This document shows, one piece after another, positions 1-64,000 of a stretch of 64,000 nt of DNA; position 1 is the first letter of the stretch, and each line of letters opens with the position of its first letter. A program made the translations under genes and the position numbers. The stretch is from positions 419,783 through 483,782 of the forward strand of contig JAHJGO010000011.1 in assembly GCA_018824405.1 (NCBI GenBank), read 5' to 3'. This stretch comes from Gammaproteobacteria bacterium (lineage in GTDB: Bacteria; Pseudomonadota; Gammaproteobacteria; Burkholderiales; Sulfuricellaceae). The notes below the pieces were generated by a model. The model worked only from the letters and a program-made list of their open reading frames with translations, searched no databases and was not told the origin of the DNA.

Positions 1-31
1 TAAAGCCGCTGAAGAAAATCGGTGGGGTTGT

Positions 32-934
32 TCAGTGGTGCGAGCGTTGAAAATGACGCAGAAAGTGGCTCACTGCGATATAAGCGCCCACCCAGCCCAG
101 AATGGCAGAGAACCCCAGCAATGCAGCCGCATCGGCCAAGGCCAGACCTTCCAGCTGGAAATTTGAGCCATAGAGGTTGCTGAGTCTGGTTACGCTGAGA
201 TTCAATAACTGAGCGCCGAGAGTGATAATGCCCCAGCCTGCCAGGCCGCCAAGCAATCCCTGAAGTGCGCCGTGGTAAAGAAAAGGCAAGCGAATGAAAC
301 GGTCCGTGGCTCCGATAAGCTTGCTGACTTCAATTTCATCGAGTCGAGTGAGAATCTGTAAACGAATAATGTTTCCCATGCCGGCAACCAGGCCAAAAGC
401 CAGCAAGATGGCAAGCATGAAAGTCAGTTGCTGGCCGAGATCCAGCATGGCATTCAAACGCCTGGCCCAGGCCGAGTCGAGCTCCGCAGCTTCCACTCCC
501 GGCCACTGAGAAATTTCGAGGCGTAGTTTATCCAGCTGGTCGGCATCATTATCCCTGGCGGTAATGATAAAGGCGTCAGGCAGGGGGTTGTTCGGAAGCC
601 CGGCAGCGAGATCGCCGAGTCCGTTGCTGGCAGAAAGCTCCTTGAGTGCCTGGTCGCGGCCGACAAAACGAAAAGTTTTTATTTCGGCGTGGCGTTTGAG
701 TTTCTGCTCAATCTGGTTTTGTCCATTTTTGCCTGACTCCGGCTTTAGAAACAAGCTGATCTGAGCTTGCGTTTCGAGCGAACTGCTGGCTTGACCAAGG
801 TTTGATAGTAGCAAATAAAGTCCAGCTGGCAGACTGAGGGCGATGCCCATGACACTGATCGTTACCAGTGTTGCCAGCGGCGTGCTGACGAAACGTCCCA
901 GAGTTCCCATCAGGGTGCGCCAGTGGCGGCTCAT
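32..934 (-). CDS. ftsX: Cell-division ABC transporter permease FtsX
   Basis: Inner-membrane partner of FtsE; in the FtsEX complex it links ATP hydrolysis at the division septum to activation of periplasmic murein hydrolases. The 300-residue protein has one membrane segment near residues 20-45, a periplasmic domain, and three membrane segments in the C-terminal 140 residues, the normal FtsX topology and length. The ATG overlaps the ftsE stop by 4 nt (ATGA), so the two are translationally coupled. Identification rests on topology and the ftsE neighbour. The 31 nt beyond its stop hold nothing recognisable. Confidence 0.95.
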   Translation of the reverse strand: MSRHWRTLMGTLGRFVSTPLATLVTISVMGIALSLPAGLYLLLSNLGQASSSLETQAQISLFLKPESGKNGQNQIEQKLKRHAEIKTFRFVGRDQALKELSASNGLGDLAAGLPNNPLPDAFIITARDNDADQLDKLRLEISQWPGVEAAELDSAWARRLNAMLDLGQQLTFMLAILLAFGLVAGMGNIIRLQILTRLDEIEVSKLIGATDRFIRLPFLYHGALQGLLGGLAGWGIITLGAQLLNLSVTRLSNLYGSNFQLEGLALADAAALLGFSAILGWVGAYIAVSHFLRHFQRSHH

Positions 935-1584
935 GCTGTCAGGGCTCCATGCTGCAAATGCAAGGTGCGCTCGCCAAAACGCTCTATCAGGCGCTCGTCA
1001 TGGGTAACGATGATTACGGTGACTCCGACCTGATTGAATGACTTGAACATTTCAAAAATCTCGCTGGCGTAAGCGCTGTCAAGATTGCCTGTAGGCTCGT
1101 CCGCCAGAAGGATGGAGGGACGGTGGACAATCGCGCGGGCAATACACAGGCGTTGCTGCTCACCGCCGGAAAGCGCAATCGGCATGGCCTTCTCGCGTTC
1201 CAGCAGTCCGACCTTGTCAAGAGCGGCGCGCGCACGCTTGCCGGCTTCGTTACGATCAAAACCGGTAATTTCGAGCGGCAGCATGACGTTGTTGAACACA
1301 TTGCGGTCGTAGAGCAGCTTGTGATCCTGGAAAATCAGGCCGAAATTGCGGCGCAGAAATGGCACTGCCGCGGGACGCAATTGGCTCAGATTCTGTCCGT
1401 TGATAATGATGCTGCCACTGCTGGGCGGCTCGATGGCCGCAATCAGATTGAGCAAGGTGCTCTTGCCCGCGCCGGAATGGCCGGTGACGAACACCATCTC
1501 GCCTTTTTCGATGGAGAAGCTGATGTCCTTGAGTGCTTCGTAGCCACCGGGGTAGCGCTTGCATACCTGGCTCAGGGTGATCAT
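931..1584 (-). CDS. ftsE: Cell-division ATP-binding protein FtsE
   Basis: Cytoplasmic ABC ATPase that pairs with FtsX at the divisome. The 217 residues carry Walker A GHSGAGKS (about residue 35), the ABC signature LSGGEQQR, and Walker [13 protein letters not shown], followed by the switch histidine in VTHD. Length is normal for FtsE (about 220). It is the first gene of the ftsE-ftsX pair. A 38-nt gap separates it from the trpE stop upstream, so whether it shares the rpe-trpE transcript is not visible. Confidence 0.96.
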
Positions 1585-1622
1585 GCGGCGATTCTAGCCA
1601 TCGACCGTGCCGCATTGGTAAA

Positions 1623-3098
1623 TCATATTTCTTCTGCGTCCAGTCCGTTCAGCGCCAGTTCGGCTGCCCGTAGCACGGCACGCGCCTTGTTGCGGGTTTC
1701 TTCCCATTCGCTTTGCGGCACGGAATCAGCCACCACTCCGGCACCGGCCTGCACGAACAGGGTGCCGTCCTTGATCACGGCGGTGCGAATCGCAATCGCT
1801 AGATCCATGTCGCCGTTGTACCCGAGATATCCTACTGCACCGCCATAGATACCGCGTTTGGTCGGTTCCAGTTCGTCGATGATTTCCATGGCGCGCACCT
1901 TCGGGGCACCGGACAAAGTACCTGCGGGGAAGGTTGCACGCAGCACATCCAGTGCCGAGACACCCGGCTTGCGCTGTCCTTCGACATTGGAAACGATGTG
2001 CATCACGTGCGAATAACGCTCAATCACCATTTTTTCAGACACCAGCACCGTACCCGTTTCCGCGACACGGCCCACATCGTTGCGTCCGAGGTCCATCAGC
2101 ATCAGGTGCTCGGCAAGTTCCTTAGGGTCGTTGAGCAGATCGGTCGCCAGGGTTTCATCCTCTTCGCGGGTCTTGCCGCGCGGACGGGTGCCTGCAATCG
2201 GGCGCACGGTAACGGTATCGGCTTCAAGTTGCACCAGAATCTCCGGCGAGGCGCCGACCACATGATGGTCGCCCATGTCGTAGTAAAACATGTAGGGAGA
2301 AGGATTCAGGGTGCGTAGTGCCCGGTACAGGGAAAGTGGAGAAGCGGCATAGGGCTGGCTCATGCGTTGAGACACCACCACCTGCATGATGTCGCCATCG
2401 AAAATATAGCGCTTGGATTTCTCCACTGCGGCCTTGAATGCTTCCTCGCCAAACTCGGAAGTGGCTTGCTGAGGTGCGGCAACTGCCGAATCGGGGATGT
2501 TCACTGGACGGCGCAGCTGAATGCGCAGCTCAGCAAGCCGTTTCTGAGCCTCGGCAAAGGCATCGGGCTGGCCCGGATCGGCGTACACGATCAGATAGAT
2601 CTTGCCGGAAAGGCTGTCCATCACCGCCAGTTCATCAGACAGCAGCAGCAGGATGTCCGGTGCGCCAATGACGTCCGGCTTGGCTGTGTTGGCCAGCTTT
2701 TTTTCGACATAGCGAATGGTGTCGTAGCCAAAGTAACCGGCCAGTCCACCGGAAAAACGTGGCTGACCGGGGCGCATGGCGACCTTGAGGCGGGCCATGT
2801 ATTCCTGGATGAATTGCAGTGGGTCGGCGTTTTCGACGCTTTCCAGAATGGCGTGATCGCTTTCAACCGTGACCTGCTTGCCGCGTACAACAATCCGGGT
2901 CTTGGCCGGCAGTCCGATGAAGGAGTAGCGCCCGAAGCGTTCGCCGCCCTCTACCGATTCAAGCAGGTAGGAGTAGGGTCGATTGGCCAGCTTCAGGTAG
3001 AGCGAAAGCGGAGTGTCGAGGTCGGCCAGCGTTTCCAGCGTGAGCGGGATGCGATTGTAGCCTTCTGCGGCAAGACGATTGAATTCCAGTTCGGTCAT
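1623..3098 (-). CDS. trpE: Anthranilate synthase component I
   Basis: Converts chorismate to anthranilate, the first committed step of tryptophan synthesis, using ammonia from TrpG. The 491 residues include the N-terminal LLES element that forms the tryptophan feedback site (about residue 45), the chorismate-binding GTRPRG segment, [10 protein letters not shown], and the C-terminal [13 protein letters not shown] and [11 protein letters not shown] motifs. The feedback element separates it from PabB-like paralogues. It lies 118 nt downstream of gph in the order rpe-lipoprotein-gph-trpE, a betaproteobacterial arrangement. No trpG or trpD is seen in the window. Confidence 0.96.
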
Positions 3099-3216
3099 GA
3101 TTTTGATTCCATAAGTTTTACTAAAAAGGGGAAAGGCGGGCGCTGCTTATTGCCAGGCACGCCATCGCCAGAAAAATCCGGCCCTTTTCAGTTCAACTTG
3201 CTGTTTATTCATGACT

Positions 3217-3906
3217 TCAGATTTTCACCATCAGTTTGGTGGCTTCCAGCAGGCTGGGGACCACGGCGTCGAGGTCCAGCTCTTCCACACTGCGCCCACG
3301 GTTGTAGCCATAGGGCACGCAGAATACATGACTGCCTGCCGCACGTGCAGCCTGGGTGTCATTGAGAGAATCGCCGATCAGCAGCAATTCAGAAGCTTCA
3401 ATGCCGAAATGTTTGCAGGCGTGCTGCAACGGCATGGGGTCAGGTTTGCGTTTGGGCAGTGTGTCGCCAGAAAGAATCAATTCGAAATAGTCAAACAGGC
3501 CGGTGTCTTTGAGCAGTGGAACGGTAAACTTTTCAGCCTTGTTGGTGATGCAGGCGAGGCGAAATCCTGCGGCTTTCATCGCTTCCAGGCCCTCTACCAC
3601 ACCCGGAAATGGCCGGCTTTCGCGGCTGACCACTTCAGCATAGTGCTTTTCATAAATCGGCAAGGCCTTGGCAAATAAGGCAGGATCAGGATTCGCATCC
3701 ATATCACGGGTAAGCACTCGCTTGACCAGACGGGAAACGCCGTTGCCGATATAGGTCGTGACGGTCGCTAATTCTACCGGGGGCAGGGCAAGTTCCGCTG
3801 CCATGCGGGTAGCTGCCTCGGCCAGATCGGGCGCGGTGTTGAGCAGCGTACCGTCCAGGTCGATGACGACAGCCTTGAGGCGGAGGGGAAAAGTAGGTTT
3901 TGTCAT
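3217..3906 (-). CDS. gph: Phosphoglycolate phosphatase
   Basis: HAD-superfamily phosphatase that hydrolyses 2-phosphoglycolate, the product of RuBisCO oxygenase activity and of DNA 3'-end repair. The 229-residue protein shows HAD motif I IDLDGTLLNT near residue 16, a motif II threonine in ITNKAEK, the motif III lysine in KRKPDP, and motif IV GDSLNDTQAA. Its start lies 5 nt from the stop of the small lipoprotein gene, which follows rpe. The function makes sense in a cell that also carries cbbM in this window, though the locus is shared by non-autotrophs too. Confidence 0.93.
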   Translation of the reverse strand: MTKPTFPLRLKAVVIDLDGTLLNTAPDLAEAATRMAAELALPPVELATVTTYIGNGVSRLVKRVLTRDMDANPDPALFAKALPIYEKHYAEVVSRESRPFPGVVEGLEAMKAAGFRLACITNKAEKFTVPLLKDTGLFDYFELILSGDTLPKRKPDPMPLQHACKHFGIEASELLLIGDSLNDTQAARAAGSHVFCVPYGYNRGRSVEELDLDAVVPSLLEATKLMVKI

Positions 3907-3911
3907 GTATT

Positions 3912-4265
3912 TCAGTGCTTTTCAGGTTGTTCAGTGGCGGGCTGCGCTTCTTCGGACGCTGCCTGATCACCCTCGGGTTTGCTCTCTCCCTCACCTTGAG
4001 TCGCCGCATCACCAGTCGTTTGGTCTGCGCTGGGGTGGAGATTGGGGTTTTTCTCCTTGTCGGCACGTTTCCAGCCTTCAAGAATGGACGTAGGGGTGTA
4101 GGTGCTGTTTTCCTTCATGCAGTCTTCGGGTAATTTATCCGATAGCCGGCAGGCGTAACCAATCGACTCGCCATCCTTGCCCTTGTCGCCTCCGCTCAAC
4201 AATTCGCAACCGGCCAGCGGCAGGGCCGCGGCCAGCAACAAGAGTGAAGCAATACGCCTTGACAT
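3912..4265 (-). CDS. Small lipoprotein, function unknown
   Basis: A 117-residue protein with a lipoprotein signal peptide: MSRRIAS, a hydrophobic stretch, then lipobox LAGC with the lipidated Cys at residue 20. The mature part contains two further cysteines (about 39 and 49, possibly a disulfide) and an acidic, Ala/Glu/Pro-rich low-complexity tail from residue 75. I place the start at the ATG at 4265 and not at an upstream in-frame ATG, because the upstream codons translate the end of rpe in another frame. It sits between rpe and gph (10 and 5 nt gaps) and is almost certainly co-transcribed. I do not recognise the family. Confidence 0.75.
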   Translation of the reverse strand: MSRRIASLLLLAAALPLAGCELLSGGDKGKDGESIGYACRLSDKLPEDCMKENSTYTPTSILEGWKRADKEKNPNLHPSADQTTGDAATQGEGESKPEGDQAASEEAQPATEQPEKH

Positions 4266-4275
4266 GACGAGAAGG

Positions 4276-4962
4276 TTAAACCTTTGCCAGTTCGGCTCGC
4301 ATCGCGGCGATGACCGAGTTGTAGCGGTGCGGATCGCTGTCCTTGGCTGCGCCGAATACGGCGGAACCGGCCACGAAAGTGTCCACGCCTGACCTTGCAA
4401 CTTCAAGAATATTGCCAGGACCAACGCCGCCGTCGATTTCCAGGCTGATGTCGAGGCCCTTGGCATCAATCATCTGGCGTACCTTGCGAGCCTTGTCGAG
4501 CACGTAGGGAATGAATTTCTGGCCGCCGAATCCGGGGTTGACCGACATCAGCAGCACCATGTCAAGCTTGTCCAGGGTGTATTCCAGGATATCCAGTGGC
4601 GTAGCCGGATTGAACACCAGTCCGGCCTTGCAGCCATTTTCCTTGATCAGGCCAATAGTGCGGTCGATGTGCTCGGAAGCCTCAGGGTGGAAAGTGATGT
4701 AGGTGGCGCCAGCCTTGGCGAAATCAGGGATGATGCGATCCACCGGCTTGACCATCAGGTGCACGTCGATCGGCGCGGTCACGCCGTGTTTGCGCAGGGC
4801 TTCGCATACCAGCGGGCCAATAGTCAGATTGGGCACATAATGGTTGTCCATTACGTCGAAGTGAACGATGTCTGCTCCGGCAGCAAGCACATCGTCAACG
4901 TCCTTGCCGAGGTTGGCGAAGTTGGCTGAGAGGATGCTGGGCGCAATACGGTATTGAGGCAT
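4276..4962 (-). CDS. rpe: Ribulose-phosphate 3-epimerase
   Basis: Interconverts ribulose-5-phosphate and xylulose-5-phosphate in the pentose phosphate and Calvin cycles. The 228-residue TIM barrel carries the family landmarks [14 protein letters not shown] at the N terminus, the metal and active-site segments [15 protein letters not shown] and DVHLMV, and [12 protein letters not shown] with the catalytic Asp later in LEIDGGVG. Length is typical. It is the first gene of the rpe-lipoprotein-gph-trpE unit, preceded by 138 nt of non-coding DNA. Confidence 0.96.
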
Positions 4963-5100
4963 GGCGATTCCTTAAAGAAACGGGAAAACTACTATTTTAA
5001 CCCTAATTCGTCTCGCCAGGGCAAGGGCAGCGCAATGCGCAGTGCTCGCCATGTTCAACGAGTACTCGAACCCATTGCCACTGGAGATAAGCCGACAAAT

Positions 5101-5775
5101 TCATGATGCCGTGTCTTTAAGCAATTTGCGCTGAAATGCGTAAAACGAGTTGGCAACGGCAGATGCTTCCCCCAGCGTGAGTGTTTGCCGCAAGGTGTTG
5201 CTGTGTAGTGGCAGCACAAAGCGGATGCCGGGTGCCAGGTCCAGGGCGTAGCGGTTGATATTGCTGGCCACTTTCTGAAAGGCGACAACTGCCGCACCGG
5301 TTTCCTCCGGGAGTAGTTCACCGTTCTCTGTCAGTGCAAAGCGAATGGTTTCGCCGCTCATGGCGCACCGGGTTTCGATTCTGGCGGGTGCGTTGAGCAT
5401 GCGGGGCAAGGCAAGTGCATCCAGCGCGGACAGGGCATGCAGTGTCTCGTGGGGAAAGTGGACCTGGATGTCGGTCGGCGTGGCGCAGAACGGCGGGCAG
5501 CCAATATGCTCGTTGACAATGAATATCGCGTCCAGCGCGACTAGCTCGTCCAGCGACCCGGGGTCGAAACCGGTTGTTAGCGGTGCAGTGCCGGTCTGCA
5601 CCCAGCGCAATAGTATCGCCAGGTAGGTTTCGCGCGTGTCATCGCACGCTTCTTTGCCGATGCGACGTTCCAGAGGAAAGGCGCGATGCAGTCCCATGAG
5701 TGCGGCAATGATGGCTTGTGAATTGGCGTTGAGTTGCGGTTTATGCGGCAATTTCTGGTCCTGTCCTGGTTGCAA
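5101..5775 (-). CDS. MerB-fold (alkylmercury lyase-like) protein lacking catalytic cysteines
   Basis: A 224-residue protein whose residues 106-150 line up with the core of organomercurial lyase MerB: the MerB segment around C96-A-L-D99 corresponds to S116-A-L-D119 here, and the structural cysteine of ARVSSHC corresponds to C137 in ARIETRC. The catalytic C96 is therefore Ser. The second catalytic pair (C159/C160 of MerB) has no counterpart: the C-terminal 60 residues contain no Cys. A CPPFC pair lies at 93-97. By sequence it should not cleave C-Hg bonds. The reading frame opens with TTG and no good Shine-Dalgarno, so the start is uncertain (Met27 is an alternative). It follows the NYN gene by 11 nt. 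The alignment is from memory. Confidence 0.6.
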   Translation of the reverse strand: MQPGQDQKLPHKPQLNANSQAIIAALMGLHRAFPLERRIGKEACDDTRETYLAILLRWVQTGTAPLTTGFDPGSLDELVALDAIFIVNEHIGCPPFCATPTDIQVHFPHETLHALSALDALALPRMLNAPARIETRCAMSGETIRFALTENGELLPEETGAAVVAFQKVASNINRYALDLAPGIRFVLPLHSNTLRQTLTLGEASAVANSFYAFQRKLLKDTAS

Positions 5776-5786
5776 GAATGAAGGGC

Positions 5787-6632
5787 TTAATATTCCGGGT
5801 TGAAATTCCTGATGATGACGCCACCCGACTTTTCGTCGTGTTCCACCTCCAGCAGTTTGCGTGTTGCGGCTTCATCCAGCAGTTTGCTGAACGAGGAAAA
5901 TCCGTAGTAACTTTCGTTGAAGCCCGGTTTGCGCCGCTTGAGCGCCTGCTTGACCATCGAGCCCCAGATTTTTTCTTCTTCCCCCCGTTCCAGAAAAAGG
6001 GCTTCCACAGTGCTCATCACCAGATCGAGGGCTTCCTGCGTCTTGTCGTTTTCTTCCTTGGGCGGGGTTTTGGGTGCGGTCTCGGCGGCACCCTTGGTGG
6101 CGGGTTTTTTCTTGACGCGGGTTTTGGCTTTTTCGGCTTTCTTCTCCGTTTCCCTGACCAGATCGTCGTAGTAGATAAATTCGTCGCAGTTGGCGATCAG
6201 AAGGTCGGAGGTGGAGTTTTTTACGCCTACGCCGATGACCGTTTTGTTGTTCTCGCGCAACTTGCTCACCAGCGGCGAAAAATCCGAATCTCCGCTGATG
6301 ATGACGAAAGTATCGACATGCGATTTGGTGTAGCAGAGGTCGAGCGCGTCCACTACCATGCGGATATCGGCAGAGTTTTTGCCCGACTGCCTCACGTGGG
6401 GAATCTCGATCAGTTCGAATGCCGCTTCGTGCATGGATGCCTTGAACTCCTTGTAGCGCTCCCAGTCGCAGTAGGCCTTTTTCACTACAATGCTGCCCTT
6501 GAGTAACAATCGCTCCAGCACCTTGCGGATGTCGAATTTCTGCGCAGGTTTGGCGTCGCGTACGCCCAGGGCGACGTTCTCGAAGTCGCAATATAACGCC
6601 ATGTTGCGGGTTTTTTCGGGGATCAGCGGCAT
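5787..6632 (-). CDS. NYN (PIN-like) domain protein with C-terminal LOTUS/OST-HTH domain
   Basis: A 281-residue protein in two parts. Residues 10-160 form a NYN/LabA-type PIN-like nuclease fold: ALYCDFENVALG (acidic residue D16), the SADIRMVVDALD segment, and the diagnostic SGDSDFSPLV near 113-122. A Lys/Ala/Pro-rich linker (160-200) leads to residues 200-275, which look like a LOTUS/OST-HTH RNA-binding domain (DLVMSTVEALFLERG, then GFSSFSKLLDEA). It probably binds or cuts RNA. The ATG at 6632 is chosen over an upstream start because the NYN strand begins right after it and the upstream codons are the antisense of the divergent gene. It is divergent from the DUF1415 gene, 103 nt away. Confidence 0.82.
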   Translation of the reverse strand: MPLIPEKTRNMALYCDFENVALGVRDAKPAQKFDIRKVLERLLLKGSIVVKKAYCDWERYKEFKASMHEAAFELIEIPHVRQSGKNSADIRMVVDALDLCYTKSHVDTFVIISGDSDFSPLVSKLRENNKTVIGVGVKNSTSDLLIANCDEFIYYDDLVRETEKKAEKAKTRVKKKPATKGAAETAPKTPPKEENDKTQEALDLVMSTVEALFLERGEEEKIWGSMVKQALKRRKPGFNESYYGFSSFSKLLDEAATRKLLEVEHDEKSGGVIIRNFNPEY

Positions 6633-6735
6633 GACGGACTCCAGAGGTGATGTGCCATGGGATGATAGTATCGGTGTGAATGCGAAAACTGCAAGTGCGA
6701 AATCCATCGCCTGCGGATGTCTGAATGAGGGTTTG

Positions 6736-7305
6736 ATGATGGAGAAGGATGAAGTGATTACAGCCACCCGCTTGTGGGTGGAGAAGGCGGTGATCGGACT
6801 CAATCTGTGCCCGTTTGCGAAAGCGGTGTATGTGAAAAATCAGGTGCGTTTCGTGGTCAGCGAAGCCAGGCATGTGGATGGTTTTCTGGAAGACCTGGAC
6901 CGGGAACTGGATTTTCTCGCCGCTGCCGATCCGGCTGAAACCGACACCACCTTGCTGGTCCACCCGACCTTATTACCGGATTTCCTGGAGTTCAACGATT
7001 TTATGGTGATGGCCGAGGGGGCTGTGGGCGAACATGGATTGGAGGGCGTCATCCAGATTGCCAGTTTTCACCCGGCATACCAGTTTGCCGACACAGAACC
7101 GGACGATATCGGCAACTACACCAACCGAGCCCCCTTTCCTACCCTGCATCTGATCCGGGAGGAGAGCCTTTCCCGTGCTGTCGATTCCTTTCCGGATGTT
7201 GACGGCATTTATGAACGCAATATCGAGACGCTGAAAAAACTGGGGCTGAGCGGCTGGCAGGCCCTGGGTTTGTCAAACACCAAGTCCGCTAAGCCTGGTT
7301 CCTGA
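6736..7305 (+). CDS. DUF1415 family protein
   Basis: A 189-residue cytoplasmic protein matching the DUF1415 family: a conserved N-terminal WVEKAVIGLNLCPFAKAV segment with one Cys, then VIQIASFHPAYQFAD, and NRAPFPTLHLIREESL. No signal peptide or membrane segment. The family is common in proteobacteria and has no assigned biochemical role that I know of. The start is the first of two adjacent ATGs (6736 and 6739), downstream of GAGGG. It is divergent from the NYN gene and convergent, with a 4-nt gap, on the small gene that follows. Confidence 0.85.
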   Translation: MMEKDEVITATRLWVEKAVIGLNLCPFAKAVYVKNQVRFVVSEARHVDGFLEDLDRELDFLAAADPAETDTTLLVHPTLLPDFLEFNDFMVMAEGAVGEHGLEGVIQIASFHPAYQFADTEPDDIGNYTNRAPFPTLHLIREESLSRAVDSFPDVDGIYERNIETLKKLGLSGWQALGLSNTKSAKPGS

Positions 7306-7309
7306 AAGG

Positions 7310-7465
7310 TCAGTCGGAAGCGTCTGGCTGGTCGGCTTGGGGCGCTACAGGTTCATCATCCTGGCTGCCGTCCGGGGCATTTTTGCGCTGCTGCTTTTCT
7401 TCTTTTTTCTGTTTCTTGGCCAGTTCTTTCTGGCGTTTCTCATATGAGTAATTGGGCTTTGCCAT
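7310..7465 (-). CDS. Small highly charged conserved-looking protein
   Basis: A 51-residue reading frame starting ATG at 7465. It begins MAKPNYSYEKRQKELAKKQ, is strongly Lys/Glu/Gln-rich for 28 residues (predicted single helix), then turns acidic and Pro-rich (residues 30-51). There are no Cys residues and no membrane segment. The pattern is one I have seen in small uncharacterised betaproteobacterial proteins, but I cannot name a family. The frame is closed, has a sensible amino-acid composition, and fills the space between the DUF1415 stop and lgt, which lies 98 nt upstream on the same strand. I think it is real but untested. Confidence 0.6.
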   Translation of the reverse strand: MAKPNYSYEKRQKELAKKQKKEEKQQRKNAPDGSQDDEPVAPQADQPDASD

Positions 7466-7563
7466 GTGTGCTCCTGTTCTGTGCTGGATGTCTCTTTAGG
7501 GTAACCCAGGCACAGCAAAAATGATATTAATGAGGCTTGCTTGCTCCCTGCGAGAGTCCCTGA

Positions 7564-8349
7564 TTATGGTCGAGAATGATAGACCCAGCGCAGCATGGCA
7601 ATACCGGCAAGTATCATGGGCAACGATAGCCATTGGCCCATGGAGAGTCCGAGGCTCAGCAGGCCGAGGAAATTGTCCGGTTCGCGGGCAAATTCCGCCA
7701 GGAAACGGAAGGCGCCATAGCCGATCAGGAACAGGCCAGAAATTGCTCCAGCCGGGCGCGGTTTGGCAGAAAACCACCACAGCAGGGCGAATAGCGCCAG
7801 TCCTTCAAGAGCGAACTGATACAGTTGCGAGGGGTGGCGCGCAATGCCATCCCCGGCCTGGGGAAAGATCACTCCCCATGAAATATCGGTGGGACGCCCC
7901 CACAATTCACCGTTGATGAAATTGCCGATACGCCCGGCGCCCAGTCCCAGCGGTACCAGCGGCGCGATGAAGTCGGTCACGGCCAGCCAGGATTTGCCGC
8001 TCTTGCGCGAAAATAACCACATCGCCACCAGCACTCCTAGAAAACCGCCGTGGAAGGACATTCCGCCCTGCCATACGGCAAAAATTTCCAACGGATGCTG
8101 CAGGTAGTAGGCAGCCTTGTAAAAAACGATATAGCCCAGTCGCCCGCCCAGCACTACGCCCAGCACGCCATAAAACAGCAGGTCGTCAAGCTCGCGCTTG
8201 TGCCAGCCCAGATCGGGGCTGGTGCGCATGCGATAGCGACCGAGCCCTAAAAACAGGGCGAAGGCGGTGAGATACATCAGGCCGTACCAGCGAATGGCCA
8301 AGGGGCCGATCTGGAAAGCAACAGGGTCGAACTGGGGATGGATGAGCAT
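7564..8349 (-). CDS. lgt: Prolipoprotein diacylglyceryl transferase
   Basis: Inner-membrane enzyme that transfers diacylglyceryl from phosphatidylglycerol to the lipobox cysteine of prolipoproteins, the first step of lipoprotein maturation. The 261-residue protein has about seven membrane segments, the [11 protein letters not shown] motif (residues 95-105) with the essential His, and the Lgt signature [16 protein letters not shown] (139-154). The open frame runs on upstream for a further 640 codons, antisense to ilvD. The true start is the ATG at 8349, giving the normal Lgt length and N terminus. It is divergent from ilvD, whose -35 element touches this start codon. Confidence 0.95.
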
Positions 8350-8376
8350 TGAGGGCCGGAATAATTCGGTTAGAAT
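8349..8376 (+). promoter_or_regulatory. Candidate sigma-70 promoter of ilvD
   Basis: TTGAGG (8349-8354) and TAGAAT (8371-8376) are separated by 16 nt, a good match to -35 and -10 boxes. Transcription would start about 30 nt before the ilvD ATG. The -35 box overlaps the start codon of divergent lgt. Prediction by eye only. Confidence 0.45.
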
Positions 8377-8412
8377 GCGGGAATTATACGTGTTTTTATC
8401 TGGAGTCCCGCG

Positions 8413-10263
8413 ATGCCGCAATACCGTTCCCGCACCACCACCCATGGCCGCAACATGGCCGGCGCCCGCGCCCTGTGGCGCGCTACCGGCATGACCGATG
8501 GCGATTTCGACAAGCCCATCATCGCCATTGCCAATTCCTTTACCCAGTTCGTGCCGGGGCACGTGCACCTCAAGGACATGGGCCAGCTGGTCGCGCGCGA
8601 GATCGAAGCCGCTGGCGGCGTGGCCAAGGAATTCAATACCATTGCGGTGGACGACGGCATTGCCATGGGCCACGGCGGCATGCTCTACAGCCTGCCATCG
8701 CGTGAACTGATCGCGGATAGCGTCGAATACATGGTCAATGCCCATTGCGCTGATGCGCTGGTGTGCATCTCCAACTGCGACAAGATCACCCCCGGCATGC
8801 TGATGGCGGCCCTGCGCCTCAATATTCCGACGATTTTCGTCTCCGGCGGGCCGATGGAAGCCGGCAAGGCGGTCATTCATGGCAAGACCATCGCGCTTGA
8901 TCTGGTGGATGCCATGGTGTTCGCGGCCGATGCCAAGGAGTCCGACGAGGATGTGGCAGCTATCGAGCGTTCCGCCTGCCCGACCTGCGGCTCCTGCTCC
9001 GGCATGTTTACGGCGAACTCCATGAATTGTCTGGTCGAATCTCTGGGTCTTGGCCTGCCTGGCAACGGCTCGCTGGTGGCGACGCATGCTGACCGCAAGC
9101 GCCTGTTCCTCGAAGCTGGGCGCCTGATCGTGGCGCTGGCCAAGAGCCATTACGAGCGCGACGACATGTCGGTGCTGCCGCGTTCCATCGCGACTTTTGA
9201 AGCTTTCGAGAACGCTGTCGCGCTGGATATCGCCATGGGCGGTTCGACCAATACCGTGCTGCATCTGCTGGCTGCGGCGCACGAAGCGGGCGTGGATTTC
9301 ACCATGAAGGACATCGACCGCATGTCGCGCAAGGTGCCTCACCTTTCCAAGGTTGCACCGAGCATCCAGACTTACCACATGGAAGACGTTCACCGCGCTG
9401 GCGGCATCATGGCGATTCTCGGCGAACTGGATCGTGCCGGGCTGCTGCACCGCGATCTGCCGACCATCCACAGCCCGTCCATGGGCCAGGCGCTGGAGCA
9501 CTGGGACGTGTGCCGCACCACCGATGAGAAAGTCAAAACCTTCTATCGCGCCGCGCCGGGCGGGGTGCCCACCACCGTGGCATTCAGCCAGGACAAGCGC
9601 TTCGCCGAACTCGATCTCGACCGTGCCAACGGCTGCATCCGCGACAAGGCCCACGCCTATTCCCAGGATGGCGGGCTGGCGGTGCTGTATGGCAATATCG
9701 CGGAGGACGGCTGTATCGTCAAAACCGCCGGGGTGGACGAGAGCATTCTCAAATTCACCGGCCGGGCACGCATATTCGAGAGCCAGGAAGATTCCGTGGC
9801 GGCCATTCTGGCCGACCAGATCGTGGCCGGCGATGTGGTGGTGATCCGATACGAAGGGCCGCGCGGCGGACCAGGCATGCAGGAAATGCTGTACCCGACC
9901 AGTTATCTCAAGTCCCAGGGGCTGGGCAAGGCCTGCGCGCTGCTCACCGACGGACGTTTTTCCGGCGGCACATCGGGCTTGAGCATCGGCCACGTTTCTC
10001 CGGAAGCGGCGGAGGGCGGCGCCATCGGCCTGGTGGAAGAGGGTGACACGATCGAGATCGACATCCCGAATCGCAGCATCAACCTGATGGTGTCGTGGGA
10101 AGAGCTTTCGCATCGCCGCGCACTGATGGACGAAAAGGGTAGCAAGGCCTGGCAGCCGGTCAAACGCGCGCGACTGGTTTCCCAGGCACTGCAGGCGTAC
10201 GCGGCAATGACCACCTCGGCTGCCAAAGGCGCGGTGCGTGACGTGTCGCAACTTAAAAGGTAA
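8413..10263 (+). CDS. ilvD: Dihydroxy-acid dehydratase
   Basis: Iron-sulfur enzyme that dehydrates 2,3-dihydroxy-isovalerate and -methylvalerate to 2-keto acids in valine and isoleucine synthesis. The 616 residues match the E. coli enzyme in length. Cluster ligands are visible in [11 protein letters not shown] and [18 protein letters not shown], with further landmarks GGSTNTVLH and the C-terminal [13 protein letters not shown]. The start ATG is preceded by TGGAG. The downstream ATPase gene begins 5 nt after its stop, so the two are probably co-transcribed. A 903-codon antisense frame lies over the gene and is a composition artefact. Confidence 0.97.
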
Positions 10264-10268
10264 AGCCC

Positions 10269-12044
10269 ATGGCACTGCCCGACCACGAGCATAAACTCAC
10301 TCTCGACGAGGTGCTGGCCGAACTGGTGGCGGATGGCCTGGTGCCGCAGGCGAATGCCGACAAGATCAATTTTCCTGCACGCAATCAGGGTGGCGTCAAG
10401 TTGCACCCGCTGGTGGTAGTGGCGAGCCAGAAGTGGAAAAATCCACATCCGCCTTTCCAGACTCTTGATCTCGAGGAATTGACCCAGTGGCTGGCGGGGA
10501 AGCTTGGCCTGCCTTACCAGCACATCGACCCGCTCAAGGTGGATGTGTCCTCGGTGGCCAAGGTCATGTCGCATGCCTATGCTTCGCGTTTCATGGTCCT
10601 GCCGATCGCGGCCAGCTCGCGAGAAGTGGTTGTGGCGACAGCCGAGCCTTTCGAACGCGAGTGGGAAAGGGAAATCGCCCAGATACTGCGCTGTGAGATT
10701 CGCCGCGTGATCGCGACCCCGGAGCAGATCAAGCGTTACCTGCCGGAATTCTACAATCTGGCACGCTCCATGAAAGGGGCGCTGAAAACACATGAAGGCG
10801 CGGGTCAGTCCGGGATTGCCAATTTCGAGCAGCTGGTGGAACTGTCGCGCACCGGCCACCTTGATGCCAACGACCAGCATGTGGTGCAAATCGTGGACTG
10901 GCTGTTCCAGTATGCGTTCGAGCAGCGCGCTTCGGATATTCACCTTGAGCCTCGGCGCGATTCAGGCAATGTGCGCTTTCGTATCGATGGCGTGATGCAT
11001 CATGTGTACCAGATTCCCTCCCCGGTGGTGACGGCCATCACCAGTCGCATCAAGGGCCTGGGTCGCATGGATATCGTAGAGAAGCGCCGCCCGCAGGATG
11101 GGCGAATCAAGACCCGCACGCCGGACGGGATGGAAGTTGAATTGCGCCTTTCCACCATGCCCACCGCTTTTGGCGAGAAGCTGGTGATGCGGATTTTCAA
11201 TCCAGACGTGATCGTGCAGGATTTCAAGGATCTCGGCTTTGGCGAGCAGGAAGAGCAACGCTGGAATCAGATGGTGTCGCAGCCCAACGGCATTGTGCTG
11301 GTCACCGGGCCAACTGGCTCGGGCAAGACTACGACGCTGTATTCCACCCTGCGTACCCTGGCCCAGCCTGAGGTCAACGTCTGCACGGTTGAAGATCCCA
11401 TCGAGATGGTGATGCCGCAGTTCAACCAGATGCAGGTGCAGCACAATATCGGCCTGGACTTCGCCAGCGGCATCCGCACCCTGATGCGCCAGGACCCGGA
11501 CATCATCATGGTGGGCGAGATCCGCGACCTGGAAACGGCGGAAATGGCCATCCAGGCAGCCTTGACCGGCCACCTGGTGCTTTCCACCCTGCATACCAAC
11601 GATGCCCCCTCGGCGATTACCCGCATGCTCGATCTGGGTGTGCCGGGCTATCTTCTCAACTCCACCGTGCTGGGTGTGCTGGGACAGCGGCTGGTGCGTA
11701 CCCTGTGTCCGCATTGCAAGGAAAAAACCAGCATTGATGAGGAAGCATGGAATGCCATGGTGGCTCCCTGGAAAGCCACGCCGCCCGCGAGTATCAATAC
11801 GCTCAAAGGCTGCCTGGAATGTCGCATGACCGGTTATCTGGGGCGTTCCGGCATTTATGAAATCATGCTTCTGTCGCCGGCCGTGAAGAAACTGGTTGCC
11901 GGCTCTGCCGATATCGCCCTGATCCGGGAGCAGGCCTACAAGGAAGGCATGCGACCGCTGCGCATCAGCGGCGCACAGAAAGTAGCAGCGGGTTTGACCA
12001 CCATGGATGAGGTGCTGCGAGTTACGCCGCCGCCGGGGCAGTAG
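10269..12044 (+). CDS. GspE/PilB-type secretion or pilus assembly ATPase (orphan)
   Basis: A 591-residue ATPase of the type II secretion/type IV pilus E family. Residues 1-165 hold the N-terminal domain with the MshEN-like fold; ASDIHLEPR lies at 221; Walker A GPTGSGKT at 347-354; the Asp box at 372-379; Walker [11 protein letters not shown] at 411-420; the His box at 433-443; and a zinc tetracysteine C480, C483, C515, C518. No pilin, GspF or other secretion gene is nearby; it follows ilvD by 5 nt. It could drive a system encoded elsewhere or be specialised. The tetracysteine argues against a PilT-type retraction ATPase. Confidence 0.85.
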
Positions 12045-12111
12045 TCGCGGAAGTTAAGTTTCGGAATTTACTTTCGTTCAGGTTTCTGTCAGCTTGTGTG
12101 TGCAAAAATTC

Positions 12112-12139
12112 TTGCAATGGCGGCAGGTTGGTTTAAGAT
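12112..12139 (+). promoter_or_regulatory. Candidate promoter of the cytochrome c gene
   Basis: TTGCAA (12112-12117) and TAAGAT (12134-12139) are spaced by 16 nt in the 162-nt gap after the ATPase gene, about 68 nt before the cytochrome start codon. Both hexamers match four of six consensus bases, so this is a moderate prediction. Confidence 0.35.
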
Positions 12140-12206
12140 AGCCAGCTCCAGATTTTGTGGTTTTGTTTTAAATTCATTATTTACCATGTTTTTTGAGGAG
12201 TCGATT

Positions 12207-12536
12207 ATGAAAGCTACCTGGTTGGGAATGGCCGCTGCGGCCGCTGTACTGGTTTCTGGTTACGCTAATGCTGCGGATGAGGCTGCGATGGTCGCCCTGG
12301 CGCAGAAAAGCGCCTGCATGAGCTGCCACGGCATGGACAAGAAAATTGTCGGCCCTGGTTACAAGGAAGTTGCTGCCAAGTACAAAGGCGACAAGGGTGC
12401 CGAAGCCAAATTGGCCGCCAAGGTAAAAGCCGGCGGCAAAGGCGTGTGGGGTGAAGTTCCGATGCCGCCAAACGCTGCAGTCAAGGATGAGGATGTCAAG
12501 GCTCTGGTGCACTGGATTCTGACCCGCAAGTACTAA
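12207..12536 (+). CDS. Small periplasmic class I cytochrome c (c551/c552 type)
   Basis: A 109-residue monoheme cytochrome. A Sec signal peptide covers residues 1-22 (cleavage after YANA), the heme motif CMSCH is at 37-41, and the axial Met is most likely M86 in GEVPMPP, all in the c551/c552 arrangement. It would carry electrons in the periplasm, plausibly between the bc1 complex encoded at 52-54.6 kb and a terminal oxidase or reductase. The ATG at 12207 is chosen because GAGGAG lies 8 nt upstream and it gives a clean signal peptide; upstream in-frame starts do not. A strong terminator follows. Confidence 0.92.
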   Translation: MKATWLGMAAAAAVLVSGYANAADEAAMVALAQKSACMSCHGMDKKIVGPGYKEVAAKYKGDKGAEAKLAAKVKAGGKGVWGEVPMPPNAAVKDEDVKALVHWILTRKY

Positions 12537-12560
12537 ATCAGGCGCATCCAGCCTGTGCAA

Positions 12561-12590
12561 AGCCAACCCTCGGGTTGGCTTTTGTTTTTT
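12561..12590 (+). terminator. Rho-independent terminator after the cytochrome c gene
   Basis: AGCCAACCC-TC-GGGTTGGCT forms a stem of about nine base pairs, followed by TTTGTTTTTT. It starts 25 nt after the cytochrome stop codon and separates this gene from livK. Confidence 0.88.
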
Positions 12591-12643
12591 GGAACACGGA
12601 AATTTCGATAGAATAGGCAGCTTGATAAGCCAATAATGATTTT

Positions 12644-12650
12644 AGGGGAG
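12644..12650 (+). promoter_or_regulatory. Ribosome binding site selecting a TTG start for livK
   Basis: AGGGGAG lies exactly 6 nt before TTG at 12657. The in-frame ATG at 12636 is upstream of this site and would place it inside the coding region, so the TTG is the better start. It also gives a normal lipoprotein signal beginning MKSRLL. Confidence 0.7.
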
Positions 12651-12656
12651 AAAAAA

Positions 12657-13838
12657 TTGAAATCACGCCTGCTTGTTGTGCTGCTTTCGACTGCATTGTT
12701 GAATCTTGCTGCTTGTGGCAAAAAAGATACAGTGCCCGCCGCAGACGGTGAAATGGTGGTGAAGATAGGCGCGATTCAGCCCCTTACCGGACCTCAGTCT
12801 CACCTCGGCAAGGATAACGAGAACGGCACACGCATGGCGATCGATGATGCCAACGCGAAGGGCATCAGCATCGGCGGCAAAAAGGTCAGATTCGAGCTCC
12901 TCAGCGAGGACGACCAGGCCGATCCCAAAACAGCTACCATCGTGGCGCAGAAAATGGTGGACGAGAAGGTCAACGGCATCATCGGCCATCTCAATTCCGG
13001 CACCACCATTCCTACCTCGAAAATTTATTCCGATGCCGGCATCGTGCAGATTTCTCCTTCTGCAACCAATCCCAAGTACACCGAGCAGGGCTTCAGGACC
13101 GCGTTTCGCGTGATGCCCAATGATGTGCAGCAGGGTCGGGTGCTGGGCGATTTTGCCGTGACCCGGCTGGGTGCGAAGAAAGTCGCCATCATCGATGATC
13201 GCACGGCCTATGGCCAAGGACTGGCCGACCAGTTCGAAACAGCGGCAAAGGCGGCTGGCGCAGAGATCGTGACGCGCCAGTACACCACGGACAGATCCAC
13301 TGATTTCATGGCGATTCTGACCGCGGTCAAATCCGAAAACGCCGACGTGCTGTTCTTCGGCGGCATGGATGCCCAGGGCGGCCCGATGATCAAGCAGTTC
13401 AAGACCCTGGGGCTGAATGCCAAATTTCTCATGGGTGATGGCGGTAGCACGCCGGAATTCATCAAACTGTCGGGTGGCAATGCTGAAGGGGCTTACAGTT
13501 CACTCCCCGGTTTGCCGCTGGACAAGATGCCGGGCGGCAAGGAATTTAGTGATCGGTTTACTGCCAAATATGGCCAGATCCAGCTTTACGCCCCTTATTG
13601 CTACGATGCCGTGAGCGTGATGATCGCCGCCATGCAGAAGGCCGACTCCGCTGACCCGGCGAAGTACATGCCGGTACTGGCAGGCATCACCCATGACGGC
13701 GTGACGGCCAGAGTCAGTTTCGACGCGAAGGGCGACATCAGGGATGGTGCGATCACCCTCTATCAGGTGAAAAACGGCAAGTGGGAGGTGCTGGAAACCG
13801 TAGGTGGTGCCGCGCCAGCGCCTGCAGCAGCGCAATAA
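12657..13838 (+). CDS. livK: Branched-chain amino-acid ABC transporter substrate-binding lipoprotein
   Basis: Periplasmic solute receptor of the LivKHMGF importer. The 393-residue protein has a lipoprotein signal ending LNLAAC (lipidated Cys20), so it is tethered to the membrane rather than soluble like E. coli LivK. The mature part is a type I periplasmic-binding fold of the leucine/isoleucine/valine family: KIGAIQPLTGPQSHLGKDNENG, then LLSEDDQADPKTA and GIIGHLNSGTTIP. The start is TTG at 12657, chosen from the Shine-Dalgarno position. livH follows with a 4-nt gap. Ligand specificity cannot be read from the sequence; urea, amide and aromatic-compound receptors share this fold. Confidence 0.9.
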   Translation: MKSRLLVVLLSTALLNLAACGKKDTVPAADGEMVVKIGAIQPLTGPQSHLGKDNENGTRMAIDDANAKGISIGGKKVRFELLSEDDQADPKTATIVAQKMVDEKVNGIIGHLNSGTTIPTSKIYSDAGIVQISPSATNPKYTEQGFRTAFRVMPNDVQQGRVLGDFAVTRLGAKKVAIIDDRTAYGQGLADQFETAAKAAGAEIVTRQYTTDRSTDFMAILTAVKSENADVLFFGGMDAQGGPMIKQFKTLGLNAKFLMGDGGSTPEFIKLSGGNAEGAYSSLPGLPLDKMPGGKEFSDRFTAKYGQIQLYAPYCYDAVSVMIAAMQKADSADPAKYMPVLAGITHDGVTARVSFDAKGDIRDGAITLYQVKNGKWEVLETVGGAAPAPAAAQ

Positions 13839-13842
13839 CATT

Positions 13843-14772
13843 TTGGATATTTTCCTCCAGCAGCTTATCAACGGCCTGGTGCTGGGTAGCGTCTACGCTC
13901 TGATCGCACTGGGTTACACCATGGTGTATGGCATCCTTGAACTGATCAACTTCGCCCATGGCGAGGTGGTCATGATCGGCGCCATGGTAACGCTGGCAGT
14001 GGTCAACATGCTGCTGGCCAGCGGGGTCGACATCCCCGGCATCATGATCGTTGCCGCCGGGCTGCTGGTGGCGATCAGCGTCTGCATGGCGCTGGGCTTC
14101 GCCATCGAGCGCATCGCCTATCGGCCCTTGCGCAAGGCCCCGCGATTGGCCCCCTTGATCACCGCCATCGGCGTGTCCATCGTGCTGCAGAACGTGGCCA
14201 TGATCATCTGGGGGCGGTCGTACATATCCTTTCCACCTATCCTGCCGATGACGCGCCATGAAATTGGCGGCGCAGGCATCACCGATCTGCAAATCTTCAT
14301 CTTCCTGCTGGCGCTGGTGCTGATGGCTGGGCTGGTCATGCTGATAAACAAAACCCGCATCGGCCGGGCCATGCGCGCCACTGCCCAGGCGCCGGAAATT
14401 GCCGGCCTGATGGGAGTGAACGTCAATGCCGTGATCTCCTTCACTTTTATCCTTGGCTCGGCGCTGGCCGCCATCGCCGGGCTGATGGTGAGTGCCTACT
14501 ACGGCATTGCGCACTATTACATGGGTTTCCTGCTCGGCCTCAAGGCTTTCACCGCGGCGGTGTTGGGCGGCATCGGCAATATCGCCGGCGCCATGCTGGG
14601 CGGCCTGCTGCTGGGTGTGATCGAGAGCATGGCGGCAGGCTATATCGGCGACCTCACCGGCGGCTTTCTTGGCAGCCATTACCAGGATGTGTTTGCCTTC
14701 TTCGTGCTGATCGGGGTGCTGGTGTTCCGCCCTTCGGGTCTGCTGGGCGAGCGCGTGGCGGAGCGAGCATGA
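13843..14772 (+). CDS. livH: Branched-chain amino-acid ABC transporter permease LivH
   Basis: Inner-membrane permease of the importer, 309 residues with about eight membrane segments. It opens with the family's typical DIFLQQLINGLVLGSVYALIALGY and contains the GRAMRATAQAPEIAGLMGV coupling loop. The start is taken as TTG at 13843, because this gives the canonical N terminus; the longer frame would overlap livK by 35 nt. Initiation probably depends on coupling to livK. A palindromic repeat separates it from livM. Confidence 0.92.
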   Translation: MDIFLQQLINGLVLGSVYALIALGYTMVYGILELINFAHGEVVMIGAMVTLAVVNMLLASGVDIPGIMIVAAGLLVAISVCMALGFAIERIAYRPLRKAPRLAPLITAIGVSIVLQNVAMIIWGRSYISFPPILPMTRHEIGGAGITDLQIFIFLLALVLMAGLVMLINKTRIGRAMRATAQAPEIAGLMGVNVNAVISFTFILGSALAAIAGLMVSAYYGIAHYYMGFLLGLKAFTAAVLGGIGNIAGAMLGGLLLGVIESMAAGYIGDLTGGFLGSHYQDVFAFFVLIGVLVFRPSGLLGERVAERA

Positions 14773-14784
14773 ACCCCTCTCAGG

Positions 14785-14875
14785 CCGTCATTGCGAGCGT
14801 AGCGAAGCAATCTCGGCCTTACGTGGAGCCCTCTGAAAACAGATTGCTTCGTCGCTTTGCTTCTCGCAATGACGG
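14785..14875. repeat. Dispersed palindromic intergenic repeat, copy 1 (inside the liv operon)
   Basis: A 91-bp imperfect palindrome lies in the livH-livM gap. The left arm begins CCGTCATTGCGAGCG and contains AGCGAAGCAATCT; the right arm (14841-14875) is its reverse complement, AGATTGCTTCG to CTCGCAATGACGG. The same element occurs at 27135-27208 in this window. It resembles the widespread CGTCATTGCGAG/GAAGCAATC family of mobile palindromic intergenic repeats. As RNA it would form a long hairpin between two co-transcribed permease genes. Confidence 0.85.
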
Positions 14876-14895
14876 TTTTAATGAGGGCCTCAGGC

Positions 14896-16017
14896 ATGCC
14901 AAATAACTGGCGCAGATTTACATCCGACCGCCGCGCCGCGTATGTGGCCTTCGTGCTGCTCGGCCTGCTGCTGGCAGCCGCACCCTTCCTGGTTGGCGCG
15001 AGTCTGGGCAACGGCTGGGTTCGCATACTCGATTTTGTCCTGCTCTACATCATGCTGGCGTTGGGGCTGAATATCGTGGTCGGCTACGCCGGACTGCTCG
15101 ACCTGGGTTATGTCGCCTTTTACGCCGTCGGCGCCTATCTGTACGCCCTGCTGGCTTCGCCTCATTTCGGTCTGCACCTTCCGGTCTGGCTCATCCTGCC
15201 GCTAGGCGCGCTGGTGGCCGGGCTGTTCGGCATGACGCTGGGCGCGCCGACCCTGCGGCTGCGCGGCGACTACCTCGCCATCGTGACCCTCGGTTTTGGC
15301 GAAATCATCCGGATTTTCCTCAACAACCTCAACGCGCCGGTCAATCTGACCAACGGGCCCCAGGGCATCAGCATGATCGACCCGCTCGGCGCGGGCGGGG
15401 TGTCTCTCAGCCAGTCGTTTGAACTGTTCGGCGTGCAGGTGCCGGGTATCTATGCCATCTACTATCTATTCCTGGCGCTGGCCCTGCTGATCGTCTTCAT
15501 TTCGCTGCGCCTTCAGGATTCGCGCATCGGTCGCGCCTGGGTGGCGATCCGTGAGGACGAAGTGGCGGCCGAGGCGATGGGCATCAATACGCGCAACGTC
15601 AAGCTGCTGGCCTTTGCCATGGGCGCGAGTTTCGGCGGCATTTCCGGCGGCCTGTTCGCCGGTTTCCAAGGCTTCGTCAGCCCGGAAAGCTTCCACCTGA
15701 TGGAATCCATCATGATCCTGTGCATGGTGGTGCTGGGTGGCATGGGGCATATTCCGGGGGTGATTCTGGGCGCCATCCTGCTCACCGTCCTGCCCGAAGC
15801 GCTGCGCTATATTGGCCCGCTCGAAGAAGCCCTGTTCGGACGCGTGGTGGTGGACCCGGCTGACCTGCGCATGCTGATTTTTGGCCTGGCGCTGATCGTG
15901 GTGATGATTTTCCGTCCTGCCGGGCTGTGGCCCTCGAAGACGCGTCAGCGCGAATTCAGCAGCGAAGCGGAAGTGCTGGAGCACGAACAGGATGCACTCT
16001 ATGACGCTCAAAGGTAA
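14896..16017 (+). CDS. livM: Branched-chain amino-acid ABC transporter permease LivM
   Basis: Second inner-membrane permease of the importer, 373 residues. Family features include LGLNIVVGYAGLLDLGYVAFYAVGAY near residue 55, DYLAIVTLGFGEI, and the coupling loop GRAWVAIREDEVAAEAMGIN. The start is the ATG at 14896, after a GAGGG; an upstream in-frame ATG at 14857 lies inside the palindromic repeat and is unlikely. livG begins 3 nt after its stop. Confidence 0.93.
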   Translation: MPNNWRRFTSDRRAAYVAFVLLGLLLAAAPFLVGASLGNGWVRILDFVLLYIMLALGLNIVVGYAGLLDLGYVAFYAVGAYLYALLASPHFGLHLPVWLILPLGALVAGLFGMTLGAPTLRLRGDYLAIVTLGFGEIIRIFLNNLNAPVNLTNGPQGISMIDPLGAGGVSLSQSFELFGVQVPGIYAIYYLFLALALLIVFISLRLQDSRIGRAWVAIREDEVAAEAMGINTRNVKLLAFAMGASFGGISGGLFAGFQGFVSPESFHLMESIMILCMVVLGGMGHIPGVILGAILLTVLPEALRYIGPLEEALFGRVVVDPADLRMLIFGLALIVVMIFRPAGLWPSKTRQREFSSEAEVLEHEQDALYDAQR

Positions 16018-16020
16018 GCC

Positions 16021-16785
16021 ATGAGCCTGTTGCGTGCAGAAAACGTGAGCAAACACTTTGGCGGCCTGGCTGCGCTCTCCGAGGTTTCGTTCATCATCGG
16101 GCAGGGCGAAATTTTCGGCCTGATCGGGCCCAATGGCGCAGGCAAGACCACGTTGTTCAATGTGCTGACCGGTCTGTACACCCTGAGCGCCGGGCAAGTC
16201 AGCCTGGACGGCCACGCTATTCATGGCCGGAAGCCCAGCCAGGTCACGCGTCTGGGACTGGCGCGCACCTTCCAGAATATCCGCCTGTTCGCCAACATGA
16301 GTGCACTGGAAAACGTCATGGTCGGGCGTCACGTGCGCACCCATGCCGGGGTGCTCGGCGCCATCCTGCGCGGTGGCGGTACGCGCAAGGAAGAGGCTGC
16401 CATTCGTCAGCGTGCCCACGATCTCCTGACCTACGTCGGCATCGAAAAGCACTCGCGGACCCTGGCAAAAAATCTTTCCTATGGTGACCAGCGCCGTCTC
16501 GAAATTGCTCGCGCGCTGGCCACGGAACCCAAACTGCTGGCCCTCGACGAACCCGCCGCCGGCATGAATGCGAGCGAGACCGCAACGCTTGAACAATTGC
16601 TGCAAACCATCCGCGCGGATGGCGTGACCCTGCTGCTGATCGAGCACGATGTGAAGCTGGTGATGGGCCTGTGCGACCGCGTGGCGGTGCTGGATTACGG
16701 CAAAAAAATTGCTGAAGGCACGCCTGCCGAGGTGCAGCGCGATCCGCAGGTGATTGAAGCCTATCTGGGCGGGAGCGTCGCATGA
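16021..16785 (+). CDS. livG: Branched-chain amino-acid ABC transporter ATPase LivG
   Basis: Cytoplasmic ABC ATPase of 254 residues. Walker A GPNGAGKTT lies near residue 38, the signature is NLSYGDQRRLEIARAL (the degenerate LSYG form typical of LivG), Walker B is LLALDEPAAGMN, and the long LivG-type insertion between Walker A and the signature is present. It overlaps livF by 4 nt (ATGA), which couples the two ATPases. Confidence 0.95.
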   Translation: MSLLRAENVSKHFGGLAALSEVSFIIGQGEIFGLIGPNGAGKTTLFNVLTGLYTLSAGQVSLDGHAIHGRKPSQVTRLGLARTFQNIRLFANMSALENVMVGRHVRTHAGVLGAILRGGGTRKEEAAIRQRAHDLLTYVGIEKHSRTLAKNLSYGDQRRLEIARALATEPKLLALDEPAAGMNASETATLEQLLQTIRADGVTLLLIEHDVKLVMGLCDRVAVLDYGKKIAEGTPAEVQRDPQVIEAYLGGSVA

Positions 16786-17489
16786 GCTTGCTCGAGGTGA
16801 GCGGTCTGAATGTTTCTTACGGTGGTATCAAGGCGGTCAGGGGCATCGATCTGGAAGTTGCCGCTGGCGAACTGGTGTGCCTGATCGGCGCCAACGGCGC
16901 AGGCAAGACCACGACCCTCAAGGCACTGGCGCGGCTCCTGCCGGCGCACGGAAAAATTCTTTACCAGGGCAAGTCCATCGCGCAGACCCCCGTATTCGAT
17001 CTGGTGCGCCAGGGCATCGCGCTGGTGCCGGAAGGGCGGGGCATTTTCGGTCGCCTCAGCGTGGAAGAAAACCTGCTCATGGGTGCCTACAGCAGGCGCG
17101 ATACGCAGGCCATCCGGCATGATCTGGAAAAGAATTACCAACTCTTCCCGCGCCTGTTCGAACGCAAAACCCAGCAGGCCGGCACCCTGTCCGGCGGTGA
17201 ACAGCAGATGCTCGCTATCGGCCGCGCCCTGATGAGCCGCCCGCGCCTGCTGCTGCTCGATGAACCGAGCATGGGCCTGGCGCCCCTGATGGTGAACAAG
17301 ATATTCGAAACCATCCGCGCCATCTCGGCCGAAGGTGTGACCATCCTGCTGGTCGAGCAGAACGCCAAGCTGGCGCTGGAAGCCAGCCATCGCGCCTATG
17401 TCATGGAAAGCGGGACGATCTGCCTGTCTGGCGAGTCCGCCACGCTGCTCAATGACCCGCAGGTGCGTCATGCCTATCTGGGCGAGTAG
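16782..17489 (+). CDS. livF: Branched-chain amino-acid ABC transporter ATPase LivF
   Basis: Second ABC ATPase of the importer, 235 residues, with Walker A GANGAGKTT, a canonical signature TLSGGEQQMLAIGRALM, and Walker B LLLLDEPSMGLAP, the usual LivF sequence. It is the last gene of livKHMGF. No clear terminator is visible before the next gene, 38 nt on, so read-through into the metalloprotease-like gene is possible. Confidence 0.95.
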   Translation: MSLLEVSGLNVSYGGIKAVRGIDLEVAAGELVCLIGANGAGKTTTLKALARLLPAHGKILYQGKSIAQTPVFDLVRQGIALVPEGRGIFGRLSVEENLLMGAYSRRDTQAIRHDLEKNYQLFPRLFERKTQQAGTLSGGEQQMLAIGRALMSRPRLLLLDEPSMGLAPLMVNKIFETIRAISAEGVTILLVEQNAKLALEASHRAYVMESGTICLSGESATLLNDPQVRHAYLGE

Positions 17490-17527
17490 GATTTCCTGTC
17501 AGCATCCACTGACTAGCGAGTAAGCAC

Positions 17528-18292
17528 ATGTCCTTTCGCACCCTCCGTATTCTGTTGTTGCTGGCCCTGTTTGCTGCCGTCGCCGGCATGACTTACTGGG
17601 AAAGCATGGTGGTGCGTAACTGGCTGCGTCCGCTCGAGGTTGCCATCTATCCGGTGAATGGGGATGGGACGGTGGAAGTGGGCGAATATATCGCCGGACT
17701 CAAGCAGGATGATTTTCAGGAAATCGGGCGCTTCATCGCAATTCAGGCCGAGCGTTATCGCGGCAAGGATCTGCCGCCAGTGAACATCCGGCTGGCCGGG
17801 GAAATTAAAACTTTGCCACCAGCTCCGCCGGAAGAACGCCATTCAGCACTCTCAGCCATCCTCTGGAGTCTTGGCTTGCGCCACTATGCTTTCGACAACT
17901 CGCCCTTCTGGGGCAGTCTTGGCGTGGTCCGCTTGTTCGTGGTGTATCACCAGGGAGAGGAGGGCAAGCCGTTGCAACACTCGCTCGGGCTGCAAAAAGG
18001 TCTGGTGGGTGTGGTGCATGCATTCGCGCAAGACAGGCAGAGTTCGCAGAACAACGTGGTCATCACGCATGAGCTGTTTCACGCCCTGGGTGCATCGGAC
18101 AAGTATGACGTCGCCAACCAGCCAATCTATCCGGAAGGCTTCGGCGACCCGGGTGATGGGCCGCGCTACCCGCAGCGTGAGGCCGAAATCATGGCGGGGC
18201 GAATTGCTGTCAGACCAGATGCGGCGAGGATTCCTACCGGGTTGGAGGAATGTGTGGTGGGGTATAAGACGGCTTGGGAAGTTAATTGGTAG
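17528..18292 (+). CDS. Membrane-anchored protein with a HExxH zinc-protease motif
   Basis: A 254-residue protein with an N-terminal signal anchor (about residues 8-22) and an otherwise hydrophilic, probably periplasmic body. Residues 181-194 read HELFHALGASDKYD: HExxH with a Gly and an Asp following in the spacing of metzincin-like zinc peptidases (HExxHxxGxxD), suggesting two His and a third ligand. I do not recognise the family. The gene follows livF by 38 nt on the same strand and precedes the repeat-rich region. It may be a zinc peptidase acting in the periplasm; no substrate can be inferred. Confidence 0.65.
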   Translation: MSFRTLRILLLLALFAAVAGMTYWESMVVRNWLRPLEVAIYPVNGDGTVEVGEYIAGLKQDDFQEIGRFIAIQAERYRGKDLPPVNIRLAGEIKTLPPAPPEERHSALSAILWSLGLRHYAFDNSPFWGSLGVVRLFVVYHQGEEGKPLQHSLGLQKGLVGVVHAFAQDRQSSQNNVVITHELFHALGASDKYDVANQPIYPEGFGDPGDGPRYPQREAEIMAGRIAVRPDAARIPTGLEECVVGYKTAWEVNW

Positions 18293-18359
18293 GTGGTGGC
18301 CTTATTGGAATGCGCTATGCGCATGTTTGATTGGGTGCCGGGGCCGCCCGGCGAGCGGG

Positions 18360-18560
18360 TCACTTCTTTTGCTTCGCCAAAAGAAGGTAACCAAGAAAAG
18401 GCGACCCCGCTGCGCCGCCCTTCGGGTTCCTTCGGTTTGGCCAACAAATTGGGCGTCTGCGCAACTCGCCCTAGCAGGGCACACAAACCGTGCCCTGCCG
18501 CGGAGCTCAAACAGGGCGCAGCCGAAGGCCCCCAATTTGTTGACCAAACCGAAGCGGCGC
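18360..18560. repeat. Palindromic intergenic element, copy A
   Basis: Two nested inverted structures. At 18361-18382 an ACTTCTTTTG/CAAAAGAAGGT palindrome sits around a short loop. Farther in, arms 18431-18453 and 18531-18553 are inverted copies of 23 bp with a single mismatch, enclosing GCCCT-rich sequence. No convincing reading frame exists. The element resembles multi-copy intergenic repeats of beta- and gammaproteobacteria built around GGTTACTTT and CAAAAGAAAAGTAACC. Confidence 0.6.
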
Positions 18561-18635
18561 AGAGGGGAAACGGGTGGCGGTTCCACGCTCGGTAACTGCA
18601 AATATCTTTATCACGATGCGCATGGCAAGGGCGCA

Positions 18636-18656
18636 CCCTCCCCTTCAAGGGGAGGG
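18636..18656. repeat. Short perfect GC-rich hairpin
   Basis: CCCTCCCC and GGGGAGGG form a perfect 8-bp stem with a 5-nt loop, followed by a G-rich run containing GGGTGGGGATGGG. This looks like another common intergenic repeat. There is no T tract, so it is not a standard terminator. Confidence 0.5.
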
Positions 18657-18841
18657 CCAGGGTGGGGATGGGTGATGGGTTTGATGCTGAATCCCCTCGG
18701 TCCACCGCCGAGCAGCACAGACAAGCCGGGGGCAGTCGGCGAGCACTGTCTGAGCGCGAAGCGCGAGTTGCACAGCCGGCCGGCTTGGCGAGCAGCGCAG
18801 GGAACCCCGCTAGGGGCGGTGGATGGGGTGCACTTTTGTTT

Positions 18842-18877
18842 GGTTACTTTATTTTGTGCAAGCAAAATACAGTAACC
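18842..18877. repeat. Palindromic intergenic element, copy B
   Basis: GGTTACTTTATTTTG and CAAAATACAGTAACC are inverted arms around a 6-nt loop, a diverged relative of the palindrome at 18361-18382. The whole stretch 18293-18981 between the metalloprotease-like gene and the small lipoprotein holds only such repeats and no supportable gene. Confidence 0.55.
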
Positions 18878-18981
18878 AGCCGCCGGGCTGCCCCCGGCAA
18901 TCAAATATCGCGCGAAGCGCACAAAACTGAGCTACGAATCTAAACTTGTCGCCGTGCATTTTAGTTGGCATGACTATTATG

Positions 18982-19206
18982 CTACTGACTCCATGACTGG
19001 GCATTTGCGCCACAATTTCTTTCAAGTGATGCCATTATTTCGTCCGTTGTATATTGCTTAGCTCGGTAGGCATCAATGTTGGCCTGAACAATTGCGCGAC
19101 AATTTTTTGGGAGGCCAGTCTCCTTACCATATATTGGTTTCGAATTTGGGTCGCAACCTGCGAGGGCTGCGGTGCTAAGCACAATTACTGCGATTAATTT
19201 TTTCAT
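18982..19206 (-). CDS. Small lipoprotein, function unknown
   Basis: A 74-residue predicted lipoprotein: MKKLIAVIVLSTAALAGC gives a textbook lipobox with Cys18. The mature part is 56 residues, with two more cysteines (about 36 and 65) that could form a disulfide. I do not recognise the family. It stands alone, flanked by the repeat region and a 170-nt AT-rich gap (19207-19377) in which I see no gene. Local base composition is more AT-rich than in the surrounding genes, consistent with acquired DNA. Confidence 0.65.
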   Translation of the reverse strand: MKKLIAVIVLSTAALAGCDPNSKPIYGKETGLPKNCRAIVQANIDAYRAKQYTTDEIMASLERNCGANAQSWSQ

Positions 19207-19377
19207 TTATTCTCAATTGTCTTTGGTGAGAAAGTGCGGTATCTGCTAATGGTCATGAAGCTTGGCAAATCGAAATTATGTACGCTATTGGCATTTTACA
19301 AAGAATGCGCCAATTGATTATGGGTTTTTGTGGAGGCAAAAAGGGACACCATTCTTTGTTACTTTTGTATTGAGTCT

Positions 19378-19674
19378 CTACTTGTAATCATCTTCCCGCT
19401 GATGCTTGATCGCCAGAATAGTCACAGCATCCAGGCCGGGTTCAAAGCGATACATGGCAAGGTAGCCGCTGGTGCCGAAATCGATCACCACCTCACGCAG
19501 ATCACCACGATCTTCAACCGGCCGGCCAATATAGGGCGAGTGTTTCAGCGGCATCAATGCCTCGCGGATAGCCAACAAGCCGCGTTTTGCTGCGTTGGCG
19601 TCTTTTTCCAGCAAGAAGGTGCGAAGCCGGGAAAGATCAGATTGAGCGCGTGCCGAGAGTCTTACGTGTGGCAT
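19378..19674 (-). CDS. ParE/RelE-family toxin
   Basis: A 98-residue protein of the ParE/RelE superfamily: an N-terminal LSARAQSDLSRLRTFLLEKD helix, GRPVEDRGDLREVVI in the middle, and the typical C-terminal strand and tail LAIKHQREDDYK. ParE toxins poison DNA gyrase and RelE toxins cleave mRNA; the sequence favours the ParE branch but does not prove the target. It is the second gene of the pair, with its ATG overlapping the antitoxin by 13 nt. Confidence 0.85.
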   Translation of the reverse strand: MPHVRLSARAQSDLSRLRTFLLEKDANAAKRGLLAIREALMPLKHSPYIGRPVEDRGDLREVVIDFGTSGYLAMYRFEPGLDAVTILAIKHQREDDYK

Positions 19675-19970
19675 GCGGTGATAGGCGCGTCGGGGTTGTT
19701 TTGTACCTCATCCACCCAGGTGCTGAATTCGTCGAGCGTGATGTGCAGGCCGGTTTCCTTGAAATGCTCGAAAGAAGTATCGGCAGCTCTGATGAAATTT
19801 TGTCGCGCTTCCTCGCGTTTCACATACTCAAGAATCGCTTCTTTCATGAGGTAGTGAGGCGTGCGCTTCATGATGCTTGCCAGTGAAGCGATACGATCCC
19901 GCTCTGAAGAGTCGAGCTTGATCGTGACGGTTGCGGGAGCTCGCGGTTTTTCGGTGGAGGTGGCTTTCAT
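19662..19970 (-). CDS. Ribbon-helix-helix antitoxin (ParD/CopG type)
   Basis: A 102-residue protein whose residues 10-50 match a ribbon-helix-helix DNA-binding domain (PATVTIKLDSSERDRIASLA, then TPHYLMKEAILEYVKREE). The C-terminal half would wrap the toxin. The start is taken at the ATG at 19970, where the domain is complete; an upstream ATG adds only seven residues. Antitoxin-first order and overlap with the toxin are typical. It probably represses its own promoter. Confidence 0.85.
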   Translation of the reverse strand: MKATSTEKPRAPATVTIKLDSSERDRIASLASIMKRTPHYLMKEAILEYVKREEARQNFIRAADTSFEHFKETGLHITLDEFSTWVDEVQNNPDAPITACHT

Positions 19971-20038
19971 GGTAGCGCTCGGTGTTATCAAGTAATACCA
20001 GTTTATCGCTATGTCCGGTCATGTCAAGAAAATTGAAT

Positions 20039-21028
20039 TTATGGAAGGTTCCTGCAATGCCTGATGACGGTATCGTCGGCCTTGCCGCACGGTGTCTCTG
20101 CGCCAGAAACCATGTGTGGCGTGCCCTCCTGATCCATCCGTGCCGCCACCGTATCCCATTCGATCAGCCCATTGCGATCCACGCTCAGCCGCAGCAGCCA
20201 GCCCTCCCGTGTTTCCGGGATTTCCGGCGGATCGAAGCCGTCGAACACGAAGTTGCCCAGGCTGTAGACGATCAGCTTCCCCCGGTAATACTCCGCCCCC
20301 TGCGTCACATGCGGATGGCCGCCGATCACCAGGTCCGCCCCGGCATCGATCATGGTCCGCGCCAACTGGCGCTGACGTGAGTCGGGCTGAAGTTCGCGCT
20401 CCCAGCCCCAGTGCATGAAGGGGATCACCAGGTCCGCGCCTGCGGCGCGGGCTGCGCGGATATCGGCGAAGACCTGGCTGTCTTCGCTCCAGGCGATTCC
20501 TGCCCAGTCAGGCCCGGCTTCGAAGGAGCGGGGTTTGAATTCGTTGTAGCCGAGGACAGCGATGCGCAGTCCTTTCCTTTCGATCCACAGCGGTGCATGA
20601 GCGGCGGCAAGGTCGCGCCCGCCGCCGAAATAGGGCAGGTCGTTGTGTTCGAGCAGCGTCAGGGTCTCGAGAAAGGCTTCCTTGCCGTAGTCGCCGGAGT
20701 GATTATTGGCGACGGCCAGGGCATTGAAGCGGCCTTTGAGGATGGACAGCACGCGGGGATGGGCGCGAAAGGAGAAAATCTTGCTCTCAAGCGGCCGACC
20801 CGTGGTGGCTACAGGGCATTCCAGATTGCCTACGGTGAAGTCTGCCTGGGCCAGCATGGCGGCAAAGTGGGCCAGCGGGTCGCGACCTGACTGGATCACT
20901 TTCCCCGGGCCGTCGTCGAGCATGATGTCGCCTGCGAAGATCAGGCGCACTGGCTCTGCCCAGACCGGGGGGATGATGAAAATCAGCCCAGCCAATACCA
21001 ATCTCAGAAATCGGCCGGGGCTATTCAT
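20039..21028 (-). CDS. CapA-family metallophosphatase-like protein
   Basis: A 329-residue protein with an N-terminal signal peptide (cleavage near PVWA) and a CapA/PgsA-type metallophosphatase-like fold: FAGDIMLD near residue 32, VGNLECPV, NNHSGDYG, MHWGWE, GGHPHVTQG and YSLGNFVFDG, in the family order. Members are linked to poly-gamma-glutamate or other capsule handling, but no pgsB or pgsC partner is present, so the role is open. Its start overlaps the end of the preceding secreted-protein gene by 8 nt. Confidence 0.85.
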   Translation of the reverse strand: MNSPGRFLRLVLAGLIFIIPPVWAEPVRLIFAGDIMLDDGPGKVIQSGRDPLAHFAAMLAQADFTVGNLECPVATTGRPLESKIFSFRAHPRVLSILKGRFNALAVANNHSGDYGKEAFLETLTLLEHNDLPYFGGGRDLAAAHAPLWIERKGLRIAVLGYNEFKPRSFEAGPDWAGIAWSEDSQVFADIRAARAAGADLVIPFMHWGWERELQPDSRQRQLARTMIDAGADLVIGGHPHVTQGAEYYRGKLIVYSLGNFVFDGFDPPEIPETREGWLLRLSVDRNGLIEWDTVAARMDQEGTPHMVSGAETPCGKADDTVIRHCRNLP

Positions 21029-21422
21029 TAGTGGACTTCATCTCGCACCAGTACTGCAATTCGCTGTCGCGTACCGGTTCGTAAACGAAATGCAGGCCAG
21101 TAAAGCCGTAGGGATTTGCCACATGGCGCTGCGGGAGGTAGGGGAAGTTGGCCTGGTGGATCAGGGTCGGCCCTTCATCCCGATCGACATAGGTGTAGAT
21201 CTTGATGGCGGCCATGTTGGCGGGTTCGTTCTGGAATACCAGGCGAAACTGGAAATACGAACCGACCTTGATGCCCTTCTCTGCATAGGGCGACTTCGCG
21301 GGCTGGGCCGCCAGAACCTGGGTCTCGCCGCCATAGGTGTAATGGCACACTACCTGCTCGGCGTTCACTGTGGAAATCGAAGCCAGCAGCAGAGCGACTG
21401 CGAGATCAGTCCGGGATGGCAA
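21021..21422 (-). CDS. Secreted protein of unknown function
   Basis: A 133-residue protein with a predicted signal peptide (about residues 1-21, cleavage after VNA) and two cysteines (C26 and one near residue 126) that could form a single disulfide. It looks beta-rich. The start is TTG at 21422 with GGAAG about 8 nt upstream, inside the end of the PhzF gene (17-nt overlap). It overlaps the CapA-like gene by 8 nt. I do not recognise the family. The tight overlaps suggest co-translation with both neighbours. Confidence 0.6.
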   Translation of the reverse strand: MPSRTDLAVALLLASISTVNAEQVVCHYTYGGETQVLAAQPAKSPYAEKGIKVGSYFQFRLVFQNEPANMAAIKIYTYVDRDEGPTLIHQANFPYLPQRHVANPYGFTGLHFVYEPVRDSELQYWCEMKSTNE

Positions 21423-22191
21423 TTTCCGCTTCCATGAATATGACCGCGGATCCCGACAGAATCACGCGGTCTGCTCTCAGCTCGCAAGTGATGTCGCCCC
21501 CGCGTCTGGAAACCTGTTTGGCGCTCAATATGTTCTTGCCAAGCTTGTATGCCCAGTACGGCGCTAGCTCGCAATGCGCGGAGCCAGTCACGGGGTCTTC
21601 CGGAATGCCGAATCTGGGAGCGAAAAAGCGGCTGACAAAATCGACTTCATTGCCGGGGGCGGTAATGCTGACGCCTCGCAAATCAAGCTGGCTCAGCACT
21701 GACTGATCGGGTGTGATGGATCGAACGGTGGCCTCGCTGTCGAATACCGCCAGATAATCTTCTGCGGCCAATACCTCGATGGGGCGGCAACCTAGTCCCA
21801 GGACCAGTTTCTCGGAAATTTCGCAGGGGATCGGGGGCGATGCCGGAAAGTCCATTTCCAGCAGTTTCCCGTTCTGTTTGACGAACAGGTCTCCGCTGCG
21901 TGTTTCAAAAGTGATTACCTGTCTGGCGTCACCAAGTATTTCGAATATGACGTGGGCCGTTGCCAGCGTGGCGTGGCCGCAAAGATCAACCTCTTTCACG
22001 GGTGTGAACCACCTCAGCTGGAAGCCCTTTTTCGAAGGCACGAAGAAGGCTGTTTCCGAGAGATTGTTTTCCTCCGCTATGGCCTGGAGAAGCGAATCAT
22101 CCAGCCATGATGGCAATGGAACCACGGCGGCAGGGTTGCCGCCGAAGACCCTGTCGGTAAATGCATCAACCTGGTATTGCTTGAGCTTCAA
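21406..22191 (-). CDS. PhzF-family isomerase/epimerase-like protein
   Basis: A 261-residue protein of the PhzF/diaminopimelate-epimerase fold: YQVDAFTDRVFGGNPAAVVPL at the N terminus, EENNLSETAFFV with the catalytic Glu of PhzF, LCGHATLATAHVI, and the C-terminal half mirror with EDPVTGSAHCELAPYW. Most members outside phenazine clusters have unknown substrates, and no phenazine genes are here. The start is TTG at 22191 because GGAGG sits 5 nt upstream; longer frames lack this signal. Confidence 0.88.
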   Translation of the reverse strand: MKLKQYQVDAFTDRVFGGNPAAVVPLPSWLDDSLLQAIAEENNLSETAFFVPSKKGFQLRWFTPVKEVDLCGHATLATAHVIFEILGDARQVITFETRSGDLFVKQNGKLLEMDFPASPPIPCEISEKLVLGLGCRPIEVLAAEDYLAVFDSEATVRSITPDQSVLSQLDLRGVSITAPGNEVDFVSRFFAPRFGIPEDPVTGSAHCELAPYWAYKLGKNILSAKQVSRRGGDITCELRADRVILSGSAVIFMEAEIAIPD

Positions 22192-22196
22192 AATGG

Positions 22197-22201
22197 CCTC
22201 C
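22197..22201 (-). promoter_or_regulatory. Ribosome binding site selecting a TTG start for the PhzF gene
   Basis: GGAGG on the minus strand lies 5 nt before TTG at 22191. No comparable site precedes the upstream in-frame start, so the TTG is preferred. Confidence 0.6.
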
Positions 22202-22275
22202 GGGCTTGCTCGGTGCAAATCTATAGCTATGCATGAAAACGGGTCCCTGCGGCGGAATGCCGCGCTCAAGGAAAA

Positions 22276-23397
22276 TCAAATTTCTTCGATTGCGAACAAT
22301 CTCCGGTGTTCGCGGTAAGCATAGCGGTCGGTCATGCCGGCGATATAGTCGGCGATGGTGCGCGCATTGTCGGTATGTGCTTTTTCCTGATACTGCGGTG
22401 GCAGCAGGGAGGGCGTTTCGAAGAACGCGCTGAAAAGTTCGCGCACGATGCGGCGCGTCTTCATGCTCACCCGGTTAACCAGGTAATGGCGATAGAGATG
22501 CTTGCGCAGGAACTGCTTCAGTTCGCGCTGCTCGTTTGCCAGTGCCGGGCTGAATGCGATCAGGGGCGGTGCGCGGCGCACGTCGTCGAGGCTGGCGGGC
22601 GCGGCTGCACGGATGTTGCTGGTGCTTTGCTCGATCAGGTCCATGACCAGGGTGTTGATCATGCGCCGCACGGTTTCATGGATCAGTCGCCGTCCATCGA
22701 GACCGGCATGTTTTTCCTGCGCCATGGCCAGGTGGCGGGCAAACAGGCTGGTCTTTGAGAGCTGTTCCAGTGTGATCAGGCCGGAGCGCAGGCCGTCATC
22801 CACATCGTGGTTGTTGTAGGCGATTTCGTCCGCCAGGTTGCTGACCTGGGCTTCCAGGCTGGGGCGCTGATCCAGCAGGAAACGCTCTCCTACATCTCCC
22901 AGCATCCTGGCGTTGGGCAGGGAACAGTGCTTGAGGATGCCCTCGCGGGTTTCGAAACACAGGTTGAGGCCGTCGAACTCGGCGTAGCGCTCCTCCAGCA
23001 AATCCACCACCCGTAGCGACTGAATATTGTGCTCGAAGCCGCCATGCTCCTTCATGCAATCGTTGAGCTCATCCTGTCCGGCATGGCCGAACGGGGTGTG
23101 GCCCAGGTCATGAGCCAGTGCGATGGCCTCGACCAGAACTTCGTTGAGTTGCAGGTTGCGCGCAATGGTGCGACCAATCTGCGCGACTTCCAGGCTATGG
23201 GTCAGGCGGGTGCGGAACAGGTCGCCTTCGTGATTGACGAAGACCTGGGTCTTGTACTCGAGGCGGCGAAAAGCGGTGGAGTGGATGATGCGGTCGCGGT
23301 CGCGCTCGAAGTCGCTGCGGCCGGGCGGTGTCGGTTCATGCTGTTGGCGTCCTCGCGTGTGGGCAGAGTCTGCGGCGTAGGGCGCCAGCGCGCTCAT
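22276..23397 (-). CDS. dgt: Deoxyguanosinetriphosphate triphosphohydrolase-like protein
   Basis: A 373-residue HD-domain dNTPase that hydrolyses dGTP (or other dNTPs in this subgroup) to the nucleoside and tripolyphosphate. The metal-binding set is visible: [44 protein letters not shown], and the later [15 protein letters not shown]. The length matches the shorter dgt-like type-2 group rather than E. coli Dgt. Its ATG overlaps the aroKB stop (ATGA), and aroB-dgt is a familiar betaproteobacterial pairing. Confidence 0.93.
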
Positions 23398-25007
23398 TTC
23401 TGCACGAAGCCGGTGAGTGCGTCTTTCAGGTGTTCTGGGGGAATGTCTCCGGTGACAAAGGCTTCGCCGATACGCTTCAGCAGGATGAAGCGGATTTTGC
23501 CGCCCTCCACTTTCTTGTCCAGGCCCATGTAGTCGAGATAGGCTTCCACGCCCAGGTCGGGCGCGTGGTCCGGCAGGCCGGCGCGCTGGAACAGGAGCCG
23601 CGTACGCTCGACATCCTGCTCGCTAAGCCATCCCATGCGATGCGACAGGTCAACCGCCAGCACCGTGCCACCGGCTACCGCCTCGCCGTGCAGCCAGTTG
23701 CCGTAGCCCATGCCGGCCTCGATGGCGTGGCCGAAGGTGTGGCCGAGATTGAGCAGGGCGCGCACGCCGCCTTCGCGTTCGTCCGCAGCCACGACCTCGG
23801 CCTTGTTCTCGCACGAACGGCGGATGGCATAAGCCAGCGCATCCTTGTCGCGGGCCAGCAGGCGGTCCATGTTTTTCTCCAGCCATTCGAAGAACGGCAG
23901 GTCGCGGATCAATCCATATTTGATCACTTCGGCCAGGCCCGCCGCCAGTTCGCGCGCCGGCAGAGTGTCGAGCGTGGAGGTGTCGGCAAGCACCACTTGC
24001 GGCTGGTAAAAGGCGCCGATCATGTTCTTGCCGAGCGGATGGTTGATGCCGGTCTTGCCGCCTACAGAGGAATCCACCTGGGCCAGCAGGGTGGTGGGCA
24101 CCTGGATGAAAGGCACGCCGCGCAGGAAGGTGGCGGCCGCATAGCCGGTGAGGTCACCGATGACGCCGCCGCCCAGTGCGATCAGGGTGGTTTTGCGCTC
24201 GCAGCGGTTTTCCAGCAGGGCGTTGTAGATCTGGTTGAGGGTTTCGCTGTTCTTGTAGGCTTCGCCATCCGGCAGGATGATGGGCAGCACGCTGACGCCC
24301 TGCTGGGAGAGCGTGTTGCTCAATTGCTCCAGATAGAGCGGCGCCACGGTAGTGTTGGTGACAATTGCCACGCGCTTTTGCGCAAGGTGCGGCAGAAGCA
24401 ATTGTGCCTGCTGTAGCAGGCCTGCACCGATGTGGATCGGGTAGGAACGGGTGCCTAAATCAACGGTCAGGGTTTGCATGTTTGAAGCATGTCCATCGGT
24501 AAGTTTCTGTATCAGACGGCGCACCAGAACATGAAGGTTCTGTTCGCCTGTGTCCATGATGATGTCGGCCAACTGGCGGTAAATGGGGTCGCGCTGGCCA
24601 TACAACTCGCGCAGCTTGGCCTGCGGGTCGGCGGTTTGCAGCAGGGGACGGTTCTTGTCGTGGCGGGTGCGGTGATACAGGTCGCGCACCTGCGCACGCA
24701 AATACACCACTATGCCACTATGCTTGAGGAACTTGCGGTTTTCTTCGCGCAAGACTGCGCCTCCGCCGGTGGCGAGGACGACATTGTCCATCTGGCATAG
24801 CTGGGAAAGCACGGCGGTTTCACGGTTGCGGAATCCTTCCTCGCCTTCCAGTTCGAAGATCAGCGGGATCTTCACTCCGGTGCGGCGCTCGATCTCGTGG
24901 TCGGAATCAATAAAGCGCATGCCAAGGTGCTTGGCCAGCATTCTGCCCACGGTGGTTTTGCCAGCACCCATGAGGCCGACGAGAATGATGTTGTTTGGGA
25001 ATGACAT
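23394..25007 (-). CDS. aroKB: Bifunctional shikimate kinase / 3-dehydroquinate synthase (in-frame AroK-AroB)
   Basis: One uninterrupted frame of 537 codons holds two complete shikimate-pathway enzymes. Residues 1-176 are AroK: Walker [23 protein letters not shown] and ATGGGAVL. Residues 177-537 are Aro[37 protein letters not shown] and [11 protein letters not shown]. Each part has the normal length of the separate enzyme, and no stop codon lies between them. An ATG at 24479 opens the AroB part but has only a weak GGA upstream, so a fused product, or fused plus internal initiation, is likely. The start at 25007 gives the canonical AroK N terminus. Confidence 0.88.
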
Positions 25008-25125
25008 GGTGCGTAATGATAACGGCTGGAGGGGTATTTGACCATGCAGAAACGTTTTCCCGGCGATGGGGGGCAATCCATAACTAAGGGAATTCGCCGT
25101 TTGCCGGCAGTTCGAAAACGGAAGC

Positions 25126-25713
25126 TTAAGGTTCTCTCGAGTTGTATATTTTTCCGCCCTGCAGGGAATAATCCAGAAGCACTTGGGCTGCGGCTTCCCG
25201 TTCGACATCGCAGAGGGTGCTAATCCCCCTTTTCTCCAGCTCGCTTCTCCACGTACTCATTTTCGGACCCTCATCAAAACCGATGTTTCTCGCATCCGAA
25301 TCGCGTGCGCCGGTGATGACTCGGCTTACGCCCGACCAGGGAACCGCACCGAAACACATTGCGCAGGGTTCTGTGCTGGTGACCAGCTCGTGGGCAGGCA
25401 AGTCTCGCCTGCCAAGGTCGTAGCTGCCCAGCTTTTTCTGTGCCAGGGCAAAAGCCAGCATTTCCGCATGAAGAATGGACATGCCTCCGGCAACCACCAG
25501 ATTTACCCCAAGCGATACCAGTTTCCCTGATTCGGTCTCGAATACCGCTGCAGCGAAAGGGCCTCCAGTGCCTTGAACAACATTAAGCCGGGCAGCCTCG
25601 ATGACCAACGACATGCGATCCCGTATCGACGCAATGCATGTCACGCGCCCAAGCAGGAAATCCTCCATCCACGCAGGCAGCTTGACTTCCAGAATCCCTG
25701 GTTGAAATGACAT
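25126..25713 (-). CDS. Cytidine/guanine deaminase-like zinc enzyme
   Basis: A 195-residue member of the CDA zinc-deaminase superfamily. The zinc and catalytic motifs are HAE in ILHAEMLAF and PCAMC in [17 protein letters not shown], the pattern of guanine deaminases and TadA-like enzymes. The extra N-terminal 35 residues and lack of tRNA-binding features favour a free nucleoside or base substrate. It sits between ftsZ and aroKB on the same strand, a place often held by lpxC downstream of ftsZ. Exact substrate unknown. Confidence 0.82.
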
Positions 25714-25863
25714 TGCGGCATGGCCTATGGAAATTTAGATGGGTACGGGTGTTTGTTGCTTGTTCCTAAAGAACCAATGTGGCTCTCAAGATATTGAAAA
25801 TAGTAGTCGAAGTGACAGACATGGTGAATCGCAAACGACCCCACCATTAAAAACAGTTAGGAG

Positions 25864-25885
25864 AAACCGGCCTTGCGGCCGGCTT
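25864..25885 (-). terminator. Candidate terminator downstream of ftsZ
   Basis: AAGCCGGCC and GGCCGGTT pair around a short GCAA loop on the minus strand, about 30 nt past the ftsZ stop. The downstream sequence is only moderately T-rich, so termination may be partial. The rest of the 200-nt gap to the deaminase gene holds nothing I can recognise. Confidence 0.5.
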
Positions 25886-25915
25886 CCTGTTCTGGAGGAA
25901 CGTCAGGAGTCCTGC

Positions 25916-27070
25916 TTAATCAGCCTGTTTGCGCAGGAAAGCCGGGATGTCGAGGAAATCGACGCCGGAGGCTTTCATGGCTTCGAGCTGGGCGCCGCGT
26001 TCACGGCGACGCATAACGGCGGGTTGATCCAGTGCGGCGTAATCCACTTCCATCATCGGGGCGTTGTCGGTACCGTTGCGAACCACCAGTTGCGGTTTGT
26101 TCTGCTGGCGGGCAATCGCTCCGCCAAGGCCGGTGGCAACCATGGTGACGCGCAGGGTTTCCCCCATGTTTTCGTCGATGACGGTGCCAACGATAACGGT
26201 AGCGTCTTCAGCAGTGAATTCCTTGATGGTTTCCATCACCTCGTAGTATTCCTTCATTTTGAGGGACATGCTGGCGGTGATGTTGACCAGTACGCCGCGT
26301 GCGCCGGCGAGGTCAATGTCTTCCAGCAAGGGGCTGGCAACGGCACGTTCCGCAGCCAGACGGGCGCGGTCCACGCCGGAGGCAGAAGCCGAACCCATCA
26401 TCGCCATGCCGTTTTCCGACATCACGGTTTTGACGTCGGCAAAGTCCACGTTGACCAGGCCGGGGCAGTTGATCACTTCGGCAATCCCGGACACTGCGCC
26501 GTGCAGCACGTCGTTGGCGGCCTTGAATGCATCCTGGAAGCTGACGTCATCGCCCAGCACCTGCATCAGCTTGTCGTTGGGGACCACAATCAGCGAATCA
26601 ACATGCTTTGACAGGGTTTCCATGCCCAGCTGTGCCACCTTGGAACGCTTGCCTTCGAAAGCGAAGGGCTTGGTCACCACGGCCACGGTCAGAATACCCA
26701 GTTCCTTGGCGACTTCAGCGACGATAGGCGCAGCACCGGTGCCGGTGCCACCGCCCATGCCGGCAGTGATAAAGAGCATGTTGGCGCCCTGGATCATTTC
26801 GGCGATGCGGTCGCGGTCTTCTTCTGCAGACGCACGGCCGACTTCCGGGTTGGCGCCGGCACCCAGACCCTTGGTGATGTGCGCGCCCAGTTGAAGCTGG
26901 GTGCGTGCCTGGCTGCGCTTGAGAGCCTGGGCGTCGGTATTGGCGCAGATGAATTCCACCCCCTCCAGACCGCTCACGATCATGTGGTCAACTGCATTGC
27001 CGCCGCAGCCGCCCACGCCGATTACCTTGATAACTGCATCCTGCATTGGTGCTTCCATGATTTCGAACAT
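25916..27070 (-). CDS. ftsZ: Cell-division tubulin homologue FtsZ
   Basis: The 384-residue GTPase that polymerises into the Z ring. It has KVIGVGGCGGNAVDHM at the N terminus, the tubulin signature GGGTGTGAAPIVA, the T7 synergy-loop segment, and the C-terminal conserved peptide ending LDIPAFLRKQAD that binds FtsA and ZipA. A strong AGGAGGAA lies 4 nt before the ATG. It is the last gene of the dcw cluster. Unusually, a palindromic repeat occupies the ftsA-ftsZ gap. Confidence 0.98.
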   Translation of the reverse strand: MFEIMEAPMQDAVIKVIGVGGCGGNAVDHMIVSGLEGVEFICANTDAQALKRSQARTQLQLGAHITKGLGAGANPEVGRASAEEDRDRIAEMIQGANMLFITAGMGGGTGTGAAPIVAEVAKELGILTVAVVTKPFAFEGKRSKVAQLGMETLSKHVDSLIVVPNDKLMQVLGDDVSFQDAFKAANDVLHGAVSGIAEVINCPGLVNVDFADVKTVMSENGMAMMGSASASGVDRARLAAERAVASPLLEDIDLAGARGVLVNITASMSLKMKEYYEVMETIKEFTAEDATVIVGTVIDENMGETLRVTMVATGLGGAIARQQNKPQLVVRNGTDNAPMMEVDYAALDQPAVMRRRERGAQLEAMKASGVDFLDIPAFLRKQAD

Positions 27071-27134
27071 TTTGTTCCTCCTTTTTAATTGCCGTTCTTC
27101 CAGAACTCAAACCAAACTAAAACAATTTTCCTTA

Positions 27135-27208
27135 CCGTCATTGCGAGGAACATCGTGACGAAGCAATCTGAAAAATCCGGGATTGCTTCGCTGCGCTCGC
27201 AATGACGG
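27135..27208. repeat. Dispersed palindromic intergenic repeat, copy 2 (ftsA-ftsZ gap)
   Basis: An imperfect palindrome of 74 bp: CCGTCATTGCGAGGAAC at the left, GACGAAGCAATCT inside, then GATTGCTTCGC and GCTCGCAATGACGGG as the inverted arm. It is the same family as 14785-14875. It starts 6 nt past the ftsA stop and ends about 65 nt before the ftsZ start codon, so the ftsA-ftsZ mRNA should carry a strong hairpin just upstream of the ftsZ ribosome binding site. Confidence 0.85.
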
Positions 27209-27214
27209 GCCTGC

Positions 27215-28453
27215 TTAAAAATTCCCCTGAAACCAGCTCTTCATTTTTTCAAAAATCTGCTGCAACGATGTGGTTCCCATGGCTGCGATCTGATGCCGCT
27301 GGTGCTGCTCCTGTGCGGACATCAATAGACCCAGCCCGGTGGCGAAGCGCGGATTCCGCACCACTTCCGCAAGCCCGCCGGAATAGTTGGGCACGCCCAG
27401 GCGTACCGGCATGTGGAATACTTCTTCGCCCAGCTCCACCATGCCCTGCATGGCAGCACTGCCGCCGGTGATGACGATGCCCGAAGACATCAGGTCCTCG
27501 AAGCCGCTGCGGCGCAGCTCCGCCTGCACCAGCGAATAAAGCTCTTCCACGCGCGGCTCGATGACTTCGGCCAGGGTCTGGCGCGACAACTGGCGCGTTT
27601 CGCGCTCGCCCACTCCAGGCACTTCCACCATCTGGTTGGCATCGGCCAGCTGGCGCAGGGCGCAGCCATGAGTGCGCTTGATGTCTTCCGCTTCCTTGGT
27701 GGGGGTGCGCAGGGCCATGGCGATGTCGTTGGTAATCTGGTCGCCGGCGATGGGGATCACGGCGGTGTGGCGAATCGCGCCATCGGTGAATACGGCGATA
27801 TCGGTGGTGCCGCCGCCGATGTCAATCAGGCACACGCCGAGATCCTTTTCGTCCTCGGACAGCACCGCCATGCTGGATGCCAGCGGTTGCAGGACCAGAT
27901 CGCGCACTTCCAGCCCGCAGCGCTTGATGCACTTGACGATGTTCTGTGCCGCCGACACCGCGCCGGTGACGATGTGTACCTTGACCTCCAGCCGGATGCC
28001 GCTCATGCCCAGCGGTTCGCGCACGTCTTCCTGGCCGTCGATGATGAATTCCTGGGTCAGGATATGGAGGATCTGCTGGTCGGTCGGGATATTCACCGCC
28101 TTGGCGGTTTCGATCACCCGGTCCACGTCCATCTGGGACACTTCCTTGTCCTTGATCGCCACCATGCCGTGCGAATTGAAACTCTTGATGTGACTGCCCG
28201 CGATGCCAGTGTAGACATCGACGATCTTGCAGTCGGCCATCAGCTCGGCTTCTTCAAGTGCGCGCTGGATGGCGTTGACGGTGGATTCGATGTTGACCAC
28301 CACGCCTTTTTTCAGCCCGCGCGAGGGGTGGTGACCGATGCCGATCACCTCCATCCGTCCGTCAGGGCGAATTTCAGCCACCATGGCGACGATCTTCGAT
28401 GTGCCGATATCCAGCCCGACGATGAGTGTTTTCTGTTCCTTGATCCTGCTCAT
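27215..28453 (-). CDS. ftsA: Cell-division actin-like protein FtsA
   Basis: The 412-residue actin-fold ATPase that tethers FtsZ to the membrane. It has the ATPase phosphate-1 motif VGLDIGTSKIVAMV near residue 11, the SHI/1C subdomain, GVCLIDIGGGTTDIAVF, and GIVITGGSAAMQG. The C-terminal helix (EKMKSWFQGNF) is the amphipathic membrane anchor. The ATG at 28453 gives the canonical N terminus; a longer frame enters ftsQ out of phase. Confidence 0.97.
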   Translation of the reverse strand: MSRIKEQKTLIVGLDIGTSKIVAMVAEIRPDGRMEVIGIGHHPSRGLKKGVVVNIESTVNAIQRALEEAELMADCKIVDVYTGIAGSHIKSFNSHGMVAIKDKEVSQMDVDRVIETAKAVNIPTDQQILHILTQEFIIDGQEDVREPLGMSGIRLEVKVHIVTGAVSAAQNIVKCIKRCGLEVRDLVLQPLASSMAVLSEDEKDLGVCLIDIGGGTTDIAVFTDGAIRHTAVIPIAGDQITNDIAMALRTPTKEAEDIKRTHGCALRQLADANQMVEVPGVGERETRQLSRQTLAEVIEPRVEELYSLVQAELRRSGFEDLMSSGIVITGGSAAMQGMVELGEEVFHMPVRLGVPNYSGGLAEVVRNPRFATGLGLLMSAQEQHQRHQIAAMGTTSLQQIFEKMKSWFQGNF

Positions 28454-28463
28454 TGTTATCCCC

Positions 28464-29195
28464 TTACGCCCCAGCCGGTTTGTGTGCTGCGGTGTCACCC
28501 ATACGCACCGCAAAACCATTGGGATAGCGCAGATCCACGTAATCGACCGCCTTCTGCAATTGGGCCAGGCGGCCCAGAGTGCGATCGTAAACCTTGACGA
28601 ATTTTTCCATTCTTTGCTCCACGTGTTCGCGCCCCAGCTCCACCACCAGGCCATCATCCAGCTTGATCTGCCAGGCGCGGCGCGGCGACAGGTTGACTGT
28701 TACCGGGCGACGTCCGGTCTTCGCCAGCTGTTGCCTGAAGAACTCATACTGGCTGGCAACTTCCTGTACGCCATCGGCGGGGCCGCTGAATATCGGCAGT
28801 TGCTGGTCCGAAGCGGCCTGAAACAGTTCGCCCTGGGTGTTGACCAAGGCTGTGTTGTTCCAGCGTGCCAGTACTTCATGCTCTTCCATCGTCACTTCCA
28901 GCTTGTCCGGCCAGCGCCGCCGTACGTTTACATTGCGCACCCAGGGCAGTTTTTCGAAAGTGCGCCGGGTCTTGTTCAGGTCCAGGGTGAAGAAATTACC
29001 CTTCAAGGCACGGGTCACGATGAACTGCACCTGCTCGCGGGTCACATGTTTCAATTCACCATTCACTTTCACCTCCCGCAGCGGAAACAGCGGCAGGTGC
29101 ACTACCAGAAACAGCACCGCATACATCAGCAGAATCGCTGCTACTGCATAGAGCAGGTTGGCCAGCCACAGCATGAGGGCCGGTTTATCCCACAT
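28464..29195 (-). CDS. ftsQ: Cell-division protein FtsQ
   Basis: Bitopic divisome scaffold, 243 residues, with one membrane segment at about residues 10-33, a POTRA domain ([19 protein letters not shown]) and a beta domain ending in [16 protein letters not shown], the region that contacts FtsB/FtsL. It starts inside the end of ddl (11-nt overlap) and lies 10 nt before ftsA, the conserved ddl-ftsQ-ftsA order. Confidence 0.95.
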
Positions 29196-30108
29196 GGGAC
29201 AACTCCAGCACCTTCACTACCAGTTGCTCGAAGGAAATGCCCGCCTGCCTTGCTGCCATCGGCACCAGGCTATGGTCGGTCATGCCCGGCGAAGTGTTGG
29301 CTTCGAGCAGATAAGTCTTGCCCGCTTCATCCATGAGGAAGTCCACCCGTCCCCAACCGGCGCCGCCAAGCACCGCGAATCCCTGCTGTGCCAGGCGCTG
29401 CATTTCCTCTTCCTGTGCTGCCGGCAGCCCGCAGGGGCAGAGATAGCGCGTGTCGTCGCGGAAATACTTGGCTTCATAGTCGTAGAATTCAGTGGCCGGT
29501 TCGATCTTGATCACCGGCAGGGCCACGCCGCCCAGCATGGCTGCGGTGTATTCGCCGCCGCCGAGGAACTGCTCGGCAATCACCAGCGGGTCGTACTTCG
29601 CAGCCAGTTCATAGGCTTCGCGCAACTCGGAAGCATGCTTGACCTTGCTGATGCCTACGCTGGAGCCTTCATTGGCCGGCTTGACGAACAGCGGCAGGCC
29701 GAGCTGCCTGGCCACCGCGTCGAAATCCGTGTCCGCTGTCAGCAGTTCGAAGGCCGGAATCGGAAGCCCGGCAGCGCGCCACACCAGCTTGGTGCGCCAC
29801 TTGTCCATGGCTAGTGCGGAGGCCAGCACGCCGCTACCGGTATAGGGGATGCCCATCAGCTCCAGCGCGCCCTGTACCGTGCCGTCTTCGCCATAGCGTC
29901 CGTGCAGGGCGATGAAGACGCGGGCAAATCCGCCGCTTTTCAGTTCATGCAGATCGCGTTCGGCCGGGTCAAAGGCGTGTGCATCCACGCCGCTGGCGCG
30001 CAGCGCCTTGAGAACCGCCGCGCCGCTCTTGAGCGATACGTCGCGCTCGGCGGACTTGCCGCCGAACAGCACTGCCACTTTTCCGAATCCCATTGCTACC
30101 CCGCTCAT
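29185..30108 (-). CDS. ddl: D-alanine--D-alanine ligase
   Basis: ATP-grasp enzyme that makes the D-Ala-D-Ala dipeptide for peptidoglycan. The 307 residues show [52 protein letters not shown] and the C-terminal [16 protein letters not shown]. The length matches DdlB. The ATG at 30108 overlaps the murB stop (ATGA); an ATG at 30093 gives a slightly shorter alternative. Confidence 0.95.
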
Positions 30109-31064
30109 CCCCTGTCTCCGATGATCTTCACTTCGCGCACCAGCTCTACACCGTTCAATTCCTTAACTTTTGCCTGCACTTCAGCGATCAGTTTTTCGAT
30201 GTCTGCTGCCTTCGCATTGCCCAGGTTCACAATGAAGTTGGCATGCTTTTCCGAAACCTGCGCGCCGCCGATGGTGAGACCTTTCAAGCCGCTGGCCTCG
30301 ATCAGGCGTGCCGCGTAATCGCCCGGCGGGTTGCGGAATACCGATCCGGCATTGGGCAGGGTCAGGGGCTGGGTGGCCATGCGCTTCGCCAGCCATTCTT
30401 TTGCTTTCAGCTTTGCAGCCTTGCCATTTCCCGGAACGAAGCGGAACCAGGCGGCAACAAACCACTCCTCTGGGTGATGGGGCGCGCCAGCGCCGTTTTT
30501 CATTCCCCATTCCCCATTACTCATTACCCTCAAAGCCACATGCCGATAGCCAATCTCGTAATCCTGTGGCAGGCGCTCGCGCAACGCGCCGTGCTCGTCG
30601 ATGGTGTGCACCCGCTCCACGCATTGCCAGGTTTCGCTGCCGTAACAGCCTGCATTCATGGCCAGGGCGCCGCCGACCGTGCCGGGGATGCCGGAAAGGA
30701 ATTCCGCGCCTTCCAGATTCTTCTGCGCTGCGAAGCTGGCCACTTTGGGGCTGCTGACACCAGCTTCGGCATACACCAGGCCCTCATCCGTCACGCGGAT
30801 GTGATTCAGGGCGCCGTGCAGCAGAATGACCGTGCCGCGCAGGCCGCCGTCGCGCACCAGCAGGTTGCTGCCAAGGCCGACGAAATACACCGGGCCTTCG
30901 CAGGTGGCGAGAAAGTTCGCCAGATCCTGCAGATCCGCCGGGGTGTAGCAGCGCTCAGCCCTGCCGCCCGCGCGCCAGCTTACGTGGGCCGACATCGGCT
31001 CATCGAGCTGCAGCTTGCCGCGCAATCCGGCAGGGGCGAAGTTCTTGGGTTCGGTCATGTTCAT
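30105..31064 (-). CDS. murB: UDP-N-acetylenolpyruvoylglucosamine reductase
   Basis: FAD enzyme that reduces UDP-GlcNAc-enolpyruvate to UDP-MurNAc. The 319 residues include the FAD-binding [38 protein letters not shown], and the catalytic Ser in [25 protein letters not shown]. Oddity: residues about 180-199 ([10 protein letters not shown] onward) form an insertion between YRHVALRV and [11 protein letters not shown] where MurB normally has a tight turn. Its first half is encoded by four tandem heptamers (30501-30528), so it appears to be an in-frame repeat expansion in a surface loop. Confidence 0.95.
30501..30528. repeat. Tandem heptamer repeat inside murB
   Basis: Four consecutive heptamers, CATTCCC, CATTCCC, CATTACT and CATTACC, occupy 30501-30528 within the murB coding strand, read in reverse as part of a loop insertion. 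The style resembles short tandemly repeated repetitive heptamers known from cyanobacterial genomes. A second heptamer tract of different sequence lies in the mraY-murF gap. Confidence 0.75.
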
Positions 31065-31072
31065 GGCTGCCG

Positions 31073-32479
31073 TTATTTCTGTTCCGCAAGTGTGTGAGTT
31101 GCCAGATTGTGAGCGACCTGTCCGATGGAGCCTGCACCCATTACCAGCACGACGTCGCCGTCCTGGACCATGGCCTGAACGGCTTCCGGAAACTCGCTGA
31201 CGTTTTCCACGAAAATGGGTTCCACTTTTCCCGCTACACGCACTGCCCGCGCCAATGCGCGCCCGTCTGCCGCCACAATGGGCGATTCACCGGCGGGGTA
31301 AACCTCGGTCAGGAGCAGGGCATCCACGCTGGACAGCACCTTGACGAAATCTTCGAACAGATCGCGGGTACGGGTGTAGCGGTGCGGCTGGAATGCCAGC
31401 ACCAGCCGTCGATCTGGGAAGGCGCCGCGAGCGGCCTCTACGGTGGCGGCCATTTCTACTGGGTGATGGCCGTAGTCGTCGACAAGTGTGAAATTTCCTC
31501 CGGCCGGGAGGCTCACTTCGCCATAGCGCTCGAAGCGCCGGCCGACGCCCTTGAACTCGGCCAGCGCCTTGACGATGGCGGCATCTGACGCGCCCACTTC
31601 GCTGGCCACTGCGATGGCTGCCAGCGCGTTGAGCACGTAATGCATACCGGGCAGATTGAGGGTGATGTCGAGCTTAGATGTCTTGCCGTTGACGCGCACC
31701 ACGGTGAACTTCATCTGCCCATGGCTGGCTTTTACCTTGGTGGCCCGCACCTTGGCGTCCTCGGACAGGCCGTAGGTCCATACCGGCTTGGTAATGCGCG
31801 GCATGATCTCGCGCACCACCGGATCATCTACGCACACCACGGCCATGCCATAGAAAGGCAGGTGCTGGGTGAAATCCACGAACGCCTGTTTGAGGCGATT
31901 GAAGTCGTGGCCGTAGGTTTCCATGTGATCCTGGTCGATGTTGGTAATCACCGCCAGAATGGGATTGAGCATCAGGAAGGAAGCGTCGGATTCGTCTGCC
32001 TCGGCGACCAGAAAATCGCCCGTACCCAGTCGTGCATTGGTGCCTGCGGCTTCCAGCCGGCCGCCGATGACGAAGGTCGGGTCCATGCCTGCTTCGGCCA
32101 GAATGCTGGCGATGAGGCTGGTGGTGGTGGTCTTGCCGTGGGTGCCGGCAACGGCGATGCCCTGTTTGAAGCGCATCAGCTCTGCCAGCATCATGGCGCG
32201 CGGTACGACGGGAATGTTGCGCTCGCGTGCTGCGACTACTTCTGGATTGTCTTCCTTGACTGCGGTGGAGGTTACCACGACGTCCGCGTTGGAGACATTG
32301 CTTGCGTCATGGCCTTTGAAAACCTTGGCGCCAAACTTAGCCAGACGCTGGGTGGTGGCGTTGGCTGAGAGGTCGGAGCCGCTGATTTTGAAACCCTGGT
32401 TCAGCAAGACTTCCGCGATGCCGCTCATGCCGGAGCCGCCGATTCCCACGAAGTGAATATTTTTTACCTTATGCCGCAT
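31073..32479 (-). CDS. murC: UDP-N-acetylmuramate--L-alanine ligase
   Basis: First Mur ligase, adding L-Ala to UDP-MurNAc. The 468 residues start [25 protein letters not shown] and contain the ATP loop GTHGKTTTT near residue 115, [10 protein letters not shown], and [14 protein letters not shown] in the C-terminal domain. The ATG at 32479 overlaps the murG stop by 11 nt. A long upstream extension of the frame is antisense-like sequence within murG and is discarded. Confidence 0.97.
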
Positions 32480-33572
32480 GAGCCAGCTCCTTGCATATTG
32501 TTGCCACGTGCTGCGTTGCATCGGGCTTTGCCAGCGCGCGTGCGGCCCGGGCCATGTCCAGCAGCTTTTCGCGCGTGATCTCCTGCAGCAGAGCGGCAAG
32601 TTTTTCTGCCGTCAGCTCGTTCTGCTGGATCAGCAGTGCTGCGCCGCTGTCGCTCAGGAAGTGGGCATTGGCGGTCTGGTGATCGTCGACCGCATGAGGA
32701 AATGGCACCAGTATGCTGGCTGCGCCTGCTGCGGCGAGTTCCGCCACGGTCAGGGCGCCGGAGCGGCAGATTACGATATCGGCCCAGCCATACTGCTCGG
32801 CCATGTTGTCGATGAAGGGACGGCAGTCTGCTTCGATGCCGGTGGACAGATAATTGGCCCGCAGCGCATCAATGTGTCGGGCGCCAGACTGGTGAACGAC
32901 CAGCGGGCGCTGAGCGGCGGGAATCATGGCCATGGCCTGTGGGACTACCTCATTCAGCGCTGCAGCGCCCAGGCTGCCGCCTAGCACCAGCAACTGCAAC
33001 CTGCCTTCCCGACCGGCAAGGCGTTTGTCCGGTTCGCTTACGGCGGCAATGTCGGCCCGTACCGGGTTGCCGCAGCATTCTGTTTTGGCCTTGCCGCAGG
33101 GAATGGGTTTATCCTTTTTATTCTGGAACGCGCCGGGGAAGGCAACCAGCACCTTGTCTGCGAGGCAGGCCAGTACGCGATTGGTGAGGCCGGCAATGGA
33201 GTTCTGTTCATGCACCACCAGTGGTTTTGCCAACAAGGTGGCCATCATGCCGCCAGGAAAAGCCGGATAACCGCCCATGCCCAGCACCACATCGGGGCGG
33301 TGCGTCAGAATGGCCCTGAGGCTCTGGTAGAAGGCGCGCAAGAGTTGCAGTGGCAGCAGCACGGGGCGCAGCAAGCCCTTGCCGCGCAGGCCGGAAAAGT
33401 TGATCCAGGCCATTTCGTAACCGTGCTTGGGCACCAGCGTGGCTTCCATGCCATTGCGGGTGCCGAGCCATATCACTTTCCAGCCTTCATCCCGCAGGCA
33501 GTTGGCGACAGCGAGTGCCGGCATCACGTGTCCGCCAGTGCCGCCAGCCATGATCATGAGGGTTCGGCTCAT
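32469..33572 (-). CDS. murG: UDP-GlcNAc:lipid I GlcNAc transferase (lipid II synthesis)
   Basis: Peripheral membrane GT-B glycosyltransferase that converts lipid I to lipid II. The 367 residues begin with [18 protein letters not shown], then [14 protein letters not shown] and [14 protein letters not shown], and in the C-terminal domain [33 protein letters not shown] binds UDP-GlcNAc. The ATG at 33572 overlaps the ftsW stop by 4 nt. A 135-codon upstream extension lies inside ftsW and is not coding. Confidence 0.97.
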
Positions 33573-34723
33573 ACCGCGTACCCCTTGAGCAGTTGTCTGT
33601 TCTCGTAGTCCACTCGCAGCAGTACGGCGAGTGCCACGCAGTTGGCGACGATGCCGCTGCCGCCGAAGGATAGCAGCGGCAGGGTCAGACCCTTGGTGGG
33701 CAAAAGACCCATGTTGACGCCGATGTTGATAATGGATTGCACGGCCAGCCAGGTGCCGATTCCCTGGGCGACTAGCGCCGAGAAGTGGCGCTCCTGTTTT
33801 TCTGCGGCACGACCAATCAGGAAAGCCCGGATCGTGATCCAGGCAAAACCCAGTATCACCGCCGCAACGCCGACGAAACCAAGCTCCTCCGCAATGACTG
33901 CAAGGAGAAAATCGGTATGTGCTTCTGGCAGATACAGCAATTTTTCGACACTGCCGCCCAGCCCAACACCCAGCCATTCGCCGCGGCCGAAGGCGATCAG
34001 CGCATGCGAAAGCTGATAGCCCTTGCCATAGGGGTCGGCCCAGGGATCCATGAAGCCGACGATGCGCTGCATGCGGTAGGGCGAGGTCCAGATCAGCAAC
34101 AGGAAACCGATCAGCAACAGTACGATCAGGCCTGCAAACAGGCGCCAGTTGAGTCCGCCCAGGAACAGGATGCCCATGGCAATGGAGATGATCACCGCGA
34201 AGGCGCCGAAGTCCGGTTCGCGCAGCAGCAGTCCGCCGATCAGCAGCATGACCAGGAACATGGGCATGAAGCCCTTGGTGAAGTTGTCCATCAGGGCGGC
34301 CTTGCGCACCGTGTAGTCGGCGGCATACATCACCACGATCAGTTTCATGAATTCCGACGGCTGTAAATTGGCTACACCCAGGGAGAGCCAGCGCTGGCTA
34401 CCGTTCACCTCGCGTCCGATGCCGGGTATCAGCACCAGGACCAGCAGCGTTATTCCTGCCAGGAATAGCCAGGGTGACATTTTCTGCCAGCCGCGCAGCG
34501 GTATCTGAAAGGCGATGGCAGCGAAGATCAGGCCGGCCGCCAGATAGACGCTCTGGCGCAGCAGGAAATAGTTTTCATTGAAACCGGTCATGCGGCTTGC
34601 GCCCGCACTGGCGATGGAGGCTGAGTACACCATGATCAGGCCGAAGGCGAGCAGCAGCAGCACCGACCACAGCAAGGGCTGGTCGTATTCTGCTCGGGCA
34701 TGCTGTGCGGCCGGGTAATACAT
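33569..34723 (-). CDS. ftsW: Septal peptidoglycan polymerase FtsW
   Basis: SEDS-family glycosyltransferase of the divisome, working with FtsI. The 384 residues have about ten membrane segments, [25 protein letters not shown]-like loop [11 protein letters not shown], the catalytic region [18 protein letters not shown], and the C-terminal [15 protein letters not shown]. The ATG at 34723 overlaps the murD stop by one base (TGATG). Longer frames run antisense-like through murD. Confidence 0.96.
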
Positions 34724-36114
34724 CAGTGTTGGTGCTCCATATCCAGTTGCTGCACTGCGCTGATGAAGGTTTCGGCACGATGCACATAGTTGCGGAACAT
34801 GTCGAAGCTGGCGCAGGCAGGGGAGAGCAGCACAGCGTCTCCAGCTTGCGCCTGCTGGCGGCTGAACTGCACCGCTTCTTCCATGCTGCCGGCGCGTAAC
34901 AGGGGGACGCCACAATTCTTCAGTACGGCGCCGATCCTGGCGCCGTCGCGGCCGATCAGCACCACCGCGCGGGCATGCTGCGCCACTGCCGGGGCGAGCG
35001 GGCTGAAATCCTGTCCCTTGCCATCGCCGCCGGCGATCAGCACCACCTTGCACGGCATGCCGATCAGCGCCGCCACGGTCGCGCCGACGTTGGTGCCCTT
35101 GGAATCATCGTAGAAAGTGATGCCGTCGATTTCGGCCACTTTTTCCACTCGATGCGGCAGGCCCTTGAAGTGGCGTAGCGCATCGAACAGGGGGGCGAGC
35201 GGGAGTTGAATGGCGCGGCACAGGGCCAATGCTGCCAGTGCATTGGCAGCATTGTGCAGGCCTGCCAGCGGCAGTTGGCTGATGGGCAGCAAGTGCTTGG
35301 TGCCTTGAGCCAGCCACTGCTGGCCGTCCTGCTTCAGGATGCCCCAGTCGTGCTCACCGGTTGGTGCATCGAGACCGATTGTCTCGACTTGTCGTCCCGG
35401 CAGGGCCATGGCCATAGTGCGTGCATCTGCGCGATTCAGTATTTGAACGCCAGAGCCATGAAAGATGCGGTTTTTCGCGGCGCTGTAGTGCTCCATGCCG
35501 GCGTAGCGGTCGAGGTGGTCCTCGCTGATGTTGAGCAGGACGGCGGCCGAAGCATCGAGGCTGGAGGTGGTTTCCAGCTGGAAGCTGGACAGTTCCAGTA
35601 CGAATACATCGGGCATGCCGTTCTGTTCCGCTTCCATCAGCGCATCCAGAACCGGCAGGCCGATATTGCCGGCCACCGTGGTCTTGAGACCGGCCGTGCG
35701 GCACATGGCGCCAGCCATTTCAGTGACCGTGCTCTTGCCGTTGGAGCCGGTGATGGCCAATACTTTGGCCGCTGATCCGAGCGCGATGGCAAACAGTTCG
35801 ACGTCGCCTGCCACCGGCACGCCGCGCGCCACGGCTGCGGCCACATGCGGGTCGGCCAGGGGCACGCCGGGGCTGATCGCAATCATGTCGATAGCGCTGA
35901 AAATCTGGTCCTGGAACGGCCCGGTGTGCAATTGAATTGCAGGAAACTCGGCGTGGAAACGGGTGGCATGAGGCGGCGCTTCGCGGCTGTCGGCTACGGT
36001 CACGCTGGCTCCGTGACGCAGCAGAAAACGTACCAGGGACAGGCCGGTGTCGCCCAGTCCCAGTACTAGTACTTTTCTGTTGGTCAGTTGCAGCATTTCC
36101 TCTTGTTCTCCCAT
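34723..36114 (-). CDS. murD: UDP-N-acetylmuramoyl-L-alanine--D-glutamate ligase
   Basis: Second Mur ligase, adding D-Glu. The 463 residues show [21 protein letters not shown], the ATP loop [21 protein letters not shown], and [25 protein letters not shown] with the Mur-ligase Lys and Asn. The ATG at 36114 lies 7 nt after the mraY stop. An in-frame ATG at 36096, next to GAGGAA, is a possible shorter start that would begin MLQLTN. Confidence 0.96.
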
Positions 36115-36120
36115 CGTTTA

Positions 36121-37206
36121 TTAGCGCAATTTCAAGGTTGAAAGGCCGACCAGGACCAGCATCATGGTGATGATCCAGAAGCGGACTACCACCTGCGTTT
36201 CTTTCCAGCCTTTCAGCTCATAGTGGTGGTGTAGCGGAGCCATGCGGAAAACGCGCTTGCCCGTGAGCTTGAAAGAGGCTACCTGGATCATCACCGACAG
36301 GGTTTCCACCACGAATACCCCGCCCATGATGAAAAATACGATTTCCTGGCGCACGATCACTGCCACCACGCCGAGCGCGGCGCCCAGCGACAGTGCACCG
36401 ACGTCGCCCATGAAAACTTCGGCCGGGTAGGCGTTGAACCACAGGAAGCCCAGTCCCGCTCCCGCCAGTGCTGCGCAAAAGATGATCAGTTCGCCCGAGC
36501 CGGGGATGTGCGGCACGCCCAGATAGCGGGCAAAATAGAAGTGGCCGGCGACATAGGCGAAAATGCCCAGCGCGCCGCCTACCATGACCGTGGGCAGAAT
36601 GGCCAGACCATCCAGACCGTCGGTGAGATTGACGGCGTTGCTGCCGCCAACGATCACGAAGTAGGTCAGCACCATGAAGCCCACCGCGCCTAACGGGATG
36701 GAAACGGATTTGAAAAACGGCACGATCATTTCGGTCTGCACCGGCAGATTGGCACTGTAGGCAAGATAGGCGGCGACGCTGATGGCGATCAGCGACTGCC
36801 AGAACATCTTGGCTTTGGCCGAGAGCCCCTTGGGGTTGCGGTGTACTACCTTGCGGTAGTCATCGACCCAGCCAATCGCACCGAAGCCCAGTGTGGTGAG
36901 CAGGGCCACCCACACATAATGATTCCTCAGGTCGGCCCAGAGCAGCGTGGAGATGCTGATGGAAACCAGAATCAGCGCGCCGCCCATGGTGGGGGTTCCG
37001 CTTTTGACCAGATGGGTTTGCGGGCCGTCAGTGCGCACGGCCTGGCCGATTTTATAGGCCGTCAGTTTGCGGATCATGGCCGGCCCGACCATGAAGGAAA
37101 TCAGCAGCGAAGTCAGAATCGCCAGCACCGCGCGCAGGGTGATGTAATTGAATACGTTGAAAGCGCGGATGTCTTCAGCCAGCCACTGGGCGAGAGCTAG
37201 TAGCAT
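36121..37206 (-). CDS. mraY: Phospho-MurNAc-pentapeptide transferase (lipid I synthesis)
   Basis: Ten-segment membrane enzyme that attaches phospho-MurNAc-pentapeptide to undecaprenyl phosphate. The 361 residues include [13 protein letters not shown] (the family signature), [12 protein letters not shown] with the catalytic Asp pair, [13 protein letters not shown], and [20 protein letters not shown] stands 5 nt before the ATG. The upstream gap to murF carries heptamer repeats. Confidence 0.97.
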
Positions 37207-37224
37207 TTTGCCTCCTCCGGAAGC

Positions 37225-37331
37225 GTGAGGGGTGAAATGTGAAGCGTGAAGCGTGAAGCGCCAAGGGCGACTGTCTCCTCGCCATGTTCACAACTGGTTT
37301 GTACATTTCGCCCTTCACTTTTCACTCTTCA
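37225..37331. repeat. Inverted pair of heptamer tracts at the murF-mraY junction
   Basis: Five heptamers of the form GTGAAGC or near variants (GTGAGGG, GTGAAAT, three GTGAAGC) fill 37225-37259. Three inverted relatives (CCCTTCA, CTTTTCA, CTCTTCA) fill 37311-37331. The second tract encodes the last residues and stop of murF. About 50 nt of non-repetitive sequence lies between, so the two tracts could pair as a hairpin in the murF-mraY transcript. Confidence 0.65.
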
Positions 37332-38688
37332 CTTCAAAGCTTTTCACCACCCGTTCCATCTGCATGAAACGGGAGCCCTTGACCAGCACCGTCACATCCG
37401 GTGCGAGCAGGTTTTCCAGGTCTGCCAGTAATTCCTCGATACGCTCGAAGAACCAGGCATTGGCGCCAAACTCGGATGCCGCCGCACGGCAGATGTCGCC
37501 ATGGCAGAGCAGAATATCCACGCCGGCCTGCTTTGCCGCTGTGCCGAGTTCGCTGTGCAGAGCGCTGGCATCGGGGCCAAGTTCCCCCATGTCGCCCAGC
37601 ACCAGTATTTTTTTGCCCGGCATGCTGGCGAGTACGGCGATTGCAGCTTTGACCGAAGCGGGGTTGGCGTTGTAGCTATCGTCGATCAGGGTTGCGCCAT
37701 GCAGGCCGGACTTGCGCTGCAGGCGGCCTTTGACCCCGGCGAATTTTTGCAGCCCGGCTGCAATCGCCTCATTGCTGATGCCCAGTGCGCTTGCCGCTGC
37801 AGCAGCGGCGAGGGCGTTGCGCACGTTATGCAGCCCCGGAACCGGCAGCTTCACCTGGAATTCGCCCATTGGCGTGCGCAGTTTCAATTCGCTATCCAAT
37901 GTGCCGAGCTGACAGGTGGCGCTGACCTGTGCAGGGTGGTCGATACCGAATTCGATAATGGCGTGAGCGCTTGCCAGTTTCTTCCACAGTGCCGCGAAGG
38001 TATCGTCTGCATTGATCACCGCCACGCCATCGCTGGCCAGGCCGGAGAAAATCTCTCCTTTGGCGCGCGCCACTTCTTCCACGCTGCCAAGACCGGCCAG
38101 ATGCGCGGCGCCGGCGTTGTTGATGACAGCTACGTCGGGACGGGCGATTTGGGTCAGGTATTCGATTTCGCCTGGGTGGTTCATGCCCATTTCGATCACG
38201 GCGAAGCGGTGCTGCTCGCGCAGCTTCAGCAGCATCAGGGGCATGCCGATGTCGTTGTTGAGATTGCCTTCTGTTGCCAGTACGGCATCTTGCCCAACGG
38301 CCTCGCGCAGGATGGCGGCAAGCATTTCCTTGACCGTGGTCTTGCCGTTGCTGCCGGTGATGGCGGCAAGCCTGAGCTGGCGCTGCCCGCGCCAGAGTGC
38401 GGCCAGTTGTCCCAGGGCAAGGCGGGTATCCGCAACCACCAGCAGCGGCATGTCCTTCCACTCCGTCTTGCGCTGTTCGGCCGCTGCCTGATCCACCATG
38501 GCGGCTGCAGCACCCTGCTGGATGGCCTTCGAGACAAATTCGTGGCCATCGAAACGCTCGCCCCTGAGGGCAATGAACAGGCTGCCGGGCGCAATGGTGC
38601 GACTGTCGGAGGTGACGCTGGTGAATGTCGCGTCAGCGCCCTGAATGGTGGCTTTGATGCCGCTGGCGGTCTGGCTCAGACTCAGCAT
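37315..38688 (-). CDS. murF: UDP-MurNAc-tripeptide--D-Ala-D-Ala ligase
   Basis: Mur ligase that adds the D-Ala-D-Ala dipeptide. The 457 residues contain the substrate loop SDSRTIAPGSLFIALRGERFDGHEFV, the ATP loop GSNGKTTVKEM, MGMNHPGEIEYL, and IDDSYNANPASVKAA. The C-terminal residues KSEK come from the heptamer tract described at 37225-37331. Its start overlaps the murE stop by 7 nt. Confidence 0.96.
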   Translation of the reverse strand: MLSLSQTASGIKATIQGADATFTSVTSDSRTIAPGSLFIALRGERFDGHEFVSKAIQQGAAAAMVDQAAAEQRKTEWKDMPLLVVADTRLALGQLAALWRGQRQLRLAAITGSNGKTTVKEMLAAILREAVGQDAVLATEGNLNNDIGMPLMLLKLREQHRFAVIEMGMNHPGEIEYLTQIARPDVAVINNAGAAHLAGLGSVEEVARAKGEIFSGLASDGVAVINADDTFAALWKKLASAHAIIEFGIDHPAQVSATCQLGTLDSELKLRTPMGEFQVKLPVPGLHNVRNALAAAAAASALGISNEAIAAGLQKFAGVKGRLQRKSGLHGATLIDDSYNANPASVKAAIAVLASMPGKKILVLGDMGELGPDASALHSELGTAAKQAGVDILLCHGDICRAAASEFGANAWFFERIEELLADLENLLAPDVTVLVKGSRFMQMERVVKSFEVKSEK

Positions 38689-40133
38689 GGCTGATACTCC
38701 TGCAGAACGCGCTGTGCGACCTCGGCGTCGTTAAATGGGAATTTCACGCCCTTGATCTCCTGGTAATCTTCATGGCCCTTGCCTGCGATCAGCACCACAT
38801 CTCCTGGATGGGCCTGACGAATGGTTCGGTCAATCGCGGCAGCGCGATCTTCTTCGATATGGAAGTTCACGCCCATGCCGGTAATAATGTCTTCGATGAT
38901 GTTGCGCGGGTCTTCGCTGCGCGGGTTGTCGCTGGTCACCATGACATGGTCGGCCAGTCTGGAAACCACTGCACCCATGAGTGGACGCTTGCCTTTGTCG
39001 CGGTTGCCGCCGCAGCCGAACACGCAGAACAGGCTGGCCTGCGCCGGCTTGATTTCACGCAAGGCTTGCAGCACCTTTTCCAGTGCGTCCGGCGTGTGGG
39101 CGTAGTCCACCACTACCAGCGGCTTGTCCGTTCCGCCGAACTGCTGTACGCGTCCGGGGACTGCCTCGACCTGGGCTAGCGCAGCTACTGCGGTTTCAAG
39201 GGCGATGCCACTGACCAGCAGCACAGCCAGCGTGCCAAGCAGGTTGGCGGCATTAAAGCGCCCCAGCATGGCGCTGGAAATGCTTGCCTTGCCCCATGGC
39301 GTGGCAACCTCGAAGCGCAGGCCGTTCTCGTCCATTTCGAGTGCGCGCCCCTTGATCAGCATATGGCAGCCGTCCGCCTCACCCTCGAAGCCGTAACCGA
39401 CTACTTTTACGCCGCTGCATCCCAGTTTGCCTGCCAGCTCTACACCGAAGGGGTCGTCCAGGTTGAGCACTGCATATTGCAGGCCTGGCCAGTTGAACAG
39501 CGTGGCCTTGGCGGCAGCGTAACTGGCCATGTCGCCGTGGTAATCGAGATGATCGCGCGACAGGTTGGTCAACAGTGCGACGGCGAAATGCACGCCGTTC
39601 ACGCGCCCCTGGTGGAGGCCGTGAGAAGAGACTTCCATTGCCACTGCGCTGGCGCCCTGGTCCAGATATTCCTTGAGCAGGCGATGAAGCGTGACCGCAT
39701 CGGGGGTGGTGTTGGCGGAGGGCGCCAGCGCATCGGGGAAGCCATTGCCCAGCGTGCCGATCAGCGCGGTTCTTCTGCCCGCAGCGGACAGGCAGCGGGC
39801 GATCCAGTGCGAGCAGGAAGTTTTGCCGTTAGTGCCGGTGACACCTATGGTCCATAGCTTTTGCGAAGGTTCGCCGCATACCTGGGAGGCGATCTCGCCA
39901 ATTTTCTGGCGTAAACCTGCAATGCCGAGATTGGCAACTTTCCAGTCATTGTTCCAGCTGAAGCCGTCGCTATCCCACAGCACGGCATTCGCCCCGGCTG
40001 CGATTGCCTGGGGAATGAAGTTGCGGCCATCGGATTCGTCGCCCGGATAGGCGGCAAAGGTGTCGCCCGGCTGGATCTTGCGGCTGTCAACACTGATGCG
40101 TGTGATATGAAGGTCGAGGCCGGCCAGCTTCAT
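38682..40133 (-). CDS. murE: UDP-MurNAc-L-Ala-D-Glu--2,6-diaminopimelate ligase
   Basis: Mur ligase adding meso-diaminopimelate. The 483 residues show ISVDSRKIQPGDTFAAYPG, the ATP loop GTNGKTSCSHW, NLSRDHLDYHG, VVVDYAHTPDALEKVL, and the DAP-specific TSDNPRSEDP, which predicts DAP rather than lysine. The start overlaps the ftsI stop by 4 nt. Confidence 0.97.
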   Translation of the reverse strand: MKLAGLDLHITRISVDSRKIQPGDTFAAYPGDESDGRNFIPQAIAAGANAVLWDSDGFSWNNDWKVANLGIAGLRQKIGEIASQVCGEPSQKLWTIGVTGTNGKTSCSHWIARCLSAAGRRTALIGTLGNGFPDALAPSANTTPDAVTLHRLLKEYLDQGASAVAMEVSSHGLHQGRVNGVHFAVALLTNLSRDHLDYHGDMASYAAAKATLFNWPGLQYAVLNLDDPFGVELAGKLGCSGVKVVGYGFEGEADGCHMLIKGRALEMDENGLRFEVATPWGKASISSAMLGRFNAANLLGTLAVLLVSGIALETAVAALAQVEAVPGRVQQFGGTDKPLVVVDYAHTPDALEKVLQALREIKPAQASLFCVFGCGGNRDKGKRPLMGAVVSRLADHVMVTSDNPRSEDPRNIIEDIITGMGVNFHIEEDRAAAIDRTIRQAHPGDVVLIAGKGHEDYQEIKGVKFPFNDAEVAQRVLQEYQPC

Positions 40134-41857
40134 ACCATTTCCTTTACTTCCGGCGCATCATCCGGCAGGAGGGTGTTGGTGGTGGGGGCGTCGAGCGGAA
40201 CCGACAGCATGCGCAGCGCTCCGCCCATGACATTGCTGAATACCGGGGCAGCTACGGTCCCGCCGTAATAGTGGCCGTTGCTGGGTTCGTCGATCATGAC
40301 CGCGATAATGAGGCGCGGGTCGGACGCCGGGGCGAACCCGACGAACGAGGACACATATTTGTCCGAGGCGTAGCCATTGCCGACCTGTTTGTGTGCCGTG
40401 CCGGTTTTGCCAGCAGCGCGGTAGCCGGTGATTCTCGCCTTGGGAGCGGTACCGCCGGGCTGGATTACCATTTCCAGCATGGCGCGCACTGCTTTTGCTG
40501 TTTGTGGAGAGAGGACGCGCTCGCCTGCCGGCATTTCATCCAGCTTGAGCATGGATAGTGGTTTCAGTTCGCCGTCGCTGGCAAATACGGTGTATGCGCG
40601 GGCGAGCTGGAGCAGGCTGACGGATATGCCGTGACCGTAGGACATGGTGGCCTGCTCGATGGGACGCCAGGTCTTGTAGGGGCGAACTTTTCCGGTCGCT
40701 TCTCCAGGGAAGCCGCTGCGCGGCGACTGGCCGAAACCCAAGTGGGTGAACATGCTCCACAAATATTCCGGTTCCAGTGTGAGCGCAATCTTGGCTGCGC
40801 CAACATTGCTGGATTTCTGGATGATCTCGGCTACGCTAAGCAGTCCCTGTGGGTGCGCGTCCCGAATCGTCGCCGGGCCTATGGAGAAGTGGCCGGGAGC
40901 GGTCTCGATACGGCTTTCGGGCGTGAATTTTCCCGCCTCCATCGCGGCTGCGATGGAGAACGGTTTCATGGTCGAGCCAGGCTCGAAGATATCGGTAATG
41001 CTGCGGTTGCGGGTGCTGTTGCGATTCAGCTTGACCCGGTTGTTGGGGTTGTAGGAGGGCAGGTTTGCCAGCGCCAGAATTTCTCCCGTTTTGGCGTCCA
41101 GTACCACGATGGCGCCGGCCTTGGCCTTGTGTTCATCGACTGCGGTTTTCAGTTCGCGGAAAGCCAGGTACTGGATCTTGCGGTCGACGCTTAAGGCCAG
41201 ATTGCGGCCTTCCTGAGGTGTCTTGATGCTTTCCACGTCCTCGATGATGTGCCCAGGGCGATCCTTGATGACGCGGCGGCTGCCAACCTGGCCGGCCAGC
41301 CATTTCTGATAGCTCAGTTCTATGCCCTCCTGGCCGTTGTCGTCAACGCCGGTGAATCCGAGCATATGTGCTGTCACATCGCCAGCCGGGTAGTAACGGC
41401 GGTACCCGCGCTGCAAAAATACGCCGGGAATGTTCAGTGCCATGATGTTGGCGGCCTGCTCAGGAGGCAGTCCGCGTTTGAGATAGGCAAATTCCTTGTT
41501 GGTGTCGGAGAGGCGCTTGTCGATTTCGGACTTGCTCATGTCCAGCAGTTTTGCCAGGTGCTGTTTTTTATCTGCGCTCAGTTCGATGTCCTGCGGACTG
41601 GCCCAGACCGATTCGACCGGCGTGCTGATGGCCAGTGGCTCACCGTGGCGGTCGGTGATCATGCCGCGATGGGCGGAGATTTCAATCACACGGCTGTAAC
41701 GCGCATCCCCTTTCTGGAGCAGGAAGTCGTTGTTCATCGCCTGCAGGTAGATCGAGCGCACCAGCAGCGCAACAAACCACAGCAACAACAAAGAGACAAC
41801 CACCCACGCCCGCCATAGCGGGAGCCGGACCCTGAGTGTGGTGGCGGCTAGGCTCAT
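40130..41857 (-). CDS. ftsI: Septal peptidoglycan transpeptidase FtsI (PBP3)
   Basis: Class B penicillin-binding protein that cross-links septal peptidoglycan with FtsW. The 575 residues have a single membrane anchor (about 15-35), a pedestal domain with ISAHRGMITDRHGEPLA, and a transpeptidase domain with the nucleophile in GSTMKPF (about residue 296), SSN (about 350) and KTGT (about 484). The ATG at 41857 overlaps the ftsL stop by 4 nt; the 81-codon upstream extension lies over ftsL and is discarded. Confidence 0.97.
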   Translation of the reverse strand: MSLAATTLRVRLPLWRAWVVVSLLLLWFVALLVRSIYLQAMNNDFLLQKGDARYSRVIEISAHRGMITDRHGEPLAISTPVESVWASPQDIELSADKKQHLAKLLDMSKSEIDKRLSDTNKEFAYLKRGLPPEQAANIMALNIPGVFLQRGYRRYYPAGDVTAHMLGFTGVDDNGQEGIELSYQKWLAGQVGSRRVIKDRPGHIIEDVESIKTPQEGRNLALSVDRKIQYLAFRELKTAVDEHKAKAGAIVVLDAKTGEILALANLPSYNPNNRVKLNRNSTRNRSITDIFEPGSTMKPFSIAAAMEAGKFTPESRIETAPGHFSIGPATIRDAHPQGLLSVAEIIQKSSNVGAAKIALTLEPEYLWSMFTHLGFGQSPRSGFPGEATGKVRPYKTWRPIEQATMSYGHGISVSLLQLARAYTVFASDGELKPLSMLKLDEMPAGERVLSPQTAKAVRAMLEMVIQPGGTAPKARITGYRAAGKTGTAHKQVGNGYASDKYVSSFVGFAPASDPRLIIAVMIDEPSNGHYYGGTVAAPVFSNVMGGALRMLSVPLDAPTTNTLLPDDAPEVKEMV

Positions 41858-42141
41858 GGCGCAACTCCGCGCACGGGCGCCAGAAGCGGCACGACCTGAA
41901 TTTTTACCGGGTCGGGTACACGCATGTGAAGATAGCTGGAGGCGATTTTTTCGATCCTGGCGTGCATGGCCCAAGTGCTTTGTTCCAGCTGCAACTGGCC
42001 CCATTCCACTTCCATCTGTCTGGCCCGGGACTGTTCCTGCTGCAGGTCGACGAATAGTTTGCGTGCCTTGTGCTGGGAAGTGACTACCCCCATGGCACAT
42101 GCAATCGCAATCATCAGCAACAGCAGGTTGAGCTTGACCAT
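41854..42141 (-). CDS. ftsL: Cell-division protein FtsL
   Basis: Small bitopic divisome protein, 95 residues: a membrane segment at about 3-20, then a heptad-rich periplasmic coiled coil (LQQEQSRARQMEVEWGQLQLEQ) that pairs with FtsB and contacts FtsQ. The ATG at 42141 overlaps the rsmH stop by one base (TGATG); GTG one codon upstream is an alternative. Identification rests on topology and position between rsmH and ftsI. Confidence 0.92.
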   Translation of the reverse strand: MVKLNLLLLMIAIACAMGVVTSQHKARKLFVDLQQEQSRARQMEVEWGQLQLEQSTWAMHARIEKIASSYLHMRVPDPVKIQVVPLLAPVRGVAP

Positions 42142-43076
42142 CACGCCTCCCCGCTACGCTCGGCCACCCGCATCACGGCGCTGCGGCAGCGGGGATTGGC
42201 TGTGATTTCAGCGGCCGATGGGCGACGTGCCTTGCCTGCCAGGTACAGGCGTGGCTGCGGCAGTTCGCTGGCGCGTATCGGCAGACGTGAGGGCAATGTG
42301 TCGCGATTGGCTTCCCCTTGCATGAAGCGCTTGACGATGCGGTCCTCCAGCGAATGAAAGCTGATGACTACCAGTCGTCCGCGAGGCGCGAGCAGATTCA
42401 TGCACTGTGGCAGCACTAGCGACAGCTCCTCAAGTTCCTGATTGAGGAAAATCCGTATAGCCTGAAAGGTGCGCGTCGCCGGATCCTGGCCTGGCTCGCG
42501 CCGGGGAACCGCCTTTGCCACGACCTGGGCAAGTTGTCGTGTAGTAGCGAGAATCCCTCCCTCTCGCGCCGCAACAACCGCTCTTGCAATCTGTTTAGCA
42601 AACCGTTCTTCACCATAGCTTTTGATGACCTCCCTCAGTTCATCTTCCGGCACCTGCGCCAGCCATTCCGCCGCGGTCTGCCCCCTGCTTGTATCCATGC
42701 GCATGTCCAGCGGACCGTCGAAACGGAAACTGAAGCCGCGCTCTCCCTCATCCAGCTGGGGCGATGAAACCCCCAGATCCAGCAGGATTCCGCCCACTTT
42801 TTTTATTCCCAGTTGCTGCAATGCCTGCTCCATGCCGGCGAAACTGCTGTGACAGATGTGAAAACGCGGGTCCGTGATGGCCCGCGCCGTTGCCACTGCC
42901 GCCGGATCGCGGTCCAGCGCGATCAGCCTGCCATCCTTGCCCAGCCTTTCCAGAATCAGGCGGCTGTGCCCGCCACGACCGAAAGTGCCGTCTATATAAG
43001 TTCCCCCAGGCTGGATGTTCAGTGCATCCACAGCCTCCTCGAGCAGCACTGTGATGTGCTGCGCAGCACCGCTCAC
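42141..43076 (-). CDS. rsmH: 16S rRNA (cytosine-1402-N4)-methyltransferase
   Basis: SAM-dependent methyltransferase of C1402 in 16S rRNA, formerly MraW. The 311 residues contain [13 protein letters not shown], the SAM loop [43 protein letters not shown], and [13 protein letters not shown]. The start codon is GTG at 43076, overlapping the mraZ stop in GTGA. Confidence 0.97.
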
Positions 43077-43519
43077 AGCGAGAAGCCTTCCAGTTCCGGC
43101 GGCATGCCGCCGTCGCGGAAGACCAGCGCTTCAGCGAGCTGCTGATTCCATTGTTCTTCGTCCCACAATTCGAATTTGTTGCCCTGGCCTACCAGCACCA
43201 CGCTCTTTTCCAGATTGGCGAACTGGCGCAAAGGGGTTGGCACCAGGATGCGGCCGGCGCTGTCCAGCTCGACATCGCTGGCGTTACCGACCAGGAGGCG
43301 CTGCAGGCTACGGGTCTGAGGATTGAAACTGGACAGACTGTTGAGCTTCTTCTCGATTGGCTCCCAGTCGGGCAGGGGATAGATGAGCAGGCACTTGCTG
43401 GGGTCGGCCGTGACGATGAGGCGCCCGGCGCAATAGGACTGAAGAAAATCGCGGTGCCTGGACGGCACTGCCAATCTTCCCTTGCTGTCCAGATTTAATG
43501 TTGCAACACCGCGAAACAT
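43073..43519 (-). CDS. mraZ: Transcriptional regulator MraZ
   Basis: First gene of the dcw cluster. The 148-residue protein has two AbrB-like SpoVT repeats: residues 1-60 ([22 protein letters not shown]) and 75-130 ([20 protein letters not shown]). MraZ forms a ring that binds GTGGG direct repeats upstream of its own gene and represses the cluster. The ATG at 43519 gives the canonical MFRG start; the longer frame begins in the operator. The operator repeats and promoter are directly upstream. Confidence 0.96.
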
Positions 43520-43553
43520 GGCACCCCTTTGTGCTGTAGTTTTAGCCGGGTTC

Positions 43554-43589
43554 TCCCACAAAAACCCACCGTCCACCACTTTTTCCCAC
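43554..43589 (-). promoter_or_regulatory. MraZ operator: four direct repeats with 10-bp period
   Basis: On the minus strand GTGGGA, GTGGTG, GTGGGT and GTGGGA begin at exact 10-bp intervals (forward positions 43584, 43574, 43564 and 43554), three perfect and one degenerate GTGGG box. Spacing equals the known TGGGN-N5 MraZ box. The most upstream box overlaps the -10 element, so binding should block RNA polymerase. Confidence 0.85.
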
Positions 43590-43616
43590 TATAGATAAAA
43601 AAACAGGCATGGTCAA
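43588..43616 (-). promoter_or_regulatory. Promoter of the dcw cluster (Pmra)
   Basis: TTGACC (43611-43616) and TATAGT (43588-43593) on the minus strand are separated by exactly 17 nt; each matches five of six consensus bases. Transcription would begin near 43580, within the MraZ boxes and about 60 nt before the mraZ start codon. Confidence 0.8.
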
Positions 43617-43902
43617 GGGGAAAAACGGGGTTTTCTCTTACGCGACAAAGGCTTAGGAGAAAAAGATGAACTAAAATTTATATGCTTTAGAAATAAGGAG
43701 ATACGTAAAGTAGTGAAAGTTGATTGTTAGGTTGATGGTCGGTATGGATGTTGAGGTGGGAGAGCTGTTGTCCCGGTGTGGCTGATATCTGCACTCGTGT
43801 CGGCGTTGAGTGGAACTCGGTCAGAAGTGGTTCACTTGTCTTTGCGGGGTGGCTGCGTTATGGTCAACTTTAAATTTCATTTGTTTTTCATGGATGGGTC
43901 CT
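43617..43902. other. Intergenic region between dcw promoter and asmA
   Basis: About 285 nt between the divergent mra promoter and the asmA start. It is AT-rich near 43660-43720. I see no closed reading frame of plausible composition, no clear hairpin and no strong promoter for asmA. Confidence 0.4.
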
Positions 43903-46095
43903 ATGAATCGCTATCTAAAGTATGGCCTCGCAGCATTTGCCGGCATGGCGTTAATCTTTGTGGTGTTGCTGGTGGCGGTATCTCTGCTCATAAACCCCAA
44001 TGACTACAAGCCACAAATCATTCAAATGGTGAAAGACAAGAAGCAGCGCACGCTGACGCTGGCCGGTGATATCAATCTGGCCTTGTTCCCCAGGCTGGGG
44101 TTTGATCTGGGACGCGCATCCGTCAGTGAATTCCAGTCCGACAAGGAGTTCGCTGCCATCGAGAGCGTCCGCCTGTCTCTGTCCTGGTGGCCATTGCTGA
44201 AGAGAGAGTTGGTGGTGGATCAGGTGCGGGTGGAAGGCATTCGGGCCAATCTCATGCGCTACAAGGATGGCAGCACCAATTTTGACGATCTGCTGAAGAA
44301 GGAAGAGGAGGATGACGAACAGATCAAATTCGATGTTGACAGCGTGAAGGTCAGCAAAAGCGCGCTGACTTTCAAAGACGAAATGGCTGGGCGCCAGTTT
44401 GAGCTTGGCCAGATCGAACTCAAAACCGGCCGTCTGGTGAACGCCAGGCCGACCAAGGCGGAGCTTGGCTTCAGCCTGAAGGGAGACAAGCCGCGCATCA
44501 AGGCCGATGTGAAGATAGCGACAGAACTGACTTTTGATACCGATGCCAAGCGTTTCTCAGTTCACGGCATGAATCTGGAAGTTATGGGGGAGGCTGCCGA
44601 CATCCGCAATCTTGCTGTCGGGATCAAGGGCGACCTTGCATTTGAACAGAATGCAGGCGCGCTGCTCGCGGAAAATCTGGCCGTGGCCGTAGCCGGATTG
44701 AAAGGGACAGACGATTTCGATGTCAGGCTGATGGTGCCGAAGATTGAGTGGGCGGCAGACAGGCTGGCAACGAACAAAATCGATGTGGTGGCCAAGGTCA
44801 AGCAAGCCAAGGGCGAGATGGGCCTGGTCGCAAATCTGCCGGCATTGACAGGGGATGCCCAGTCATTCAAGGCCGGCATGCTGAATGTCGATCTGAGCCT
44901 TACTCAGGAGGGTGGCGAGTACAAGGGGAAACTAGCCTCGCCGCTCAGTGGCGATTTCAAGAACAAGCGTTTCGTCCTCTCCGATATCAAGGCCGATCTG
45001 GCGGCAAGCGATGGAAAAATGCCCAAGGGCGGCATGAAGCTGGCGATTACCGGCTCTGCCGCGCTGGATATTGAACGCCAGGATGTGACGCTGAAGCTGG
45101 TCTCCCGTCTCGATGACAGTACCATCAAGGCGAATCTGGGCGCGAGCCCTTTTGCAAACCCGCATTTACGCATCGATGTAGACGTGGATCAGATTGATGT
45201 GGACCGCTATCTGCCTCCCAAAGCGAAAGAAGTCGAAGGCGCGCCAGAAAAGCCGCTGGATTTTTCCGTAATCAAGACACTCAATGCGAGCGGCAGCGTA
45301 AAAATCGGCAGCCTCAAACTGTATAACGTCAAGGCGAGCAATGTTCGGCTGGAGTTCAGTGCGGGCAATGGCAAGCTGGAAGTGAGCCCGCTGGCAGCGA
45401 GCCTGTATCAGGGAGCGGCCAGCGGCAGCCTGTCGCTGAATGCGGCGGGGCCCGCTGTGGCGGTCAAGCAGAACATTGCCGGTGTCAGCATCGGCCCCTT
45501 GCTGAAAGACGCTCTCGACAAGGACGTGCTTGAAGGCCGGGGCAGCGTGAGTATTGACGTCGCCGCCAATGGCAGCGCCGTGAGTGCCATGAAAAAGTCC
45601 CTGCAGGGCAAGGCGGCGCTGAATCTGCGCGATGGCGCGGTGAAGGGAATCAATATTGCAGCCACCCTGCGCGATGCCAAGTCCCGTATGGGCACGCTGA
45701 AAGGGGAAAAAGTCCAGGCCGCCAGTGCACAGGAGCAAACCGACTTCTCGGAACTGACGGCCAGTTTCCATATTCAGCGGGGGGTCGCGCACAATGACGA
45801 TCTCGCGGCCAAATCACCACTGCTGCGCCTGGCCGGCAATGGAGACATTGATATTGGAGCCGAAAGACTGAATTACCTTGCCAAGGCCACGGTGGTGGGT
45901 ACGCTGGAAGGGCAGGGCGGGCGCGAACTCGCGTCGCTCAAGGGGTTGACGGTGCCGGTGCGCATCAGTGGTCCGTTTGCCACGCCGAAATTCGCGCTGG
46001 ATTTCAATACTCTGGTCACTGAAAGCGTCAAGCAGGAAGTCAAGGGGCGTGCTCAGGACGCCCTGAAAGAAGGGCTCAAGGGCTTGTTCCGGTAA
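43903..46095 (+). CDS. AsmA-family envelope protein
   Basis: A 730-residue protein with one N-terminal membrane anchor (about residues 8-28), then a long beta-rich periplasmic body: an AsmA N-terminal domain (NPNDYKPQIIQMVKDKKQRTLTLAGDINLALFPRLG) and a C-terminal AsmA domain (DISVAANGSAV-like and NYLAKATVVGTL strands). AsmA-like proteins span the envelope and affect outer-membrane lipid transport. The ATG at 43903 gives a proper membrane anchor; upstream in-frame codons do not. It overlaps mutY by one base (TAATG). Confidence 0.9.
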   Translation: MNRYLKYGLAAFAGMALIFVVLLVAVSLLINPNDYKPQIIQMVKDKKQRTLTLAGDINLALFPRLGFDLGRASVSEFQSDKEFAAIESVRLSLSWWPLLKRELVVDQVRVEGIRANLMRYKDGSTNFDDLLKKEEEDDEQIKFDVDSVKVSKSALTFKDEMAGRQFELGQIELKTGRLVNARPTKAELGFSLKGDKPRIKADVKIATELTFDTDAKRFSVHGMNLEVMGEAADIRNLAVGIKGDLAFEQNAGALLAENLAVAVAGLKGTDDFDVRLMVPKIEWAADRLATNKIDVVAKVKQAKGEMGLVANLPALTGDAQSFKAGMLNVDLSLTQEGGEYKGKLASPLSGDFKNKRFVLSDIKADLAASDGKMPKGGMKLAITGSAALDIERQDVTLKLVSRLDDSTIKANLGASPFANPHLRIDVDVDQIDVDRYLPPKAKEVEGAPEKPLDFSVIKTLNASGSVKIGSLKLYNVKASNVRLEFSAGNGKLEVSPLAASLYQGAASGSLSLNAAGPAVAVKQNIAGVSIGPLLKDALDKDVLEGRGSVSIDVAANGSAVSAMKKSLQGKAALNLRDGAVKGINIAATLRDAKSRMGTLKGEKVQAASAQEQTDFSELTASFHIQRGVAHNDDLAAKSPLLRLAGNGDIDIGAERLNYLAKATVVGTLEGQGGRELASLKGLTVPVRISGPFATPKFALDFNTLVTESVKQEVKGRAQDALKEGLKGLFR

Positions 46096-47141
46096 TGTCT
46101 GAATTCGCGCAGCAACTGATCTGCTGGCATAAGCTGCACGGTCGTCACGGATTGCCGTGGCAGGGCAGTCGCGATCCCTATGCTGTGTGGCTGTCGGAAA
46201 TCATGCTGCAGCAAACCCAGGTTTCCTCCGTCATTCCCTATTACCTGCGCTTTCTGGGGCGCTTTCCGGATATCGCCACGCTCGCTGCCGCTGACCAGGA
46301 CGAGGTGCTGGCGCACTGGAGCGGTCTGGGATACTACTCGCGGGCGCGCAACCTGCACCGTGCTGCACAGATCATGGCGGAAACTCATGCCGCCGAGTTC
46401 CCGCGCGAGTTCGAGCAGATACTGGGACTTCCGGGCATCGGCCGTTCTACCGCGTCGGCCATCGGCGCTTTTTCCTTCGGTACGCGCCGGGCGATCCTGG
46501 ACGGCAATGTGAAGCGGGTGCTGGCTCGTTACCTGGCAGTAGCGGGGTATCCGGGCGAGAAAAAGGTGGCGGATCTTCTTTGGCGCCATGCCGAGGATCT
46601 GCTTCCGGAAACTGAAATCGAGACCTACACTCAGGCCCTGATGGATCTGGGGGCAACTGTCTGCACGCGCGGCAAGCCGAATTGTGGCGCTTGCCCGGTG
46701 AGTGCGGATTGCGTCGCCCATCAGCAAGGGCACCAGACGGAATTTCCCCAGCCACGACCACGCAAGGCCCAGCCCGAGAAAGCAACCACCATGTTGCTGT
46801 TCATGCATCAGGGAGAAATTTTTCTGGAAAAGCGCCCGCCGGCTGGAATCTGGGGTGGACTATGGAGTTTCCCGGAAATCGCTGTTTCGGAAGATGCACG
46901 GCAGCATGCCGAGACCTGTTTTGGATTCGAGTCTGATCAGGCAGAGGCCAGACCGCCCATGAAGCACGTTTTTACTCATTTCCGGCTGAATATCAAACCG
47001 CTGCTCATCAATATCAGGAAAATCCAGCCAATGGCGCGTCAGCAGGAGGGGATTTGGCTGACCATCGAGGACGCCATGGAGGGAGCCATCCCAACGCCGG
47101 TGCGCAAACTGCTCGCAGGTTTGAGAAAGCCGCCGGCGTAG
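46095..47141 (+). CDS. mutY: A/G-specific adenine DNA glycosylase
   Basis: Removes A mispaired with 8-oxoguanine. The 348 residues show WYHKHGR-equivalent WHKLHGRHGLPWQ at the N terminus, EIMLQQTQVSSVIPYY, the helix-hairpin-helix LPGIGRSTASAIGAFSF with the catalytic Asp in ILDGNVKRVL, a [4Fe-4S] cluster from C-x6-C-x2-C-x5-C (CTRGKPNCGACPVSADC), and a C-terminal MutT-like domain recognising 8-oxoG. Translationally coupled to asmA. Confidence 0.96.
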   Translation: MSEFAQQLICWHKLHGRHGLPWQGSRDPYAVWLSEIMLQQTQVSSVIPYYLRFLGRFPDIATLAAADQDEVLAHWSGLGYYSRARNLHRAAQIMAETHAAEFPREFEQILGLPGIGRSTASAIGAFSFGTRRAILDGNVKRVLARYLAVAGYPGEKKVADLLWRHAEDLLPETEIETYTQALMDLGATVCTRGKPNCGACPVSADCVAHQQGHQTEFPQPRPRKAQPEKATTMLLFMHQGEIFLEKRPPAGIWGGLWSFPEIAVSEDARQHAETCFGFESDQAEARPPMKHVFTHFRLNIKPLLINIRKIQPMARQQEGIWLTIEDAMEGAIPTPVRKLLAGLRKPPA

Positions 47142-47186
47142 GCCGTAAATCCTCCCGACAGATCAGACCGCTTGCCGGTCCCGAGA

Positions 47187-48293
47187 TTAGCTGATTCCCG
47201 ATGTTGCCAGCAAACCGCTTGCCAGAAACCCGGCGGGTAACAACAAATGCATTTTTGTGGAGAACGATTGGCTTTCTATCCATTGATAAAACAGCCCGCC
47301 TCCCAGAATGCTGATGCCGATGGCCAGCAGCATTCCGAAGGCGTTGGCGACTGGCTGTTGCGGGAAGAAATGGAATGCGGTTGCGTTGACCAGCAGGATC
47401 AAAGGGAAATGGACCAGGAAGACCGAAAATGAAATGCGCCCGAGATAAGCCAAGGGGCGGAATGCGGGCCAGCTTCCCATACGGCTGGATGGTTTTGACA
47501 AACCCAGCGCTAGCGCCAAAATGCCGGCAACCGCAATACGGTCGCGATACTCCACCAGCAATGCTGCTGCGAGTAGCGTGGCCAGCAAACCCAGCCAAAG
47601 TGCGGGGTGGCGACTATGGGCAGCCCAGTAGGCCAGCATGCCGAGTCCGTATGAGCCAAAAAAATAGAATGCGGTTTTGTCCCAGGCTTGATCCCGATTA
47701 AAAAAGAATAGAGAGGTCAGCGCTAGGATGGTAACCAGCAAAGGCGCAATTGTCCTTGCTGTGAAACTGACTTGTCTTGGGAGCCAGAGCAGAAGGGCGC
47801 TAAGGGCAAATAGCTGAAAATCAATGGCGATATACCAGATGCCTGCGGATAGCGCGTCCTGGTTAAGCAAGTCCTGAAGCAGCAAGGTGTGAGCAAGGAG
47901 TTGGGGGATGCTCGGTGTATCCGGAATAGAGTCGTGATTCATCCAGCCCCTTGCCAGTGCGGCGCAGGCGATTGCCAGCGTGAGTGCCGCAAGATATGGG
48001 ATGGCCAGTCGCACATAGCGTTGTCCGATAATTGGTAAAGGGGAGGCAACGAGTGAAATCCCTTGAGGCGCAAATTTTCTGGCCGCCAAAAAACCGGCTA
48101 TGACAAAAAAGGCCTGCACTGCAAGCCGTCCGTACTGGTATAGCCAGTCGATCAAGCCGGGAAATAGCGGATAAGCCACATCCGACATAGGGCCGTAGAC
48201 CGCGAGGTGATGCAATACGATCATCAGGCAGGCTATGGCCTTGAAAGCATCCAGTACAGGTATTCTAGAGATATCAGGCTGCGTGTTTTTCAT
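47187..48293 (-). CDS. Acyltransferase family 3 membrane protein
   Basis: A 368-residue protein with about ten predicted membrane segments and the acyltransferase-3 hallmark near the N terminus: RIPVLDAFKAIACLMIVLHHLAVYG, with the active-site His in LHH (residues 27-28). Such enzymes O-acylate surface polysaccharides, lipids or peptidoglycan precursors. No polysaccharide cluster is nearby, so the acceptor cannot be named. It is convergent with mutY. Confidence 0.85.
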   Translation of the reverse strand: MKNTQPDISRIPVLDAFKAIACLMIVLHHLAVYGPMSDVAYPLFPGLIDWLYQYGRLAVQAFFVIAGFLAARKFAPQGISLVASPLPIIGQRYVRLAIPYLAALTLAIACAALARGWMNHDSIPDTPSIPQLLAHTLLLQDLLNQDALSAGIWYIAIDFQLFALSALLLWLPRQVSFTARTIAPLLVTILALTSLFFFNRDQAWDKTAFYFFGSYGLGMLAYWAAHSRHPALWLGLLATLLAAALLVEYRDRIAVAGILALALGLSKPSSRMGSWPAFRPLAYLGRISFSVFLVHFPLILLVNATAFHFFPQQPVANAFGMLLAIGISILGGGLFYQWIESQSFSTKMHLLLPAGFLASGLLATSGIS

Positions 48294-48385
48294 TGCTTAA
48301 AGTGCCTAGGTTCCCTGAACAGAGTCAAGCAGACGTCATGGTTTCGAGTAAATAAAATATTAGGGTGGCTACAGAACGAGCAAGC

Positions 48386-48432
48386 CGTCCGGGCTCCCGG
48401 ACGTGGCGGCAACCACGAATGCGCACGCATTC
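48386..48432. other. Three tandem hairpins, possible structured RNA
   Basis: Three adjacent inverted repeats fill 47 nt: CGTCCGGG/CCCGGACG (48386-48403, 2-nt loop or 7-bp stem with GCTC loop), CGTGG/CCACG (48402-48417), and GAATGC/GCATTC (48417-48432, loop GCAC). Neighbouring stems share one or two bases, so they may switch. The surrounding 245-nt gap (48294-48538) holds no convincing gene; a 22-codon frame with GGGGG upstream (48453-48521) is doubtful. No riboswitch class that I know fits. Either strand could be transcribed. Confidence 0.4.
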
Positions 48433-48538
48433 TAATGGTTTATGGGGGCTTTATGAAGTTAATCAGCGTTGCTGAGGGCGTGAGAGAGCAGGTCGGACTT
48501 TTGATGTCGGCAGTGCCCTGATTAATATGTGCACGACT

Positions 48539-48901
48539 TTATATGTAGGATTTCATCGAACTGCGCCTGCCGGGCTTCTTTTTCTGGATCACTACGCCCT
48601 TGACCGCATCCGGACCGGAAATCTGCTCGGTGGGGTAGAGGTCATTGAGTGCGCTCAGATACCATTTGTCATCGCGGATCCGCAACTGGCGGAAGGTGTA
48701 TTCGTCCCTGTGGTAGGCGACCACGTATGAGCCGTCGGTTGCCAGTCCTTCCGGTTCGACCACGATGATGTCGCCATTCTCGAATTCGGGCAGCATGCTG
48801 TCGCCAAGCACCATCAGGGCGTAAGGTTCACCGCTGGAACATGCGCTGGCGGCCTCGTCTTCAGGGATGTTATGGATGGGGATGGTTTTTCTGGTCTGCA
48901 T
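48539..48901 (-). CDS. HTH-less S24/LexA-like peptidase-fold protein
   Basis: A 120-residue protein that is essentially only the LexA/UmuD S24 domain, with no N-terminal HTH. The Ser nucleophile motif is present (VLGDSMLPEFENGDIIVVEPEG, Ser35), but the general-base Lys position is Arg71 (EYTFRQLRI where UmuD has a TVK sequence). The tail is basic (KKKPGRRSSMK). The start is the ATG at 48901; a longer frame overlaps divergent tatD and is rejected. It may be a catalytically weak UmuD-like or regulatory protein. It is divergent from tatD with 96 nt between. Confidence 0.7.
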   Translation of the reverse strand: MQTRKTIPIHNIPEDEAASACSSGEPYALMVLGDSMLPEFENGDIIVVEPEGLATDGSYVVAYHRDEYTFRQLRIRDDKWYLSALNDLYPTEQISGPDAVKGVVIQKKKPGRRSSMKSYI

Positions 48902-48997
48902 ATTCCGGGAATCCTGAATCAATGGGGCGATGCTAAACTGTCGCAAAATTTTATCACCATATAATGGTGGCCAATTCAGTGTATTGCAAGCCTTGCC

Positions 48998-49762
48998 ATG
49001 TTGATTGATACCCACTGCCACCTTGATGCTGCCGAGTTCGACCCGGATCGTGATCGGGCAGTAGCAGCCGCGCGCGCAGCAGGCGTAGAAATCCAGATTG
49101 TGCCGGCAGTAGAAAAGGATAATTTTGCTGCGGTGCTGGAGTGCTGCAGGCGCTATCCCGGGTGCTATCCGGCACTGGGTATTCACCCCATGTATGTTGA
49201 TCGCGCGCAGCCAGTGGATATCGTCGCCTTGCGCGCTGCAGTGAAGCAGGAAAAGCTGGTGGCGATTGGCGAAATCGGTCTTGATTTTTTTGTGCCGGAC
49301 TATGATCGAGAGATGCAGGAATTCTATTTTGTCGAGCAGCTGAAGGTCGCCCGGGATTCTGATTTACCGGTGCTGCTGCATATTCGTCGTGCACAGGATC
49401 AGGTACTCAAGCATCTGCGCCGCATCCATGTGTGCGGTGGTATTGCCCATGCATTCAACGGCAGCCGTCAGCAGGCCGATGAATTTATAAAACTGGGCTT
49501 CAGGCTGGGCTTCGGCGGCGCCATGACCTATCCTCGCGCTACCCGTCTGCGGGAGTTGGCGGCCACCCTGCCGCTGGAAGCCATCGTGCTGGAAACCGAT
49601 GCGCCGGATATGGCGCCAGTCTGGATTGGAAAGGGGCGCAACAGTTCTGAAGCTTTGCCGCGAATCGCGCAGACTCTGGCGGAGTTGCGCGGCATCTCGC
49701 TTGAAGAGGTGGCTCGGGAGACGAGCGTCAATGCTTGTGCCGTGGTGAAAGGCCTGGCATGA
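48998..49762 (+). CDS. tatD: TatD-family metal-dependent DNase
   Basis: A 254-residue TIM-barrel hydrolase with the metal site IDTHCHLDAAEFD (HxH), GEIGLDFFVPDYD with the Glu ligand, VLLHIRRA, IAHAFNGS and ETDAPDMAPVW. TatD enzymes act as 3'-5' DNases in repair. The specific paralogue (TatD, YcfH, YjjV) is not resolved; the length and the 4-nt overlap with the next gene favour the YjjV/TatD type. Start ATG at 48998, weak ribosome binding site. Confidence 0.9.
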   Translation: MLIDTHCHLDAAEFDPDRDRAVAAARAAGVEIQIVPAVEKDNFAAVLECCRRYPGCYPALGIHPMYVDRAQPVDIVALRAAVKQEKLVAIGEIGLDFFVPDYDREMQEFYFVEQLKVARDSDLPVLLHIRRAQDQVLKHLRRIHVCGGIAHAFNGSRQQADEFIKLGFRLGFGGAMTYPRATRLRELAATLPLEAIVLETDAPDMAPVWIGKGRNSSEALPRIAQTLAELRGISLEEVARETSVNACAVVKGLA

Positions 49763-50643
49763 GTGCCGTCAGGAATATGGCCCTGCTTTCGATTGCGGCA
49801 GCAGTCGTAACGCTGGTGCTCAAGTTCGGCGCGTGGTTCCTTACCGGTTCGGTGAGCCTGTTTTCCGACGCCATAGAATCTTTTGTCAACCTCGCGGCGG
49901 GCCTGATGGTCTTCTGGATGCTGACCATCGCGGCGCGCCCGGCGGATGCCGGACATGCCTATGGCCACGACAAGGCAGAATATTTTTCCAGCGGTGTCGA
50001 GGGCGCGCTGATTCTGGTGGCGGCAGCTTCCATCATCTATGCCGCTGTGGAGCGTTTCTTACATCCCGCGCCACTCTCCCATCTCGGTTTGGGCTTGCTG
50101 GTGTCCGGATTGGCTGCGCTGGTGAATCTAGCGGCGGCGCGCATGCTGCTCAAGGTGGCGCGGGAAAAGGACAGCATCGCACTGGAAGCGGATGCCCGGC
50201 ATCTGCTCACCGATGTCTGGACCTCCGCAGGTGTGCTGGGCGGGTTGGTGGTGGTAATGTTCGCTCCGCCTGCGTGGCAGGTGCTCGATCCCGTCATGGC
50301 GGTGCTGGTTGGCGCCAATATCGTGATGACCGGGGTGAAGCTGCTGCGCCGCTCGCTGGATGGCTTGATGGATGCCGCCTTGCCGGAGCAGGAAATCCGT
50401 TTCATCGAAAGCGCGATCCGCGTCATGCTGCCATCCGGGGCAACATTCCACGATTTGCGCAGCCGCAAGGCCGGGCCGCGACGCTTTATCGAATTCCACT
50501 TGCTGGTGCCCGGCGAGACCAGCGTGCGGACATCCCACGACCTGTGTGATCGCATTGAAGAAGAAATTGCGCGTGAGCTGGCGCAAACCTCGGTCATTAT
50601 CCACGTTGAACCTACTGAAACCCATTCCGGAGAAAACTCATGA
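49759..50643 (+). CDS. Cation diffusion facilitator (CDF) metal exporter
   Basis: A 294-residue six-segment exporter of divalent metals such as Zn, Fe or Mn. Metal-site residues are in LFSDAIESFVNLAAG and GHDKAEYFSSGVEG (first HxxxD-type pair), and ALEADARHLLTDVWTSAGVLGG (second). The C-terminal domain is the cytoplasmic ferredoxin-like fold. The metal cannot be read from these motifs with confidence. The ATG at 49759 overlaps the tatD stop (ATGA). Confidence 0.9.
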   Translation: MSAVRNMALLSIAAAVVTLVLKFGAWFLTGSVSLFSDAIESFVNLAAGLMVFWMLTIAARPADAGHAYGHDKAEYFSSGVEGALILVAAASIIYAAVERFLHPAPLSHLGLGLLVSGLAALVNLAAARMLLKVAREKDSIALEADARHLLTDVWTSAGVLGGLVVVMFAPPAWQVLDPVMAVLVGANIVMTGVKLLRRSLDGLMDAALPEQEIRFIESAIRVMLPSGATFHDLRSRKAGPRRFIEFHLLVPGETSVRTSHDLCDRIEEEIARELAQTSVIIHVEPTETHSGENS

Positions 50644-51368
50644 ACGGCCTGTTGCCCCAATTCGAGCGTACACACATCCTGCTGGGGGATGACGGCGTGT
50701 CCAGACTGGCGCAGAAACACGTGTTTGTTGCGGGGCTGGGCGGTGTCGGCTCCTACTGCGCCGAAGCGCTGGCGCGTGCCGGCGTGGGGCGTTTGACGCT
50801 GCTTGACCATGATGTGGTGGGTACCAGCAATATCAACCGCCAGTTGCCGGCGTTGCTCTCCACTGTCGGCCAGTCCAAGGCGGAATTGATGCGGGCACGC
50901 ATCGCTGACATTAATCCCGAATGCCGGCTGGAGATACTGCGCACTTTCCTGAATAGCGAGAATGTCAATGAACTGGTGCCGGACTGCGACTATGTCGTGG
51001 ATGCGATTGATTCCCTTGCCTGCAAGGTGGCGCTTGTAGGCGAGAGTGTGAAACGCGGTCTCCGGGTGGCGTCCAGCATGGGGGCCGGCAATCGACTCGA
51101 CCCGGGGAAGGTCAAAATTGCTGATATAGGCAAAACGGAGATGTGCCCGCTGGCAAAACAGATGCGCAAGCGACTCCATCGCCACTACAACCTGCGCAAG
51201 GGGGTGCTGACCGTGTTTTCGGATGAGCAGCCGCGCGCGCCGTTGCCGCCGCAGCCGGTCGATGGGCCGGGGCGCGCACGCGCGGTGAATGGCACGATCA
51301 GCTATATGCCGCCGTTGTTCGGGATGATGCTGGCGGGCGTCGTGATCAAGGCGTTGCTGGAATCATGA
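50640..51368 (+). CDS. tcdA: tRNA threonylcarbamoyladenosine dehydratase (TcdA/CsdL type)
   Basis: E1-like ThiF-fold protein of 242 residues that cyclises t6A37 in tRNA to ct6A using ATP. Motifs: the nucleotide loop VAGLGGVGSYCAEALARAGVG, LDHDVVGTSNINRQ, and DYVVDAIDSLACKVAL; it lacks the C-terminal catalytic Cys of ubiquitin-like E1 enzymes. The assignment to TcdA rather than MoeB/HesA is based on the start and on FERTHILLGDDGVSRLAQ. It overlaps its neighbours by 4 nt at both ends. Confidence 0.9.
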   Translation: MNGLLPQFERTHILLGDDGVSRLAQKHVFVAGLGGVGSYCAEALARAGVGRLTLLDHDVVGTSNINRQLPALLSTVGQSKAELMRARIADINPECRLEILRTFLNSENVNELVPDCDYVVDAIDSLACKVALVGESVKRGLRVASSMGAGNRLDPGKVKIADIGKTEMCPLAKQMRKRLHRHYNLRKGVLTVFSDEQPRAPLPPQPVDGPGRARAVNGTISYMPPLFGMMLAGVVIKALLES

Positions 51369-51964
51369 GCACAGAGCAGAAGATTTCGGCCATTGTTCTG
51401 GCCGGCGGTCGCGGGCGACGCATGGGCGAGATGGACAAGGGTTTGCTGTTGCTGCAAGGCAAGCCGCTAGTGAGCTGGGTGGTGGATCGAATCTCACCAC
51501 AGGTGGACGAGGTAGTGATCAGCGCCAACCGAAATCTGGCGCATTACCGCGAGTTGGGATATGCAGTCCTGCCGGATGAAATGCTCGATTTTCCCGGCCC
51601 TCTGGCGGGGCTGCACCGGGCGATGGCTGTGGTGCGCCATCCGTTATGGTTTAGCGTCCCCTGTGACACACCGTTTCTTCCCGAGGATCTCGTGAGGCGT
51701 TTGTATGCCGCGTTGCGGGCTGACGGGGCTGAATTGGCTGTGGCCGCGGTTGAGGGGCGGAAACAGCCGGCAATTTGTCTGGGCTATACGCATTTGCGAG
51801 CTGGATTGGGAGATTTTCTTGCAGGTGGCGGGCGTCGGGTGGGTGAGTGGCAATCGGGTTTGCGTTGGACGACAGCACTATTTGATGATTTGCAATCGTT
51901 CAACAATATCAATGCCATGGCCGATCTGGAAGAGGCAGAAGCCAAAGTGGATGGCAGTAAATGA
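51365..51964 (+). CDS. mobA: Molybdenum cofactor guanylyltransferase
   Basis: Attaches GMP to molybdopterin to form the bis-MGD precursor. The 199 residues include the GTP loop LAGGRGRRMGEMDKGLLLLQGKPL, CDTPFLPEDLVRRL, and EGRKQPAICL; the length matches E. coli MobA. It implies that this organism makes bis-MGD enzymes such as formate dehydrogenase or nitrate reductase, none of which are in the window. It overlaps tcdA by 4 nt and ends the tatD-CDF-tcdA-mobA unit. Confidence 0.94.
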   Translation: MSTEQKISAIVLAGGRGRRMGEMDKGLLLLQGKPLVSWVVDRISPQVDEVVISANRNLAHYRELGYAVLPDEMLDFPGPLAGLHRAMAVVRHPLWFSVPCDTPFLPEDLVRRLYAALRADGAELAVAAVEGRKQPAICLGYTHLRAGLGDFLAGGGRRVGEWQSGLRWTTALFDDLQSFNNINAMADLEEAEAKVDGSK

Positions 51965-52057
51965 CTAATTTTCCCAAAAAGGATGGAATTGTCCGGTAGA
52001 AATTCGGTACAATTACGGCTTTGAAAATTTTAGATCTCGTTGAACAGGGATGTGGAT

Positions 52058-52651
52058 ATGAGCAAGAAAGAAGTGGATCGTAGTAAACGGCGGTTTCTGA
52101 TCGCCGCCACCACAGCAGTCGGTGGTGTTGCGGCGGTGGGTGCCGCGGTGCCTTTCGTCATGAGCATGCTGCCGAGCGAGCGCGCCAAGGCGGCCGGTGC
52201 TCCGGTGGAAGTGGATATCAGCAAGATCGAGCCGGGTATGATGTTGAACGTCGAGTGGCAGGGCAAGCCGGTGTGGGTTGTCAACCGCACCAAGGCGATG
52301 CTGGATGCGCTCAGCAAGCTCGATAGTCAAATGGCTGATCCCAAATCGGATATCCCGCAGCAGCCCGAGTATTGCCAGAACGCCGTGCGTTCCATCAAGC
52401 CCGAGATTCTGGTGGCCGTGGGTATTTGTACCCACCTTGGATGTTCACCGACGTACCGTCCGGAAGTGGCTCCTGCCGATCTGGGTCCAGACTGGGCCGG
52501 TGGATTCTTCTGCCCTTGCCACGGTTCCCGTTTCGACATGGCGGCGCGTGTATACGCTGGTGTTCCTGCGCCTACCAACCTGGTGATTCCGAAGCACAAG
52601 TATTTGAGTGACAGCCGTCTATTGATCGGCGACGACAGTAAGGGAGCCTAA
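52058..52651 (+). CDS. petA: Ubiquinol-cytochrome c reductase Rieske iron-sulfur subunit
   Basis: The Rieske [2Fe-2S] subunit of the bc1 complex, 197 residues. A twin-arginine signal SKRRFLIAATT and membrane anchor occupy the first 40 residues; the cluster is bound by CTHLGC and CPCHGSRFD. The start is the ATG at 52058, after AGGGA; a TTG at 52040 is an alternative. It heads petABC, with petB 4 nt downstream. Confidence 0.96.
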   Translation: MSKKEVDRSKRRFLIAATTAVGGVAAVGAAVPFVMSMLPSERAKAAGAPVEVDISKIEPGMMLNVEWQGKPVWVVNRTKAMLDALSKLDSQMADPKSDIPQQPEYCQNAVRSIKPEILVAVGICTHLGCSPTYRPEVAPADLGPDWAGGFFCPCHGSRFDMAARVYAGVPAPTNLVIPKHKYLSDSRLLIGDDSKGA

Positions 52652-52655
52652 ATAA

Positions 52656-53891
52656 ATGAACAGTCTGACTAAAGTGATGGGCTGGATTGATGAGCGGTTC
52701 CCGCTGACTTCCAACTGGAAAGCACACCTTTCCGAGTATTACGCTCCAAAAAACTTCAACTTCTGGTACTTCTTCGGTTCTCTGGCCATGCTGGTGCTTG
52801 TGCTGCAGATCGTGACCGGTATTTTCCTGACCATGCATTACAAGCCCGATGTCAATATGGCTTTTGCATCGGTGGAGTACATCATGCGCGATGTGTCCTG
52901 GGGTTGGCTGATCCGCTATATGCACTCGACAGGTGCCTCGGCGTTCTTTGTTGTGGTGTATCTGCACATGATGCGTGGCTTGATGTACGGTTCCTATCGC
53001 AAGCCGCGCGAACTGATCTGGATTTTCGGCATGCTGATTTACCTGGCACTGATGGCCGAGGCCTTCATGGGTTACCTGCTGCCATGGGGACAGATGTCCT
53101 ACTGGGGTGCCCAGGTGATTATTAACCTGTTCACAGCCATTCCCTTTGTCGGTCCGGATCTTTCAGTATGGATACGTGGTGACTACGTGATTGGCGATGC
53201 CACCCTTAACCGCTTCTTCGCATTCCACGTCATTGCTGTGCCGCTGGTGTTGCTCGGCCTGGTTGTTGCACACATCATTGCGCTGCATGAAGTCGGCTCC
53301 AACAATCCGGACGGTATCGAGATCAAAAAGAACAAAGATCCGGTGACCCACATTCCGCTGGATGGCATTCCTTTCCACCCCTATTACTCGGTGAAAGATA
53401 TCGTGGGCGTGGTGGTGTTCCTGATGGTGTTCTCGGCAATCGTGTTCTTCGCACCGGATATGGGTGGGTACTTCCTGGAATACAATAACTTTGTTCCGGC
53501 TGATCCGTTCAAGACTCCGGAGCATATCGCACCAGTCTGGTATTTCACGCCTTTCTACGCCATTCTGCGTGCTGTGCCGCCGATGTTCGGCTCACAGTTC
53601 CCTGGTGTGGTTGCCATGGGTGTGGCGGTGATGATCCTGTTCTTCCTGCCATGGCTGGACAGAGGCAACGTCAAATCCATCCGCTACCGTGGCACTATTT
53701 ACAAGGTTGCGCTGGCTCTGTTCGTCATCAGTTTTGTTGGCCTGGGTGTGCTCGGTGTACTGCCGTCCACTCCGCTCTATACCATCTTTGCTCAGATTCT
53801 GAGCCTGGTGTACTTCGCCTTCTTCTTCCTGATGCCGTGGTATACCAAGATCGACAAGACCAAGCCAGTTCCTGAACGGGTAACGGGTTAA
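52656..53891 (+). CDS. petB: Cytochrome b of the bc1 complex
   Basis: The 411-residue membrane subunit with both hemes, eight membrane segments. Visible: heme-binding histidines in the second and fourth helices (TGIFLTMHYKP and YLHMMRGLMYGSYR), the GYLLPWGQMSYWGAQVI segment, and the PEW-equivalent PVWYFTPFYAIL quinol-oxidation motif. Carries out quinol oxidation at Qo and quinone reduction at Qi. Confidence 0.97.
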   Translation: MNSLTKVMGWIDERFPLTSNWKAHLSEYYAPKNFNFWYFFGSLAMLVLVLQIVTGIFLTMHYKPDVNMAFASVEYIMRDVSWGWLIRYMHSTGASAFFVVVYLHMMRGLMYGSYRKPRELIWIFGMLIYLALMAEAFMGYLLPWGQMSYWGAQVIINLFTAIPFVGPDLSVWIRGDYVIGDATLNRFFAFHVIAVPLVLLGLVVAHIIALHEVGSNNPDGIEIKKNKDPVTHIPLDGIPFHPYYSVKDIVGVVVFLMVFSAIVFFAPDMGGYFLEYNNFVPADPFKTPEHIAPVWYFTPFYAILRAVPPMFGSQFPGVVAMGVAVMILFFLPWLDRGNVKSIRYRGTIYKVALALFVISFVGLGVLGVLPSTPLYTIFAQILSLVYFAFFFLMPWYTKIDKTKPVPERVTG

Positions 53892-53921
53892 TTGAGTACG
53901 CATAGAATGGGATTCGTTAAC

Positions 53922-54641
53922 ATGAATATAATCAAGAAATTGTTGCTGCTGGCGCTGGTGGCGCCTGCAGTGGCCATGGCAAGTAGCGGCGTGCATCTCG
54001 ACAAGGCGCCGTATGACCTGAACGACAAGGCTTCGCTGCAGCGCGGAGCGAAGACCTTCGTCAACTATTGTCTCAACTGCCACAGTGCTTCCTATATGCG
54101 CTACAACCGCCTGCAGGACATTGGCTTGACCAATGACCAGATCAAGGAAAACCTGTTGTTTGCTGCCGAGAAAGTGGGCGAAACAATGGATGTGGCGATG
54201 AGCAAGAAGGATGCGAAAGAATTTTTTGGCGCCACTCCGCCGGATTTGACCGTGATTTCCCGCTCACGCGGCGCGGACTGGCTCTATACCTATCTGCGAA
54301 GCTTCTATCGTGACGACTCCCGCCCAACTGGTTGGAACAACACGGTATTCGACAAGGTCGGCATGCCCCACGTACTATATGAGATGCAGGGCGAGCAGGT
54401 AATGCATATGGAAAAACAAGGTGAGCATGAAACCAGTCATCTGACCCTGGCCAAGGCCGGCACCATGACCGCGCCTGAGTATGATGCAGCCATGTCGGAT
54501 CTGGTGAATTACCTGGTTTACATGGGCGAACCCGCTCAGCAGACGCGCATGCGTCTGGGCGTATTCGTGCTTCTGTTTCTCGGCGTGTTCTTTGTTATCG
54601 CCTACTACCTGAAAAAGGAATTCTGGAAAGATATTCACTAG
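53922..54641 (+). CDS. petC: Cytochrome c1 of the bc1 complex
   Basis: The heme c1 subunit, 239 residues: a signal peptide (1-20), heme motif CLNCH at 50-54, a periplasmic body, and a C-terminal membrane anchor (LGVFVLLFLGVFFVIAYYL). The ATG at 53922 gives a standard signal peptide; the frame extends upstream to TTG at 53892 directly after the petB stop, and ATG at 53907 is also possible. It ends the petABC operon. Confidence 0.95.
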   Translation: MNIIKKLLLLALVAPAVAMASSGVHLDKAPYDLNDKASLQRGAKTFVNYCLNCHSASYMRYNRLQDIGLTNDQIKENLLFAAEKVGETMDVAMSKKDAKEFFGATPPDLTVISRSRGADWLYTYLRSFYRDDSRPTGWNNTVFDKVGMPHVLYEMQGEQVMHMEKQGEHETSHLTLAKAGTMTAPEYDAAMSDLVNYLVYMGEPAQQTRMRLGVFVLLFLGVFFVIAYYLKKEFWKDIH

Positions 54642-54668
54642 AAATTCCAGAGCAGCATGAAAATTTGT

Positions 54669-54711
54669 GCGCCGGTGTGCCTGAAAAGTGCAACCGGCGC
54701 CATGTCTTTTA
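54669..54711 (+). terminator. Candidate terminator of the pet operon
   Basis: GCGCCGGT (54669-54676) and ACCGGCGC (54693-54700) make an 8-bp GC-rich stem with a 16-nt loop, followed by a moderate T-rich run containing TCTTTT. Loop length makes it less certain than the other terminators. Confidence 0.5.
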
Positions 54712-54752
54712 AAGCCAGAAATTAATTAAATCTTCAGAGGTAGCATAAACCC

Positions 54753-55352
54753 ATGATGACCCTCTACTCAGGAACTACCTGCCCCTTCAGTCAGCGCTGC
54801 CGAATTGTGCTGTTCGAAAAAGGCATGGATTTCCAGATCATTGACGTTGACCTGCAAAACATGCCAGAAGATCTGGCAGTCATGAATCCCTATAATCAGG
54901 TACCGGTTCTGGTTGAGCGCGATCTGATTCTGCATGAATCGAATATCATTAATGAATACATTGATGAACGTTTTCCGCACCCGCAACTGATGCCTGCGGA
55001 TCCAGTTATGCGCGCACGTGCCCGTCTGTTCCTGTACCGTTTTGAGCAGGAGCTGTTTGCCCACCTGGGCGCTGTCGCGAATGGCACACCCAAGGTTGCA
55101 GAAAAGGCACGTGCCACGATTCGCGACAACCTGACTCAATTGGCGCCGATTTTTGCCAAGCAGAAATATATGCTGGGTGATGACTTCTCCATGCTGGACG
55201 TTGCGATTGCTCCCTTGCTGTGGCGCCTCGAGTTTTATGGTATCGAGTTGCCAAAGCAAGCGGCGCCATTGCTGAAATACGCGGAACGGATTTTTTCACG
55301 CCCGGCGTACATCGAAGCAATGACTCCATCCGAAAAGGCCATGCGTAAATAA
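54753..55352 (+). CDS. sspA: Stringent starvation protein A
   Basis: GST-fold RNA-polymerase-associated protein, 199 residues. The thioredoxin-like N domain begins MMTLYSGTTCPFSQRCRIVLFEKGMDF, and the helical C-terminal domain has FSMLDVAIAPLLWRL. SspA modulates transcription in stationary phase. petABC-sspA-sspB is the standard betaproteobacterial and gammaproteobacterial order. Start at the first of two adjacent ATGs (54753). Confidence 0.95.
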   Translation: MMTLYSGTTCPFSQRCRIVLFEKGMDFQIIDVDLQNMPEDLAVMNPYNQVPVLVERDLILHESNIINEYIDERFPHPQLMPADPVMRARARLFLYRFEQELFAHLGAVANGTPKVAEKARATIRDNLTQLAPIFAKQKYMLGDDFSMLDVAIAPLLWRLEFYGIELPKQAAPLLKYAERIFSRPAYIEAMTPSEKAMRK

Positions 55353-55355
55353 GTC

Positions 55356-55766
55356 ATGACTGAACAGGAGATCTCGACCAAGCCCTATCTCATCCGCGCC
55401 ATTTACGAATGGTGTACGGACAGTGGGTTAACACCCTATCTGGCTGTTGTCGTCGACAAAAATTGTCGCGTACCGATGGAGTTCGTCAAGGAAGGCGAAA
55501 TCGTGCTCAATATCAGCGCAAGCGCGACGCCTAACCTCCTAATTGACAACGAATGGGTTGGTTTTTCCGGGCGTTTCGGCGGCGCAGCAAGGGAAATTTC
55601 CGTCCCAATAAATGCGGTCATCGGCATATATGCCAAGGAAAATGGCCAGGGCCTCTTTTTTGGCCGGGATGAGGCCAAACCAGAAAATGAGCAAATTGAG
55701 ATCGAGCCACAAACAGAAGGCACGACCCCAAAGCGCGGCAAACCCTCACTGAAGGTCGTTAAATAA
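55356..55766 (+). CDS. sspB: ClpXP protease specificity-enhancing factor SspB
   Basis: Adaptor that delivers ssrA-tagged and other proteins to ClpXP. The 136 residues have the folded tag-binding domain (residues 1-110: YLIRAIYEWCTDSGLTPYLAVVV and FSGRFGGAAREISVPINAVIGIYA), a flexible acidic linker, and the C-terminal ClpX-binding tail ending PSLKVVK. Begins 3 nt after the sspA stop. Confidence 0.95.
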   Translation: MTEQEISTKPYLIRAIYEWCTDSGLTPYLAVVVDKNCRVPMEFVKEGEIVLNISASATPNLLIDNEWVGFSGRFGGAAREISVPINAVIGIYAKENGQGLFFGRDEAKPENEQIEIEPQTEGTTPKRGKPSLKVVK

Positions 55767-55786
55767 TAAAAAAAGGTTCATTGGGT

Positions 55787-55815
55787 TTGCTCGGCAAGCC
55801 AAGCTCCCTTATAAT
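55787..55815 (+). promoter_or_regulatory. Promoter of tRNA-Thr
   Basis: TTGCTC (55787-55792) and a perfect TATAAT (55810-55815) are separated by 17 nt, with the tRNA 5' end 12 nt downstream. A C-rich stretch follows the -10 box. Confidence 0.8.
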
Positions 55816-55826
55816 CCACCCCCATT

Positions 55827-55902
55827 GCCGGATTAGCTCAGTTGGCAGAGCAGCGCACTTGTAATGCGAAGGTCGTCAGTTCGATTCCGACATCCGGCAC
55901 CA
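55827..55902 (+). tRNA. tRNA-Thr (anticodon TGT)
   Basis: A 76-nt cloverleaf: acceptor GCCGGAT pairs with ATCCGGC; D arm with GCTCAGTTGGCAGAGC; anticodon loop CTTGTAA with anticodon TGT; TPsiC arm GTTCGATTC; CCA encoded. A perfect promoter lies upstream and a strong terminator immediately downstream. Confidence 0.97.
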
Positions 55903-55905
55903 AAC

Positions 55906-55940
55906 AAAAAGGGTTAAGCAGAAATGCTTAACCCTTTTTA
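55906..55940. terminator. Bidirectional terminator between tRNA-Thr and purE
   Basis: AAAAAGGGTTAAGCA and TGCTTAACCCTTTTT form a perfect 15-bp stem around a GAAA tetraloop, giving T tracts on both strands. It ends the tRNA gene on the plus strand and the purC-purE transcript on the minus strand. Confidence 0.92.
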
Positions 55941-55963
55941 CTTTAATACAGGTTTTTCTCAGA

Positions 55964-56599
55964 TCAGCTGCGCACCAATTTCGCCAACGCCTCATCTGCG
56001 GTTTGTTCATAGCGGGCACGTTCTTTCAGTGCCGCTTTCTCCAGCGCCTCATTGATGGCCGGAAACTTCAGTGCCAGGATGCGTGCGGCGAGCATGGCGG
56101 CGTTTTTGCTGCCGTCTACTGCTACGGTGGCGACAGGTACGCCGGGCGGCATCTGCACTGTCGAAAGCAGCGCATCCAGTCCAGATACGATACCGCCAGA
56201 AAGCGGCAGGCCGATAACCGGCAGGCGCGTGTGGCCGGCGATTACGCCGGCCAGATGGGCCGCCATGCCTGCACAGCCGATTAGAACCTGTACGCCTTCC
56301 CGGTGTGCCCTGTCGATATAGGCAATGACCTTGTCCGGCGTGCGATGGGCGGAAGCTACAATGATCTCGCTGGCAATGCCGAGTTCGGTCAATGTGTCGC
56401 GTACTTTGACCACCGTGGGCAAGTCGTTGGGGCTGCCAGTCAGGATGCCGACCAGAATAGGTTGTTTTGCCGAAGTTTTGGCTGTTGACGTGGCTTTTCT
56501 TGCCGCAACAATCGAGGTTGTTGCGGGTTTGGCAACACCTTTCTTGGTGGCAGGCTTTTTTACGCTTGCCGATTTGGTGGTGGGCTTCTTGATTGCCAT
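55964..56599 (-). CDS. purE: N5-carboxyaminoimidazole ribonucleotide mutase with H1-like N-terminal tail
   Basis: Class I PurE converts N5-CAIR to CAIR in purine synthesis. The core (residues 47-211) has VGILTGSPNDLPT, IIVASAHRTPDKV, GCAGMAAHLAGV and SGLDALLSTVQMPPGVPVATVAVDG. Residues 1-46 are an unusual extension rich in Lys, Ala, Thr and Ser (11 Lys in the first 45) containing KKPATKKGVAKPATTS, resembling histone H1/HU tails. Normal PurE is about 160-170 residues. The ATG at 56599 is the only strong start; a shorter one at the core is not visible. Nucleic-acid binding by the tail is a guess. Confidence 0.92.
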   Translation of the reverse strand: MAIKKPTTKSASVKKPATKKGVAKPATTSIVAARKATSTAKTSAKQPILVGILTGSPNDLPTVVKVRDTLTELGIASEIIVASAHRTPDKVIAYIDRAHREGVQVLIGCAGMAAHLAGVIAGHTRLPVIGLPLSGGIVSGLDALLSTVQMPPGVPVATVAVDGSKNAAMLAARILALKFPAINEALEKAALKERARYEQTADEALAKLVRS

Positions 56600-56615
56600 G
56601 ATGATGGTCTCTCTC

Positions 56616-57497
56616 TTATTTGGTCAGGCGGTCAAGTGCTTCGCGGTATTTTTCTCCCGTTCTGGCCGCGACATCAGCGGGCAGTTCGGGGGCCGGGGGT
56701 TTTTTGTTCCAGCCAATGGATTCGAGCCAGTCACGGACATATTGTTTGTCGAAGCTGGGCGGGTTGGCGCCGGGCTGGTATTGGTCTGCAGGCCAGAAAC
56801 GGGAAGAGTCCGGGGTCAGCGCTTCATCAATGATATAGAGCGTGCCGGCATCATCCAGCCCGAATTCGAATTTGGTGTCGGCAATAATGATGCCTTTGGT
56901 TGCCGCGTATTCAGCGGCCTCCCGGTATAGCGCAATGGCAACTTCCTGTACTTTGGCCGCGAGTTCCTCGCCGAGCAGTTCTTCGGCCTTGGCGAAGCTG
57001 ATGTTTTCATCGTGGGCGCCGACTTCGGCTTTGGTGGATGGCGTGAAAAGCGGTTGCGGCAGCTTATCTGCTTCGCGCAGACCGGCTGGCAGGGGAATGC
57101 TGCATACGCTTTGATTCTTCTGGTATTCCTTCCAGCCGGAACCGACCAGATAGCCGCGCACGATGGCCTCGATCGGCAGGGGCTTCAGCCTTTTGACTAC
57201 AAGGGCGCGACCCGTGACCTGGTTTTTTTCGTCATCGGCGACTATGAATTCCGGCGCCACGCCTGTGAGCTGGTTGGGGATAATGTGTTTGAGCTTTTCA
57301 AACCAGAAATTGGAAACAGAGGTCAGAACCTGCCCCTTGCCAGGAATGGGTGTGGGGAGCACAACGTCGAAGGCGGACAGACGGTCGGTGGTGACTATCA
57401 GAAGCTTCTCGCCATCCACTTCGTAGATGTCACGTACCTTGCCGCGATTAAGCAGCTTGAGGCTCTTGATGTCGGATTGGAAAAGAGCTTCGGTCAT
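56616..57497 (-). CDS. purC: Phosphoribosylaminoimidazole-succinocarboxamide synthase
   Basis: SAICAR synthetase of purine biosynthesis, 293 residues: [39 protein letters not shown] at the N terminus, [16 protein letters not shown], and [10 protein letters not shown] with [13 protein letters not shown]. The longer type matches fungal-like bacterial PurC. purE begins 16 nt after its stop, so the two are one unit. Confidence 0.96.
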
Positions 57498-57566
57498 GGC
57501 AATTCCTAAAAAATGTAAAAAAAGATTCCGGATTTTACCCCGGATTGAGGTGGCCTGAAACGCCGC

Positions 57567-58322
57567 TTATCTTCTGAGATAACTTTGCCGCAATGCCTCT
57601 GGAAAACGTTCGATGGCGTAGCGCAGCATGGTACGTGGCATGAACTGGCCATGCTGATTCAGAAATTGTTCCAGCCGCTTCTGGTCGCGTTTGCCCACTT
57701 CTCTCAGCATCCAGCCGCCGGCCTTGTGCATCAGGTCTTCAGGGTCATTCAGAAGGTGCTCGGCAAGCAACAGGGCATCATCGAAGTCGTTGCGCCGGAT
57801 GAAATGAAATGTTGCGACCATGGCGATGCGCCGCTCCCACAGGGAGGGTGAGCGTATCAGTCGATACAGCGGCGCACGAGACTGTTCGGCCAGATAAGCG
57901 CCAGGCACGTGCGGTGCGGAAATATCCACCAGATCCCAATTGTTGATCCATTGGGTGTTTTCCAGATAGGCCTGATAGGCGCTCTGGCGCGCATGAGCAT
58001 TTCCGGCAGCGAATTGGCTCATCAGGAAAAGCAGCGCCAGCAGGCGTTCTTCATGAAAGCGGGAGTGGAGCAGGTCAACGGCAGTGTCGAGTCCGGCATC
58101 CGGGAATTCCTTGGCTATGGAACGAATCGTCGGCACTCTGATGCCGAGAAATACATCGCCTTCGCCATACTGCCCTGGCCCGGTCTTGAAGAATCCTTGC
58201 AGGATACGTGCAGTTTCCGGGCTGGCAAGGTTGCGCATCCGGTTCTGGATAACTGACAGGAGGGCGGGGGGCGACACGAGATGGTTAGCGGCAAGGGGTT
58301 TCGCTACATCATGCTGCGGCAA
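57567..58322 (-). CDS. DNA alkylation repair protein, AlkD-like
   Basis: A HEAT-repeat DNA glycosylase-type protein of 251 residues. Motifs: GQYGEGDVFLGIRVPTIRSIAKEF near residue 53, LLALLFLMSQF, INNWDLVDISAPHVPG with the conserved Trp-Asp, and WERRIAMVATFHFIRRNDF. AlkD removes cationic alkylpurines. The frame begins TTG at 58322 without a clear Shine-Dalgarno; a GTG at 58277 gives a more family-like N terminus. It overlaps the YhcH-like gene by 14 nt. Confidence 0.88.
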   Translation of the reverse strand: MPQHDVAKPLAANHLVSPPALLSVIQNRMRNLASPETARILQGFFKTGPGQYGEGDVFLGIRVPTIRSIAKEFPDAGLDTAVDLLHSRFHEERLLALLFLMSQFAAGNAHARQSAYQAYLENTQWINNWDLVDISAPHVPGAYLAEQSRAPLYRLIRSPSLWERRIAMVATFHFIRRNDFDDALLLAEHLLNDPEDLMHKAGGWMLREVGKRDQKRLEQFLNQHGQFMPRTMLRYAIERFPEALRQSYLRR

Positions 58323-58758
58323 TCTTGAGAATCACTTTGCGGATATTGCCTTCACTGACCAATGGCGCATGAGCATCTTCCGGGAAAAATATACAAAAAG
58401 CCCCGGGCGGCGTGGAAATCCAGCTTGCCGGCGCGTCGCTAAAGAACTGGATGTCCTTCTCGGCACTGTAATCAGCGAGCGGTTTATGGCAGTCCAATAC
58501 CGGCTTCCATCCCATCTCGTCCGTACCTTCCAGCACCAGCTGGATATCGATGTATTTGCGGTGGCACTCCAGCTTTGCCTGATTACGGCTGCGCCCGGCA
58601 GTCGCTTCCACGATTGCGATGAGGTGTTCACCATCGATAGGGTAGCGCCCCGGTGTCAACTTTTGCAGATCGGTACTGCGCAGGAATTCAAAAGCGCGCG
58701 GGAACAGCGGGTGCAGGGCAGTGTAGCGGCCAGAATTGGCAAGTGTGTCGAAAATCAT
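58309..58758 (-). CDS. YhcH/YjgK/YiaL-family protein
   Basis: A 149-residue cupin-like protein: GRYPIDGEHLIAIVEATAGRSRNQAKLECHRKYIDIQLVLEGTDEMGW and DAPASWISTPPGAFCIFFPEDAHAPLV show the conserved His, Glu and Cys residues of the family. Members act on sialic-acid or sugar intermediates or affect biofilm (TabA). It lies 5 nt after cbbO and overlaps the AlkD-like gene, with no sugar genes nearby, so the role here is unclear. Confidence 0.88.
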   Translation of the reverse strand: MIFDTLANSGRYTALHPLFPRAFEFLRSTDLQKLTPGRYPIDGEHLIAIVEATAGRSRNQAKLECHRKYIDIQLVLEGTDEMGWKPVLDCHKPLADYSAEKDIQFFSDAPASWISTPPGAFCIFFPEDAHAPLVSEGNIRKVILKIAAA

Positions 58759-58763
58759 GGCGC

Positions 58764-61055
58764 CTACTTGGTTAATGCCATGAAGAGTTCAGGCAATCGC
58801 TCTGGCAGGCGCTGGATGTTGTCCACCACGGTGTACTGTTTGCCGAAAATATCACTGACATATTCATCTGCCTTGGGGTCGAGATTGATGCAGTAAGTGT
58901 AAATGCCTTTCTGGTCCAGCTCCTTCACGGCCTGGCGCGAGTCCTCGATCAGTACGCGCTCGTCCTTGGTGTCCACGTCGGAGGGTTGCCCGTCGGTAAG
59001 GATGAGCATCAGTTTTTTGTCGGCCGTCTGGGCTTCCAGATAGTGGGCGGCATGGCGCATGGCGGCGCCCATGCGTGTGGAGAAAGCGGCATCCATCGCG
59101 GCCAGGCGTGACTTCACATCGTCGTTCCAGTGTTCGCTGTAGCCCTTGATGTGCATGTAGCGCACGTCGTGGCGAGTGTTGGAGTGGAATCCGCCAATGG
59201 CGAAGGGGTCGCCCAGCTTATCCACCGCCCAGGCCAGAAGCGAAACCGCTTCCTGTGAAAGTTCGAGAATGGTCTGGTCGGAACCCGCGACTTTTTCATT
59301 CAGGGATTCGGACAAATCCAGCAGCAGCATCACCGCAATATCTCGCCCACTGGTCTTGTGGCTCATGTTGATGCGCGGGTCGGGGCTTGCGCCGCTCTTG
59401 AAATCGATCAGGGAGCGCAGTGCGATGTCCAGATCGAGTTCGCTGCCTTCCTCCTGATAGCGGATGCGCATTTTTTCCTGCGGCTTGAGCAGGTCCAGCA
59501 TGCGCTTCAGGCGCTTGGCCAGGGCATCGTGCTTGGCCAGTAGTTTGTCGATGTCGCTGGCCTTGCCCTTGGGGTGTAATGCTTCGTATACGCTCACCCA
59601 GTCCGGGCGGAAGGTCTGGCTGAGATAGTCCCATTCCGGGTAGTGACGCGGCGGCAGACCCTTGTGCTCTTCTTCCTCCAGCTCGATTTTGCGATGATCA
59701 TCGAACATCTCTTCATCGTCGCTTTGCTCGTGGAAGCGCCACATGTGGCGGTTGTCGTCGCGGTAGCCGATCTCGGTGTTTTCGAAGTGGACCTTGGCGA
59801 GCTGATCGCTCTGGCGGCGGGTCCTGGCGACATAGCCGATGGCGAGGTCGGCGATTTCCTCGGTGCTGGCGTTGCCCTTGGCCATGATTTCATGGAAGCG
59901 GGCAACGAAGTCGATGAGGTGCGCATCCTGGTAGCTATGTGCCGGGTCGAGCAGCGCATACGACAGCATGGCCAGGCGATGGCGCAAACAGGAAGTGGTC
60001 TCGGGGTCGCAGGCGTTTTCGACCGGCCTAGGGTGCAGTGCCATGAACAATCGGCGCAAGCCGGGATATAACTGAATGGCGAGGAATTCGACACGGGCAT
60101 CTTCAAAAAACTCGACCGCCATGCGCTGGAAGGGGCTGAAATTGTCGGCAAAAATCGCGCTGGTCCAGCGCTTGTGAGCCATGACATGGGCCAGCGTGGC
60201 GCGGTAGCGGTCAATGCCGGCGATACCGTTGAAGTCGTCATGCACATCCGGCAGGCGGATGCCGAGCTTGTCATAGTAGGGGACGGGTTTGCGCAGTTCG
60301 TCGAAACCCAGGGAATAGGGCACCAGATATTCCTGATGTTCCCACAGCCCGCGCAGGTAGAGATCGAGCTTGCGCTCATTGTCTACCAGCAGGGTGCCGT
60401 GCCGTTCGCGCTGCATGACGGCTTTGCTGTCAGCGGATTGCAGGCTGAAGTAGTCGATCTGGCGTTCCGGGTGGTCACCGTAATTGCGGATACCATACTC
60501 CACCCAGTTTTTCAGACCCTGCAGGGAAATCTGGCTGAGCAGATAGGGTGTCTGGGCAAAGAAATTGGGCAGGCCGGGGCTGGGGAAGGTGGTATGGATG
60601 CCATGAATCGATCCGGTGGTGCGGTCCATGAAATCCAGCGCCAGATCCATATAGTCCTGCACTTGCTCCCGGGAAGGCAGTCGCCTGGCAACGGCCGCCA
60701 TCGACTGCAGGAACGGCACAATGGCTTTTCCATTGGGCGATTTGTTCATCTTGTGGATGAAACCCATCACCAATGGCAGAGCCCGTTCTCCCAGTCGTTT
60801 GGCGGTGGTTGGCCATTCCTCGAGGAAGGCCAGCACAGGATCGACGCCACGCCCCATGCGGCATAAAAAGCCGGCAGTCTCAAGATAGGCGGTGATGCCA
60901 TCCTTTGACAGGATGGACAAGGCTTCCGTCATGCAGTCATCGAAGACATCCCGAACCTGCGGGAAGCCGCAATTGAGCTGCTCGCGGTACACCTTCATCA
61001 GGGGGTGTTCGTACTCTGTCTTCTCTTCCACTTCAGCCACGGTCATGTCCCTCAA
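58764..61055 (-). CDS. cbbO: RuBisCO activase-associated VWA protein CbbO
   Basis: The 763-residue adaptor of the CbbQO RuBisCO activase. The C-terminal von Willebrand factor A domain has the MIDAS DLSES in [14 protein letters not shown] (about residue 575) and [16 protein letters not shown] (about 683). The N-terminal two-thirds is the CbbO-specific helical region. NorD and other VWA partners look similar; linkage to cbbQ and cbbM decides. TTG at 61055 overlaps the cbbQ stop (TTGA); ATG at 61046 behind GAGGG is an alternative start. Confidence 0.93.
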
Positions 61056-61855
61056 CCAAATGTTGCGTCGATTGCGTGATCCAGTGTATCGCGAATGTCG
61101 GCATCGTCGGTAATCGGGCGTACCAGCGCCATGCGGCAGGCATCGCGCGGTTCCACGCCGCCCTTGATGAGCGTGGCTGCGTATACCAGCAAACGGGTCG
61201 AAATGCCTTCATCCAGGCCGTGACCCTTGAGGTTACGCGCAGTGGCGCCGATCTTGACCAGTTTGGCGGTGGTTTCCTCGTCCAGGCCGGTTTCTTTTGC
61301 CACGATGCCCGTTTCCAGCTTTGCATCCGGATAATCGAAATCGAAAGCGGTGAAGCGTTGCTTGGTGGATTGCTTGAGGTCTTTCATCAGGCTCTGGTAG
61401 CCCGGATTGTACGAGATCACCAGTTGAAAGTCGGGATGCGCCTCGAGCAGTTCGCCCTTTTTGTCCAGCGGCAGGGTGCGACGATGGTCGGTCAGGGGGT
61501 GGATCACCACGGTGGTGTCCTGGCGCGCTTCGACGATTTCATCGAGGTAGCAGATGGCGCCGATGCGCGCTGCGGTAGTCAGCGGGCCGTCCAGCCAGCG
61601 CGTGCCGCTGGCGTCGAGCAGATAACGCCCCACCAGATCGGATGCCGTCATGTCCTCGTTGCAGGCCACGGTAATCAGCGGTCTGCCCAGTTTCCATGCC
61701 ATGTATTCGACGAAGCGGGACTTGCCGCAGCCGGTCGGCCCCTTGACCATCACCGGCAGGCGGGCTGCATAGGCGGCTTCATAGAGTTTGACCTCGTTGC
61801 TCTGAGGTTGATAGAACGGTTCCTTGTGAACCTTGTATTGATCTTTGTCGGTCAT
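61052..61855 (-). CDS. cbbQ: RuBisCO activase MoxR-type AAA+ ATPase CbbQ
   Basis: The 267-residue AAA+ motor of the CbbQO activase, which removes inhibitory sugar phosphates from RuBisCO. Walker A GPTGCGKS is at 39-46, Walker B ICYLDEI at 101-107, with the sensor and arginine-finger region in [15 protein letters not shown]. The ATG at 61855 is preceded by GGAGGTAAGC; a 27-codon upstream extension runs into the cbbM terminator. A terminator lies between cbbM and this gene. Confidence 0.95.
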
Positions 61856-61900
61856 GCTTACCTCCGTAATCCGTGCGGGATGAAGGGTTTCTTCACCCGG

Positions 61901-61928
61901 AAAAAAACGCCCCCAGCGGGTGGGGGCG
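61901..61928 (-). terminator. Intercistronic terminator between cbbM and cbbQ
   Basis: On the minus strand CGCCCCCA and TGGGGGCG form an 8-bp stem with a 5-nt loop (61908-61928), followed by seven T residues (61901-61907). It begins 29 nt past the cbbM stop. It should stop most transcripts after cbbM, leaving cbbQ-cbbO at lower levels by read-through. Confidence 0.88.
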
Positions 61929-61957
61929 ATTTTCACTGCATTACATTCAAACCGGGC

Positions 61958-63337
61958 TTACTTGTGTACGCCCAGCTTTTCACGCCAGCCTGGGAAGATC
62001 TTGTCGGCATCGCCCGGGAAGGATTCGAATGCGCGGGCAAATTCCTTGTGCTCTTTCGCGAATTCGATCGGGTCGGCGCCGGCTTTCCAGCACTCGTAGG
62101 ACTGACGCAGAGAGATCGCGCCAGCTGCCGGGCTGTCGATGTGGCCGTAGGAGCCGCCGCCGGAAGTGTTGATCACGTTGCCGTGGCCCAGATTCTCGAA
62201 GAAGCCTGGCAGACGCAGCGCGTTCATGCCGCCGGAGATGATCGGGGTGGTCGGCTTCATACCGTGCCATTCCTGGTGGTAGTAAGGACCATCAGCAGAA
62301 TCGCGCTCGATCATGTAGGCGATATTGCGGTCATCCTTGCCACCTTCCATCTTGCCGTAGCCCATGGTGCCGACGTGGATGCCGGAAGCGCCTTGCAGAC
62401 GGGACATCTTGGCCAGCACGAAGGCGGTGTAGCCGCGCACTGCTGAAGGCGATGTCACTGCACCGTGACCGGCACGGTGATAGTGCAGGTACTGTTGCGG
62501 GTACTGACGACGGGCAGTGGTGATCATGCCGGGGCCACCGACGTAGCCGTCAACCAGGAATGCAACCTTGTTGGCGTCCGGGCCGAAGGTTTCCAGAATG
62601 TAATCGGCGCGGGCCAGCATTTCGTAATGGTCGTCAGCGGTGATGTTGGCGGAGAACAGCTTGGCCTGGCCGGTTTCGTCCATGGCGCGCTTCATCGCGT
62701 CGTACACCAGCGGAATGACTTTCTTGGTTGGGCAGAAAACCTGATTGCCTTGTGGTTCGTCGTTCTTGATGAAGTCACCACCCAGCCAGAACTGGTAAGC
62801 CGCCTTGGCAAACGGCTCGGGACGCAGGCCCAGCTTGGGCTTGATGATGGTGCCGGCGATGTAGCCGCCATTGACGCGGGGGCGACCCAGGATGTCCCAC
62901 AGGTCGGTAATGTCCTTGGATGGGCCATCGAACAGGCGCAGCATGGACCAGGGAACATAGAAGTCCTGCATTTGCAGATCTTTCACGTCGCCCATGCCTT
63001 GGTTGTTGCCGATTGCCAGGGTCAGGAACGATACCAGCATGGCGCGACCGTCGGTCACGTTGCGATCGAACAGGTCGTTCGGGTAAGCCACTTTCATCAC
63101 GCCCTTGGCTTCGTCGATGAAGTACACCAGTGCGTCTACACCCTTGGTGAAGTCGTCGGTAGTGGACACTTCAACGTTGGTGCCGGTGGAAGATTCGGCG
63201 GCAATGTGTGCGGCCACTTCCAGGTAACCATAGCCTGCGGCTGGATGCATGCTATAGGCGACGAGGATGTGCTTGTCGCCCTTGATCAGGTCTTCTTCTT
63301 TCAAGCTAAGGTCGGCGTAACGTGCGGATTGATCCAT
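61958..63337 (-). CDS. cbbM: Form II ribulose-bisphosphate carboxylase
   Basis: Homodimeric form II RuBisCO, which fixes CO2 without small subunits. The 459 residues number exactly as in the Rhodospirillum rubrum enzyme: catalytic Lys166 in [10 protein letters not shown], carbamylated Lys191 with Asp193 and Glu194 in GGDFIKNDE, His287, and loop 6 Lys329 in GYGKMEGG. No large-subunit-like insertions. A strong AGGAGAAAG precedes the ATG. Downstream come a terminator, then cbbQ-cbbO. It is divergent from cbbR. Confidence 0.98.
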
Positions 63338-63361
63338 TACTTTCTCCTGTGGTTATAAATG

Positions 63362-63377
63362 TATTCCCGAAGGAATA
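63362..63377 (-). promoter_or_regulatory. UUCG-tetraloop hairpin in the cbbM leader
   Basis: On the minus strand TATTCC-TTCG-GGAATA makes a 6-bp stem closed by a C(UUCG)G tetraloop, one of the most stable RNA loops. It lies 24 nt before the cbbM start and just downstream of a TATAGT -10 element (63398-63403), near the predicted 5' end of the mRNA, where it would protect against decay. Confidence 0.6.
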
Positions 63378-63434
63378 GTCGTGATGCGATGAGGGGAACT
63401 ATACTCGCTGGTTTGTATAAGGAACATTAAGTTG

Positions 63435-63464
63435 TTATGATCATTACCATAAGTTAAAGCTTAT
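63435..63464. promoter_or_regulatory. Candidate CbbR binding sites
   Basis: Two overlapping palindromes in the cbbM-cbbR gap: TTATG-N8-CATAA (63435-63452) and ATAAG-N6-CTTAT (63449-63464). LysR-type regulators bind interrupted palindromes with TNA/TNA ends, so these fit a CbbR recognition and activation site pair. They lie 30-70 nt upstream of the cbbM promoter and just before cbbR. Confidence 0.5.
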
Positions 63465-63484
63465 ACATAAATAACTGGATGTCC

Positions 63485-64000
63485 ATGTTACACCTGACCT
63501 TGCGCCAATTGAAAGTATTTGAATCGGTAGCGAAACACCGCAGTTTTTCGCGTGCGGCAGAGGCGCTTTACCTGAGCCAGCCGGCGGTGTCGATGCAGGT
63601 CAAGCAGCTGGAGGAAAGCGTCGGGCTGCCGCTGTTCGAGCAGATGGGGAAAAAGATTTTTCTCACCGAGGCAGGGCAGGAAATGTTTCATTACAGCCGG
63701 GCGATTGCAGGGCAGCTAGAGGAAATGGAGGAAGTACTGGCTCGTATGAAGGGGCTGGACCAGGGGCAGCTGAAAATCACTGTGGTGAGTACAGCAAACT
63801 ATTTTGCCCCGCAATTGCTGGCCAGTTTCTCCCAGCGCCACGCCGGAGTAACTATCAACCTGGATGTCACGAATCGCGAAGTGTTGCTGCAACAGTTGGC
63901 CAACAACGAGACCGATATGGTGATTATGGGCCAGCCTCCAGAAGGCCGGGATCTCAGCGCCGAATCCTTCATGGAAAACCCGCTGGTGGTGATTGCTTCG
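63485..64000 (+). CDS. cbbR: LysR-type regulator CbbR (partial, cut by window end)
   Basis: The first 172 codons of a LysR-family regulator. The winged HTH starts MLHLTLRQLKVFESVAKHRS and has SRAAEALYLSQPAVSMQVKQLE; the effector domain has begun (LKITVVSTANYFAPQLLASF). Divergent orientation from cbbM identifies it as CbbR, which activates cbb genes. The start is the ATG at 63485 with GGA 5 nt upstream; ATG at 63479, two codons earlier, is also possible. The C-terminal half is beyond the window. Confidence 0.93.
   Translation, partial: MLHLTLRQLKVFESVAKHRSFSRAAEALYLSQPAVSMQVKQLEESVGLPLFEQMGKKIFLTEAGQEMFHYSRAIAGQLEEMEEVLARMKGLDQGQLKITVVSTANYFAPQLLASFSQRHAGVTINLDVTNREVLLQQLANNETDMVIMGQPPEGRDLSAESFMENPLVVIAS

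Follow-up and report, generated by a model that had tools for sequence, protein, structure and literature searches.

The window, by which we mean the whole 64,000-nucleotide stretch of DNA that was analysed, carries a minus-strand gene whose product resembles the organomercurial lyase MerB and has Ser and Ala at the positions of that enzyme's two catalytic cysteines, C96 and C159. We consider it probable that this protein, referred to here as the Ser type, belongs to the organomercurial-lyase lineage, has lost the thiol chemistry and has been reused, probably as a ligand-binding protein. Our judgement is evenly balanced on a broader statement, namely that the lineage left the mer operon, lost both catalytic and most site cysteines, gained clade-specific invariants and a new non-mercury function, and spreads as a lone gene among the families of one order, which would make it the first natural 96Ser/159Ala MerB without mercury thiols.

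The frame reported in the initial annotation, 5101-5775 on the minus strand, is open in the window, with TTG at 5775 taken as its start. The gene likely starts instead at the TTG at 5751, which is favoured by the ~7 nt that separate it from the SD-like AGGACAGGA (5767-5759, minus strand) and by the fit of the homologue N-termini. The protein then has 216 residues, and the residue numbers used below are those of the earlier 224-aa version minus 8. The features of the gene are as follows.

5101..5751, minus strand: MerB-fold gene of the Ser type, 216 aa, stop codon at 5103-5101; assigned by PF03243 (44 bits) and homologue alignment
5752..5775, minus strand: N-terminal extension of the initially reported frame (TTG at 5775), probably untranslated; the homologue alignment gives it no support
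5428..5430, minus strand: Ser108 codon (TCC), position of the MerB catalytic C96, by hhalign and the 42-sequence alignment; Ser in 9/9 clade members
5419..5421, minus strand: Asp111 codon, position of MerB D99, kept, by hhalign and the 42-sequence alignment
5365..5367, minus strand: Cys129 codon, position of MerB C117, kept, by the 42-sequence alignment
5233..5235, minus strand: Ala173 codon, position of the MerB catalytic C159, by hhalign and the 42-sequence alignment; Ala in 9/9 clade members

A search against PF03243 (MerB), the check initially proposed for the family assignment, placed the window protein above the gathering cut-off (44 bits against 27, E 2.6e-11), with the match covering profile positions 1-74 of 126. 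Scores against the two NCBI MerB models fell far short of the thresholds (34 bits where 200 is required, and 32.6 where 193 is), and the Pfam and NCBI profile scans returned no family besides MerB models. The best solved relative was MerB2 (5c17, E 5e-4) when a single sequence was used and alkylmercury lyase (1s6l, E 5e-5) when a profile was used. With hhalign, the match to seven canonical MerBs reached a probability of 97% (E 1.2e-10), and that to a sister set of Cys-rich MerB relatives 100% (E 2.3e-43). We assign the window protein a probable MerB fold from these sequence profiles alone; AlphaFold, run from three sequences (those of the window, L002 and L003), returned a mean pLDDT of 36.9. 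Because Ser-type genes exceed the PF03243 cut-off, a survey that relied on this profile alone could count them as mercury demethylators.

The initial residue calls, with Ser for C96, Asp99 and C117 kept, and C159 gone, proved right by hhalign and by alignment. MerB C96, D99, C117 and C159 correspond to Ser116, Asp119, Cys137 and Ala181 in the 224-aa numbering and to S108, D111, C129 and A173 in the 216-aa numbering. These four columns read S/D/C/A in all nine close homologues, so that the Ser formerly numbered 116 is kept throughout the clade, and C/D/C/C in 32 of the remaining 33 MerB relatives, which were drawn from the order and the class (MAFFT, 42 sequences in all). Eight further relatives from the phylum, compared by eye, all keep C/D/C/C. 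Left out of the 42 rows were L021 and L022 (weak or disrupted), L064 (which gave an unrelated frame in place of a MerB one), L077 (a truncated Cys-rich copy), L083 (a fragment), repeat fetches, and the MerB of pWW0 (L085). A misalignment that hides the true catalytic cysteines was considered and rejected: each clade member has only three or four cysteines in total, and C159 maps to Ala by both hhalign and MAFFT. No homologue of the clade was found to keep both catalytic cysteines in a misaligned region, which had been the doubt attached to the initial calls. The one exception among the 33 other relatives is a Cys-rich protein of genome G048 (L023, 1264-1920) that has Asn for the catalytic C96 and keeps the other signature cysteines; G048 additionally carries a copy with C96 (L010) and one of the Ser type (L024).

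Likeness to organomercurial lyase MerB (PF03243; 1s6l, 3f0o) extends to the AxDxL helix motif, the Asp99 and Cys117 positions and the C159 strand. The Ser type differs from a functional MerB in lacking Cys96 and Cys159, in scoring below the NCBIfam cut-offs, and in its setting, with no merA, merR, merP or merD found nearby, where a place in a mer operon is usual, though not strict. In the portion of Christakis et al. 2021 available to us (PMC8261052), C96 and C159 are named as the catalytic cysteines, Cys96, Asp99 and Cys159 are called strictly conserved in MerB, and natural variants, each defined by one changed signature residue, are described at 99 and 117; that portion of the survey contains no variant at 96 or 159. 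The Ser type is likewise a natural variant defined at signature residues, but it keeps 99 and 117 and changes 96 and 159, and is thus neither a 99Ser variant (it has Asp111) nor a 117alt variant (it has Cys129). Our searches of the open-licence literature found no paper on MerB C96S or on a MerB pseudoenzyme. A clade with this combination of residues offers a natural experiment on the MerB scaffold without thiols. The MerB-like organometallic lyase SaoL (NF040728) shows a weak profile likeness to the window protein (16 bits, E 0.009, below the cut-off of 140); it is listed with a Cys-Sec (CU) motif in the accessible part of PMC13188914, and the Ser type has no CU.

Homologues scoring above 350 bits, the window's own included, number nine and occur in 9 of the 399 genomes of the order. 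Samples of the class (369 genomes) and the phylum (398 genomes) held no other homologue above 350 bits, the best other matches reaching 111 and 68 bits, respectively, and scans of viral contigs found no relative. A maximum-likelihood tree built from 42 proteins unites the Ser-type proteins in one branch (100/100) and groups it with the Cys-rich MerB set at 85/94. Within this branch, the window's copy sits beside that of G048, a genome of another family (93/82), and is nested within the copies of a third family, f50, in which six of ten genomes are carriers. Horizontal transfer as a lone gene would fit both the tree position and the sites, with differential loss as the alternative. In one carrier genome, G190, the Ser-type gene is partially duplicated: its C-terminal end occurs again (L083, 1495-1704) ~1.3 kb away from the complete gene.

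All nine copies have intact frames without internal stops, the mean column identity among them is 71%, and the Ser108 codon varies silently (TCC, TCG or TCT). dN/dS could be computed for 24 of the 36 pairs, where it ranges from 0.07 to 0.32, and dS is saturated in the other 12; the ratios are rough, as pS is high throughout (0.52-0.84) and dS is near saturation in most pairs. These comparisons indicate that the Ser-type protein is under purifying selection, and selection together with the new invariant residues suggests a function that has been altered and maintained rather than lost.

The nearest full-length relatives of the Ser type are the Cys-rich MerB proteins (L010-L013, L023, L042-L045), which share with it a similar N-terminal part (FPLxxRI...Y...W) and the G-C-x-P-F motif. 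In these relatives cysteine is conserved at nine columns. Two of the nine persist in the Ser type (C85 in 8/9 copies, C129 in 9/9), and seven are replaced, with the unvarying Tyr168 and Ala173 among the replacements. The Ser type has fifteen invariant residues that the Cys-rich proteins lack, including Cys36 (new, in 9/9), Arg49, Asp94, His101, Ser108, Lys160, Tyr168, Ala173, Gln189 and Arg208. The two groups also differ in setting, as mer genes adjoin four of the nine Cys-rich loci: merR, merP and three merA lie near the Cys-rich MerB at L035; merA is directly upstream of it at L044 (by tblastn only) and L045; and merD is near it at L043, where the MerD match of 99.6 bits is just below the cut-off of 103.65. 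At the other five loci the same six queries found no mer gene (L042 was covered by ~1.5 kb on each side), and a match at L027, ~31% identical, looks by eye like glutathione reductase. A search of plasmids gave a single kind of match, the merB carried by pWW0-type plasmids (4 records). On TOL plasmid pWW0 this gene adjoins merR, and its product shares 36% identity with the window protein across 77% of the latter. We infer a mer-type enzyme as the ancestor of the Ser type, and an ancestor within a mer operon is likely rather than certain, given that no mer gene was found at five of the nine Cys-rich loci.

At L035 (genome G111), three merA, two merR-like genes (one apparently frame-broken) and the Cys-rich MerB fall within ~11 kb. 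A truncated Cys-rich MerB relative in G299 (L077, 1342-1866) gives a match that ends ~45 bp from a merA match. At L034 (7815-8858, the same gene as L012) and L065 (1252-2382), MerB-like domains are fused behind a CopZ-type iron-sulphur/zinc-binding domain (NF047645, 169 and 131 bits, respectively; PF18423 in L034), and the two fusions fall in different MerB subgroups.

We picture the window protein as a MerB-fold protein that descended from organomercurial lyases, with a mer-type enzyme as the presumed ancestor and a gene that would have moved between families on its own. By what has been published on MerB, loss of C96 and C159 should abolish both binding and cleavage of organomercurials, and the Ser type would neither hold Hg nor protonolyse the C-Hg bond. 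The protein may instead serve in the cytosol to bind a ligand, with no C-Hg lyase function. Its old pocket (Ser108, Asp111, Tyr168, Ala173) may bind a small polar or anionic ligand, or may be kept for shape, and the clade-specific invariants Cys36, Arg49, Asp94, His101, Lys160, Gln189 and Arg208 would mark the new function. We are less sure of this binding role and of the nature of the ligand: a polar or anionic one is proposed because of Ser108, Asp111 and the new basic residues, in a pocket whose make-up is read from the alignment. A possible thiol role elsewhere in the protein, through C85, C129 or the new C36, counts against this reading. The earlier view, of a MerB fold kept while the mercury chemistry was given up, is borne out to the extent that sequence allows, by Ser and Ala fixed in 9/9 copies, by purifying selection and by the partly mer-adjacent setting of the sister set with intact cysteines; that half of the initial interpretation stands, and the other half, in which a neighbouring NYN-LOTUS gene hinted at the role, falls for the reasons given below. 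A regulatory partner of an active MerB was also considered and is disfavoured, because a further PF03243 match occurs in just one of the nine carriers, G048 (three copies), and in none of the other eight.

The protein might still bind a metal, in this case a harder one (Cu, Zn, Fe or Ni), at a new site formed by Asp111 with Cys85, His101 and Cys36. Models for such a role are the Cu-binding MerB variants in the literature and the copper protein NosL. NosL belongs to the same NosL/MerB fold group, which reportedly arose when treble-clef zinc fingers were duplicated and their zinc was lost (PMC4999995, in the part accessible to us), and our scans gave no sequence match to NosL. Asp111 and Cys129 are invariant, Cys85 is nearly so, His101 and Cys36 are invariant and clade-specific, and the related natural variant class 99Ser is reported with broader metal affinity in the available portion of PMC8261052. 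The copies at L002 and L003 also lie a few kb from zinc/manganese ABC transporter-like genes and a binding protein (by eye), but no metal genes were seen by eye in the contexts of the other copies. Of 24 other relatives, 20 have Gly in the His101 column; the residue precedes Ser108 by seven positions and so probably occupies a turn remote from the old site. Seven of the nine cysteine columns of the sister set are also gone. On balance we regard a metal site as unlikely.

Still less probable, in our estimate, is that Ser108 serves as a nucleophile, the Cys-to-Ser swap with Asp111 kept having yielded a hydrolase or transferase. Fixation of Ser108 in 9/9 copies despite silent variation of its codon would suit such an enzyme, as would the invariance of Asp111 and His101. 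A Ser-His-Asp triad was considered and is kept only as part of this proposal, since His101, in its probably distant turn, is likely too far away. The window protein matched no family other than the MerB models, and no MerB-fold enzyme is known to use Ser.

The distribution of mercury genes bears on whether the Ser type could still act on mercury or another organometal through C36, C85 and C129, or bind Hg and hand it to MerA, a role that we hold to be very improbable. A tblastn search with six queries (E 1e-3) recovered no merA, merR, merP or merD from the 64-kb window, in agreement with the initial statement that mer genes are not nearby, or from the stretches of 5-16 kb around the eight other Ser-type copies. 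The sole match, at L030, we take for a lipoamide dehydrogenase from its ~31% identity and its place among pyruvate dehydrogenase genes. At the genome level, MerA exceeds the cut-off in four of the other eight carriers; in the window's genome the best match is below it (385 of 454 bits). The resulting frequency, 4/9 carriers against 44/365 other genomes of the order (48/374 overall; one-sided Fisher p 0.019), is a weak hint of a mercury link and is counted as a weak point against our main reading. Family membership may explain this excess, as merA is equally frequent within f50 in carriers (3/6) and non-carriers (2/4), non-carriers being genomes for which no match was listed and two of the four being only 66-70% complete. 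The sister set lies partly by mer genes, which would also suit a mercury role; the loss of both catalytic thiols in 9/9 copies speaks against it, as does the description of MerB C117, the equivalent of C129, as buried in the accessible part of PMC8261052.

The initial annotation had read the adjacent NYN-LOTUS RNA-binding gene as a hint of a shared role. The relevant features of the locus are the following.

5787..6602, minus strand: NYN-LOTUS gene (PF01936 and PF12872), upstream of the MerB-like gene and common in the family
4276..4962, minus strand: rpe (ribulose-phosphate 3-epimerase, named by eye), the downstream flank of the insertion
5009..5786, no strand assigned: segment between conserved flanks, a single-gene gain or loss, ~778 bp against 106 bp in G015

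The MerB-like gene follows the NYN stop by 35 nt on the same strand, and no sigma-70-like site was found in 4900-6900, so the two genes possibly share a transcript in this genome. The NYN gene is nevertheless present in 21 of the 22 genomes of the window's family, against one of 22 for the MerB-like gene, and it was not found around any of the eight other Ser-type copies (tblastn, stretches of 5-16 kb). In the congener G015, NYN is followed by rpe without the MerB-like gene, with 106 bp between matching flanks by blastn of the intergenic regions. Among the 21 NYN loci, 17 of which cover 1.5 kb after NYN and four of which end early at contig ends, rpe was found only in the window and G015. Given this distribution, the empty site in G015 and the absence of NYN near the eight other copies, NYN-LOTUS is an accidental neighbour of the MerB-like gene; the pairing is not conserved, the neighbour gives no hint of the role, and a joint function with the RNA-binding protein is largely refuted and barely credible. 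Elsewhere, the copies at L002 and L003 lie between dapF and DUF484-xerC, that at L025 near an Hsp70-like gene, that at L030 in a pyruvate dehydrogenase region, and those at L031 and L032 next to a small membrane-protein gene (names by eye), and no neighbour common to the Ser-type copies points to a function.

Decay to a pseudogene, or chance resemblance, would suit the sporadic occurrence of the gene and is refuted, with next to no probability left to it, by the nine intact frames, dN/dS well below 1 where computable, the column identity and the significant profile matches.

A DUF1415 gene (window 6490-7305, plus strand; PF07209, 233 bits) is divergent from the NYN-LOTUS gene, and the same divergent pair occurs in the congener G019 (L096).
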